This document shows, in pieces, positions 1-54,763 of a stretch of 54,763 nt of DNA (its first letter is position 1; each line of letters starts with the position of its first letter). The notes beneath the pieces are model-generated. The model saw nothing but the letters and a program-made list of their open reading frames with translations, made no database searches and was not told where the DNA came from. The position numbers were made by a program, and so were the translations under genes. Where the stretch lies: NCBI GenBank assembly GCA_021163425.1, contig JAGGWS010000057.1:1-54763 (forward strand). The letters run 5' to 3'. This DNA comes from Candidatus Omnitrophota bacterium. Its GTDB lineage: Bacteria; Omnitrophota; Gorgyraeia; Duberdicusellales; Duberdicusellaceae.

Positions 1-147
1 AATTTTGAAGTTATCCCCAATATATTAGAAGCCTCTTTTTCTACTGATATGGGATGGGCTATCGTCAAATTTGAAGGAGAAGAAACTGAGCTTTCTCGCC
101 TTTTTACATACCTCCGTTCTCAAGGCGTAGAAATAAGTAATAGATAG
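1..147 (+). CDS. C-terminal fragment of a NIL-domain protein (5' truncated by window)
   Basis: Frame 1 reads NFEVIPNILEASFSTDMGWAIVKFEGEETELSRLFTYLRSQGVEISNR*, resembling the C-terminal NIL domain of ABC-transporter/ferredoxin-type proteins. Confidence 0.6.
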   Translation, partial: NFEVIPNILEASFSTDMGWAIVKFEGEETELSRLFTYLRSQGVEISNR

Positions 148-175
148 CTTTCTTTATGAATTTTCTTGAGAATAG

Positions 176-640
176 ATGAAATTTTGTCTTATTTGTAAAA
201 GGTTAATTCCTGAGGGTCAAGATTTTTGTCCTTTTTGTAGAGGAGATATAAGTTCTCAGAAAGATAAGAGGAGGGGGTTTGTTCGAATCCCTCTAAAGGA
301 AATAATAAGATTTCAGAGTTTCTCTTTAGACCCTCAAGGAGAAAACCTTTCCCTTAAAGGCGTTTCTCAGGACATAAGCCTTTCGGGAATTTACTTTGAA
401 ATAGCTTCCAGTTCAATTAGGAGCTTGCCTTACTTAAAAGTTAGTAATATAATCTGGATAGAATTTACTCTTCCCGGGTGTAAAAAATCCCTGAAGCTTC
501 AAGGAGAAATAAGAAGGGTTCACAGAAAAGGTTTAAAAAAAGTGGGTTTAGGGGTTATGTTTATAAATTTAGATAAAAAAAGTTATAAGATTTTAGATAG
601 TTTTATCTTAACTTATCTCAGAGATAAGGAAGAAATTTGA
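176..640 (+). CDS. PilZ-domain protein with N-terminal zinc ribbon
   Basis: CLICK..CPFC double CxxC motif at N-terminus; PilZ motifs RRGFVR (RxxxR) and DISLSG (DxSxxG). Confidence 0.8.
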   Translation: MKFCLICKRLIPEGQDFCPFCRGDISSQKDKRRGFVRIPLKEIIRFQSFSLDPQGENLSLKGVSQDISLSGIYFEIASSSIRSLPYLKVSNIIWIEFTLPGCKKSLKLQGEIRRVHRKGLKKVGLGVMFINLDKKSYKILDSFILTYLRDKEEI

Positions 641-646
641 TTCTTT

Positions 647-1009
647 ATGAGCGAGGAGATTATCCTGGTAGGAGATAAGGTTTTAATTGAGCCTGATTCT
701 GAAGAGGCCCAAACTGAAGCAGGATTATATCTTCCCCAGGGGCTTAAAGAAAAAGAGAAAGTCTGGTCAGGTAAAGTGGTTGAAGTAGGTCCGGGTTATC
801 CGGTTTTTGACCCTTCTTGTTTAGAAGAGGAAGCCTGGCTTAACCAGAAAGAGAAACCTAAGTATTTCCCCCTTCAGGCAAAACCTGAGGATAGGTGTAT
901 TTTTTTGAAAGAACAGGCTGTAGAGGTTAAAATTAAGAAGAAAAAATATTTGATAGTACCCCATTCAGCAATCCTTCTCCTGATAAGAGAGAGTTCCTTA
1001 GGGTTCTAA
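647..1009 (+). CDS. divergent GroES/Cpn10-like protein
   Basis: GDKVLIEP...AGLYLPQGLKEKEKVWSGKVVEVGPGYP...VEVKIKKKKYLIVPHSAILLLI matches the Cpn10 pattern with an internal insertion. Confidence 0.75.
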   Translation: MSEEIILVGDKVLIEPDSEEAQTEAGLYLPQGLKEKEKVWSGKVVEVGPGYPVFDPSCLEEEAWLNQKEKPKYFPLQAKPEDRCIFLKEQAVEVKIKKKKYLIVPHSAILLLIRESSLGF

Positions 1010-1010
1010 G

Positions 1011-2222
1011 ATGATAGACTCCTTAATATTTCTTTTTCTTATCGCTCTTTCCTTCTTCTTCTCTGGCTCAGAGACAGCTTTCTTCTCTTTAAATAAAGTA
1101 AAGTTAGAAAAATTCAAGAAGAGGAATAGGAAAGCTCTAAGAATAGAGAGTTTAAAGTCTGAGCCTGATTTTCTTTTGTCTACAATCCTAATGGGGAATA
1201 TGATAGTGAATATTGCCTTATCTTCTTTAATTGCTAAATTCTTCATAAAAATATCTCCTTCTTGGGGTGGAGTAATCTCTGTATTTTCTGCAGCAGTTGT
1301 TATTCTTATACTGGGAGAGATTCTTCCTAAGGGGATAGCTATTAATACCCCTGAGAAATTTTCTTTGACTGCCCTTTTCCCTTTGAAAATTTTCTATATT
1401 CTTTTTTGGCCATTTTGCTGGATTTTTATTTCTTTTTCTAAATTTTTCTTAAAGTGGATCCCTCAAGAAATAGAAAAAGCTCAGCTTTTAGATGAAGAAG
1501 AACTTAAAACTGCTTTAGAATTGGGTAGATTAGCCGGAATAATAGCTAAAGAAGAAAAAGATATGATTCATTTAGTATTAGAATTTGCTGAGAAGGAAGC
1601 CGGCCAAATTCTGACTCCTCGCCCAGAAGTTAAAGCTTTAGATATAGATACACCTCCAGAGAAGGTAAAGGATTTTCTTAAAGAAGTTAAACATTCTTAT
1701 CTGCCAGTTTATAAAGGAAGCATTGATAATATTGTGGGGGTATTGAGAACTAAAGATTATTTCTTGGAAAAAGGAAAGAATATCCATTCTTTGACGAGGG
1801 AGGCTTTCTTCGTTCCTGAGTCTAAAAAAATAGATGACCTCTTGAGAGAACTTATTAAACGGGAAGAAAAAATAGCTTTAGTGATTGATGAATACGGAGG
1901 GTTTTCGGGAATAGTTACTTTAGAAGATATTCAGGAGGAAATCTTTGGAGAAATTTACGATGAGTACGAAGTTCCTGAAAATAAGGTAGAGAAAATTAAA
2001 GATAAAGAATTTTTAGTCTCTCCCGACGTTTCTATAAGAGAACTCAATTATCAGTTAGGGTTAGATTTGCCAGAAGAAGAAGTAAATTTAGGCAGGTTTA
2101 TCTTAAGTTTGATTGAAAGGTTTCCTCAGGAAAAGGAGAAGATATTTTACAAGGATTTAGAGTTTATAGTAGAAAAAGCTACTAAAAAGAGGCTTATTGC
2201 CTTAAGAGTTATTAAAAAATGA
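1011..2222 (+). CDS. CNNM/CorC-type (hemolysin C family) membrane protein with CBS and transporter-associated domains
   Basis: DUF21 membrane region (FFFSGSETAFFSLNKVKLEKF), CBS pair, IALVIDEYGGFSGIVTLEDIQEEIFGEIYDEYE. Confidence 0.9.
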   Translation: MIDSLIFLFLIALSFFFSGSETAFFSLNKVKLEKFKKRNRKALRIESLKSEPDFLLSTILMGNMIVNIALSSLIAKFFIKISPSWGGVISVFSAAVVILILGEILPKGIAINTPEKFSLTALFPLKIFYILFWPFCWIFISFSKFFLKWIPQEIEKAQLLDEEELKTALELGRLAGIIAKEEKDMIHLVLEFAEKEAGQILTPRPEVKALDIDTPPEKVKDFLKEVKHSYLPVYKGSIDNIVGVLRTKDYFLEKGKNIHSLTREAFFVPESKKIDDLLRELIKREEKIALVIDEYGGFSGIVTLEDIQEEIFGEIYDEYEVPENKVEKIKDKEFLVSPDVSIRELNYQLGLDLPEEEVNLGRFILSLIERFPQEKEKIFYKDLEFIVEKATKKRLIALRVIKK

Positions 2223-3223
2223 ACCAGTTGTTTCTGTCATTAATTTATTTAGGAGGTGTCTTTCTCTTTATAGTTTTAGCTGGTTTATTTTCAGGGTTGG
2301 AGACTGCCTTTGTTTGCACAGATTATCTTAAGATAAAATCTCTTAAAAAAGGAAGATTAAAGTCTTATTCTAATTTGGAAAAATTTTATTTAAATCCTGA
2401 GTCTTTTTTATCTCTAACTCTTATCGGGACTAATTTTTGTATAGTGGTAATCTCTATCCTTTTTACTCTTATTCTGATAAGAGTAAAAGTAAATAATCCT
2501 TCTTTCTGGGCTACCTTAATTCTTAGCCCGGTCTTATTTTTATTTGGGGAATTAATTCCTAAGAGTATAGGAAGAATCTTTAAGGAAAGATTTTTACTTC
2601 ATTTTCTTAACCTTTTAGGATTTCTGGAAAGTATTTTTAGACCCTTTATAAAAGCAATAGAGTTTTTACCCCTGTTGGTTGTTAAACTTTTGTTTAAAAA
2701 AGGAAGAATTCCCCAGCCTTTAGAATCATTTTCTCCATCAAGGAGAGAAGTCTTAAGTAGAGATGATTTTAAGATAATGACCGAAACTTTACACAGTGAG
2801 GGAGAAATTGACCGGGTAGAGAAGGAGGCTATCGTAGATATTTTAGGTTTTTACCAGTCTAAAGTAAAAGACGTTTATATTGATTTAGATAAAGTAGTTT
2901 TTCTTAAAGAAAGAGATTCTCAGGAAGAAATTTTAAATACTGCTAAGAAATTTGGTTTTACCCGGTATCCGGTGTTCAAGGAGGGGAAAGTCTTGGGCTA
3001 TATCAACATCTTTGACTTATTTTATAAGTCTTACAAGGATTGGAGAGAATTGATTAGACCTATTCTTAAAGTAGGGATTAACCAGGATTTAAGTTATGTT
3101 TTTAAAATTCTCCGTTCGAAGAAAGAAAATATTGCTTTGGTATTTAAAGGAAGAAGACCTTATGGAATAATTACTCTTCAGGATATAATGAGAGAGATAA
3201 TTTTTTCTTTGACTCATTTCTAA
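2219..3223 (+). CDS. second CNNM-type DUF21/CBS membrane protein
   Basis: LFSGLETAFVCTDYLKIKSLKK, GELIPKSIGR, CBS-like C-terminus (IALVFKGRRPYGIITLQDIMREI). Confidence 0.85.
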   Translation: MNQLFLSLIYLGGVFLFIVLAGLFSGLETAFVCTDYLKIKSLKKGRLKSYSNLEKFYLNPESFLSLTLIGTNFCIVVISILFTLILIRVKVNNPSFWATLILSPVLFLFGELIPKSIGRIFKERFLLHFLNLLGFLESIFRPFIKAIEFLPLLVVKLLFKKGRIPQPLESFSPSRREVLSRDDFKIMTETLHSEGEIDRVEKEAIVDILGFYQSKVKDVYIDLDKVVFLKERDSQEEILNTAKKFGFTRYPVFKEGKVLGYINIFDLFYKSYKDWRELIRPILKVGINQDLSYVFKILRSKKENIALVFKGRRPYGIITLQDIMREIIFSLTHF

Positions 3224-3236
3224 GAAAGGTTTGCTC

Positions 3237-3809
3237 CTAACTGAATAAAAAGCTTCTTATTTCTTTTAAGTTTAGAGTTTCAATCCCCAATTTCTGGGCC
3301 CAGGTTATAAGTCCCTGGTCAGAAGAAAGGAGTGGAGACTTTAATTCTTTGGCTAAGATTAATAAGTCCACGTCTTGAACGCTGTCAATTATTCCTTCTC
3401 TTAAGGCTATTCGGAATTCTTCCCTTAAGGCTTTTATTAATTCTTGTTCTCCTTTCTTTTTAGATAGGCCATAACGAGTATATTTCTCAGTTATCCTTAA
3501 TCCTTTATTTATTCTTTTTCTCATTTCTTCCACCAGTTCATAGAGGAATAGAGAGGGTATAAATATTTCGTATTTTTTAGGAGGTTTTTTCCTTATATAG
3601 GAAAGAACCTTAGAAATTGCAGGAGTTTCTTTTAAGAATTTTGTTAATTCTTCAAAAGTAGAAGGGGGCATATACAGGAGAACTTTTTTGTTTTTTGCTT
3701 TTTCTATAAAGTTTTCCAACGCCTGTTCAGGCGCAGAGCCAAAAAATATTAAAGATTGAGGGTTTATAAAAATACTAGTATCTATTATGATCTTTTCAGG
3801 ATAATCCAT
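3237..3809 (-). CDS. PIN-domain protein, RNA ligase partner (MJ_0950/UPF0278-like)
   Basis: IIIDTSIFINPQSLIFFGSAPEQALENF...YMPPSTFEELTKFL...DSVQDVDLLILAKELKSPLLSSDQGLITWAQKLGIE; acidic PIN residues conserved. Confidence 0.75.
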   Translation of the reverse strand: MDYPEKIIIDTSIFINPQSLIFFGSAPEQALENFIEKAKNKKVLLYMPPSTFEELTKFLKETPAISKVLSYIRKKPPKKYEIFIPSLFLYELVEEMRKRINKGLRITEKYTRYGLSKKKGEQELIKALREEFRIALREGIIDSVQDVDLLILAKELKSPLLSSDQGLITWAQKLGIETLNLKEIRSFLFS

Positions 3810-3914
3810 AGAGAAATTCTATTACATTTTTTTTCTTTTTACAAGGATTGTTTTGGAATTTCTTTCTAAGTTTAAGAACCTTAGATTCAATATATAAAAA
3901 ATATAGAAAAAATA

Positions 3915-3943
3915 TTGACTTTTTTCTGAAAATATGCTAAAAA
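3915..3943 (+). promoter_or_regulatory. candidate sigma70-type promoter for rplM-rpsI
   Basis: TTGACT (3915-3920) - 17 bp - TAAAAA (3938-3943), about 8 nt before the ATG at 3952. Confidence 0.35.
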
Positions 3944-3951
3944 ACCTGCCT

Positions 3952-4389
3952 ATGGATAAAAGAAAAACTTTAGTTCCTAAGAAGGGCCAGATTAAGAGGG
4001 AATGGCTCTTAATAGATGCTAAGGAGAAAACCTTGGGAAGATTGGCTTCTCAGATTGCTAAGATTCTTCAGGGTAAACACAAACCTTATTATACTCCTTT
4101 TCTCTTAACCGGAGATTATGTAGTGGTGATAAATGCTAAGTATGTAAAGCTTACTGGCAAAAAGATGTTAGAAAAAGTTTATGATAAGTATTCAGGTTAT
4201 CCTGGAGGGAGGAAGGAGATTAGTTTGAGTGAACTTCTGAAAAAGAATCCTTCTAGGGTTTTATATTTGGCAGTAAAAGGTATGCTTCCCAAAAATAGAT
4301 TAGCAAAAAGGATGTTAGATTCTTTAAAGATATACCCTGAGGATAAATATCCTCATCAGGCTCAATCGCCTAAACTAGTAGAAGTATGA
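3952..4389 (+). CDS. rplM: 50S ribosomal protein L13 (ORF track start is 3934; 3952 ATG preferred)
   Basis: REWLLIDAKEKTLGRLASQIAKILQGKHKPYYTPFLLTGDYVVVINA...YSGYPGGRKE...VKGMLPKNRLAKRML. Confidence 0.95.
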   Translation: MDKRKTLVPKKGQIKREWLLIDAKEKTLGRLASQIAKILQGKHKPYYTPFLLTGDYVVVINAKYVKLTGKKMLEKVYDKYSGYPGGRKEISLSELLKKNPSRVLYLAVKGMLPKNRLAKRMLDSLKIYPEDKYPHQAQSPKLVEV

Positions 4390-4832
4390 AAGAAGAAAAT
4401 ACCAATCAAAATAGCAATCAGAAGAAAGAAGAGACCTTAAGCCCAGTTAAGATTTTGGCTTCAGGAAGGAGAAAGGAAGCAGTTGCTCGAGTTCAGTTAA
4501 TAGCTCCTGGTAAAGGAAAATTCCTGATTAATGGGAAGAAATGGGATGAGTATTTTACTACTCCTTTGCACAGACTTTTAGTTAAAGAGCCTCTAAATAA
4601 AGCTAATCTATCAATTTCCGTAGATGTTAAGGCTAAAACCGAAGGAGGAGGTATTACTGGACAGGCAGGAGCTATAAGATTAGGTTTGGCTAAAGCCTTA
4701 GTAGAATACAATCCTCAACTTAAGTCTCCCTTTAAAAAAGAAAAACTTCTTACTCGTGACCCCCGGGCTAAAGAGAGAAAGAAATACGGCCGGAGAGGAG
4801 CTCGCCGAAGATTTCAGTGGACTAAGCGTTAG
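4386..4832 (+). CDS. rpsI: 30S ribosomal protein S9
   Basis: ASGRRKEAVARVQL...GGGITGQAGAIRLGLAKAL...LLTRDPRAKERKKYGRRGARRRFQWTKR. Confidence 0.97.
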   Translation: MKEENTNQNSNQKKEETLSPVKILASGRRKEAVARVQLIAPGKGKFLINGKKWDEYFTTPLHRLLVKEPLNKANLSISVDVKAKTEGGGITGQAGAIRLGLAKALVEYNPQLKSPFKKEKLLTRDPRAKERKKYGRRGARRRFQWTKR

Positions 4833-4936
4833 CTTCCTGTATTAATTTCTAATTTTTCAAGACTTAATTTTACCAAGTTCACATATGTAAAATAACCAAT
4901 AACCAGAATACTTCTGCAACATTTTTGTTTGAAACT

Positions 4937-5016
4937 ACGTGAAAACGTGAAAACGTAGAAACGTGTGAACGTATAAACGTGTGAACGTGTGAACGTGGGA
5001 ACGTATAAACGTGTGA
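4937..5016. repeat. 8-bp tandem repeat, 10 units (ACGTGAAA/ACGTGTGA/ACGTATAA variants)
   Basis: Directly read: acgtgaaa acgtgaaa acgtagaa acgtgtga acgtataa acgtgtga acgtgtga acgtggga acgtataa acgtgtga. Confidence 0.95.
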
Positions 5017-5051
5017 ACTTGACAAAATACTTTGAAAGTAAAATGTCAAGT
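5017..5051. repeat. 35-bp near-palindrome abutting the octamer array
   Basis: acttgaca aaa tacttt g aaagta aaa tgtcaagt; arms acttgaca/tgtcaagt and tacttt/aaagta are perfectly complementary. Confidence 0.9.
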
Positions 5052-5061
5052 TAGGCTTTAA

Positions 5062-5100
5062 GCTGGTTTTGTTACGAAGCCGACAGACGATAAAACCAGC
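5062..5100. repeat. 9-bp inverted repeat (gctggtttt ... aaaaccagc), 21-nt loop
   Basis: Perfect complementary arms at 5062-5070 and 5092-5100. Confidence 0.85.
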
Positions 5101-5111
5101 CCATTTTTAAG

Positions 5112-5140
5112 TTGACGCTTATTTATTTTTGATTTAAGAT
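5112..5140 (+). promoter_or_regulatory. candidate sigma70-type promoter for argC operon
   Basis: TTGACG (5112-5117) - 17 bp - TAAGAT (5135-5140), upstream of argC ATG at 5204. Confidence 0.55.
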
Positions 5141-5203
5141 AATTTTGCTGTTTTTGATTGGCTTAAATTTTAAAAAAGTTAATCAGGAAAAAGGAGTTTT
5201 AAA

Positions 5204-6211
5204 ATGGTTAAAGTAGGAGTAATCGGAGCTACTGGTTTTACTGGAGAAGAATTAGTGAGATTATTAATTGCTCATCCCGGGGTGAAAATAACCTATCTTT
5301 CTGCCAAGCTGGATAAGGGATTACCGTTTTCAGAAATTTTCCCTAAATTTAAAGGTAAGTTAGAGCTAATCTGTGAAAGCTTGGATGTTAATTCTGCTCT
5401 TAATTCAGGAGATTTATTCTTTTTGGCTTTACCCCATAGAGTTTCTTTTCAGATAGCTCCTTTCTTTTTAGAGAAGAAAAAGCTGGTTATTGACTTATCC
5501 GCAGATTACCGGTTTAAAGATCCTATAGTTTATAAGAAGTTTTATAAAATAGCTCACCAGGATAAAAAGAATTTAAAGAAAGCTGTATATGGGTTGCCGG
5601 AGTTTTATAGAGAAAAAATAAAGAGGGCAAGATTAATAGCTAATCCTGGTTGTTATCCTACAGTCTCTATTTTGAGTATTGCTCCTCTTTTAAGAGAAGG
5701 GGTTTTAAAGAATATAGTTATAGATGCAAAATCAGGGGTTTCGGGAGCAGGAAGAAGAGCTTATTTGGATTTTCATTATGTTCATTTAAGCCAAAACCTG
5801 ACCTGCTATAAACCTTTTGGCCATCAACATCTTCCCGAGATATTAGAGGTTCTTTCAGCTATAACCGGAAAGAAATTTAATTTAAGATTTACCCCTCATC
5901 TTTTGCCTTTAGAAAGAGGGATTTTTATAACTGTTTATGCTCAGTTAGCTAAGAAACTAAGGAGAGTTCAAATTTATAAGATTTATAAGAGCTATTATGA
6001 GGAAGAGCCTTTTGTAAGGGTTTTTAAAGAAGGATTGCCTCAGTTAAAAGAGGTGATAGGAACTAATTTTTGTGATCTGGGATTTGAAGTTTCGGGAGAT
6101 AATATTTTAATAGTAGGGGTAATTGATAATTTAATAAAGGGAGCTTCGGGCCAGGCTATTCAGAATATGAATATACTTTTAGGTTTTAAAGAATCCGAAG
6201 GTTTAGAATGA
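5204..6211 (+). CDS. argC: N-acetyl-gamma-glutamyl-phosphate reductase
   Basis: GVIGATGFTGEELVRLL, LIANPGCYPTVSILSIAPL, KSGVSGAGRRA, PHLLPLERGI. Confidence 0.97.
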   Translation: MVKVGVIGATGFTGEELVRLLIAHPGVKITYLSAKLDKGLPFSEIFPKFKGKLELICESLDVNSALNSGDLFFLALPHRVSFQIAPFFLEKKKLVIDLSADYRFKDPIVYKKFYKIAHQDKKNLKKAVYGLPEFYREKIKRARLIANPGCYPTVSILSIAPLLREGVLKNIVIDAKSGVSGAGRRAYLDFHYVHLSQNLTCYKPFGHQHLPEILEVLSAITGKKFNLRFTPHLLPLERGIFITVYAQLAKKLRRVQIYKIYKSYYEEEPFVRVFKEGLPQLKEVIGTNFCDLGFEVSGDNILIVGVIDNLIKGASGQAIQNMNILLGFKESEGLE

Positions 6212-7329
6212 AAGCTCCTAAAGGATTTACTTTTTCCGGAATACATTCGGGGATAAAAAGAAAGAAATTGGATTTAGGCTTAGTAGTGAGTGAGGATTTT
6301 TCAGATTGCGTCTGTTTTTTTACTAACAATAAAGTAAAGGCTAGCCCAATAATCCTCAATCTTAATAATTTGAAGATTAGTAATTCTCAGGTAAAAGCAA
6401 TAATAGTAAATAGTGGGAATGCCAATTCTTTTACTGGGAAGCAGGGATTAAAAGATGCTCAGCTAATAAATAAAGAACTTTCTAAACTTCTTAATATTAG
6501 ACCTGAGTTTATTCTTTCTGCTTCTACTGGAATAATTGGAAAGAGGCTCCCTGTAGGCAAAATATTGAAAAATTTAAATAGGTTGGTAGCTGAATTGAGC
6601 CCAGATAATTTTGAAAAATTTTCTCAAGCTATCCTTACCACTGATACCCAGAGAAAACTTTTTTTTAAGGAGGCAAAAGTTTCTGGAGAGAAAGTAAGAA
6701 TTTTAGGAATAGCTAAAGGGGCGGGCATGATTTATCCTCAGCTTAATAAGGCTACAATGTTAGGATTTATCTTTACTGATGTGAATATTAAGAGAAGCCT
6801 TCTTATTCAGGCTTGTAAGGAAGGTGTAGATTTATCTTTTAATTCTATAAGTGTAGATGGGTGTAGAAGCACTAATGATTCAGTATTTGTGCTAACTTCT
6901 AAAAAGTCTTATTCTTATATAGAAAGAAAAGACAAGAATTTTAGGGAATTTTCTCTTCAGTTAAAAGAAGTTATGCTCAGTTTAGCTAAAAGTATTGTTA
7001 AAGATGCTGAAGGTGCTACTAAGTTTATAGAGATAGAAATAAATTCTGCAAGAACTAAAGAGGAGGCAAGAAGAGCAGGGTTAGCTATTACTAATTCTAA
7101 TCTTTTTAAGACTGCTATTTATGGAGAGAATCCTAATTGGGGGAGAATTATTTCAGCTCTGGGCCAAGCACAAATTCCTCTCAAAGATAATATCTCTATA
7201 AAATACACTTCTTTAAAAGCAAAAGAGATAAGGTTAAAAATTGACCTTAAGAGAGGAAAATATTCCTGGAGGGTTTATACTTCAGATTTAACCCCTGATT
7301 ATATTAAGATAAACTCTAGTTATAGTTAA
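6208..7329 (+). CDS. argJ: glutamate N-acetyltransferase / ArgJ family
   Basis: KGAGMIYPQLNKATMLGFIFTD self-cleavage motif, GENPNWGRIISALGQA. Confidence 0.96.
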   Translation: MKAPKGFTFSGIHSGIKRKKLDLGLVVSEDFSDCVCFFTNNKVKASPIILNLNNLKISNSQVKAIIVNSGNANSFTGKQGLKDAQLINKELSKLLNIRPEFILSASTGIIGKRLPVGKILKNLNRLVAELSPDNFEKFSQAILTTDTQRKLFFKEAKVSGEKVRILGIAKGAGMIYPQLNKATMLGFIFTDVNIKRSLLIQACKEGVDLSFNSISVDGCRSTNDSVFVLTSKKSYSYIERKDKNFREFSLQLKEVMLSLAKSIVKDAEGATKFIEIEINSARTKEEARRAGLAITNSNLFKTAIYGENPNWGRIISALGQAQIPLKDNISIKYTSLKAKEIRLKIDLKRGKYSWRVYTSDLTPDYIKINSSYS

Positions 7330-7330
7330 T

Positions 7331-8182
7331 ATGGAAGAAGCAATCAGAAAGGCAGATGTTTTAATTGAAGCTCTGTCTTACATAAGGAAGTTTAGGGGGA
7401 AAACTTTTGTTATTAAATATGGAGGTTCTATTCTTCTTGAAAAAAGCGTGAGGGAGAAGGTAATTCAGGATTTGGTTTTTTTATATTTTATGGGGATAAA
7501 TGTGATATTAGTTCATGGAGGTGGTCCCAATATTACTGAGGCTCTAAAAAAAATGAATTTGAAATCAGAGTTTTATAAAGGCATAAGAATTACTGATCCA
7601 GATACTTTTTTAGTAGTAGAATCAGAACTTATGGAATTAAACGCTCTTTTAGTTAAAGAATTAAAAGGATTGGGAGCAAAAGTAGGAGGAGTTAGTGGTA
7701 AGGAGGATTTAATCTTTGTAAGGAAGAAGGAAGAGGACATAGATTTAGGTTTAGTGGGAGAGGCTACGGATATTAATCTGCCTAAATTTAAAGAGTTATT
7801 AGATAAGGATCACCTGGTGGTTTTAGCTCCCTTAGGAAAAGATTCTCAGGGAAAAGTCTATAATATAAATGCTGATGAGGTAGCTTCTTTTCTTTCTTAT
7901 AAGATTTCTGCTGAGAAGTTGGTTTTTCTTACTAATGTTAAAGGCATATTGCGAGATTCTGCTGACGAAGATTCTTTTATTTCCAGTATTAAGGAAGAAG
8001 AGGCAGGAAAACTTATTGAAAAAAAAGTTATATCTGAAGGGATGATTCCTAAAGTAACTGCTGGCCTTTTTGCAGTAGATAGAGGCGTAAAAAAAGTCCA
8101 TATAATAGATGCTAAAATTCCCCATGCTCTACTTTTAGAAATTTTTACTGATAAAGGAATTGGCACAGAGATTACCAGATAA
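7331..8182 (+). CDS. argB: acetylglutamate kinase
   Basis: FVIKYGGSIL, VILVHGGGPNITEALKKM, LVFLTNVKGIL, GMIPKV. Confidence 0.96.
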   Translation: MEEAIRKADVLIEALSYIRKFRGKTFVIKYGGSILLEKSVREKVIQDLVFLYFMGINVILVHGGGPNITEALKKMNLKSEFYKGIRITDPDTFLVVESELMELNALLVKELKGLGAKVGGVSGKEDLIFVRKKEEDIDLGLVGEATDINLPKFKELLDKDHLVVLAPLGKDSQGKVYNINADEVASFLSYKISAEKLVFLTNVKGILRDSADEDSFISSIKEEEAGKLIEKKVISEGMIPKVTAGLFAVDRGVKKVHIIDAKIPHALLLEIFTDKGIGTEITR

Positions 8183-8221
8183 TTCTCAATTTCCAAATTC
8201 CTATTTCCCAACAAAGTCAAT

Positions 8222-8989
8222 TTGAGTTTTAAAAGTTTTAATCCTGATTTTGTTATGCGAAAAGACAGATTCTATGTTAAAGATATAGAAAAAAAGATTA
8301 TAGATGACCCTTCCTTAATTCATAAAATAAGAAATGTTTTGAGGAAAAGGAAAGGTGAACCTATTTTTTTATTCGATGGCAAGGGGTGTGAATATAAAGC
8401 TTTAATTTCTAAATTCAGGTCTCAAAGAATAGAATTAGAAAGAATAGAGCTTGTTAAAAAGCTAACTCCTATCTTTAGGCTATCTTTGGGTTTTTCTCTT
8501 CTTAAGTCTAAACGAAGTGATTTTATCTTTCAGAAAGCTACAGAGTTAGGGGTTAGTGAGTTTATTCCTTTAGTTTATGAGAATGCCGTAGTTAGAAAGT
8601 TAGCCTCAGCAAAGCTTGAGCACTTTAAAAGAATAATTGTAGAATCTGCTTCTCAATCAGGAAGACTGTTTATTCCGGAAATTAGAGAGTTGAGTGAATT
8701 CCCTGAGTTAATAAAGAAGATAAAATTCTGGGATATAATTTTAGTGGCTTTGCCTTATTCGTCTTTTTCGGTTAGAGATTTATTTAAAGCTAACCTCTTA
8801 GATAAAGGAAAAAATATCCTTCTTTTAGTAGGTCCAGAAGGAGGTTTTTCTTCTCAGGAATTAGAAGAATTAAGAGCTATAGATAGTGTATATTTTGTTA
8901 ATCTGTCTATTTTTACTTTAAGGGCTGAGACAGCTTCTATATTTTTAGTGGGGTTAGTAAGTTCTCTTTTGAATAGAGATGAAGATTAA
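8222..8989 (+). CDS. rsmE: 16S rRNA (uracil1498-N3)-methyltransferase
   Basis: KATELGVSEFIPL, VESASQSGRLFIPEI, LLVGPEGGFSSQEL, LRAETASIFLVGLV; TTG start. Confidence 0.9.
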   Translation: MSFKSFNPDFVMRKDRFYVKDIEKKIIDDPSLIHKIRNVLRKRKGEPIFLFDGKGCEYKALISKFRSQRIELERIELVKKLTPIFRLSLGFSLLKSKRSDFIFQKATELGVSEFIPLVYENAVVRKLASAKLEHFKRIIVESASQSGRLFIPEIRELSEFPELIKKIKFWDIILVALPYSSFSVRDLFKANLLDKGKNILLLVGPEGGFSSQELEELRAIDSVYFVNLSIFTLRAETASIFLVGLVSSLLNRDED

Positions 8990-10232
8990 GTTTATTACTT
9001 TAGGTTGTAAAGTGAATCAATATGAGACTCAAAGTTTAAGAGAGATTTTTTTAGCTAAGGGTTTTGAAGAGACTTTTGCTAAAGCTGATTTCTATTTTAT
9101 CAATACCTGTAGTGTAACTCACTCTGCTGACAGGAAATCTATAAAGTATATAAGAAAGGCAAAGAGAGAGAATCCTCAGGCTAAAATATTAGTTACTGGT
9201 TGTTTAGCTGAAAAAGACAAAGAATTAATAGAAAAAGAAAAGGTTGACTATATAGTACCTCAAAGTCAGAAATACAAAATACCTTCAATTTTAAATTTAG
9301 AAAATAAACTAAATTTAGAGAATAATCTTTCTTTAAAAATAACTGATTTTTACTTAAATAGAGCCTTTGTGAAGATTCAGGATGGCTGTGATAATTTTTG
9401 TAGTTTTTGTAAGATAAGATTAATCCGGGGAAAATCTAAGAGTAGGCCTGCAGAGGAAGTAGTTAGGGAGGTCAAGTTCTTATTAGAAAAAGGTTTTAAA
9501 GAAATAGTTCTTTGTGGAATAAATTTAGGAAGTTATAATTATCAAGGAAAAGATTTAATCTCTCTTCTTAAACTTCTTGTAAAGATTAAAAGTTTAGGAA
9601 GATTACGGTTAAGTTCTATTGAGCCTCAATATGTTAGCAAAGAGTTGCTTAATTTAATTTCTTCTACTGAGAAAATTTGCCCTCATTTACATATTCCTTT
9701 TCAGTCAGGTTCAGATAAGATATTAAAATTAATGAATAAAAAAGTTAAGAGTAGTTTTTATAGAGAGTTAGTATCTAAAATAAAAAAGATTATTCCTGAT
9801 TGTGGGATAAGTGCTGATTTCATCATAGGTTTTCCTTATGAGGAGGAAGATGATTTTAAAAAGACTATAAGGCTGATAGAAGAGATAAATCCTGTGCGTT
9901 CTCATATCTTTCCTTATTCAGAGAGAAGACAAACTCCCAGTTTCAAATTTCCCAAAATTTCTTCGAGAATAGTAAGGGAGAGAAAAGAGATTGCTATTCA
10001 AGTTGGAGAGGAGGCTTCTTTCAGATTTAGAAAAAGTCAAGAGAAAAAGAGATTTAAAGTAGTTTTGGAGGAGAACCCAAAAAAAGGTTATAGCAGAGGT
10101 TATACTGAGAACTATATAAGAGTATTATTGAAAGGAGCCTTTCCCTCAAAAGGTATTTGTTCTAAGTCTTTGATTCCCATAGTAATAGATAAAGTTACTT
10201 CTAAGATAACTTATGCTCGACTTTTAAAATAG
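8979..10232 (+). CDS. mtaB: tRNA N6-threonylcarbamoyladenosine methylthiotransferase (MtaB-type radical SAM)
   Basis: TLGCKVNQYETQ, INTCSVT, KIQDGCDNFCSFCKIRLIRGKSKSR, HLHIPFQSGSDKILKLMNKK, DFIIGFP. Confidence 0.92.
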   Translation: MKIKFITLGCKVNQYETQSLREIFLAKGFEETFAKADFYFINTCSVTHSADRKSIKYIRKAKRENPQAKILVTGCLAEKDKELIEKEKVDYIVPQSQKYKIPSILNLENKLNLENNLSLKITDFYLNRAFVKIQDGCDNFCSFCKIRLIRGKSKSRPAEEVVREVKFLLEKGFKEIVLCGINLGSYNYQGKDLISLLKLLVKIKSLGRLRLSSIEPQYVSKELLNLISSTEKICPHLHIPFQSGSDKILKLMNKKVKSSFYRELVSKIKKIIPDCGISADFIIGFPYEEEDDFKKTIRLIEEINPVRSHIFPYSERRQTPSFKFPKISSRIVRERKEIAIQVGEEASFRFRKSQEKKRFKVVLEENPKKGYSRGYTENYIRVLLKGAFPSKGICSKSLIPIVIDKVTSKITYARLLK

Positions 10233-10276
10233 GTAGTTAAGTTTATTAATTTTCTTATAAAAAAATTAGAATTTTC

Positions 10277-10304
10277 TTGACAATTTCTAAACTTTCAATA
10301 AAAT
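10277..10304 (+). promoter_or_regulatory. candidate sigma70-type promoter upstream of tRNA-Thr
   Basis: TTGACA (10277-10282) - 16 bp - TAAAAT (10299-10304); a TATAAT also at 10317-10322. Confidence 0.5.
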
Positions 10305-10329
10305 TTTAAACTACTATATAATTATTTTT

Positions 10330-10402
10330 GCCTGGATAGCTCAGTCGGTAGAGCACGTCCTTGGTAAGGACGGGGTCGTGGGTTCGATTCCCGCTCCAGG
10401 CT
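10330..10402 (+). tRNA. tRNA-Thr (GGT anticodon)
   Basis: Acceptor GCCTGGA/TCCAGGC, D arm AGCTCAGTCGGTAGAGC, anticodon loop TTGGTAA, T arm GTGGGTTCGATTCCCGC. Confidence 0.95.
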
Positions 10403-10530
10403 GAGAGAGCAGGGATCCGGCAACCTAAGAATAAGTTAGGAAGAAAGAGAAAGCCCACTTAATAAAGAGTGGAAAGGGTAGGTTTTAGTCCTTTTTATTT
10501 TTTAAAAGAAGAAAATTTCTCTAACTACTT

Positions 10531-10683
10531 ATGCGAGAATTAATTGGATTAGAGTGTTCAGAATGCAGAAGAAAAAACTACTACACCACTAAAAACAAAA
10601 GGAAGCATCCGGAAAAATTTCAGATAAATAAATTTTGTAGATTTTGTCGGAAATATACAAAACATAAGGAGACTAAACCTTAG
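10531..10683 (+). CDS. rpmG: 50S ribosomal protein L33 (C+ form; absent from ORF track)
   Basis: MRELIGLECSECRRKNYYTTKNKRKHPEKFQINKFCRFCRKYTKHKETKP*, two CxxC pairs. Confidence 0.95.
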   Translation: MRELIGLECSECRRKNYYTTKNKRKHPEKFQINKFCRFCRKYTKHKETKP

Positions 10684-10688
10684 AAATT

Positions 10689-10762
10689 AGGCGAGTAGCT
10701 CAATTGGCTAGAGCACCGGTCTCCAAAACCGGGGGTTGCAGGTTCAACTCCTGCCTCGCCTG
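10689..10762 (+). tRNA. tRNA-Trp (CCA anticodon)
   Basis: Acceptor AGGCGAG/CTCGCCT, anticodon arm CCGGT-CTCCAAA-ACCGG, T arm GCAGGTTCAACTCCTGC, discriminator G. Confidence 0.95.
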
Positions 10763-10772
10763 AAGGACTGGC

Positions 10773-10973
10773 GTGAAGATAGTTAATTTTTTTAAAAGGA
10801 TCCCTGGTTTTTTAAAAGAAGTTAAGGAAGAATTAAAGAAAGTTTCCTGGTCTTCTAAGCAAGAACTTTTGAATGCTACAGTAATAGTTTTAATAGGAAG
10901 TTTTTTCCTTACTTTATTTATATCTTTATCAGACTTACTTTTAGCAAGATTTCTTCAGTTTATAATAAAGTAA
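10773..10973 (+). CDS. secE: preprotein translocase subunit SecE
   Basis: FLKEVKEELKKVSWSSKQELLNATVIVLIGSFFLTLFISLSDLLLARFL; upstream of nusG. Confidence 0.95.
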   Translation: MKIVNFFKRIPGFLKEVKEELKKVSWSSKQELLNATVIVLIGSFFLTLFISLSDLLLARFLQFIIK

Positions 10974-10974
10974 G

Positions 10975-11499
10975 ATGAAAAAATGGTATATAATTCATAC
11001 TCTTTCAGGAGCAGAAGAAAAAGTAAAGGCGAATTTAGAGGCAAAGATTAAAGCTAAGAATTTGCAGGATTTAATAGATGAGATTATTATCCCTAAAGAG
11101 CAGGTTTCTGAGGTAAGGAGAGGTCAAAAAAGAATTTTAGAAAGGAAGTTTTTTCCTGGCTATATATTAATCCATATGGAGATGGATGAAGCTAGTTGGT
11201 TGTTCGTTAAGAAAACTCCGGGAGTTACCTCATTTATTGGAGCTAGAAAACCCGTAGCTGTTCCTGATGAAGAAGTAGAAAAAATTTTGAAGAAGTCTGA
11301 AGAAACTCAAGTTAAACCTTTACCTAAAGTTGCTTTTGAAAAAGGAGAAACGGTTAGAGTGGTAGAGGGTCCTTTCGTAAATTTTAATGGTTTGGTAGAG
11401 GAAGTAAATCTTCAAAAGGGAAAACTCAAAGTCGCTATTTCCATATTTGGCCGTTCTACCCCGGTAGAGTTAGAATTTTGGCAGGTAGAAAAAATATAA
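10975..11499 (+). CDS. nusG: transcription termination/antitermination factor NusG
   Basis: KKWYIIHTLSGAEEKVKANLE, FPGYILIHMEMD, TPGVTSFIG, C-terminal KOW GETVRVVEGPFVNFNGLVEEV. Confidence 0.97.
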   Translation: MKKWYIIHTLSGAEEKVKANLEAKIKAKNLQDLIDEIIIPKEQVSEVRRGQKRILERKFFPGYILIHMEMDEASWLFVKKTPGVTSFIGARKPVAVPDEEVEKILKKSEETQVKPLPKVAFEKGETVRVVEGPFVNFNGLVEEVNLQKGKLKVAISIFGRSTPVELEFWQVEKI

Positions 11500-11509
11500 G
11501 GATTGATTT

Positions 11510-11947
11510 ATGGCAGTAAAGAAGAAGAAAAAAATAAAGGCTCAGATTAAACTTCAGATACCTGCAGGTAGCGCTAACCCCGCACCACCGGTAGGTCCGG
11601 CTTTAGGTCAGCACGGAGTAAATATTATGCAATTTTGTAAAGCTTTCAATGATTTAACCAAGAATAGAGAAGGTTTAATACTTCCGGTAGTGATAAATGT
11701 TTATGAAGATAGAAGCTTTGATTTTGTTATTAAAAGTCCTCCGGCTTCTATCTTGCTTAAAAGAGCAGCTAATTTAGCTAAAGCTTCTTCAACTCCTGGT
11801 AAAGAATTTATTGGTGAAGTTTCCTGCAAACAAGTAGAGGAGATAGCTAAGCAAAAACTCCAGGATTTAAATACCAGGGATTTAGCTCAAGCTGTAAAAG
11901 TCATTGAGGGTACGGCTCGAAGTATGGGGATAAAGGTAAAAGATTAA
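11510..11947 (+). CDS. rplK: 50S ribosomal protein L11
   Basis: [34 protein letters not shown]. Confidence 0.98.
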
Positions 11948-11965
11948 AGTTTAATAAGAATAAGA

Positions 11966-12661
11966 ATGAAGAGAAGTAAACGTTATAAAGCTGGAGAAAG
12001 GCTTGTAGATAGAAATAAGGATTATTTGTGGGAAGAAGCTATAGATATTTTGAAGAGTATGCCTTCTACTAAATTTGACCAAACATTAGAGGTTAGCATA
12101 AAGTTAGGTGTAGACCCCAGAAAAAGTGAGCAAATGGTGAGAGGCTCAGTAAAACTTCCTGCAGGGTTAGGAAAGAAGAAAAAGATTCTGGTATTTTGTG
12201 AACCTGAGAAAGAAGAAGAAGCTAAACAGGCAGGAGCAGATTTTGTTGGTTCTAAAGAATTAATGGAGAAGATTTCTAAAGGCTGGCTTGATTTTGATTA
12301 TTGTATAGCTACTCCTTCTATGATGAGAGAAGTCTCTAAATTAGGGAGAATTTTAGGCCCCCGAGGGCTTATGCCTTCTCCTAAGTCGGGTACAGTAACT
12401 GATAACTTAACTTGGGCTATAAACGAGGCTAAACAGGGAAAGTTAGATTATAAGATGGATAAATTCGGCTCTTTAAATGTAGGAATAGGAAAAATATCTT
12501 TTCCTAAAGAAAAACTTTTAGAAAACTTAAGAGCTTTTTTCAGTTCTCTTATTCAGGCTAAACCTTCAAGCTGTAAAGGTAAGTTTATAAAATCAGTTAG
12601 TCTTTCTCTGAGTATGTCTAAAGGTGTAAGAGTGGGTTTGCCTAAGGAGTTTGACTTATGA
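11966..12661 (+). CDS. rplA: 50S ribosomal protein L1
   Basis: LGRILGPRGLMPSPKSGTVT; VRGSVKLPAGLGK. Confidence 0.98.
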   Translation: MKRSKRYKAGERLVDRNKDYLWEEAIDILKSMPSTKFDQTLEVSIKLGVDPRKSEQMVRGSVKLPAGLGKKKKILVFCEPEKEEEAKQAGADFVGSKELMEKISKGWLDFDYCIATPSMMREVSKLGRILGPRGLMPSPKSGTVTDNLTWAINEAKQGKLDYKMDKFGSLNVGIGKISFPKEKLLENLRAFFSSLIQAKPSSCKGKFIKSVSLSLSMSKGVRVGLPKEFDL

Positions 12662-13191
12662 TTAAAGTAGGCAGATTTTATAGAGAAAAAATAATAGAAC
12701 TTCTAAAGAGGGAAGCTGAAAGTTCTGAGGCTTTTCTTTTTGTAAATTTTAAAGGTATAAATTCTAATCAATTAAATATTCTCAGAAGAGATTTAAGGGA
12801 AAAAGAAGGAAGGTTGGTGATAACAAAGAATAGTCTTTTCCAGAGGGCTTTTTCTGGTTGGAGAGAAGAGCTGGACAAAATTTTTACTTCGGAAACTGGT
12901 GTGGTTTATGTTTATTCCGATGAAGTTGGTGTTATCAAAACTTTATTTAGATTTCGCAAAGAGAACGAAAACTTAGAAATAAAAGCAGGTTTTTTGAAAG
13001 ACAAATTTATAGAAAAGAAAGATTTAGAAGAACTTTCTAAGTTACCTTCTCGCGAAGTTATTTTAGGGTTAACTCTTAATTGTATAGCTTCTCCTTTAAT
13101 AGGATTAGTTAATTCTTTACAAGGTATTATTTTAAAACTTGTTTGGGTGGTAGAAGAGATAAGGAAAAAGAAAGAGTCTGTGCAGAATTAG
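12658..13191 (+). CDS. rplJ: 50S ribosomal protein L10
   Basis: [35 protein letters not shown]; position between rplA and rplL. Confidence 0.93.
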
Positions 13192-13234
13192 ATATTGGTC
13201 ACTTTTGAATTTATTTAAAAAAGAGGAGGTTTTT

Positions 13235-13615
13235 ATGGCTAATATTGAGGAAATTATTAAAAGTATTGAGGAGATGAGTGTGCTTGAACTTTCTCAACTG
13301 GTTAAGTCTTTAGAAGAAAAATTTGGAGTTAAAGCTCAAGCACCGGTTGTGGCTGGAGTTATGCCTCAAGCCCAGACCCAACCTCAGGCTGAAGAAGAAG
13401 AGAAGACTTCTTTTACAGTAGTGCTTAAAGAGATAGGTGCAAATAAGATACAGGTGATTAAGGAGATAAGAGCTATTACTGAATTAGGACTTAAAGAAGC
13501 CAAGGAATTGGTGGAATCTGCGCCTAAACCAGTAAAAGAGAATGTTTCTAAAGAAGAAGCCGAAGAAATTAAGAAGAAGTTAGAAGCCCAAGGAGCAAAG
13601 GTAGAAATTCAATAA
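13235..13615 (+). CDS. rplL: 50S ribosomal protein L7/L12 (ORF track start 13205; 13235 ATG after AGGAGG preferred)
   Basis: [71 protein letters not shown]. Confidence 0.97.
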
Positions 13616-13617
13616 TT

Positions 13618-16600
13618 ATGAAGACAATTAGTTTTGCCCGGATAAAAACTACGCATCCTTTACCTAATCTTCTGGAGCACCAGCTTAAATCTTATCGGGA
13701 CTTTCTTCAGGCGGATGTTTCTCCTGAAAAAAGAAGAAATATAGGGCTTCAAGAAGTTCTCAAGGAGATTTTTCCTGTAGAGAGCCCTGATGGCAAATGG
13801 CGTTTAGAATATATCTCTTATAATTTAGGTAGACCTAAATATACTATGGAAGAATGTAAGAGGCGTTCCTTAACTTATGGAGCTCCTTTGAGATTAAGAC
13901 TGAGACTGGTGGGAGAAGAAGAAGTTAGAGAGCAGGAGATTTATTTTGGAGATATCCCTTTAATTACTCCGGCAGCCTCTTTTATTATAAATGGAGATGA
14001 ACGAGTAGTAGTCGGTCAACTTCAGAGGTCTCCGGGTGTTTACTTTGAAGAAGAATTTCATCCCAGCGGAAAAAAACTTTATTTTGCCAGGATTATTCCT
14101 TATCGGGGTTCCTGGTTAGAGTTTCGCTATGATATTAATGAGACTTTAAGTGCTATTATAGACCGGCGAAGAACTTTTTTAGCTACGCAGGTATTGAGAA
14201 TGTTTGGATTATCTACTAATGAGGATATTTTTTCTTCTTTTTCTGAGAGGAGATATACTGAAATTGTGAATACTTTAAAGAGAGACCATACCAAGAATAC
14301 TGAAGAAGCTCTTTTAGAATTTTATAAAAAGCTCCGACCTACTGAACCTTTAACTTTAGAAGCTGCCCGGGAAGTTTTTAAAAGAATGTTCCAGGATAAC
14401 CGGCGTTATGATTTAGCTAAAGTGGGAAGATTTGTGCTCAACAGAAAATTAAAGATGGATTATCCCTTAAATAGACGAACCCTAGATAAGGAAACAGTAG
14501 TAAATATTGTAAAACATTTAGTAAAGATAAAAGAAGGAGAGCTTCCTTTAGATGATATTGACCACTTAAGCAACAGGAGGGTAAAGTTAGTAGGAGAATT
14601 AGTTCAGCATGAGGTGAGAGTTGGCCTTCTGAGAGTAGAGAGATTGATTATGGAAAGATTTGCTCTTTTATCTTCTATGAAGGAAATTTCCATACAACAT
14701 CTTATAAATGCTCGAGTTTTTTCTTCCCAAATCCACGACTTTTTTGCGCGTTCTCCTCTTTGTCAATTTATGGATCAGGTAAACCCTTTGGCTGAGATTA
14801 CCCACAAGAGAAGGCTTTCAGCCCTAGGTCCTGGCGGGCTTTCCCGAGAGAGAGCAGGGTTCGAAGTGAGAGATGTGCATCCTTCTCATTATGGGAGGAT
14901 ATGTCCAATAGAAACTCCTGAAGGACAGAATATAGGTTTAATTACTTCTTTAACTACTTATGCTACCATTAATCCTTTAGGATTTATTACTGCTCCTTAC
15001 CGGAAGATAGAGAAAGGTTTTCTCACTGGCAAGACAGAATACTTAACAGCTGATGAGGAAGAAGAGGAAATGATAATTCAGGCTTCTCCCAATATAGAGA
15101 AATCTAAAATTAAAGATGAGTTTATTTACGCTCGGTTTAAAGGGAAGTTTCCTAAAGTAAAGCCTACAGAGGCTCGCTATATGGATGTTTCACCTAAACA
15201 GATAGTTTCAGTGTCTGCTTCTCTTATTCCCTTTTTAGAACACGATGATGCTAACCGGGCCTTAATGGGTTCTAATATGCAAAGGCAGGCTGTGCCTTTG
15301 CTTTTCCCTGAGGCTCCTCTGGTAGCTACAGGGATGGAGATTAAAGTGGCTAAAGATAGCAGAGCTGTCCTTTTAGCTGAAGAGGAAGGGGTGGTAGAAA
15401 AGGTAGACGCTTCTTTTATAAAAATAGGTAAGTTAACTTATTATTTGAAGAAGTTTCAACGTTCTAATGCTGATACTTGTATAAATCAAAGACCTTTAGT
15501 TAAGCCGGGAGATAGAGTGAAGAAAGGAGAAGTTATTGCTGATGGTCCAGCTATCAAAGAAGGCAGGCTTTCTTTAGGAAAAAATTTATTAGTAGGGTTT
15601 TTGCCCTGGCGAGGGTATAATTTTGAAGATGCTATATTAATAAGTGAGCGTTTAGTTAAGGAGGATATTTTGACTTCAGTTCATATAGAAAGATTTGAAG
15701 TAGAAGCCAGAGAAACTCGCTTAGGCAATGAGGAGATAACCCGCGATCTTCCTAATGTTAGTGAGGAAGCTCTTAAGAATTTGGATGACCAAGGAATAGT
15801 GAGAATCGGCGCCCGAGTTTTGCCTGATGATATTTTAGTAGGCAAGGTTACTCCCAAGACTGAAAAAGAACTTACCCCTGAAGATAGGCTCCTGCGAGCT
15901 ATTTTTGGAGAAAAGGCAGCTGATGTTAGAGACACTTCTTTGAGAGTTCCTCCGGGAGTGGAGGGAGTAGTTATAAATGTCGAAGTATTTCAGCGCAAGG
16001 AAAAAGGTAGAAAGTCTAAAAAAGAGAAGACTGAAGAATTACGACGGTTAAAGGAAATAGAGGAATATTACAGTCAAGAGTTAGAAATAATTGAGCAGGA
16101 AAGGATTAAAAGAATAGCTGGATTTTTAAATATTTCTCTAAATAAGGCTAAGAGTATAGACCTTAGTGAGTATCCTGAGGCTAAGGATGTTTCGGCAATT
16201 TATGAAGAGAGGATAAACCAACTTATTCAGGAGAAAGAGTTAGAAATTTCTAAGATAAAAAGAGGAGATGAATTACCTTCAGGCGTTCTTAAGAGAGTGG
16301 TAGTCTATGTAGCAATGAAGAGGAAGATCTCTGCAGGAGATAAGCTTGCTGGAAGACACGGTAATAAAGGAGTTATTGCTAAGATTCTTCCTGAAGAAGA
16401 TATGCCCTTTTTAGAAGATGGGACTCCTTTAGATGTGGTTCTTAATCCTCTGGGTGTGCCTTCACGGATGAATGTTGGCCAGGTTTTAGAGACTCATTTA
16501 GGCTGGGCAGCTAAGTCTTTAGGGATAAGAGTGGAGGCTCCGGTATTTGAGGGAGCAAGGGAGGAAGAGATAAGAGGTTTATTGAGAAGAGCTAATTTGC

Positions 16601-17022
16601 CCGAAGATGGAAAAACTGTTGTTTATGATGGTTTTACTGGAAAACCTTTTTCCCAAAAGGTAACTGTAGGGTATATGTATATAATGAAGTTGGTGCATAT
16701 GGTAGAGGATAAGATTCATGCTCGAGCAATAGGTCCTTATTCTTTGATTACTCAACAGCCTTTGGGAGGAAAGGCTCAGTTTGGAGGTCAGAGATTTGGA
16801 GAAATGGAAGTATGGGCTTTAGAAGCCTATGGAGCAAGTTTTACTCTTCAGGAGATGCTTACAGTAAAAAGTGATGATGTTCAGGGAAGAACCCGAATTT
16901 ATGAAGCTATTGTTAAGGGAGAACACAAATTTCATCCTTCAGTTCCTGAGTCTTTTAATGTTTTAATGAAAGAGCTTCAGGGTCTGTGTATTGAAGTAAA
17001 GATAGACAAGAGGGAAAGATAA
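13618..17022 (+). CDS. rpoB: DNA-directed RNA polymerase subunit beta
   Basis: [79 protein letters not shown]. Confidence 0.99.
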
Positions 17023-17023
17023 A

Positions 17024-20000
17024 ATGGAAGTATTAGGTTTTGATAGAATAACTCTAAGAATAGCTTCACCTCAAGTGATTCGTTCCTGGTCATCGGGAGA
17101 AGTTAAAAAGGCTGAGACTTTGAATTATCGGACACTGAGACCGGAAAAAGATGGTTTGTTCTGCGAGAGGATATTTGGTCCGGTAAAAGATTGGGAATGT
17201 AATTGTGGAAAATTTAAGGGGATAAAGTTTAAGGGTATGAAATGTGATCGCTGTGGAGTAGAGATTACTCATTCTTCAGTAAGAAGAAGAAGAATGGGGC
17301 ATATTGAATTGGCTTCTCCTTGTACTCATATCTGGTTTTTCAAGGTTATACCTTCGCGGTTAGCTACTCTTTTAGATATGAACTTGAGGGACTTAGAAAA
17401 GGTTATTTATTATGAACAGTATATAGTGATTGACCCACAGGATACTCCTTTACGTAAAAAACAACTTCTTTCAGAAGAAGAGCTTTACCGGCTTAAAAAA
17501 GAATACAGAGAAAATTTTAAAGTAGATATAGGTGGCTCAGCCATTCGAGAACTTCTTAAAGAGCTGGATTTGAATAAAATTTGCAAAAAATTAAGAAAGG
17601 AGTATGAGGAGAACAAAAATCAGGTTTCAGGAAAGAAGATTCTCAAACGCCTCAAGATTATAGAAGATTTCCGGCGTTCAGGAAATAAACCCGAGTGGAT
17701 GGTTTTAGAGGTAATTCCGGTAATTCCTCCAGATTTAAGGCCTCTGGTGCCTTTAGAAGGAGGGAGATTTGCTTCTTCAGATTTAAATGACCTTTACCGT
17801 CGAGTTATCAATAGAAACAACCGTCTTAAGAAACTCATAAAATTGGGAGCTCCTGATGTTATTATTCGTAATGAAAAGAGAATGCTTCAGGAAGCTGTAG
17901 ATGCTTTATTTGAGAATGGAAGACACGGTAGAGCAGTCTTAGGTTCCAACAATAGACCCTTAAAGAGTCTTTCTGATATGTTGAAAGGCAAACAAGGTCG
18001 ATTTCGCCAGAATCTTTTAGGTAAGAGGGTTGATTATTCAGGAAGGAGTGTAATAGTAGTAGGACCAGAACTTAAGTTCTATGAATGTGGACTTCCTAAA
18101 CAGATTGCTCTGGAATTATTTGAGCCCTTTATTATTAAAAAATTAAAAGAAAAAGGTTTTGTCCATACCATAAAAGGTGCCCGGAGGATGGTGGAAAGAG
18201 CCCGGGTAGAAGTCTGGGATATATTAGAAGATGTAATAAAAGAGCATCCGGTCCTTTTAAATAGAGCTCCTACTCTGCATAGACTTTCTATCCAGGCTTT
18301 CTATCCTAAGTTAGTTGAGGGAAAAGCTATTAAGTTGCATCCTCTGGTTTGTCCTCCCTTTAATGCTGATTTTGATGGAGACCAGATGGCAGTCCACTTA
18401 CCTCTTTCTTTAGAAGCTCAGGCCGAAGCAAAAGTTATTATGCTTTCAGCAAATAATATCTTTTCTCCTGCTGATGGCCGTCCGATAGTAGCTCCTACTC
18501 AGGATATTATTTTAGGTTTGCGCTATCTTACTTTAATAAAAAAGGATGCTAAAGGAGAGGGGATAACTTTTCCTGATTTAGATTCAGTTATTACTGCCCA
18601 TCAGGATGAAGAAGTAGAACTTCAGGCTAAAATTAAAGTAAGAATTAGAGAAGGTGAGGCTTCTAAGATAATTGAGACTACTCCCGGAAGGGTTATCTTT
18701 AATCAGGTTTTGCCGGAAAACTTTGGTTTTGTTAATGAGGTATTAAATAAGAAGAAAGTTACGGAGCTAATAAAAGATTGTTATAAGAGATTTGGCCATC
18801 ACCGTACTATCCAGCTTTTAGACAATTTAAAAGATTTAGGATTTGAATATGCTACTTTAGGAGGTATAAGTATTTCAGTAGACGATTTAAAGGTCCCTCC
18901 TCAAAAGCAAGATTGTTTAGAAGAAGCCTTAAAAGAGGTTTCCAAAGTAGAGAATCAATATAATCGGGGCATAATTACTGAGAGAGAAAGGCATAACAAA
19001 ATTATTGATATTTGGACCAGAACTACTGATAGGGTTTCAGATTTTGTATTCAGAAATTTAGATGATTTTAATCCCGTCTTTATGATGGCTGATTCCGGAG
19101 CCCGGGGTTCAAAGCTTCAAATAAGACAACTTGCCGGTATGCGGGGGCTTATGGCTAAGCCTTCGGGAGAGATAATCGAAACCCCTATTATCTCTAACTT
19201 TAGAGAAGGATTGTCGGTTTTAGAATACTTTATTTCTACTCATGGGGCAAGAAAGGGATTAGCCGACACTGCCTTAAAAACAGCTGATGCCGGTTATTTA
19301 ACTCGGAGATTAGTAGATGTAGCTCAAGAGGTAATCGTAGTAGAAGAAGACTGTGGCACGGTAAATGGTATAACTCTTTCGGCGATTGTAGAAGGAGATG
19401 AAGTAGTAGTTTCTTTAAAAGAGAGGATTGTAGGGAGAGTAGCTTTAGATAACATAGTGGATATTGTTACTGATGAAGTAATAGTGAAAGCAGGAGAAGA
19501 GATTACTGAAGAAAAGGCTGAGAAGATTGAAGAGTTAGGCATTGAGAAGATAAAAATTAGAAGTGTGCTTACCTGTGAGTCAGAAAGAGGGGTTTGTCAG
19601 AAATGTTATGGAAGAAATTTAGCTACAGGAAGAATGGTAGAATTAGGAGAAGCAGTAGGAATAATTGCTGCTCAGTCTATTGGTGAACCGGGCACTCAGC
19701 TTACGATGAGAACTTTTCATATTGGAGGAACTGCTTCCCGGGTAGCTGAGCGCTCTTTTATTAAAGCTAAAGAAACTGGTCGAATAAAATATCACAATTT
19801 AAAATTAGCCGAAAAGAAAGAAGGGTTTGTAGTCTTGAATAGGAATGGTTTAATAGCTATCTGTGATGAACAGGGTAGAGAAATCCAGAAGAACCCTATC
19901 CCTCAAGGTTCTTTAATTCTTTATCCTGAGGGAGAAATAGTAGGAAAAGATAAGATATTTGTGCGCTGGGATCCTTATTCTATACCTATACTCAGTGAAG

Positions 20001-20998
20001 TTGAAGGAAGGGTCCGCTATGAAGATTTAATAGATGGAGTAACTGTCCAGGAAGAACTTAACTTGGCTACCAATAGGAAGGAGAGAGTAGTAATAGAATT
20101 TAAAGGCGATTATCATCCTCAGATAGTAATAGTTTCTGAGAAAGATGAAGTTTTGGGAATTTATCCTATTCCTTCAGGAGCTCATGTTATGGTTGAAGAT
20201 TCTTCTCAAGTATCTGCAGGAGACATTTTAGCTAAGATTCCCCGGTTGATTGTTAAGACCAGAGATATTACTGGAGGTTTGCCCCGGGTAGCTGAATTAT
20301 TTGAAGGTCGTCGACCTAAAAATCCAGCTATAGTAAGTGAAATAGAAGGCTTTGTAGAATTTACTCAGGGTAAAGGAGGAGAAAGAAAAATAATTGTGCG
20401 TTCTCCTACGGGTATGGAGAGAGAATATACTATTCCTTCGGGAAAACATCCGATAGTCTACAGAGGAGATAGGGTTGTAGCCGGGCAGCAACTAACTGAC
20501 GGCCCAATAGTTTTACAGGATATCTTGAGAGTTTGTGGAGACAAGGTTCTTCAGGAGTACTTAGTAAATGAGATCCAGGAGGTTTATCGACTTCAGGGAG
20601 TAAGGATTAATGATAAACATATAGAGTTAATAATAAGAGAAATGCTTAAGAAAGTGAGGATAATTGATCCTGGAGATACGGAGTTTTTGCCTTCGCAAGC
20701 TGTGGATAAGTGGGACTTCCATAAAGAAAATGAACGAGTAATTAAGAAGGGAGGAAAGCCAGCCTCAGCAGCCCCTCTTCTTTTAGGAATTACTAAAGCT
20801 TCTTTAGCTACCAAGAGTTTTATTTCGGCAGCCAGCTTTCAGGAGACTACCCGGGTATTGACTGAAGCTTCAGCTTCAGGTAAAGTAGATGAACTCACTG
20901 GTCTTAAAGAAAATGTAATTGTCGGGCACCTTATTCCTGCAGGAACGGGGTTTTATGCTCATAGAGAGGTAGAGCTAAAGATTAATAAAAAGGATTAA
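17024..20998 (+). CDS. rpoC: DNA-directed RNA polymerase subunit beta'
   Basis: N-terminal zinc site [81 protein letters not shown]. Confidence 0.99.
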
Positions 20999-20999
20999 T

Positions 21000-21371
21000 A
21001 TGCCTACTATTGCTCAATTATTAAGAAAACCTAGAGTTCCTAAAAAGAAGAAGAGTAAGTCTCCAGCTTTAATGAATTGTCCTCAGAGGAGGGGAGTTTG
21101 CATCCAGGTAAGAACTATGACTCCTAAAAAACCTAATTCGGCCTTAAGAAAGGTAGCCCGGGTAAGACTTACTACCAGTAGGGAAGTTACTGCTTACATT
21201 CCTGGAGAAGGCCATAATCTTCAAGAGCATTCTATAGTTTTAGTAAGAGGAGGAAGAGTTAAAGATTTGCCGGGAGTTAAATACCATATTATCCGGGGTA
21301 CATTAGACAGTCAGGGCGTAGCCGATAGAAAAAGGTCGCGTTCTAAATACGGAGCTAAGAGACCTAAATAA
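21000..21371 (+). CDS. rpsL: 30S ribosomal protein S12
   Basis: [63 protein letters not shown]. Confidence 0.99.
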
Positions 21372-21372
21372 G

Positions 21373-21840
21373 ATGAGAAGGAGAAGGGCAGAAAAAAGAA
21401 GACCTCAACCTGATCCGGTCTTTAATTCACCGGTGGTAGGCAAGTTTATAAATACAATTATGCGGGAAGGGAAAAAATCTAAAGCTTGTAAGATAGTCTA
21501 TAATTCTTTAAATATTTTAAAGGGAAAATTCAATGACGACCCTCTGAAAATATTTTATAAGGCTTTAGATAATGCTCGACCTCGCTTGGTAGTAAAGCCC
21601 CGAAGAATAGGAGGGGCTACTTATCAAGTTCCGGTAGAAGTGGATAAAGAAAAAGGTATTTCTATTGCTATGCACTGGATAAGAGATTTTGCCCGGGCTA
21701 AAAAAGGAAAGCCTATGGAAGTTAAATTAGCTGAAGAACTGGCTAATGCTTATAATAATGAAGGGCCGGTAATTAAAAAGAGGGATGATACTCATAAGAT
21801 GGCCGAAGCAAATAGAGCTTTTGCTCATTTTAGGTTTTAG
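21373..21840 (+). CDS. rpsG: 30S ribosomal protein S7
   Basis: MREGKKSKACKIVYNSL, VVKPRRIGGATYQVPVEV, ANRAFAHFRF. Confidence 0.98.
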   Translation: MRRRRAEKRRPQPDPVFNSPVVGKFINTIMREGKKSKACKIVYNSLNILKGKFNDDPLKIFYKALDNARPRLVVKPRRIGGATYQVPVEVDKEKGISIAMHWIRDFARAKKGKPMEVKLAEELANAYNNEGPVIKKRDDTHKMAEANRAFAHFRF

Positions 21841-21854
21841 TCTTTAGAGTATAG

Positions 21855-23942
21855 ATGCAGGCAGTTATTGTAAGAGGAATGAAAGAAGATATTAAGAGAC
21901 TTCAAGCTATAAGGAATATAGGTTTTATAGCCCATATTGATGCTGGTAAAACCACTACTACTGAAAGAGTTCTTTTCTATACAGGAAGAGTCCACAGGAT
22001 AGGTGAGGTAGATGAGGGCACAGCTACTACTGACTGGATGCCTCAGGAAAAAGAAAGAGGTATAACTATAACTTCAGCAGCTACTTACTGTAAGTGGGGT
22101 AATTACCGGATTAATATAATTGATACTCCCGGCCATGTAGATTTTACTGCTGAAGTAGAGCGCTCTTTAAAAGTTTTAGATGGAGCAATAGTAATTCTTT
22201 GTGCTCAGGGTGGAGTTGAACCTCAGTCCGAAACTGTCTGGAGACAGGCAGATAAATATGAGGTTCCCCGGATAGTTTTTGTTAATAAAATGGATAAGGT
22301 AGGCGCAGACCTATTTAATTGTGAAAGAGAAATTGGAGAAAAATTAGGAGCAATACCTTTAGTTATGCAATTGCCTATATATAAAGATGATCAATTTGTA
22401 GGGGTCATAGATTTATTAAAAGAAAAAACTGTCTACTACGAAGATGAAGCAGGTATTGGGTATTCTTACCGGGAAATCCCCGGAGATTTAATTAGTTTGG
22501 CTAAAGAGTATAGGGAGAAGATGATTGAGAAACTTTCCGAAAGAGATGACTCAGTAATGGAAAGATTTATAGAAGGAAAACAGATTCCTGAAGCTAAACT
22601 TATTGATTCAATAAGAAAATTAACTTTGTCTCGCCAGATTTTCCCTGTTTTTTGTGGTTCAGCATTAAAGAATAAAGGAATTCAACTTCTTTTGGATGGG
22701 ATATGCAGGTATCTCCCTTCACCTTTAGATAAGCCTTTAGTCTCTGTGTTTGATCAAGAGGGGAATAAAAGAGAAATAGAGATAATTAAAAGTTCTTTTT
22801 TTTGTGGTCTTTGTTTTAAGGTAGCTATTGACCCTTACGTGGGAAAATTAAATTATGTAAGGATTTATTCAGGAAAGATAGAATCAGGCAGTTATCTTTA
22901 TAATTCTACAAAAAAAATAAGAGAGAGGGTGAATAAGATAGTGAGGATGCATGCTAATAAGCAAGAATTAATAGAAAAAGCTTTTAGTGGAGAAATAGTT
23001 TGTTTAGCAGGCCTTAAAGATACTACTACCGGCGATACTTTATGTGAGGAGGGCAAAACTCTTTTATTAGAAAAGATTCATTTCCCTGAACCAGTTATTT
23101 CTCAGGCTATTGAACCAGTTTTTCGAAAAGACCAGGATAAATTGAGTTTAGCCTTAGCGAAATTAGCTGAGGAGGACCCTACTTTCAGGGTTTTTTATAA
23201 TTCTGAGACTGGTCAAACCATAATTTCCGGTATGGGTAAACTCCATTTAGAGATAGCTGTAGATAAGCTTAAGAGATTTTTCGGGATAGAAACATCTGTG
23301 GGTAAGCCTCAAGTAGCCTTTCGGGAGACAATTACTAAAAAGGTAGTTGCTAAGGGAGAGTTTATCCAGCAAACTGGAGGTAAAGGACATTTTGCCCGGG
23401 TAATCTTATCTCTCCAGCCTCAGGATAGCTTAGGGATTGATTTCGAGAGTAAGATAAAAGGTGGGGTAATCCCTCAGAATTTTATCCCTGCTGTTAAAAA
23501 AGGGGTAGAAGAAGCTTCTTTAAGCGGAGTTTTAGGGGGGTATCCGGTGACTAACCTTAAAGTTACTCTTATTGATGGAGCTTATCATGAAGTTGATTCT
23601 TCAGATTTAGACTTTCAAGTTGCTGGTAATATTGCTTTTACTGAAGGACTTAAACAGGCAAATCCTGTGCTTTTAGAACCTATAATGAAGTTAGAGGTAT
23701 TAGTAGCCTTGGAATATTTGAGTCCAGTATTAGGAGATTTAAATTCTAAGAGAGCAAAGATTATTTCTATAAAGGATAAAGCTAATGTGAAACTTATCCA
23801 GGCTTACATTCCTTTAAGAGAAGTTTTTGATTATGCTGATAATTTAAGAAATCTTACTCAGGGAAGAGGTTCTTATTCTATGGAGCCAGCTTTTTACGAG
23901 AGAGTACCTGAAGAAATTTTACATAGAGTTTTAGGAGTTTAA
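21855..23942 (+). CDS. fusA: elongation factor G
   Basis: [57 protein letters not shown] at about 21882 is a likely alternative start. Confidence 0.98.
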
Positions 23943-23995
23943 ATGAAGATTTTTCAAATGAAAAAGGTGTTGGCCAAAAAAAAAGGAGGTGGGAT

Positions 23996-25198
23996 ATGGC
24001 CAAAGAGAAATTTGTCCGGAGCAAGCCCCATATCAATATCGGCACCATTGGACACGTAGACCATGGCAAGACCACGCTTACTTCAGCTATAACTAAATTT
24101 TTAGCAGCCAAAGGAAGAGCTCAGGCTTTGAAGTATGAGGACATTGATAAAGCTCCTGAAGAGAAGGAAAGAGGATTAACTATTAATATTGCCCATGTAG
24201 AATACGAAACTGATGCCCGACATTATGCTCATATTGATTGTCCTGGACACGCTGACTACATTAAAAATATGATTACCGGTGCTGCTCAGATGGATGGGTC
24301 TATTTTGGTAGTAGCTGCTGATGATGGTCCTATGCCTCAAACCCGGGAACATATTCTTTTGGCTCGTCAGGTTAATGTTCCAGCTATTGTGGTGTTTATT
24401 AATAAGGTGGATTTGGTAGATGACCCTGAACTTATTAATTTGGTAGAATTGGAAGTAAGAGATCTCCTTTCTAAATACGAGTTTCCCGGAGATAAGATTC
24501 CGGTGATTAAGGGTTCAGCTTTAAAGGCTATGGAATGTGGCTGTGGAAAAGACGACTGCCCCAATTGTAAACCTATAGCTGAACTTATGAAAGCAGTTGA
24601 CGAGTATATTCCTGAGCCTAAGAGAGATGTGGATAAGCCTTTTCTTATGGCAGTTGAAGATGTATTTTCCATTTCGGGAAGAGGGACTGTGGGTACAGGA
24701 AGAATAGAGAGAGGCAAAGTTAAACTCAATGACGAAGTAGAAATTGTAGGGATGCGTCCAGAGACTCGTAAGACCGTGGTTACAGGGATAGAAATGTTTA
24801 GAAAGACTCTTGATGAAGGAATAGCTGGAGACAATGTAGGGTTACTTTTCAGAGGTGTGGAAAAGGAAGATTTAGAGAGAGGTATGGTTATAGCTGCCCC
24901 TGGTTCAATTACTCCCCATACTAAATTTAAAGCTCAGGTCTATGCTTTGAAAAAGGAAGAAGGTGGAAGACATACTCCTTTCTTTACTGGTTATAGACCA
25001 CAATTCTATTTTAGAACTACTGATGTTACCGGAACCGTTACGCTTCCTCAGGGTGTGGAAATGGTTATGCCTGGAGATAATGTGGAATTAACTGTGGAAC
25101 TTATTCAGCCGGTAGCTTTGGAGAAAGAATTAAGGTTTGCTATTCGAGAGGGTGGCCGAACTGTAGGAGCAGGTGTAGTAACTGAGGTAATAGAATAG
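23996..25198 (+). CDS. tuf: elongation factor Tu
   Basis: [76 protein letters not shown]. Confidence 0.99.
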
Positions 25199-25286
25199 AG
25201 AGAGCCGGTATTGGGAATTCAGAAAAAGGTTAGATTTAAAAGAGGGATAATTTTATCTCTTTCTAAAAAGAATTATTCTGAAAAAA

Positions 25287-25595
25287 ATGGAAAAGATAAG
25301 GATTAAATTGAAAGCTTATGACCATAGATTGCTGGATCAGTCTACCCAGGAGATTGTAGAGACAATTTTAAAGACAGGAGCAAAAGTTTCCGGGCCTATC
25401 CCTCTTCCTACTAAGAAGAAGATTTACACAGTTCTGCGTTCACCGCATATAGATAAAAAATCCCGGGAGCAGTTTATGTTAGCTATTCATAAAAGAGTTT
25501 TAGAGTTAATTGAACCAACACCCAAGACAGTAGAAGCTTTGAGAAAGCTTAATTTACCTGCAGGAGTAAATGTAGAGATAATTCAAAAAGTTTAA
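25287..25595 (+). CDS. rpsJ: 30S ribosomal protein S10
   Basis: [41 protein letters not shown]. Confidence 0.98.
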
Positions 25596-25610
25596 CAAAA
25601 TTTTTAAATT

Positions 25611-26249
25611 ATGATAAGAGAGATTTGGGGAAGAAAAATAGGGATGACTCAGATTTTTTCTCAGCAGGGAGATTTGGTCGCTGTAACTCTAATAGAGGTG
25701 GGACCTTGTCGAGTCTTAGAAATCAAGAGAGTTAATAACAAAGAGAAAGTAGTGATCGGTTATAAAGAAGTTCAGAAAAGCCGACAGAAAAAGAAGCCTC
25801 AGGAAGGGTATTTTAAAAAATTGAATCAACCTTACTTTAAATATGTTAAAGAAAGTGAGAAGTTAGAAGGAGCAGAGTTAGCCTGTGGCCAGGATTTGGG
25901 AGCAGAGATTTTTTCTGAGAATGAGAGTGTGGATATTAGAGGAGTCTCTATTGGTAAAGGTTTTCAGGGTGGTATGAAGCGTTATAACTGGAGTGGTCAG
26001 CCTGCTTCTCATGGTTCGATGACCCATAGACGGATTGGGTCAGCTGGAGCTTCTACTTATCCGGGAAGGATAGTAAAAGGACACCCTATGCCCGGGCATC
26101 TGGGCAATAGCCAAGTTACTGTAAAAAATCTTAAAGTTTTAAAAATAGATAAAGAGAGAAATTTAGTTTTTATAAAAGGGAGTTGCCCGGGTTCAAAAAA
26201 TAGCCTGGTAATTATAAGGAAGAAAAATGGAGTATCCTCTACTAAGTAA
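25611..26249 (+). CDS. rplC: 50S ribosomal protein L3
   Basis: GRKIGMTQIFSQQGDLVAVTLIE, GKGFQGGMKRYNWSGQPASHGSMTHRRIGSAG. Confidence 0.98.
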   Translation: MIREIWGRKIGMTQIFSQQGDLVAVTLIEVGPCRVLEIKRVNNKEKVVIGYKEVQKSRQKKKPQEGYFKKLNQPYFKYVKESEKLEGAELACGQDLGAEIFSENESVDIRGVSIGKGFQGGMKRYNWSGQPASHGSMTHRRIGSAGASTYPGRIVKGHPMPGHLGNSQVTVKNLKVLKIDKERNLVFIKGSCPGSKNSLVIIRKKNGVSSTK

Positions 26250-26859
26250 AGAAGGTAAAAATTTAAGAAAGATAAGACTCAATCCTCAAGTTTTTGATGG
26301 GAAGGTTAATTTAGCTTTATTAGCTCAGGCTGTCTATTGTTATTTGAATAATCTACACTCAGTTAGGAAAGCTTCTGCTAAAACTCGGGCTGAGGTTAAA
26401 GGAAGCCGAGCAAAGCCCTGGAGACAAAAAGGTACAGGAAGAGCCCGGGTTGGAGATATTCGCAATCCTTTATGGCGAAAAGGAGGTGTTGTTTTTGGGC
26501 CTAAACCCCGTTATGTCTATAAAAACATTCCTAAGAAGATGAAGGTTCAGGCTTTAAAGTCCGCTTTAAATGCTAAATTTAAAGATAACGAACTTTTTAT
26601 CTTAGAAGATTTAAAGGTTAATTCTAAAAAGACTAAGGATTTCTTAAAAATTATAAAAGCTTTAAATCTGAATAAAAGAAGTTTATTCGTAGACGAGAAT
26701 TTTTCTCCAGAAGCATTACTTTCAGTTAAAAACTTAAAAAATATAGAATTAGCCAGAGCTCAAGATTTAAATGCCTATCAGGTTTTAAATTATAAGAATC
26801 TAATATTAACTCTTAATTCTTTAAAAGTCTTAGAAGAAAGAATTATTAAAAGAAATTAA
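26227..26859 (+). CDS. rplD: 50S ribosomal protein L4
   Basis: TRAEVKGSRAKPWRQKGTGRARVGDIRNPLWRKGGVVFGPKPR. Confidence 0.97.
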   Translation: MEYPLLSKEGKNLRKIRLNPQVFDGKVNLALLAQAVYCYLNNLHSVRKASAKTRAEVKGSRAKPWRQKGTGRARVGDIRNPLWRKGGVVFGPKPRYVYKNIPKKMKVQALKSALNAKFKDNELFILEDLKVNSKKTKDFLKIIKALNLNKRSLFVDENFSPEALLSVKNLKNIELARAQDLNAYQVLNYKNLILTLNSLKVLEERIIKRN

Positions 26860-26860
26860 G

Positions 26861-27139
26861 ATGAAAGACCCTTACTTAGTTGTAAAATCACCTTTACTTA
26901 CTGAGAGGTTGAATAGACTTCAACCTCAGAATATATATGGTTTCTGGGTGGATAAAAATGCTAATAAAATAGAGGTAAAATATGCTATAGAAAAGATTTA
27001 TAATGTCAAAGTAGTTAAAGTGAATATTATAAATATGCCTCCTAAAAGGAGAAGATTAAGGTTTAAAGAAGGGCATACTGCCTTTTGGAAAAAGGCTATA
27101 GTTAGAATTAAAGAAGGACAGACTATAAATATAGGATAA
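26861..27139 (+). CDS. rplW: 50S ribosomal protein L23
   Basis: VVKSPLLTERL...FWVDKNANKIEVKYAIEKIYNVKVVKVNIINMPPK. Confidence 0.96.
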   Translation: MKDPYLVVKSPLLTERLNRLQPQNIYGFWVDKNANKIEVKYAIEKIYNVKVVKVNIINMPPKRRRLRFKEGHTAFWKKAIVRIKEGQTINIG

Positions 27140-27151
27140 ATAGGAAAAGAT

Positions 27152-28000
27152 ATGGGAGTGAAGAAGTTAAAACCAGTTACACCTTCTATGCGGTTTGCAG
27201 TAATTTCTGATTTTAAGGAGATTACCAAAAAAAAACCAGAAAAATCTTTAGTTACTACTCTTAAGAAGACAGGAGGAAGGAATAATCAGGGCAGAATTAC
27301 TGTTCGCCGGAGAGGAGGGGGTCATAAGCGGAAGTATAGAATAGTAGATTTTAAGAGAGATAAATTTGACGTTTTAGCTAAAGTTTTAGCTATAGAATAT
27401 GATCCTAATCGGAGTGCCCGTTTAGCTCTCTTAGAGTATCCGGATAGAGAGAAAAGATATATTATTTGGCCCAAGGACTTAAAGGTTTCTGATACAGTAG
27501 TAAGTGCTAAAGATTATCAGGCTGAGATTAAACCAGGAAATTCGATGAAGTTAAAGTATATACCCTTAGGAACTTTGATTCATAATATAGAATTAGAGCC
27601 GGGAAAAGGTGGGATCTTAGTGCGTTCAGCAGGAGGCTGGGCTCAAGTTTTGGCTAAAGAAAAAGGTTATGCTCAACTGAGATTACCTTCAGGAGAGATA
27701 AGGCTTATAAATTTAGAATGTAGAGCTACTATTGGGCAAGTAGGAAATGTAGAGCGCGCTTCTTTAAGTTTAGGAAAGGCGGGTAGAAAGCGCTGGTTAG
27801 GAAGAAGACCAGGAGTAAGGGGGGTAGCTATGAACCCTGTTGACCATCCTCATGGGGGAGGAGAGGGAAAGGCCGGACAGGGCAATCCTCACCCGGTTAC
27901 TCCTTGGGGAAAACCTACTAAAGGAGGAAAAACCCGCAAACCTAAGAAGAAGAGTGATAAATTTATTATTAAGAGAAGAGTTAAGAAAAAGAAAGGTTAA
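27152..28000 (+). CDS. rplB: 50S ribosomal protein L2
   Basis: [47 protein letters not shown]. Confidence 0.99.
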
Positions 28001-28002
28001 AA

Positions 28003-28290
28003 ATGGGCAGGTCATTAAAGAAAGGTCCTTTTGTCGACTCTAAACTTTTTAAAAAAGCAAAATTAGCTAAAGAAAAAGGCTTAAGGACTCCCATTAAGAC
28101 TTGGTCCAGGGCTTCTATAATTGTACCTGAATTTGTCGGTCTTACTTTTGCTGTTCACGACGGAAGAAAGCATATGCCGGTATTTATAACCGAAGCAATG
28201 GTTGGGCATAGATTAGGAGAGTTTGTGCCTACTCGTACTTTTCGTCAGCACGGAGGCATAAAAGCTAAGAAAGCTCCTGAGAAGAAATGA
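28003..28290 (+). CDS. rpsS: 30S ribosomal protein S19
   Basis: [59 protein letters not shown]. Confidence 0.98.
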
Positions 28291-28631
28291 TAGCTAAAGC
28301 CAAACTCAGATATTTAAGGATTTCTCCAGGTAAGGTTAATCAGGTAGCCCGATTAATCCGGGGTAAATCTGTAAGTTATTCTTTGGCTTTACTTTCTCAT
28401 CTTAAGAAAAGGCCGGCACACTCTTTACTTAAACTTCTTAATTCAGCCTTGAGTAATGCCCGTAATTCAGGTCAAGTTTCTCAAGATTTAGATAATATTT
28501 ACGTATCTAAGTTGATAGTAAACGAGGGACCTACTCTTAAAAGATATAGAGCTGCTCCTTTTGGAAGAGCGGTTATGATAAGAAAGAGAACTTCTCATAT
28601 AGAATTAGAATTAGACTTAAGACTAAAGTAA
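28287..28631 (+). CDS. rplV: 50S ribosomal protein L22
   Basis: [23 protein letters not shown]...[29 protein letters not shown]. Confidence 0.96.
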
Positions 28632-28640
28632 AGGAGAGTT

Positions 28641-29306
28641 ATGGGTCAGAAAGTTTGCCCTTATGTTTTAAGGATAGGTTTTAGAAAGACCTGGCAGTCT
28701 TTGTGGTTTACTCAAAAGAAGAAAGAGTTTGCTTCATTTTTAGAAGAGGACATAAAGATAAGAGAGTTAATTAAGAAAAATTATCCTGAAGGTTCTATTG
28801 CTAAAATTTTGATAGAAAGAGTATCTCCTCAGGCTATAAGAATAAGGGTAAAGACTTCTCGTCCAGGGATGATAATTGGTAGGCGAGGACAAGACATAGA
28901 GAGGGTGAAATCAGAAATATCAGAGCTAACTAACAAAGAAGTGTTTGTGGAAGTAGAAGAGGTCTTAACTCCCCAGGTAGAAGCTCAACTTATAGCTGAA
29001 TTAGTAGCTTTTCAGATTGTTAAAAGAGTTAATTTTCGTCGGGCAATGAAGAGAGCTATAGCTTCAGCTTTAGCTGAGGGATGCGGGGGGATAAAAATAA
29101 GGTGTTCAGGAAGATTGGGAGGATTAGAGATTGCCCGTTCTGAGGTTTACAAACAAGGAAAGATACCTTTACAGACTTTTCGCTCGGATATAGATTATGG
29201 GTTTGCTGAAGCTAAGACTACCTATGGGAAAATTGGAGTAAAGGTTTGGGTTTATAAAGGAGAGGCTCAGTTAGGTAGTTATCTTATAAAGGAAGAAGAA
29301 GCTTAA
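28641..29306 (+). CDS. rpsC: 30S ribosomal protein S3
   Basis: MGQKVCPYVLRIGF, RPGMIIGRRGQDIE, GCGGIKIRCSGRLGGLEIARSE. Confidence 0.98.
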   Translation: MGQKVCPYVLRIGFRKTWQSLWFTQKKKEFASFLEEDIKIRELIKKNYPEGSIAKILIERVSPQAIRIRVKTSRPGMIIGRRGQDIERVKSEISELTNKEVFVEVEEVLTPQVEAQLIAELVAFQIVKRVNFRRAMKRAIASALAEGCGGIKIRCSGRLGGLEIARSEVYKQGKIPLQTFRSDIDYGFAEAKTTYGKIGVKVWVYKGEAQLGSYLIKEEEA

Positions 29307-29321
29307 AAGAAGAAAATAATT

Positions 29322-29729
29322 ATGCCTTTTATACCCAGTAGAGTAAAGTATAGAAAAGCTCAAAGAGGCAGAAGAAAGGGGTTAGCAGTAAGCGGTTCTA
29401 GAGTGAGTTTTGGAGAATATGGATTAAAGGCTTTAGGTTGTGGAACTATTACTAACAAGCAGTTAGAGATGATAAGAATTATTATGAGTAGAGCCTTAAG
29501 AAAAGGTGGTAAATTCTGGATAAGAATATTTTCTGATAAGCCAGTTACTAAAAAACCCGCTGAAACCAGGATGGGTAAAGGCAAAGGCGATGTAGATTGT
29601 TGGGAAGCTAAAGTAAGGAGGGGGAAAGTTTTATTTGAGATTGGCGGAGTGCCTCGTGATTATGCCCAGAAAGTTTTAAGAGATATAACTTATAAGCTTC
29701 CTTTTAAATGTAGATTTGTAGAAAGATGA
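29322..29729 (+). CDS. rplP: 50S ribosomal protein L16
   Basis: PSRVKYRKAQRGRRKG, VSFGEYGLKAL, KPAETRMGKGKGDVDCWEAKV. Confidence 0.98.
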   Translation: MPFIPSRVKYRKAQRGRRKGLAVSGSRVSFGEYGLKALGCGTITNKQLEMIRIIMSRALRKGGKFWIRIFSDKPVTKKPAETRMGKGKGDVDCWEAKVRRGKVLFEIGGVPRDYAQKVLRDITYKLPFKCRFVER

Positions 29730-29923
29730 AGCCAGAGTTTTTACGGAGTCTTTCTCGGGAAGAATTAACGGCTAAACTTAAGGAATTGAGAAAAAACCTT
29801 TTTGAGTTGAATTTTAAACGCAAATACGGCAAGGTAGAGAAACCTCATTTATTTAGAGAATACAGGAGAGATATTGCCCGAATTCTTACGGTCTTAAAGG
29901 AGAAGAAGAATGAGCCAAAATAG
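29726..29923 (+). CDS. rpmC: 50S ribosomal protein L29
   Basis: [49 protein letters not shown]. Confidence 0.95.
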
Positions 29924-30167
29924 AAGAGTTTTAGAGGGGGAAGTAGTTTCTACTAAGATGAAAAAGACTATCGTGGTTAGAGTAGAAAGAATAAAAGTTC
30001 ATCCTCTTTATAAGAAGAGAATTAAAAAGCATAAGAAATTTAAAGCTCACGATGAAAGAGGAGTAGCTTCTCTGGGAGACATAGTGAGGATTAGAGAATC
30101 TAGGCCCTATTCTAAAGAAAAGCATTTTGAGCTTGTAGAGATTGTTAAGAAAACTTCAGAGAAATGA
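29910..30167 (+). CDS. rpsQ: 30S ribosomal protein S17
   Basis: [42 protein letters not shown]. Confidence 0.97.
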
Positions 30168-30529
30168 TTTACTTAAGAAGTAGATTAAAAGTAGCTGATA
30201 ATACCGGTGCCAAGGAAGTAGCTTGTATTGGGGTTATTGGTAAGAAGAATAAAAAATACGCTGAAATTGGAGATGTAATAACCGCCAGTGTTAAACTTTC
30301 TGCAGGTGAGGGAGCAATAAAAAAAGGTGAGGTGGTGAGAGCAGTAGTGGTAAGAACCCATTTCCCTATAAAGCGGAAAGAAGGCACTGTGGTAAAATTT
30401 GACAAAAATGCCTGTGTAATTATTGATAAACAAGGTAACCCCCGGGGAACTCGGGTTTTTGGTCCAGTAGCCAGAGAGATTAGAGAGAATTTTGCCAAGA
30501 TAGTTTCTTTAGCTCCTGAGGTGGTTTAA
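30164..30529 (+). CDS. rplN: 50S ribosomal protein L14
   Basis: [54 protein letters not shown]. Confidence 0.98.
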
Positions 30530-30530
30530 A

Positions 30531-30845
30531 ATGGCTTTAAGAATAAAAAAGGGAGATTTAGTAGTAGTAAGAAAGGGTAAAGATAGAGGGAAGACGGGAA
30601 GAGTTCTAAGAGTATTTCCTGGAAAGAATAGAGCTTTAGTGGAAGGAGCAAATTTAGTAAAAAAACATTTAAGAAGAAGAGGAGAGAATCAGCCTTCAGG
30701 CATAGTGGAAGTACCTTCTCCGATTAATCTTTCTAATTTAGCTTTGTGGTGTAATAACTGTAAAAGAGGAGTGAGGTTCTCGATTAAAATCTTAGAAGAT
30801 AAGAGCAAAGTAAGAATTTGTAAAAAGTGCGGGCAGGTTTTATGA
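30531..30845 (+). CDS. rplX: 50S ribosomal protein L24
   Basis: [45 protein letters not shown]-terminal CxxC pair. Confidence 0.97.
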
Positions 30846-31396
30846 ACAAAACTTATATACCTCGATTAAAAGAAGTTTACGAAAAAGAAGTAGTACCCAA
30901 ATTAAAGAAAAAATTTGGGTATAAAAACTCTTTAGCTTGCCCCCGTTTAGAAAAGATTGTGATAAATATGGGGGTAGGAGAAGCTAAAGAAGACCCTAAA
31001 ATTGCTGAGAAAGCTAAAAGGGATTTGTCTTTGATTACTGGACAGATGCCGAGAATTTGTAGGGCTCGTAAGGCAATATCTAACTTTAAGATTAGAAAAG
31101 GTACAATCGTAGGATGTGCAGTAACTCTGAGAAGAAAAATGATGTATGAGTTTTTAGACAGGTTTATAAATGTGGCTGTCCCCCGAATTAGAGATTTTCG
31201 GGGATTTAGTCCTAATAGTTTTGATGCTCAAGGCAATTATACTTTAGGTATTAGTGAACATACTATCTTTGTGGAGATAGAACCCGATAAGGTAGATAAG
31301 ACTTTTGGGATGGATATTACTTTAGTAACCACTGCCCGAAGTAAAGAAGAAGCCAGAGAACTTCTCAAACTTTTGGGTTTCCCTTTTAGGAGGTAA
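30842..31396 (+). CDS. rplE: 50S ribosomal protein L5 (ORF track start 30827; ATG at 30842 preferred)
   Basis: [53 protein letters not shown]. Confidence 0.97.
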
Positions 31397-31399
31397 TGG

Positions 31400-31585
31400 A
31401 TGGCTACTTTAGCTAAGATTCAAAAGCAGAAGAAAAAGCCTAAATTTAAAGTAAGATACAGGAATAGGTGTAGACTCTGTGGAAGACCTCGAGGTTATAT
31501 CCGGGATTTTCAACTTTGCCGAATATGTTTTCGGGAGCTGGCTTGGCAGGGATTAATTCCCGGAGTTAAAAAAGCCAGCTGGTAA
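31400..31585 (+). CDS. rpsN: 30S ribosomal protein S14 (type Z, zinc-binding)
   Basis: [45 protein letters not shown]. Confidence 0.98.
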
Positions 31586-31587
31586 AG

Positions 31588-31983
31588 ATGAGCAGACAGG
31601 ACTTAATCGCTGATAATTTAATCTCTCTTAAGAATGCCTCTTTAGTGGGTAGAGAAGAGGTAGTAGTTTCCTTTTCTAACTTTTTTCTTAGAATCTGCGA
31701 GGTTTTAAAAAGAGAAGGATACATTAGAAATTTTAGAGAAATGGAGGAGGGGAAGAAAAAATTTGTTAAAGTCTATCTTGATTATAAAGGTAAAAAACCT
31801 CTTATTTCTGAGGTAAAAAGAATATCTAAACCTTCTTTGAGAGTTTACGTGAAAAAAGATAAGATTCCTCAGGTATTAAAAGGAAAAGGTTTAGCCTTGA
31901 TTTCTACCTCTGAAGGAATCTTAACCGATAAGGAAGCCAGGGCTAAAGGTTTGGGAGGAGAAGTAGTTTGCTTTGTCTGGTGA
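31588..31983 (+). CDS. rpsH: 30S ribosomal protein S8
   Basis: RQDLIADNLISLKNA, LKREGYIRNF, KGLALISTSEGILTDKEARAKGLGGEVVCFVW. Confidence 0.96.
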   Translation: MSRQDLIADNLISLKNASLVGREEVVVSFSNFFLRICEVLKREGYIRNFREMEEGKKKFVKVYLDYKGKKPLISEVKRISKPSLRVYVKKDKIPQVLKGKGLALISTSEGILTDKEARAKGLGGEVVCFVW

Positions 31984-32004
31984 AAGTAATTAAGAGTAAA
32001 AGAT

Positions 32005-32547
32005 ATGTCTAAGATAGGCAAAAAACCCATAGATTTACCATCAGGAGTTAAAGTTCAGGTTAAAGGTAAACAAGTTATAGTTGAAGGTTCTAAAGGAAAA
32101 TTGGAATATCAACTCCCCGAAGGTATTATTTTAAAAGAGAATGAACAAAAGATTTTTATAGAGAGAGCTTCTGAGACTAAGCAGGCAAAAGCTTTTCAGG
32201 GATTAGTGAGAGCTTTAATTTTTAATATGGTAAAAGGGGTTTCTGAAGGTTTTAAAAAGGAATTAGAGATAGTAGGAGTAGGCTATAAGGCCGAGGTGAA
32301 AAAGGAAAGCCTCCTTTTAGACTTAGGTTTTTCTCATCGGGTAGAAAAAGTTATACCTCCAGATTTAAAGGTGAGTGCGCCTTCTTCTACTCGAATAGTG
32401 GTAGAGGGGATTGATAAACAAAGAGTAGCTGAATTTGCGGCTCAAGTGAGAAGGATTAAGCCTCCTGAGCCTTATAAGGGCAAAGGGATTAGATATACCG
32501 GCGAACAGGTAAGAAAGAAGCTGGGTAAAGCTATGGCTAAAGGTTAA
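32005..32547 (+). CDS. rplF: 50S ribosomal protein L6
   Basis: [52 protein letters not shown]. Confidence 0.97.
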
Positions 32548-32551
32548 TAAA

Positions 32552-32917
32552 ATGAGCAAAAAAAACAAGGGAGAATTGAGAAGAATAAGGCATAGGCGAG
32601 TAAGAAAGAAAGTTAAAGGAACGAAAGAAAGGCCCCGTCTTTGTGTTTTTAGAAGTAATAAACATATTTATGCTCAGATTATAGATGATGAGAAAGCTCA
32701 TACACTGCTTTCTGCTTCCAGTTTAGAAAAGGATTTCCAGCTTTTAAATAAAAAACCTTCTACTTCCGAAGGAGCTTATTATTTAGGTAAATTGATAGCA
32801 GAAAAAGCTAAAAAGGCCGGAATTGTCAAGGTTTGTTTTGATAGAGGAGGTTATCCTTATCATGGGAGAATTAAGAGATTAGCTGAAGGAGCTAAAGAAG
32901 GAGGTTTGATATTTTGA
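32552..32917 (+). CDS. rplR: 50S ribosomal protein L18
   Basis: [72 protein letters not shown]. Confidence 0.97.
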
Positions 32918-33378
32918 GTCAACAAGAAGTTCTGTCTTCAGAAGAGGAAAGTTTTTTAGAAAAAGTTATCTTTATAAATAGAGTTACCAAGGTCACCAAG
33001 GGAGGTAAAAACCTTAACTTTTCAGCTTTGGTAGTAGCAGGAGATAGTAAGGGGAGAGTAGGATTTGGTTTGGGAAAGGCTCCAGAAGTAGCTGAAGCTA
33101 TTAGAAAAGGTATAAAATTAGCTAAGAAGAACTTAATGAAAGTACCTATAGAAAATACCACTATTCCTCATGAAATAACAGGAGAGTTTTCGGCAGTAAA
33201 AGTTTTACTTAAACCAGCTTCTTTAGGAACAGGAGTAATTGCCTGCCAGGCTGTCAGGGCTATTTGCGAAGCAGCTGGTGTTAAAAATATCCTTACTAAG
33301 GTTCTTACTAAATCTACTAATCCCATAAATGTGGTAAAAGCTACTTTTGAAGGGTTTAAAAAATTGAAGACGGATTAA
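32914..33378 (+). CDS. rpsE: 30S ribosomal protein S5
   Basis: [54 protein letters not shown] start. Confidence 0.98.
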
Positions 33379-33379
33379 G

Positions 33380-33826
33380 ATGCAAATTCATAGTTTACCT
33401 AAGATAAAGAAGAAGAGTAAGAGATTGGGTCGAGGCCCTGGTTCAGGTAGGGGTAAGACTTCGGGGAGAGGTCATAAAGGAGTAAAGGCTAGAAGTGGCC
33501 GACTATTTTTTATAGGCTTTGCCGGAGGAAATTTACCTTATTTTAGGAGAATTCCTAAAAGAGGTTTTACTCATTTAAAGAGAAGAAAAGAAAGGTGGCA
33601 AATAGTTAATCTTAAGGACATAAATGAAAAGTTCAATGCTAACGAAGAAGTAAATCCCGACACTCTCTTTTCTAAGAGGCTGATAAAAGAAAGAAGCGGA
33701 TTAGTAAAGATTTTAGGAAAAGGCAATATTGAAAAAGCTTTAAGTTTTTCTGTTCACCGGGTTTCAGAGAAAGCTAAAGAAAAGATTGAAAAAGCAAAAG
33801 GAAAAATAGAGTGTTTAATTCCTTAG
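33380..33826 (+). CDS. rplO: 50S ribosomal protein L15
   Basis: KKKSKRLGRGPGSGRGKTSGRGHKGVKARSG...FAGGNLPYFRRIPKRGFTH. Confidence 0.97.
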   Translation: MQIHSLPKIKKKSKRLGRGPGSGRGKTSGRGHKGVKARSGRLFFIGFAGGNLPYFRRIPKRGFTHLKRRKERWQIVNLKDINEKFNANEEVNPDTLFSKRLIKERSGLVKILGKGNIEKALSFSVHRVSEKAKEKIEKAKGKIECLIP

Positions 33827-35166
33827 CTAATATTTTTAAGATTCAAGATTTAAGAAGGAAAATCCTAATAACCTTAGGGTTAATATTTATTTACAGGATA
33901 GGCTGCTTTATTCCTACTCCTGGGGTGGATGGTCAGGCTCTTTCTCAATTTTTTGAGAAATTAACTCAAAAACAAGGAGCTACTCTTTTTGGTTTTATAA
34001 ATTTATTTACTGGTGGAGCTTTAAGAAGATTAAGTGTTTTTGCTTTAGGGATTATGCCTTATATTTCAGCTTCAATAATTATGCAACTTCTTACGGCAGT
34101 AATTCCAGCTTTAGAGAAGATTGCTAAAGAAGGAAGAGCTGGTTACGAAAAGATAAATCAATATACCCGTTATGGCACTGTGTTGTTATGTATAGTTCAG
34201 GGTTTTTTTCTTTCTTTATGGCTGGAGAATAAGGGTAATTTTTTTGGGATGACTATTGTTCCTTATCCGGGTTTTCTCTTTAGATTAAATACGGTAATTA
34301 CTCTTTGTGCAGGAACTATTTTTATTATGTGGTTAGGTGAGCAGATTCAGGAAAGAGGAATTGGCAACGGTATATCCTTAATTATTACTGCCAGTATTTT
34401 ATCCCGGCTTCCCTCTTCTTTATATCAGCTCTGGGTGCTTTATTCTCCCTTTAATCCTGCTCAGCGACAAATTTCTACTTTTACAGTAGTGTCTTTATTT
34501 ATTCTTTGGTTTTTAGTAATAGTAGGGGTAGTCTTATTTTCTCAGGCTCAAAGAAGAATACCTGTTCAGTATGCCCGGAGAGTAGTAGGAAGAAGGATTT
34601 ATGGAGGTCAATCTACTTACCTCCCTATTCGGGTAGATATGGCTGGAGTAATTGCTATAATTTTTGCTCAATCAGTCCTTTTATTCCCTTCTACTTTAGC
34701 TACCTTTTTTCCTAAAGCCTCTTTTTTAAATAGGGTATTTTCTCAATTTATCCGAAGTCAGGGGCTCTGGTATAACCTTAGTTATGTAATTTTAATTATA
34801 TTTTTTATGTATTTTTATACCGCCATTGTTTTCAACCCTGTAGAGATTGCCAATAATTTGAAAAAATATGGAGGTTTTATCCCCGGAGTAAGGCCAGGAG
34901 AAAATACCGCTAAATACTTAGACTATATAGCTACCCGTTTAGTATTTGCTGGAGCTATATATATCTCTTTAATAGCAATTTTGCCTTCTTTAATAATGAG
35001 GACATTTAATATACCATCTTATGCTATTGCTTCTTTTTTTGGAGGCACTACCGTGCTTATTTTTGTAGGAGTAATGTTAGATACAATGCGCCAGATTGAG
35101 TCTCAATTAATTCTTCATCATTATCAGGGATTTATGAAGAAAGGGAAGTTAAGAGGGAGGAGATGA
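33811..35166 (+). CDS. secY: preprotein translocase subunit SecY
   Basis: IYRIGCFIPTPGVDGQAL, FALGIMPYISASIIMQLL, QAQRRIPVQYARRVVG, KKYGGFIPGVRPGENTAKYLD. Confidence 0.98.
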   Translation: MFNSLANIFKIQDLRRKILITLGLIFIYRIGCFIPTPGVDGQALSQFFEKLTQKQGATLFGFINLFTGGALRRLSVFALGIMPYISASIIMQLLTAVIPALEKIAKEGRAGYEKINQYTRYGTVLLCIVQGFFLSLWLENKGNFFGMTIVPYPGFLFRLNTVITLCAGTIFIMWLGEQIQERGIGNGISLIITASILSRLPSSLYQLWVLYSPFNPAQRQISTFTVVSLFILWFLVIVGVVLFSQAQRRIPVQYARRVVGRRIYGGQSTYLPIRVDMAGVIAIIFAQSVLLFPSTLATFFPKASFLNRVFSQFIRSQGLWYNLSYVILIIFFMYFYTAIVFNPVEIANNLKKYGGFIPGVRPGENTAKYLDYIATRLVFAGAIYISLIAILPSLIMRTFNIPSYAIASFFGGTTVLIFVGVMLDTMRQIESQLILHHYQGFMKKGKLRGRR

Positions 35167-35825
35167 ATTTAATTTTATTAGGGGCTCCAGGTAGTGGTAA
35201 AGGTACTGAGGCTAAGTTTTTAGCTGAGTATTACAAGATAAAAAAGATTGTTTTAGGGGATATATTAAGAGAGGAAGTAAAAAACAATACTTCTTTAGGC
35301 AAAATAGTTTCTGAATATATGAAAAAAGGTATTTTAGTTCCCGATGATATTATAATGAAGGTTGTCCGGGAAAAGCTGGATTCTGCTGGATTTGTCCTTG
35401 ATGGTTTCCCTCGCAATTTAGCTCAAGCTGAGATGTTGGAAGAAATCTTAAAAGAAAAAGCCCTTAGCTTAGATGGGGTTATTTATCTTAAAGTTAATGA
35501 GGAGAAAGCTGTAGAAAGGCTTTCGGGAAGAAGAGTTTGCAAAAACTGTGGAGCAATTTACCATATAGTAAATATGCCTCCTCAAAAAGAGGGTATTTGT
35601 GATAAGTGTGGAGGAAAGTTGATAATAAGGGATGATGATAGAGAAGAGACAGTGAGGAAAAGATGGCAAGTATTTAGAAGAGAGACCTTTCCTTTAATTA
35701 GCTATTATTTAAAAGATTCTAAACTTTTAGAAGTTGACGCCAATAAATCTAAAGAAGAAGTATTTCTGGAGATAAAAAAGGCTTTGGATTCTTATGGTAA
35801 AGATAAAGACTTCTCAGGAAATTAA
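35163..35825 (+). CDS. adk: adenylate kinase (zinc LID type)
   Basis: LILLGAPGSGKGTEAKFLAEYY, GFVLDGFPRNLAQAEML, LID CKNCGAIYH..CDKCGGKL. Confidence 0.97.
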   Translation: MNLILLGAPGSGKGTEAKFLAEYYKIKKIVLGDILREEVKNNTSLGKIVSEYMKKGILVPDDIIMKVVREKLDSAGFVLDGFPRNLAQAEMLEEILKEKALSLDGVIYLKVNEEKAVERLSGRRVCKNCGAIYHIVNMPPQKEGICDKCGGKLIIRDDDREETVRKRWQVFRRETFPLISYYLKDSKLLEVDANKSKEEVFLEIKKALDSYGKDKDFSGN

Positions 35826-36540
35826 GTTAATGAGGAAACTGGGTAAGATTACTTCTTTAATTATAAAGAGAGTGGCGAAGTATGCTAAGCCGGGAATTTC
35901 AACAAAAGATTTAGAAATTCAAGCTAATATCTTAATGGAAAGGTTTAAAGTGAAGCCAGCTTTTTTGGGATATAAAGGTTTTCCTTCTTCTTTATGCATT
36001 TCTTTAAATGAGGAGTTAATCCACGGCATACCCTCTCCAGAGAAAATTTTAAAAAAAGGAGATTTAGTAAGTATTGATTTAGGACTTTATGATGGTAGCT
36101 TTTATTCTGATTGTACTTATAGTTTTTCCTTAGGAAGGCCTTCATCTTTAGCTGAAGATTTATTGAGAGTAGGGAAGATTGCTTTGAAAAGAGCAATTGC
36201 AATTATCAAGCCTAAAATGAAGATAGGAGATATTGGCTACACTATCCAGAGTTTTGTGGAAAGAGCAGGGTTTTGTGTAGTCAAACAATTTGTAGGCCAC
36301 GGCATAGGCAGACAGTTGCATGAAGAACCAGAAGTTCCCAATTTTGGAAGACCTTCTGAGGGGTTAGAACTTAAAGAAGGTATGACCTTAGCGATTGAGC
36401 CTATGCTTGCTGTGGAAAGTGCTGAGGTAGAGATATTAGAAGATGGATGGACAGTAGTCTCTAAAGATAGAAATTTGTGTGTTCATTTTGAGCATACTAT
36501 AGCAGTAACCAAAAAAGGATGCTGGGTACTTACTGCTTAA
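35794..36540 (+). CDS. map: methionine aminopeptidase type I
   Basis: [71 protein letters not shown]. Confidence 0.97.
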
Positions 36541-36550
36541 TAAGGATAAG

Positions 36551-36766
36551 ATGGCTAAAGAGGAACTTATTGAGGTTGAGGGAGAAATAATTGAAACTTT
36601 ACCTAATGCGATGTTTCGGGTAAGACTCGAGGGCGGACACATTGTTTTAGCTCATGTTTGTGGAAAGATGAGGATGCATTTTATAAGAATTTTACCTGGT
36701 GATAGAGTAAAGCTTGAACTTTCTCCTTATGATTTAAGTCGGGGAAGGATTATCCGGAGGTTGTAA
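36551..36766 (+). CDS. infA: translation initiation factor IF-1
   Basis: [65 protein letters not shown]. Confidence 0.98.
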
Positions 36767-36880
36767 GTGAAGGTAAGAGCTTCTATTCGAAAAATTTGTG
36801 AAAACTGTAAGATTATAAAGAGAAGGGGTATATTAAGGGTGGTTTGTAAGAACCCTAAGCATAAGCAACGTCAAGGCTAA
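36767..36880 (+). CDS. rpmJ: 50S ribosomal protein L36 (C+ form; absent from ORF track)
   Basis: GTG start; [37 protein letters not shown]. Confidence 0.96.
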
Positions 36881-36895
36881 AATAAGGAGGTTGGA

Positions 36896-37270
36896 GTGCC
36901 GAGAATATTAGGTATAGATATCCCTGCTAATAAGAAAGTTCTCTATTCTTTGAGATATATATATGGGATAGGTCCTTATAGGGCTGAAGTTGTTTTGAGA
37001 ACTGCCGGGATAAATCCTGATAAAAAAGCCAGGGATTTAACTGACGATGAAGTTTCCCGGATAGCAGGAGTAATTCAGAAAAATTTTAAAGTAGAAGGAG
37101 CTTTGAGGAGAGAAGTAAGTCAGAATATAAAAAGACTTATTGATATAGGTTCCTATCGGGGGACAAGACACAGAAAAGGTCTTCCGGTAAGAGGACAGAG
37201 GACTCGTTGTAATGCCCGTACCAGAAAGGGGCCAAGGCCTAAGGTAGGAGGGATAAAGAGGAAAGGGTAG
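36896..37270 (+). CDS. rpsM: 30S ribosomal protein S13
   Basis: [57 protein letters not shown] start. Confidence 0.98.
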
Positions 37271-37275
37271 CAATT

Positions 37276-37674
37276 ATGGCTAGACCTAAATCTAAAGCCG
37301 GAAAGAGAAGAAAAAAGATTTTAGTAAAAGAATCTTTGGGGGTTGCTCATATAAAGTCTACATTTAATAATACTATTATTACTATTACTGATAGGCAGGG
37401 TAATGTCTTAGTTTGGGGTTCTGCGGGAACTTCGGGGTTTAAGGGTACTAAGAAGTCCACTCCTTACGCTGCTCAGATTACTGCGAGAGAAGTAGCTAAG
37501 AAGGCAAAAGAGGCTGGTTTAAAGGAGTTGATAGTAAGAGTTAAAGGCCCAGGTCCGGGAAGAGAAGCAGCTATTAGGTCTTTACAGGGTTCAGGTTTAG
37601 CTATAAAGAGCGTAAAAGATGTAACTCCTGTACCCCATAATGGATGTAGACCTCGAAAAAAGAGAAGAGTTTAA
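37276..37674 (+). CDS. rpsK: 30S ribosomal protein S11
   Basis: [64 protein letters not shown]. Confidence 0.99.
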
Positions 37675-37689
37675 TAGAAGGAGAAACTA

Positions 37690-38322
37690 ATGGCTAAATA
37701 TACAGGATCTAGATGCAGACTTTGCAGGAGAGAAGGAACAAAGCTTTTTCTTAAAGGAGAAAAGTGCACGAGTGAGAAGTGTCCTTTTTCTAAGAGACCC
37801 TATCCTCCGGGAATGAAAGGAAGACTTTCTTCGTCTAAAGCTTCCTATTATGCTTTGCAATTGAGGGAAAAACAGAAAGTGAAGAGAATTTACGGAGTTT
37901 TGGAAAGACAGTTCAGGAGATATTACCAATTAGCCTCTAAATCTAAAGGAGTTACTGGTAAGCTTCTTCTCCAGTTTTTAGAGAGAAGGTTGGACAATGT
38001 AGTATTTAGGCTTCTTTTTGCTTTATCCCGTTCTCAAGCTCGCCAAATAGTCAGGCACGGGTTTGTATTTGTGAATGGCAGGAGAGTTGATATTCCTTCT
38101 TTTTTGGTTAGAGTAAATGATAAGATAGAGATAAGAAGTAATTCTAAAATAATAGACATAATTAAAAAGAATATTGAGACAGCTTCTAAGGAGAGGAGCG
38201 TAGTTAGCTGGCTTTTCTTAGATAAAGAGAATTTGAAAGCCGAAGTTCTTAGGCTTCCTGAAAAAGAAGATATAACAGCTCCCATTAGTGAACAACTGAT
38301 TGTAGAATTGTATTCTAAATAG
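37690..38322 (+). CDS. rpsD: 30S ribosomal protein S4 (C+ zinc form)
   Basis: RCRLCRREGTKLFLKGEKCTSEKCPF, RRLDNVVFRLLFALSRSQARQIVRHGFVFVNGRRVDIPSFLV. Confidence 0.98.
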   Translation: MAKYTGSRCRLCRREGTKLFLKGEKCTSEKCPFSKRPYPPGMKGRLSSSKASYYALQLREKQKVKRIYGVLERQFRRYYQLASKSKGVTGKLLLQFLERRLDNVVFRLLFALSRSQARQIVRHGFVFVNGRRVDIPSFLVRVNDKIEIRSNSKIIDIIKKNIETASKERSVVSWLFLDKENLKAEVLRLPEKEDITAPISEQLIVELYSK

Positions 38323-38361
38323 AATGAGAGGATAAAATTTAAGCTTTCAGGGAGGTAAAAG

Positions 38362-39363
38362 ATGGGAATAAAATGGAAGGATTTTCAATTTCCAAGAAGA
38401 GTAATAGTGGAAGAAGGCACTTATTCTTCAACTTATGGTAAGTTTATAGCCAGCCCTTTTGAGAGAGGCTACGGAGTTACTTTAGGTAATGCTTTCCGAA
38501 GAATTCTCCTTTCTTCTATAGAGGGGGTAGCTGTAACTTCTGTAAAATTTGAGGGGGTAAGTCATGAATTTTCTACAATTCCCGGAGTTTTAGAAGATGT
38601 TCCAGAAATCATTCTCAATATTAAAAACCTGGTTTTAAAATCTTATACGAGGGCTCCTAAAAAAATATATATAAAAAAAACTCAAAAGGGAGAAGTAAAG
38701 GCAAGCGATATTATTACTGATGAAACAATAGAAGTAATTAACAAAGATTTACATATTGCTACTTTAACTGAAAATGCTAATTTCTCTGTAGAGATGGAGG
38801 TAAGCAGAGGTAGAGGATTTGTCTCTGAAGAGCTAAATCGTAGAGAAGATGCTCCTATAGGTACAATTGCAGTAGATTCTATCTTTTCGCCGGTAAAAAA
38901 AGTAAATTTTAGAGTAGAGAATACCCGGGTAGGTAAAAGTACTGATTACGATGCTTTAACTTTAGAAATCTGGACTAATGGAGTTATAGAGCCTAAAGAG
39001 GCCTTAGTCTATGCTGCTACTATTTTGAGTAAACATTTAACCTTATTTATGAATTTGGCTCAGATTGAAGAGAAAGAGGAGGAAGAGGAAGAAGAACTTA
39101 CTCCTGAGGAAGTTTCTCTTTACGAAAAGTTGAGGCTCCCGGTTAGTGAGCTGGAACTTTCAGTAAGAAGTGCAAATTGTTTAAGAGAAGCTAATGTGAA
39201 AACTTTAGCGGATTTAGTAGAAAAAACTGAACAGGATATGCTTTCTTATCGCAATTTTGGGAAGAAATCCTTAAATGAAATAATTACTCTTCTCAAAAGT
39301 ATGGGGCTTTCTTTGGGGATGCAGGTAGATAGGGGTAAACTAAAAAAGTTAGAAACGAGGTAA
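38362..39363 (+). CDS. rpoA: DNA-directed RNA polymerase subunit alpha
   Basis: FIASPFERGYGVTLGNAFRRILLSSIEGVAVTSVKFEGVSHEFSTIPGVLEDV; C-terminal ELSVRSANCLREANVKTLADLV. Confidence 0.99.
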   Translation: MGIKWKDFQFPRRVIVEEGTYSSTYGKFIASPFERGYGVTLGNAFRRILLSSIEGVAVTSVKFEGVSHEFSTIPGVLEDVPEIILNIKNLVLKSYTRAPKKIYIKKTQKGEVKASDIITDETIEVINKDLHIATLTENANFSVEMEVSRGRGFVSEELNRREDAPIGTIAVDSIFSPVKKVNFRVENTRVGKSTDYDALTLEIWTNGVIEPKEALVYAATILSKHLTLFMNLAQIEEKEEEEEEELTPEEVSLYEKLRLPVSELELSVRSANCLREANVKTLADLVEKTEQDMLSYRNFGKKSLNEIITLLKSMGLSLGMQVDRGKLKKLETR

Positions 39364-39364
39364 G

Positions 39365-39880
39365 ATGAGACATAGAAGAAAGAAACGGCTTTCGGGCTCA
39401 AGAAGTTTAAGGAGAGCTCAGATTAAGAGTTTGATTAGAGCCTTGCTAATTTATGAAAGAATAAAGACCACCACTCGCAAAGCAAAATTAGCTGCTGCAG
39501 AAGTAGAGAAACTAATTAGCCGGGGTAAAAAAGGAGATTTAGCCTCGAGAAGAATTGCTTATTCAATATTAGGAGACCATAAGTTAGTAAAAAAGTTATT
39601 TGAAGATATAGCTGTCCGGTTTAAAGAAACTCCTGGGGGTTATACCCGGGTAATAAACTTAGGTTCAAGAAAGGGAGATGGTGCTGATTTGTCAATTCTT
39701 GAACTCACTCTTCTTAAAGAAAGACCTAAAAAGAAAAAGAAGAAAGAAAAGGCTGAACAAGTTGTTAGCCCTGAACATAAACCTTCTTTGAAAGAAGCAC
39801 CTAAAAAGACATATCCTCCTAAAGGAGGTTTTCGTCAGGCTTTAAAGAAGATATTTAAGAAAGAAAGAGATGCTTTATAA
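39365..39880 (+). CDS. rplQ: 50S ribosomal protein L17 with basic C-terminal extension
   Basis: MRHRRKKRLSGSRSLRRAQIKSLIRALLIYERIKTTTRKAKLAAAEVEKLI...GGYTRVINLGSRKGDGADLSILEL. Confidence 0.96.
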   Translation: MRHRRKKRLSGSRSLRRAQIKSLIRALLIYERIKTTTRKAKLAAAEVEKLISRGKKGDLASRRIAYSILGDHKLVKKLFEDIAVRFKETPGGYTRVINLGSRKGDGADLSILELTLLKERPKKKKKKEKAEQVVSPEHKPSLKEAPKKTYPPKGGFRQALKKIFKKERDAL

Positions 39881-39922
39881 TTTTTACCCCGCACCTCTAA
39901 CTTTTTATTGGTAATTTGCCAG

Positions 39923-41188
39923 ATGGGTAAGACTATAATAGAAAAGATTTTTTCCAACCATGCCGGAAAATCTCTGAAAGCTGAAGATGTAGCTATTTGT
40001 AAGGTAGACTTCTGTTTTTCTCAAGATGGAACTTCTTCTTTGGTAATATCGGCCTTTAAAAAATTTAGACAACCCCGCCTTCTTTATCCTAAGAAATATT
40101 CAATGTTTATTGACCACAACGCTCCTTCTCCTAATGTAGGGGTTTCTTCAGTCCATCAAAAAATGAGAGAATTTTGCTCTCAGTGGGGGTGTAAAGTTTA
40201 TCAACCTTCTGAAGGTATTTCCCACCAAATTATAATTGAAAAAGGTATAGCTCTACCGGGTTCTCTTATCTTAGGGGCTGACTCTCATACTCCTACCTGT
40301 GGAATATTAGGAGGGTGTGGGATACCTGTAGGTTCTACTGACTTAGCTGTGGCTTTGACTTATGGTAAGAATTGGTTCAGGGTTCCTCAAACTATTAAAA
40401 TTGTTTTGAGGGGTAAGCTCCCTTGGGGAGTGTTTAGTAAAGATATAGCCTTGTATATAGTAAAAAGTCTTACTTCCCAAGGAGCTACTTATAAAGCTAT
40501 AGAATACGAAGGCCCTTTAATTAATTCTTTATCTTTGGATGCCCGAGCTACTCTTACTAATATGGCTACAGAGATGGGGGCAAAGACTGCTTTAATTAAG
40601 CCTGATCGAAAAGTATTTAACTATTTAAGAAGTATTGGCAGGAAAAAGTTTAAACCCATATACTCTGATAGACAAGCAAAATATGAAAAAATTTATGAAT
40701 TCAATCTGAGCAAACTTACTCCTTTAGTCGCTCAGCCTCATAATGTAGATAATATAACTGGAGTTGAAAGCTTAAAGTCAGTTAAAATTCAGCAGGCTTT
40801 TATTGGAACCTGCACTAACGGTAGACTTGAAGATTTAAAGATATCTGCTTTAATATTAAAGGGAAGAAAAGTCCAAAAAGATGTTAGACTGTTGATAGCT
40901 CCGGCATCAAGAAGGATTTTAGAGAAAGCATATAGGTTAGGTTTAATCCGGGTATTTGTGGAAGCAGGAGCCATAATTTTACCTCCGGGGTGTGGGCCTT
41001 GTGTAGGAACCCATCAAGGTATACCTGCTGATGGAGAAGTAGTAATATCTACTGCTAATAGAAATTTTAAAGGAAGGATGGGTAATCCCGATTCTCTTAT
41101 TTATTTAGCTTCTCCAGCTGTGGTTTCTGCTTCGGCAATAACCGGCAGGATTACTGATCCTCGGAAGTTTTTAAAAGTAAAGGAGTAG
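39923..41188 (+). CDS. aconitase/3-isopropylmalate dehydratase family, large subunit (LeuC/HacA-type; substrate not resolved; ORF track start 39908)
   Basis: GKTIIEKIFSNHAGK, GADSHTPTCGILGGCGIPVGSTDLA, IGTCTNGRLEDL, LPPGCGPCVGTHQGIPADGEVVISTANRNFKGRMG. Confidence 0.92.
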   Translation: MGKTIIEKIFSNHAGKSLKAEDVAICKVDFCFSQDGTSSLVISAFKKFRQPRLLYPKKYSMFIDHNAPSPNVGVSSVHQKMREFCSQWGCKVYQPSEGISHQIIIEKGIALPGSLILGADSHTPTCGILGGCGIPVGSTDLAVALTYGKNWFRVPQTIKIVLRGKLPWGVFSKDIALYIVKSLTSQGATYKAIEYEGPLINSLSLDARATLTNMATEMGAKTALIKPDRKVFNYLRSIGRKKFKPIYSDRQAKYEKIYEFNLSKLTPLVAQPHNVDNITGVESLKSVKIQQAFIGTCTNGRLEDLKISALILKGRKVQKDVRLLIAPASRRILEKAYRLGLIRVFVEAGAIILPPGCGPCVGTHQGIPADGEVVISTANRNFKGRMGNPDSLIYLASPAVVSASAITGRITDPRKFLKVKE

Positions 41189-41190
41189 AT

Positions 41191-42243
41191 ATGGTAGATA
41201 TAAAAAGTTTACTTAAGCTTACTATGGAAATTGGAGCCTCTGACCTCCATCTTACAGTTAATAGTCCCCCTGTATTGCGAATAGACGGCAAACTCCGTGT
41301 AAGAAATGATTTAGAAGTCCTTGATAAGGATAAACTTAAGAATCTAATCTATTCTATTCTTACTAATTCCCAAAAAGAAAAGTTTGAACAGGATAAAGAA
41401 TTAGATTTTTCTTTTGCGCCTTCAGGTTTAGATAGGTTCAGGGTTAATGTCCATTATCAGCGAGGAAATGTAGAGGCAGCCTTTCGAAGGGTCCCGATTA
41501 AGATCCCTAAATTAAGAGAATTAGGCTTACCTCAAATTGTGGAAGAATTAGTACGCAAACCTAACGGGCTTATCCTGGTTACCGGTCCTACTGGTATGGG
41601 TAAAAGCACTACCTTAGCAGCAATGATAGACTTAATCAATGAGGAAAGAGAAGAAGTTATAATCTGTATTGAAGATCCTATTGAATTTGTTCATCCTAAC
41701 AAGAAAAGTATTATTAAACAAAGAGAGGTTTATGCTGATACCCATTCTTTTGCTGAGGCTTTGAAAAGAGCTTTAAGACAGGACCCTGATGTTATTGTAG
41801 TAGGAGAGATGCGAGATTTAGAGACAATTGCTACTACTCTTACTGCTGCTGAAACTGGACATTTAGTCTTAGCTACCCTTCATACTCCTGATGCTCCCCA
41901 AACAATAGAAAGAATAATAGATGTTTTTCCTCCTTATCAACAGAGGCAGGTAAGATTACAATTAGGTAACTGTTTGCAGGGAGTAATTTCTCAACTTCTT
42001 CTTCCTCATCTAAGTGGAAGGGGTCGAGTTTTAGCAACTGAGATTATGGTGGCTACTCCCGGGATAAGAAACTTGATAAGGGAAGGAGAGATTGCCCAAA
42101 TTCCTACTTTAATTCAGACTGGAGCTCAATATGGGATGAGAACCATGGATAAATGTTTAAAAGAACTATATACTGGAAAGTTGATATCTTACGAGGCTGC
42201 AATAGGTAAAGTTAAAAATATAGAAGAGTTCAAGATTTTATGA
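41191..42243 (+). CDS. pilT: type IV pilus twitching motility ATPase PilT
   Basis: GASDLHLTVNSPPVLRIDGKL, Walker A GPTGMGKST, ALRQDPDVIVVGEMRDLETI, GHLVLATLHTPDA, TPGIRNLIREGEIAQI. Confidence 0.95.
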   Translation: MVDIKSLLKLTMEIGASDLHLTVNSPPVLRIDGKLRVRNDLEVLDKDKLKNLIYSILTNSQKEKFEQDKELDFSFAPSGLDRFRVNVHYQRGNVEAAFRRVPIKIPKLRELGLPQIVEELVRKPNGLILVTGPTGMGKSTTLAAMIDLINEEREEVIICIEDPIEFVHPNKKSIIKQREVYADTHSFAEALKRALRQDPDVIVVGEMRDLETIATTLTAAETGHLVLATLHTPDAPQTIERIIDVFPPYQQRQVRLQLGNCLQGVISQLLLPHLSGRGRVLATEIMVATPGIRNLIREGEIAQIPTLIQTGAQYGMRTMDKCLKELYTGKLISYEAAIGKVKNIEEFKIL

Positions 42244-42746
42244 GTTATAAAGGATTTGTTTATAAATTTTCAGATAACATAAATACTGACTTTATAATTT
42301 CGGGAAGATATAAATTTTCAATTACTGATTTAAAAGAGCTTTCTCAATATATTTTTGAAGACATCAGACCTAATTTTTCTAAGGAGATTAAGCGAGGTAA
42401 AAGCATTATCGTTGCTGGAGAGAATTTTGGAATGGGGTCTTCCCGGGAACAAGCCCCCTGGGTGATAAAGGAAGCAGGTATTATCTGTGTGGTAGCTAAG
42501 AGTTTTGCCCGGATATTTTACCGGAATAGTTTTAATATTGGTTTACCTTTAATCGAGGCTGATATATCTGAGATTTGTGAAGGAGATTTATTAGAAATAG
42601 ATGTAGATAAAGGATTAATAAAAGATTTGTCTCAGAATTTACAGGTAAGGTTTTCACCCTGGAGTAAATTTCAGAAAGAGTTAATTAGAGCAGGGGGGAT
42701 AATTAATTATTTAGAAAAGCATAAGGGGTTTCCTTCAGAGTTATGA
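42240..42746 (+). CDS. aconitase/3-isopropylmalate dehydratase family, small (swivel) subunit (LeuD/HacB-type)
   Basis: DNINTDFIISGRYKF, GENFGMGSSREQAPWVIKEAGIICVVAKSFARIFYRNSFNIGLPLIE. Confidence 0.92.
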   Translation: MSYKGFVYKFSDNINTDFIISGRYKFSITDLKELSQYIFEDIRPNFSKEIKRGKSIIVAGENFGMGSSREQAPWVIKEAGIICVVAKSFARIFYRNSFNIGLPLIEADISEICEGDLLEIDVDKGLIKDLSQNLQVRFSPWSKFQKELIRAGGIINYLEKHKGFPSEL

Positions 42747-43840
42747 ATAAGGTTTATAGAATTACCTTGATTGAAGGAGATGGGATAGGACCGGAGGTAG
42801 TAAAGGCTGCTAAGTTATGTGTAGAAGCAACCGGTTTAAAGGTAGAGTGGGAAGAAAGGTTTTTAGGCAGGATAGCTCAGGAAAAAATAGGCCAGCTTAT
42901 TCCTGAAGAGACTTTAGATTCAATAAGAAAGAATAAGGTAGCTTTGAAAGGTCCGGTTACAACGCCGGTAGGAGAAGGGTTTAGGTCGGTTAATGTAGAG
43001 TTGAGAAGAAAGCTTGATTTATATGTTAATTTGAGGCCGGTGAAATCCTGGCCAGTTTTAATTTCACCTTTTAAAGATAGGAAGATAGATATAGTCGTGG
43101 TTAGAGAGAATACCGAAGATTTATATGCCGGGATAGAATTTAATTCTGAAGACGATTTTTTCCCTTCTTTAGCTTGTGAGCTTGAGAAAAGAGGCTTAAG
43201 CACAAAAAAAGAGAAAGCTATTTCTTTAAAGATTATTTCTGAGGAGAATTCCCGGAGAATTATAAGATTCGCTTTTGACTATGCTCGAGAAAATAAAAGA
43301 AGAAAGGTGGCTTGTATTCATAAAGCTAATATTTTAAAGTTTACCGACGGCTTATTCCTTAAAATATTCTATGAAGAAGCAGAGAATTTTCCTGAGGTCA
43401 TTTCCGAAGATTATATAATAGATAATTTCTGTATGCAGGTTGTGTTAAGGCCAGAAAATTTCGATGTCTTGGTTTTACCTAATCTTTATGGAGATATAGT
43501 TTCTGATTTATGTGCCGGATTAGCAGGAGGATTGGGGTTGGCTCCGGGAGCTAATATTGGAAAAGATTGTGCAGTTTTTGAGCCGGTCCATGGTTCAGCT
43601 CCTAAACACGCCGGTAAAAATAAAGTAAATCCTATAGCCACAATACTCTCAGCTGCTCTTATGCTTAAATATCTCGAGCAAGAAGAAAAAGCTGAAAAAA
43701 TAGAGAGGGCAATAGAAGAAGTTATTAAAGAAGGTAAATTTCTTACCTATGATTTAAAGCCTACCCGCAGTGACCCTACCAGTGTAGGCACTCTCCAGAT
43801 GGCTGAGGCTATTGCCGATAAGATAAAGTCTTTTAAATAA
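42743..43840 (+). CDS. isocitrate dehydrogenase family (NAD(P)-dependent beta-decarboxylating dehydrogenase)
   Basis: ITLIEGDGIGPEVV, GFRSVNVELRRKLDLYVNLRPV, VVRENTEDLYAGIEF, PNLYGDIVSDLCAGLAGGLGLAPGANIG, EPVHGSAPKHAGKNKVNP. Confidence 0.9.
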   Translation: MNKVYRITLIEGDGIGPEVVKAAKLCVEATGLKVEWEERFLGRIAQEKIGQLIPEETLDSIRKNKVALKGPVTTPVGEGFRSVNVELRRKLDLYVNLRPVKSWPVLISPFKDRKIDIVVVRENTEDLYAGIEFNSEDDFFPSLACELEKRGLSTKKEKAISLKIISEENSRRIIRFAFDYARENKRRKVACIHKANILKFTDGLFLKIFYEEAENFPEVISEDYIIDNFCMQVVLRPENFDVLVLPNLYGDIVSDLCAGLAGGLGLAPGANIGKDCAVFEPVHGSAPKHAGKNKVNPIATILSAALMLKYLEQEEKAEKIERAIEEVIKEGKFLTYDLKPTRSDPTSVGTLQMAEAIADKIKSFK

Positions 43841-43844
43841 GGGT

Positions 43845-44765
43845 ATGGTAGCTGGTAAAATTTCTATAATAGGAGCAGGAGAAGTAGGAAGAAATATAGC
43901 TTTTTTGGTAGTAATAAAAAACTTAGCTGAAGAGCTTGTTTTAGTAGATATTCAAAAGGATTTGGCTAAAGGTTTGTCTTTAGATTTAGAAGACAGCAGG
44001 TTTTTCTTTTCCTCTAATACTAAAGTTTTGGCTGTAGATAATTTAAAATACACAAAATCTTCAAATATAGTAGTAGTCTCTGCCGGTAGACCGAGAATTC
44101 CTGGTATGAGCAGGGAAGACCTTATTAAGTTCAATTCAGAAGTAGTGAGAGATATTGCCAGGGATCTTAAAAAGTATGCTCCTAATTCAATTATTATTGT
44201 AGTTACTAACCCGGTAGATTTGATGACTTATCTGGTTTTAAAAACTACTGGTTTCTCTCATAAAAAAGTAATGGGGATGGGGGTTTCTTTAGATTCAGCG
44301 CGTTTAGCCAATATTATAACTAAGAAATTACCTGTAAATATTTCTAACTTCAATCCTTTAGTATTAGGAGCTCACGGAAAAAATATGCTAATTTCTGAAC
44401 TAAGTTCTTTATATGGGTTTAAGTTATCTAATTTTTTGAGCAAGAAGGAGTTAAAGGAAATCAAAAAGACTACTATAAACAGGGGTGCAGAGATTGTGAG
44501 TTTTCTTAAAAAAGGGAGTGCAAGATTTGCTCCGGCTGTAGCTGTATTTAAGTTGTTAGAAGCGATTGTTTTAGATAAGAAAGAATTGAGTCTCTGCTCA
44601 GCATATTTGAAGGGTGAGTTTTCTCTTAGAGATGTATGTTTAGGTGTTCCAGTTATACTAGGTAAAGAAGGTATAGAGAAAATCTTAGAAATTCCCCTCT
44701 CTAAGGAAGAAATTACTTTCCTTAGAAAAGCCCAGAGAGAGTTTAAGAAAAAGAAGTTCTTCTAA
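43845..44765 (+). CDS. mdh: malate/lactate dehydrogenase family, malate dehydrogenase-like
   Basis: GAGEVGRNIAF, AGRPRIPGMSREDLIKFN, VTNPVDLMTYLVLKTTGF, GVSLDSARL, GAHG. Confidence 0.85.
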   Translation: MVAGKISIIGAGEVGRNIAFLVVIKNLAEELVLVDIQKDLAKGLSLDLEDSRFFFSSNTKVLAVDNLKYTKSSNIVVVSAGRPRIPGMSREDLIKFNSEVVRDIARDLKKYAPNSIIIVVTNPVDLMTYLVLKTTGFSHKKVMGMGVSLDSARLANIITKKLPVNISNFNPLVLGAHGKNMLISELSSLYGFKLSNFLSKKELKEIKKTTINRGAEIVSFLKKGSARFAPAVAVFKLLEAIVLDKKELSLCSAYLKGEFSLRDVCLGVPVILGKEGIEKILEIPLSKEEITFLRKAQREFKKKKFF

Positions 44766-44782
44766 ATACCAGTAAATTACTC

Positions 44783-44823
44783 CGGTTTCGTGACAAAATG
44801 TTTTCAAAATAAAATATCAAGTT
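44783..44823 (-). repeat. inverted, degenerate copy of the intergenic palindromic element
   Basis: Reverse complement aacttgatattttattttgaaaacattttgtcacgaaaccg aligns with aacttgacaaaatactttgaaagtaaaatgtcaagtt at 5016-5052 and with ...tgtcaagttacgaaaccc at 51448-51463. Confidence 0.6.
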
Positions 44824-44936
44824 AAAGGAGGCGGGTTTCACCCATTCATCCATGCCTTTCTGGTGGTACAGAGTATTTACATTTTCAATTCCTTCTAAAA
44901 ATTTCTTAGAGTTTCTAATAAAAATCTTGTGAAAAA

Positions 44937-44965
44937 CTAAGATAAATAGTATAATTTTCTGATTT
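44937..44965 (+). promoter_or_regulatory. candidate sigma70-type promoter for receiver/HD-GYP genes
   Basis: TTGTGA (44937-44942) - 17 bp - TATAAT (44960-44965), upstream of ATG at 44983. Confidence 0.6.
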
Positions 44966-44982
44966 TTCAAGAAATAAAATTT

Positions 44983-45354
44983 ATGGAAAAGAACAAGAAA
45001 AAAATCTTAGTGGTAGAAGATGAAGAAGAAATTATTGAATTTCTTAAAAATTTTTTAAGGCGGAGAAAGATAGAAGTTTATTTAGCTAAGAGTGGCTTAG
45101 AAGCTTTAGATGTATTTGAAAAAGAAAGTCCTGATTTAGTCCTTTTAGATATCGGGATACCCCAGATAGATGGCTTAGAAGTCTTAAGAGAAATAAAAGA
45201 AAAGGTTCCTCAGACAAAAGTAATAATGGTTACGGGAAGAGCAGATAAAAAATCAATTTCTAAGGCTAAAAAATTATCTGCAGATGCCTATATCAATAAG
45301 CCTGTAGATTTGGCAGAATTATACTCAGTAATAGAAAAGTTTTTGAAAGCTTAA
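44983..45354 (+). CDS. stand-alone response regulator receiver (CheY-like) protein
   Basis: KILVVEDEEEIIEFLKNFL, PDLVLLDIGIPQIDGLEVL, VIMVTGRADKK, DAYINKPVDLAEL. Confidence 0.93.
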   Translation: MEKNKKKILVVEDEEEIIEFLKNFLRRRKIEVYLAKSGLEALDVFEKESPDLVLLDIGIPQIDGLEVLREIKEKVPQTKVIMVTGRADKKSISKAKKLSADAYINKPVDLAELYSVIEKFLKA

Positions 45355-45383
45355 ATCTAGACTGTCATTTAAAAATTTTAGAA

Positions 45384-46556
45384 ATGTTTGATTACCGAAG
45401 AGAGTTAGAGAAAGCTGCCCGTCAGATGATTTTAATTCATGATACTCGTCTTCTTACCAAGCTTATATTAAGAACAGTTGTTAGAAGCCTTAAAATAAAA
45501 CATGCGGGTTTTTTTCTTTATCGTCGAGATAAAGACGATTATCTCTTGACAGTGTCTAAGGGAGAAAGAGGGTTAAGAGTCCCTGAAGGTTTTGCTAAAG
45601 TTAGTAAAAATAACCCTCTAATAAGATACTTTTTAGAAGAAGATAAAAAGATAAATAAAAATAACTTCCTTCTTTATGAAGAGCTCTCTGATTTTTTAAA
45701 GAAAGGTTATTTTAAAAAGAAAAAAGATTTAAGAGTTTTTTTTGAGGAGCTTAAATTTCAATTAGAATTATTTAAGGCAAAAGTCTGTATACCTGGTTTT
45801 TTCCGAAATAGACTTATAGGAATACTTTTCCTTGGAGATAAGATAAATAAGAAGACTTTTCTTCCTGAAGAATTAGGGTTTCTTTCAGTTTTAACCTCAG
45901 ATGTAGTAATGGCTGTTCAAAACGTCTGGCTTTTTGAAGATTTAAAGAGCCAGTTAGAGAAGAACAGAAACCTTTTTTTAAGTTTAGTAAAAGCTTTGGC
46001 TTCAGCCATTGAAGCTAAAGATAAATATACTTCAGGTCACACTGAAAGAGTAACTTCTTACGCTTTAATTTTATTGGAGGAAATTGCTAAAATGAAAAAG
46101 TTCTCTCCAAGTAGATATAAATCTTTAAGAGAAAAATTAAAGATAGCTTCTCTCTTACATGATATAGGAAAGATAGGAGTTTCTGAAAAGATATTAAATA
46201 AAAAAGGGTTTCTGACAAAAGAAGAAAGAAAGGAAATAGAAAAACATCCTCTTTTAGGTGCAGAAATTATGAAGCCAGTGGAAGAGTTTAAAGATATAAT
46301 TGAGGCAGTAAAACACCATCATGAACGATACGATGGAAAAGGTTATCCCGATGGACTCAAGGGGAGGAAAATACCTTTCTTATCAGCCATAATCTCTGTA
46401 GCTGATGCTTATGATGCTATGACTTCGGAAAGACCTTATCGTTCAGCTTTATCTAAAGAGGAAGCAATAAAAGTGGCTGAAAGTCAATCTAAAAAACAAT
46501 TTCATCCCTTGGTAGTTAAAGCTTTGTTAAAACTCTGCAAAAAGGGGAAATTATAA
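45384..46556 (+). CDS. GAF-like sensor domain plus HD-GYP domain protein
   Basis: AKDKYTSGHTERV, LLHDIGKIGVSEKIL, HHHERYDGKGYPDGLKG, SVADAYDAMTSERPYR. Confidence 0.93.
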   Translation: MFDYRRELEKAARQMILIHDTRLLTKLILRTVVRSLKIKHAGFFLYRRDKDDYLLTVSKGERGLRVPEGFAKVSKNNPLIRYFLEEDKKINKNNFLLYEELSDFLKKGYFKKKKDLRVFFEELKFQLELFKAKVCIPGFFRNRLIGILFLGDKINKKTFLPEELGFLSVLTSDVVMAVQNVWLFEDLKSQLEKNRNLFLSLVKALASAIEAKDKYTSGHTERVTSYALILLEEIAKMKKFSPSRYKSLREKLKIASLLHDIGKIGVSEKILNKKGFLTKEERKEIEKHPLLGAEIMKPVEEFKDIIEAVKHHHERYDGKGYPDGLKGRKIPFLSAIISVADAYDAMTSERPYRSALSKEEAIKVAESQSKKQFHPLVVKALLKLCKKGKL

Positions 46557-46558
46557 AC

Positions 46559-47698
46559 TTGAAGAAAAAAATCCTTATTCTTTATATCACTACTCTTTCC
46601 GGACACTATAAAGCAGCCAAAGCTATAGAAGAAGCCTTAAAGATTAAGGATCAAAATTGTGAAATTGTCTCTTTAGATATTTTAAGCTATTTACACCCTT
46701 ACTCTTCTAAGTTAGTAAATTTTCTCTACTCTTTAATGATAAAAAAATTACCCTTTTTCTGGGGGAGTGTTTATGACAAAAAAAACCTGGTAAAAGGCAT
46801 TGAACCATTTAAAAAAAGTCTCTATCATCACGACCTTAGAAAAATTGAAGATTTAATAATTAAGGAAAGTCCTCAGGCTGTGGTCTGTACTCAGGCTTTC
46901 CCCTGTAGTTTAGTAGCTTATCTTAAAGAAAAAAAACGCAGGAAATTTCCCTTAATTGGAGTAGTTACTGATTTTTGGCCTAATAGTTTCTGGTTTTCTC
47001 CGGAGGTAGATTATTATGTAATTGCTTTTGACTGGGTAAAAAAAAGATTTAAAGAGGCTGGTATAAAAGAATCAGCGGTTAAAACTCTAGGATTACCCAT
47101 AATGCCTGATTTTAATAAAGAATTTGATAAAAAAAAATTGAGTTTAGAGTTAGGGCTTTCTCCAGAACTGCCAACTATATTAGTTATGGGAGGAGGTTCA
47201 GGTTTAGGTCCTTTAGGGAGGATAGCTGAGATTTTAGATAATTCTAAATTAGAATTTCAATTAATTATTGTCTGTGGAAAAAATAAGAAACTTTATAACC
47301 TGCTTTTAAGCAAAAAGTTTAATAAATCTGTAAAAATATTTCCTTATACTGAAAATATCCCTAAATTTATGAGTTTTTCTGATATAATTATTACTAAATC
47401 CGGAGGAATTACCATAGCTGAAAGTTTAGCTAAGGGATTAGCTATTATAGTTTTTAAGCCGATACCTGGTCAGGAAGAGAAAAATTTAAAATTTTTAGTG
47501 AGGGAAAATCTTGTATTTAACGCAAAAAAACTTAGAGAAATTCTTTACATAGTGGAAAGGCTACTCTTAGATAGAGAGAAATTGAGAAGAGTTCAACGGA
47601 GAGCGCGTTCATTTTCTCAACCTGAGTCTTCTTTAAGGATAGCTGACTTAGTTCTGGAATCTATAAATGGTGAACTATTTTTTATACAGAATAGCTAA
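46559..47698 (+). CDS. glycosyltransferase, MurG/MGDG-synthase-like (TTG start)
   Basis: [92 protein letters not shown]. Confidence 0.88.
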   Translation: MKKKILILYITTLSGHYKAAKAIEEALKIKDQNCEIVSLDILSYLHPYSSKLVNFLYSLMIKKLPFFWGSVYDKKNLVKGIEPFKKSLYHHDLRKIEDLIIKESPQAVVCTQAFPCSLVAYLKEKKRRKFPLIGVVTDFWPNSFWFSPEVDYYVIAFDWVKKRFKEAGIKESAVKTLGLPIMPDFNKEFDKKKLSLELGLSPELPTILVMGGGSGLGPLGRIAEILDNSKLEFQLIIVCGKNKKLYNLLLSKKFNKSVKIFPYTENIPKFMSFSDIIITKSGGITIAESLAKGLAIIVFKPIPGQEEKNLKFLVRENLVFNAKKLREILYIVERLLLDREKLRRVQRRARSFSQPESSLRIADLVLESINGELFFIQNS

Positions 47699-48524
47699 AT
47701 TCTTAGCTATAATTTTGCCTCGCAAGATTAGTTATTCTTTAGCCTCTTTTCTGGCTCAGCTTCGTTTCTATTTTTCCCCTAGAGATAGAAAGGCTGTTAT
47801 CTACAATATTAAAAGAGTAGTTGGCCAATCTTCAGAGAAAGATATTAGACAAATTTCTAAAAAAGTATTTATAAATTTTGGGAAGTATTTGGTAGATTTT
47901 TTCAGATTCTCTAAGTTAGATGAAGGTTTTATAAAAAAATATGTTAAGATAAGGAACTTGAATTATCTAGATGAGGCTCTTTCCCAATTTAGTGGAGCTA
48001 TAGCTCTAACCGCCCATTTGGGGAATTGGGAATTAGGAGGAGCAATAGTAGGAAAATTAGGCTATCCTTTATATGTTATTGCCCTTCCTCACCAAAACCC
48101 CAAGGTGAACCGTTTTTTTGACTCTCAGAGAAATTTGTGTGGAGTAGAAGTAATTCCTGTGGGTTTAGCGCTAAGAAAGTGTTTTAGGATTTTGAAGAAT
48201 AAGAAGATTATAGCCTTATTAGGAGATAGAGATTTTGGCAAGGATGGTTTATCTTTAAAATTTTGCACAAGGTTAGCTTCTATACCTCAGGGAGCAGCTG
48301 TCTTTTCTATCAAGACAAAAGTTCCTGTTATCCCGGCTTTCTTTATCCGGAATTTAGATGATACATTCTCTTTAATATTTGAAAAACCCATTCTTCCCTT
48401 TGATAGTCAGGGAAGACTCAGAGATAAAGAGAAATTATTGAAAGAATATGTTAGAATAATTGAAGATTATGTGCGAAGATATCCTGAGCAGTGGTATATG
48501 TTTCAACCCTTTTTTAAGGAGTAA
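47667..48524 (+). CDS. LpxL/HtrB-type lysophospholipid (lipid A) acyltransferase
   Basis: ALTAHLGNWELGGAIVGKLG, ALLGDRDFGKDG, FFIRNLDDTFSLIFEKPI, YPEQWYMFQPFF. Confidence 0.87.
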   Translation: MVNYFLYRIAKFLAIILPRKISYSLASFLAQLRFYFSPRDRKAVIYNIKRVVGQSSEKDIRQISKKVFINFGKYLVDFFRFSKLDEGFIKKYVKIRNLNYLDEALSQFSGAIALTAHLGNWELGGAIVGKLGYPLYVIALPHQNPKVNRFFDSQRNLCGVEVIPVGLALRKCFRILKNKKIIALLGDRDFGKDGLSLKFCTRLASIPQGAAVFSIKTKVPVIPAFFIRNLDDTFSLIFEKPILPFDSQGRLRDKEKLLKEYVRIIEDYVRRYPEQWYMFQPFFKE

Positions 48525-48529
48525 TCTCT

Positions 48530-49189
48530 ATGAAAGTCTGGATAGTGATTCCTGCTTTTAATGAAGGAAAGACAATAGAGATTTTAGTTAGAAAAGTTAA
48601 AGATAAGTCTTTGCCGGTAATAGTAATAGATGATGGCTCTCAGGATAATACTTATTCTAAAGCCTTAGAAGCTGGGGCGGATACAGTGTTAAGAAATAAA
48701 AAAAACTTAGGTAAGGGAGCATCATTAAGAAAAGTTTTTACTTACTTAATAAATAATAATTTAGATTGTGATGCGGTTATAATTATGGATGCTGATGCTC
48801 AACATTTACCTGAAGAATTAGATTTATTTATAGAAAAACTAAAAAAAGGTTCTCACTTTATTGTAGGTAACAGACTTTCTTTTCCTTTGGGGATGCCTTT
48901 AATTCGGCTTATTACTAATAAGTTAATGTCTTACATAATTTCTAAAAAGATTAAGCAAGAGGTTCCCGATACTCAATGTGGGTTTAAGGCAATTAGAAGA
49001 GAGGTTTTTGAGAAGTTGAGCCTTAAGACTTCTAAGTATGAGATTGATTCAGAGTTGATTATAAAGTCAGCCTTTTTAGGCTATAGGATAGAGTCAGTTC
49101 CTATAAAGAGTGTTTATCGGGAACAACGAAGTAATATCAATCCTTTCTGGGACACTTTTCGTTTTATAAGATTTATTTTAACAGTCTGA
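48530..49189 (+). CDS. glycosyltransferase family 2
   Basis: VWIVIPAFNEGKTIEILVRKV, VIDDGSQDNTYSKAL, NLGKGASLRKVF, MDADAQHLPEELDLF, DTQCGFKAIRREVFEKL. Confidence 0.93.
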   Translation: MKVWIVIPAFNEGKTIEILVRKVKDKSLPVIVIDDGSQDNTYSKALEAGADTVLRNKKNLGKGASLRKVFTYLINNNLDCDAVIIMDADAQHLPEELDLFIEKLKKGSHFIVGNRLSFPLGMPLIRLITNKLMSYIISKKIKQEVPDTQCGFKAIRREVFEKLSLKTSKYEIDSELIIKSAFLGYRIESVPIKSVYREQRSNINPFWDTFRFIRFILTV

Positions 49190-49833
49190 TGAGGAAAAAT
49201 TATTCAGACCTCAGAAGGAAGATGGTAGAAGAACAGATAATTGCACGAGGAATAAAAGATGAGAGAATAATTTCTGCTTTCTTAGAAATACCCCGGGAAG
49301 AGTTTATCCCTTGCGAATTTAGAGATTTAGCTTACCGGGATTTCCCTTTATCTATTGGTTGTGGTCAAACTATTTCTCAGCCTTATATGGTGGCTTTAAT
49401 GACTGAAGTTTTGAGTCCTTTACCAGGAGAGAAAATTTTAGAAGTAGGTACTGGTTCAGGTTATCAGTCAGCAATCTTAGCTTATTTAGGAGCTAAAGTA
49501 TTTACTATAGAAAGAATTTCTGAATTAGCTAAAAAAGCCCAAGAAACTTTAGCCCGTTTAGGTTATTATGTTCGGATAAGAGTAGGTGATGGTACCTTAG
49601 GCTGGAAAGAAGAAGCCCCTTTTACAGGCATTATCGTGACGGCTGGTGTAGATAAAATACCTCCACCTTTGATGGAACAGTTAGCGATAGGAGGCAGAAT
49701 GGTCATACCTTTAGGAGGAAGGCTTTCTCAAGTTTTGACTAAAATAGAAAAGTTTGCTGAAAGTAATTTTGGAAAGGAAGAAATTTGTAGCTGTATATTT
49801 GTCCCTTTACTGGGAAAATATGGTTATTCCTGA
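49189..49833 (+). CDS. pcm: protein-L-isoaspartate O-methyltransferase
   Basis: MVEEQIIARGIKDERIISAFLEIPREEFIP, SIGCGQTISQPYMVALMTEVL, ILEVGTGSGYQSAILAYLGAKVFTIER. Confidence 0.95.
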   Translation: MRKNYSDLRRKMVEEQIIARGIKDERIISAFLEIPREEFIPCEFRDLAYRDFPLSIGCGQTISQPYMVALMTEVLSPLPGEKILEVGTGSGYQSAILAYLGAKVFTIERISELAKKAQETLARLGYYVRIRVGDGTLGWKEEAPFTGIIVTAGVDKIPPPLMEQLAIGGRMVIPLGGRLSQVLTKIEKFAESNFGKEEICSCIFVPLLGKYGYS

Positions 49834-49842
49834 CAATAAACT

Positions 49843-50319
49843 ATGTCTGATCGATTAATAATCTTTTTAGTATCTATGTCTCCTTTTTTAGAACTGAGAG
49901 GTTCTATCCCCTTAGGATTAGCGAAGGGGTTAAGTTTAAAAGAAATTTTTTTCATTTCAATAATAGCTAATATAATTGTAATTATCCCTTTATTATTGTT
50001 TTTTAAGTTTTTAATAAGAATTTGCGAAAAATTAAAATTCTTGAATAAACTCCTATCCTGGTGGTTTACTAAAATAGAAAAGAGATACTATCTGGTGGAA
50101 AAATATGGATTTTTGGGTTTATTCTTATTTGTAGTTATCCCTTTGCCAGGCTCAGGAGCTTGGAGTGGATGCTTAGCTGCCTGTCTATTTAAAGTAAGAT
50201 TCTTTAAGGCATTTGTAGCTGTAGCCTTAGGAGTAATAGGAGCCGGAATACTGGTAAGTATTGGCTCATTAGGAGTATTTAAATTTTATTCATTTTTGAA
50301 AGACTTACTCTTTTTCTAA
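49843..50319 (+). CDS. small integral membrane protein (putative small multidrug export family, COG2426-like)
   Basis: SMSPFLELRGSIPLGLAKGLSLKEIFFISIIANIIVIIPLLLFF...VIPLPGSGAWSGCLAACLF. Confidence 0.82.
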   Translation: MSDRLIIFLVSMSPFLELRGSIPLGLAKGLSLKEIFFISIIANIIVIIPLLLFFKFLIRICEKLKFLNKLLSWWFTKIEKRYYLVEKYGFLGLFLFVVIPLPGSGAWSGCLAACLFKVRFFKAFVAVALGVIGAGILVSIGSLGVFKFYSFLKDLLFF

Positions 50320-50320
50320 A

Positions 50321-51058
50321 ATGGCTATTATAAAAGATAGAGGATTTATATTAAGGACTTTTGATTTTAGAGAAACTAGTAAGATTGCTCATATTTTTAC
50401 TAAGAAATCGGGGAAAGTACACGGTTTGTTAAAGGGTTTTAGAAAGGGAAAAAAAGAGTTTACCACATCTTTAGATTTATTTTCCTTAAATGAATTTATT
50501 TTCTATCAATCAAGAAATCCTCTCTGGCTTGTTTCTTCTGCTGATATGATTTATAACTTTCCTTACTTAAGAGAAAATTTAGAAAAGAACTTGATAGCTA
50601 ACTATATTGTAGAGTTTATAGATAAGATCAGTCCTTTGAATTTTCCTTCTTCGGAAATATACTCTCTTATAAAAGAAAGCCTCCTTTTTCTTAGAGAAAA
50701 TCACTCTCGAAAGATTCTCTATATTTTTCAAATAAAGGCTCTTCAATTTTCGGGGTTTAAACCCTCGCTTATTTTTTGTATAAAGTGTAATAGAGAAATT
50801 ATTAATAAAGGTTATTTTAGTGTAAAATTAGGAGGCCTACTTTGTCCAGAATGTTTAAAGTATGATAAATTTTCTAAAGGTATTTCTGAAGAATTAATCT
50901 TAAGCCTAAAATACATCCAGAAAAATGACTTTAAAAAGGCTTTAAGGATAGGGCTAAAAGGAAACAGGGAGACTGAATTAATTGAAATTTTGGAAGAGTT
51001 TATCTCCTATCACTTAGATACTAAGATAAAAAGTTTATATAGTTTAAAGAACTTTTAG
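50321..51058 (+). CDS. recO: DNA repair protein RecO
   Basis: KDRGFILRTFDFRETSKIAHIFTKKSGKVHGLLKGFRKGK, C-terminal zinc site CIKCNRE..LCPECL. Confidence 0.9.
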   Translation: MAIIKDRGFILRTFDFRETSKIAHIFTKKSGKVHGLLKGFRKGKKEFTTSLDLFSLNEFIFYQSRNPLWLVSSADMIYNFPYLRENLEKNLIANYIVEFIDKISPLNFPSSEIYSLIKESLLFLRENHSRKILYIFQIKALQFSGFKPSLIFCIKCNREIINKGYFSVKLGGLLCPECLKYDKFSKGISEELILSLKYIQKNDFKKALRIGLKGNRETELIEILEEFISYHLDTKIKSLYSLKNF

Positions 51059-51217
51059 ATTTTTTGTAAAATGGAAAATAAATAGGATAGACATTTCTAG
51101 AAGATCCCAATAAAGGAGATTAAATACAGAAGTTGATTTCTGGAGTTTTCCGAAGAATAAGCCCTATTTTTTACACCTCTATAATAAATTGGGTTTGGTA
51201 AGACGGTTTGAATATTC

Positions 51218-51271
51218 CTGTAGAGCAGCTCATAGGGATTACTCTTGCAGAGTAGTTCATAGTTGATAGTA
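51218..51271. repeat. degenerate 27-bp direct duplication
   Basis: ctgtagagcagctcatagggattactc / ttgcagagtagttcatagttgatagta, 17 of 27 positions identical by eye. Confidence 0.5.
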
Positions 51272-51310
51272 ATACTTCTGCAACATTTTAGTTTGAAACT
51301 GAAATGTTGC
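51271..51310. repeat. intergenic palindromic module A (second copy of sequence at 4907-4936)
   Basis: aatacttctgcaacattttagtttgaaactgaaatgttgc; hairpin gcaacattt/aaatgttgc and agttt/aaact; copy at 4907 reads aatacttctgcaacatttttgtttgaaact. Confidence 0.9.
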
Positions 51311-51431
51311 ATAGGATTAGGAATTTTAGCCAGAGAGAAGGAACAAACCTTTAATAAATAAACCTTTAACCTAGAAATCAAATGTTAACAATTTTAATTG
51401 CTATCGCAATAAATTTTGTTATATTTTTCCC

Positions 51432-51460
51432 ACTTTGAAAGTAAAATGTCAAGTTACGAA
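51432..51460. repeat. intergenic module B (second copy of sequence at 5029-5053)
   Basis: actttgaaagtaaaatgtcaagtta identical in both copies, here followed by cgaaaccc. Confidence 0.9.
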
Positions 51461-51501
51461 ACCCAGAGGTGAGACCCAAACCTGGCCGGAATCGATAGGC
51501 G

Positions 51502-51560
51502 ATAAACTATTTTACGAACGGGCATATTCGTAGAGATTCGTAAATTTGTAGATGGTTTAT
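51502..51560. repeat. imperfect inverted repeat
   Basis: ataaac...tttacgaa ... ttcgtaaa...gtttat; 8-bp core tttacgaa/ttcgtaaa perfect. Confidence 0.65.
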
Positions 51561-51656
51561 ACCCCAGATACTTTGAGGAAATAGGAGAATTCCAGATGAA
51601 ATATAAAAATAAAATAATATTGTAAACTCTACAGTTTTGTGGTAAATATATACAAT

Positions 51657-51911
51657 ATGAGTGCAAAATTTTCAATTAAAAGGATTTATAAAATAGGAGA
51701 ATTGCTGGCTTTAGCCGGAGAAGTAAAGAACGGAGTAATTAAAGAAGGCGATGTTGGCACTACTTGGGAAAATAGAAAGTTTACTATAGTAAAAATTGAG
51801 ACTAAAGATGGAAGTGTGCCTACTGCTCATAGGTTTCAAGAAGTGACCCTTATTATTAAGGGTATTCAGCACAAAGACTTAGCCCCTGGAGATCCATTAT
51901 ATATTGAATAA
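51657..51911 (+). CDS. small EF-Tu-domain-2-like (translation-factor beta-barrel) protein (ORF track start 51639)
   Basis: FSIKRIYKIGELLALAGEVKNGVIKEGDVG...IETKDGSVPTAHRFQEVTLIIKGIQHKDLAPGDPLYIE mirrors EF-Tu/SelB domain II pattern F.I...F.I...G.V..G.I..GD....KGI...DI..GD. Confidence 0.65.
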   Translation: MSAKFSIKRIYKIGELLALAGEVKNGVIKEGDVGTTWENRKFTIVKIETKDGSVPTAHRFQEVTLIIKGIQHKDLAPGDPLYIE

Positions 51912-51981
51912 TTATTAAAGGAAGAGATACCTATTACCTGCTTTCCTAATTTATTTACTTAAGTTTAAGAAAGGAGTAAAG

Positions 51982-52980
51982 ATGAAGAAAGAAGCAGAAG
52001 AAAGAAAAAAAGCTTTAGAGCTGGCTTTATCTCAAATAGAAAAGCAGTTTGGGAGAGGCTCAATTATGAAATTAGGAGGTTCTGTAAAGTTAGATGTAGA
52101 GGCTCTTCCTACGGGAATTCTTACTTTAGACAGAGCTTTAGGAGTTGGGGGCCTGCCCCGGGGGAGAGTGGTTGAGCTTTTTGGTCCAGAATCTTCAGGA
52201 AAAACTACCTTAGCTTTAAGTATAATAGCCGAAACTCAAAAGAAAGGAGGCATAGCTTCCTTTATTGATGCTGAACATGCTTTTGACCCAGCTTATGCTA
52301 AGATTATTGGAGTAAATTTAAACGACCTTCTAATTTCTCAGCCTGATACTGGAGAGCAAGCCTTAGAGATAACCGAGACTTTAGTCCGGTCTAATGCAGT
52401 AGACTTAATAGTTATTGATTCAGTAGCAGCTTTAGTCCCCCGGGCAGAGATAGAAGGAGATATGGGCGAGGCTCAGATAGGATTGCAAGCCCGGCTTATG
52501 TCTCAGGCTTTAAGAAAACTTACCGGAGCAATAAGTAAGTCTAAGACTGCAGTTATATTTATAAATCAGATAAGAGAAAAAATAGGAGTAATGTTTGGAA
52601 ACCCCGAAGTTACTCCTGGAGGGAGAGCTCTTAAATTCTATGCTTCAGTAAGGATAGATTTAAGAAAAATAGGAAGTATTATTTCTCAGGACAAAATTAT
52701 TGGAGCAAAAATTAGAGCAAAGATAGTAAAGAACAAGGTAGCTCCTCCTTTTAAAGAAGCTATTTTTGAAATTACTCATACTGAAGGGGTTTCTAAAATT
52801 GGTAATATAATAGATTGCGCTATAGATTTAGGGATAATTACTAAAAGTGGAAGCTGGTTTTCTTATCAGGATAAAAAATTAGCTCAGGGGAAAGAATCTA
52901 CTAAAAGTCGTTTAATCCAGGAGCCTAAACTTTTAGAAGAAATTTCTAAAAAAGTAGAAGAGAAGATACATTCTTCTTAA
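51982..52980 (+). CDS. recA: recombinase RecA
   Basis: [77 protein letters not shown]. Confidence 0.99.
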
Positions 52981-52996
52981 AGTTGAAAAAGGAGAA

Positions 52997-54415
52997 GTGA
53001 TGAAAAGGGTATTATTTTTAATTTTAACTATATTTTTAGTAGGGAGCTGCCCGCTATTAACCTGGGCTGAAAATATTCCTCTTCTTTCTTCAGAAGCTCA
53101 AACTATTAAGGTGGCTGAAAAAACAGGAAGAGCTGTAGTTACTATTAAGACTGAAGTTAGAGAAAGGGTAGGAGTTTATTTTCCTTTTGATGGATTTGGA
53201 GATGAATTTTTTAGAAGATTTTTTGAAGAGTTTTTTGGAGAGATTCCTGAAAGAGAGTTTAAAAGAATGGGTTTAGGCAGTGGAGTAATAATTGACAGAG
53301 AAGGTTATATTTTAACCAATGAGCATGTAGTGGATTCAGCAGACACTATAAGAGTGAGACTTTCTGATGGGAGAGAGTTTAAAGCTAAAATAATGGGTAG
53401 AGACGAACGTTCAGATTTAGCAGTGATAAAGATAGAGGCTCATAACCTTCCTGTGGCTAAATTAGGAGACTCTGACCAATTGAAGATTGGTCAGTGGGTT
53501 CTGGCAATTGGTAATCCTTTTGGTTTTGTAATTGAAGGAAGCCAACCCACTGTAACCTTAGGAGTAATAAGTGCTCTTCACCGGGATATACCTTCTTTGG
53601 GTTATAGAAACAGGAGTTATTCTGATTTAATTCAGACTGATGCTGCCATTAATCCAGGAAATTCTGGTGGCCCTCTGGTAGATATGGAGGGAAGAGTTAT
53701 TGGGATAAATGTGGCTATAATCTCTACTTCCGGCGGTTATCAGGGGTTAGGTTTTGCTATTCCTATAAATAAAGCAAAAAGAATTCTTAACAAGCTCATA
53801 AAGGGAGAGAGAATAACTTATGGATGGTTGGGAGTAGCTATTCAAAATTTAAACCAGGATTTAAGGAATTATTTTGGCTTAAGAGAAGCAAAAGGGGTGA
53901 TAATAATTAGAATTTTCCCTGACTCTCCAGCTGAAAAAGCAGGTTTAAGGGAAGGAGATTTAATCTTGGCAGTAGATGGAGAAAAAGTTAGAACATCTTC
54001 AGATTTAGTGAGGTTAGTGAGCGAGAAGGCACCAGGCAGTAAGGTAGATCTTAGAATATTGAGGAAAAATAAGTATTTAAATGTAAAAGTAATTTTGGGA
54101 GAAAGACCCCAGGAGGAAAGTCTAGTTCAAGAGAAAGTCTTTAGATTTAGAGGTATGGAGGTAGAAGATATCACTCCTTCTTTAAGAAGAGAATATAATT
54201 TGTATTCTGAAGAAGGCGTAGTAGTAACTTATGTAGAACCAGATTCTCCTGCTGATAGAGCAGGAATTTTACCTTCTGATGTAATAATAAGTATAGAAGG
54301 AGAAAGAATCAGGAATAAGAAAGACTTTTTACAGATAGTGCAAAATATAGAAGGAGATTGTTTAGTAAAGACTAATAGAGGTTTCTTTGTAATTAGAGAA
54401 GAAAGTGGGAGATGA
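52997..54415 (+). CDS. HtrA/DegP-type S1C serine protease with two PDZ domains
   Basis: Signal peptide; GLGSGVIIDREGYILTNEHVV, RSDLAVIKIE, QTDAAINPGNSGGPLVDMEGRVIGIN; GWLGVAIQNL and second PDZ GVVVTYVEPDSPADRAGILPSDVI. Confidence 0.95.
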   Translation: MMKRVLFLILTIFLVGSCPLLTWAENIPLLSSEAQTIKVAEKTGRAVVTIKTEVRERVGVYFPFDGFGDEFFRRFFEEFFGEIPEREFKRMGLGSGVIIDREGYILTNEHVVDSADTIRVRLSDGREFKAKIMGRDERSDLAVIKIEAHNLPVAKLGDSDQLKIGQWVLAIGNPFGFVIEGSQPTVTLGVISALHRDIPSLGYRNRSYSDLIQTDAAINPGNSGGPLVDMEGRVIGINVAIISTSGGYQGLGFAIPINKAKRILNKLIKGERITYGWLGVAIQNLNQDLRNYFGLREAKGVIIIRIFPDSPAEKAGLREGDLILAVDGEKVRTSSDLVRLVSEKAPGSKVDLRILRKNKYLNVKVILGERPQEESLVQEKVFRFRGMEVEDITPSLRREYNLYSEEGVVVTYVEPDSPADRAGILPSDVIISIEGERIRNKKDFLQIVQNIEGDCLVKTNRGFFVIREESGR

Positions 54416-54763
54416 GCTAAAAAAAGCTAAAAATTTAGCCTTTAGACTCCTTAAATATAGAGATCGCTCAGAAAAGGAAATTGTTAACAGATTAAAGAAG
54501 AAGAAAGTATCCAGGGAAGTAATAGAGAAGGTAATAGCGGAACTGAAAAGTTTGTCCTTGTTAGATGATAGAAAGTTTGCTAAAAGTTGGATTCAGGAAA
54601 GAATAAGGAAAGGCTATGGTTTATTAAAAATAAAGGTTGAACTAAAAGAAAAAGGAATAGACCAAGATTTATTAGAAGATTTATTGGAAGATATCAATAA
54701 GGACGAATGGGTCCTTCCTCAGATAAAAGAGTTAGCCCAAAAAAGAATAAAGAAGTATAATAA
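54405..54763 (+). CDS. recX: RecX-like regulatory protein (3' truncated by window)
   Basis: GTG start; LKKAKNLAFRLLKYRDRSEKEIVNRLKKKKVSREVIEKVIAELKSLSLLDDRKFAKSWIQERIRKGYGLLKIKVELKEKGI, open to the end. Confidence 0.85.
   Translation, partial: MGDELKKAKNLAFRLLKYRDRSEKEIVNRLKKKKVSREVIEKVIAELKSLSLLDDRKFAKSWIQERIRKGYGLLKIKVELKEKGIDQDLLEDLLEDINKDEWVLPQIKELAQKRIKKYN

Follow-up and report, generated by a model that had tools for sequence, protein, structure and literature searches.

The two intergenic elements described here, copy 1 and copy 2, are with good probability mosaics of repeat modules, two of which, A and B, serve as non-autonomous, REP-like substrates for transposases of the RAYT type (Y1 HUH); that they spread by transposition is what we infer. 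A and B are likely to function as such substrates because arms of the A and B type flank RAYT-type genes in close relatives. Both elements lie in the window, a stretch of 54,763 nucleotides that is one contig of a 1.19-Mb Omnitrophota genome (G000; assembly 94% complete) and is 93% coding.

Two mosaic elements in one contig

A 30-mer of module A was detected at positions 4907-4936 and 51271-51300 and a 24-mer of module B at 5030-5053 and 51433-51456, all on the plus strand and both times with A ahead of B; for either module no such match is expected from shuffled windows. The original prediction, that both modules occur in both gaps in equal order and orientation, is thus borne out. Its description as two collinear copies holds for order and strand and fails for the modules themselves, which are not whole: copy 1 combines half of A with a whole B, and copy 2, in complementary fashion, a whole A with half of B.

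In copy 1, module A (4907..4936, plus strand) is a half palindrome that ends just beyond the dyad centre, its palindromic part (4915-4936) being TGCAACATTTTTGTTTGAAACT. An 8-bp (AACGTNNN)n minisatellite (4937..5018, plus strand) bridges the half-A and module B, here the whole 37-bp palindrome AACTTGACAAAATACTTTGAAAGTAAAATGTCAAGTT (5016..5052, plus strand), of which an orthologous copy is present at L213 in the sister species (G001). Downstream, 'gttacgaagcc..gacagacgataaa' had been listed as a third module; the segment in question (gttacgaagccgacagacgataaa, 5071..5094, plus strand) is no fixed module and belongs to an intergenic repeat of short period and degenerate sequence, which reads CGAAACCGATAGCCGAAGCCGACAGACGATAAA in the gap of the sister species. 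The junction between half-A and the (AACGTNNN)n array is also found at three further places (G000:C28:139, C28:869 and C20). The truncation of both half-A and half-B near the hairpin tip suggests hairpin processing, two junction types being too few as proof.

Copy 2 starts with a complete module A (51271..51311, plus strand; palindrome 51279-51311, TGCAACATTTTAGTTTGAAACTGAAATGTTGCA, 33 bp) and ends with the right half of module B alone (CTTTGAAAGTAAAATGTCAAGTT, 51433..51455, plus strand). Between them are module D (GGAATTTTAGCC...AAACCTTTAATAAATAAACCTTTAA..., 51318..51385, plus strand), which an alignment of 17 loci carrying C, drawn from two species, shows to be a conserved repeat spacer, and module C, the imperfect palindrome TAACAATTTTAATTGCTATCGCAATAAATTTTGTTATATTTTT (51386..51428, plus strand), with 8 copies in the own genome and 10 in the sister species. 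This intervening DNA had been regarded as unrelated, but D and C follow A in equal order in G000:C63 and at several loci of the sister species as well. Since the orders A-D-C and C-spacer-B are constant wherever the modules occur in the 17 aligned loci, copy 2 is a standard composite, and copy 1 is a different assembly. At the gap of copy 2 the contig of the sister species ends; assemblies often break at such repeats.

Sequence and folding of the modules

Module B is a 37-bp palindrome of the form AACTTGACA-AAA-TACTTT-G-AAAGTA-AAA-TGTCAAGTT. Complete A (TATGCAACA..TGTTGCATA) also comprises 37 bp, and in copy 2 it is perfect in register over 33 bp. One build is common to both modules: arm-ACA, 19 nt, TGT-arm. 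As had been predicted, A and B are palindromic about a TTTGAAA core and both recur throughout the genome. For B, the fetched loci of the own genome contain about 29 copies, 18 of them identical, arranged singly or as direct tandems of two to three. With its 37 bp, B falls within the REP size class of imperfect palindromes of 20-40 bp repeated between genes. A check for intergenic confinement, proposed along with the prediction, found the B clusters in gaps or at most overlapping gene ends. At L027 and at L028/L235 there is an overlap between B and the stop codon (TAA of TAACTTGACA) that closes the gene upstream of it. The exact B pattern had no match in a scan of a contig collection which may exclude the own and near genomes.

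As single strands, A and B fold far better than shuffled sequences, whichever of the two strands is taken (z from about -4.5 to -5.8), and the hairpin of module C reaches a z of -3.7; half-A does not stand out from its shuffles in this way. Among B copies picked by their outer arms alone, the inner stem is kept by compensatory changes at four pairs (counted from the 5' end, pairs 13-16: T-A/A-T, A-T/G-C, T-A/C-G/G-C and T-A/G-C, respectively), slid controls score lower, and the A/A internal loop mostly stays unpaired.

Association with a subfamily of Y1 HUH transposases

Relatives were searched for Y1 transposases. In G004 (WFRI01, isolate S014_49, Candidatus Omnitrophota) three B-like palindromes surround one transposase gene, with the arms AACTTGACA..TGTCAAGTT or close variants of them, and the same type of arms flanks the transposase gene at L151. 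The transposase genes of G002, G003 and G005 have A-like flanking palindromes; G002 also contains dispersed copies of A, so that for this module a cognate gene and dispersed palindromes are present in one genome. Ten proteins encoded by such palindrome-flanked genes align along their length and have in common the HUH motif, a YIHLNP-type motif and, at the C-terminus, a region resembling an HTH, with H65, H67 and Y124 invariant in the transposases. The Pfam model Y1_Tnp matches above its cut-off, the NCBIfam RAYT model below its own.

A scan of GTDB representatives delivered 56 relatives, 42 of them close and mostly from Omnitrophota. A strong palindrome of 31-45 bp was present in 39 of the 79 flanks of these 42 genes, which are related and thus not independent draws, and in none of 395 dinucleotide shuffles, 67 segments taken 1 kb off and 12 flanks of other Y1_Tnp genes. 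The arrangement ACA-N17..21-TGT occurs in 48 of 64 strong flank palindromes versus 6% expected for random palindromes, and the transposase subfamily bearing it extends from Omnitrophota to neighbouring phyla (WOR-3, Elusimicrobia). The B-arm genes L148-L151 group as one clade of the protein tree (support 100/100); A-type arms are distributed over at least two clades, and outside L148-L151 there is a single case of a B-type arm. Because a sequence search of the PDB with the family profile gave no match, a fold search was used. For the predicted structure of the B-type protein L148 (mean pLDDT 81), the best PDB match is 4er8, a RAYT bound to a REP hairpin (E 9.7e-6, TM 0.73 by target length). 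The proposed protein-binding array therefore stands in a narrow form, as predicted hairpins resembling a RAYT-type transposase substrate, and not in any wider sense. A DNA architecture that recurs and can be put to the test in this way ties the dispersed palindromes of an uncultured phylum to one particular subfamily of transposases, and ready pairs of substrate and enzyme are at hand for in vitro cleavage.

No A- or B-type transposase gene was found in G000 or in the sister G001 (assemblies 92-94% complete). An enzyme that could have spread the modules is therefore missing from both: unlike in a RAYT system, the dispersed palindromes have no cognate gene beside them in the genome, and in G000 the matching transposase appears to have been lost. 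The only gene that the search for a B-type transposase brought up in these two genomes is the C45 gene of G000, with 42% identity. This Y1 gene was rejected as the cognate of B, its palindrome being different and present at the C45 gene alone; a weak match on C20, considered as a transposase relic, was likewise rejected because it sits within an mnmG-like gene. The B-type gene of G004 is accompanied by one dispersed palindrome only and the C45 palindrome is confined to its own gene, hence such genes are not always spreaders.

We propose that A and B each form an imperfect single-stranded-DNA hairpin (arm-ACA, internal loop, inner stem, TGT-arm) and that the hairpins would have spread when a cognate transposase cleaved this folded strand and passed it on to new sites; the enzyme may since have been lost, may be absent from the assembly or may act from elsewhere. 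Half-deletions at the hairpin tip, growth of the minisatellite and co-duplication with D and C would afterwards have led to the mosaics. The cores would have been homogenised within the species and the arms retained, perhaps since the enzyme reads the arms.

Relation to known repeat systems

In several respects the modules resemble the REP/RAYT (TnpA-REP) systems, REPtrons and REPINs (PMC2817692, PMC3116915, PMC8266576): they are imperfect intergenic palindromes of 20-40 bp, single and in tandem, they flank a low-copy HUH Y1 transposase and form a hairpin with an internal loop, and the best fold match is 4er8. However, tandem pairs are here mostly direct and not inverted, and the B family has about 29 copies at the fetched loci, whereas REPs often exceed 100. 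The foot tag GT[AG]G/CGTC was found at 0 of 112 feet of transposase-flanking palindromes and at none of the A or B feet in the window. Because this tag is absent, A and B are no canonical REPs but an untagged variant.

The class that fits best is that of the TIRYT-type transposases, whose TIRs carry no tag and are self-complementary, with GGGGWSAS in many of the repeats (Di Nocera et al. 2013, PMC3733652; e.g. S. maltophilia ORF 1152). In both cases a longer, HTH-tailed Y1 HUH transposase is flanked by self-complementary repeats other than GTAG, and dispersed copies often stand in pairs or clusters. In contrast to many TIRYT repeats, the A- and B-type palindromes lack GGGGWSAS; moreover, throughout the subfamily, in Omnitrophota as in WOR-3 and Elusimicrobia, the single build arm-ACA, N19, TGT-arm recurs, and genomes without the cognate gene still retain copies. 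Inverted repeats of the GGGGTCAG type, as in TIRYTs, were observed at other Y1 transposases of the order (L109, L110 and L116).

Among the transposases themselves, TnpA-Y1 subclass 2.1 (Quentin et al. 2018, PMC6006769; Bertels group 1) is similar in its length of about 290-310 aa, in the NH[LIVY]H and YIHLNP motifs and in the C-terminal HTH, a likeness based on these traits and not on the profiles of that study. For subclass 2.1 no adjoining REP-like sequences were found (PMC6006769), whereas palindromes lie beside most members of the present subfamily, in which the F-Q position is F-C/S/Y. Untagged self-complementary repeats thus stand beside most members of an HTH-tailed TnpA-Y1 group resembling a subclass for which a large survey had none. 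A link between Omnitrophota and REPs was not found in the literature, the coverage of which was incomplete.

Bacterial interspersed mosaic elements and pneumococcal BOX-type elements are modular intergenic repeats in which the number and order of modules vary. The elements described here differ from these in their module architecture, and one of their modules is an 8-bp degenerate minisatellite.

Comparison with the sister species

B is found in both genomes at the rpsI-argC gap, at L022/L229, L008/L234 and L028/L235 and at the gene beside L089/L090. The prediction of a dispersed repeat family, to be given up if further copies or conservation in relatives were lacking, is confirmed by further copies across the genome and, because B also occupies the rpsI-argC gap of the sister, by conservation at an orthologous site. 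Copy numbers differ at L008/L234 (3 vs 2) and at L028/L235 (1 vs 2 tandem copies), and at L001/L237 B is present in G000 and absent from G001. Across seven paired orthologous copies, differences affect 2 of 126 positions in the arms and 31 of 133 in the cores. Most B cores in G000 belong to one variant, and nearly all are different in the sister species. The combination of fixed arms and species-specific cores at orthologous sites is concerted change (homogenisation), for which conversion, re-insertion or a recent burst may each be the source. Copies and their homogenisation can thereby be traced between two species without the cognate gene.

Orientation and alternative explanations

The orientation of the 24 B clusters, counted by hand from the AAAATAC strand with neighbours taken from plain ORF calls on the fetched loci, is co-directional with every known neighbour in 20 cases, opposite in 2 and mixed in 2 (sign test, p = 1.2e-4). 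Such a bias is compatible with strand-selective insertion and with selection at the RNA level alike, and because copies are so strongly co-oriented with transcription, they may have a side effect on RNA.

Somewhat unlikely, in our judgement, is the stronger claim that the palindromes are RNA hairpins used by the host at gene 3' ends or in leaders, where they stabilise or terminate mRNA under selection, their likeness to transposase substrates reflecting origin only. Besides the 20 co-directional versus 2 opposite clusters (p = 1.2e-4), the stable hairpin, the retention of B at several orthologous sites in two species and the stop-codon overlap at L027 and L028 speak for it. However, there is no U-tract directly 3' of B, the cores are species-specific with 1-3 copies at one site, certain copies are cut to halves, no Rfam match was obtained, and strand-selective HUH insertion at the replication fork could equally bias the orientation. 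The earlier suggestion of a structured RNA tolerating insertions between modules is not supported: A, B and C are independent units in various combinations, the same palindromes stand at transposase gene ends, and Rfam detected only two tRNAs in the window, neither element matching a curated covariance model. For genome annotation this is a warning: the intergenic mosaics, with which many contigs break off, are repeats and should not be taken for RNAs of the riboswitch kind.

Concerted change of the cores also allows another, unlikely explanation, by which the palindromes have been a self-renewing population since the loss of the transposase. Cores would be swapped in concert by site-to-site replacement, with hairpin repair or a heterologous HUH enzyme as the driving force, the outer arms being the recognised, frozen part and old sites persisting between species.

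Near-perfect dyads with a conserved outer 9-mer in intergenic locations could also be expected from operators of a dimeric host DNA-binding protein (a regulator or nucleoid protein) that were repeated by chance. This we regard as very improbable: the internal AAA/AAA mismatch, mostly kept in B, makes the site strand-asymmetric, which is not the way of a symmetric operator, neither tandem arrays of 1-3 nor sites at transposase gene ends are to be expected, and the neighbours (rpsI-argC, recO-recA, uvrB, tRNA) constitute no obvious regulon. Very improbable, too, is that the composites are MITEs derived from a DDE insertion sequence of the classical type, in which A and B would be the terminal inverted repeats, for although A and B enclose D and C in equal order in copy 2, A, C and B also occur solo or otherwise combined, A and B differ and are each self-complementary instead of forming an inverted pair, and the genes flanked by A or B in relatives, in a transposase search of the Y1 type, are Y1 HUH genes.

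Other intergenic features

Module C (51386-51428; 17 loci) contains a sigma-70-like TTGCTA-16-TATATT; the module is mostly co-directional with the next gene and is a possible mobile promoter. After copy 1, positions 5062-5100 hold a terminator-like inverted repeat (GCTGGTTTT ... AAAACCAGC, then CCATTTTT), the left arm of which is absent from the gap of the sister species. Arrays of (AACGTNNN)n were found in the window (4937-5018) and at L005, L006, L016, L025 and L226; under the unlikely explanation of a self-renewing population, they could be a side product of the hairpin processing that replaces the cores. Over 177 array units the ACGT part is kept at 98-99% per position, and the next three bases vary with about ten common triplets. 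The array pattern has 95+81 matches in the own genome and none in 20 relatives, the sister species included. Gaps of the genus (e.g. L002, L213 and L094) contain other degenerate short-period repeats, namely AATTTTC-, AACCAAT- and GACGATAGACGAAACCGATAG-like runs.
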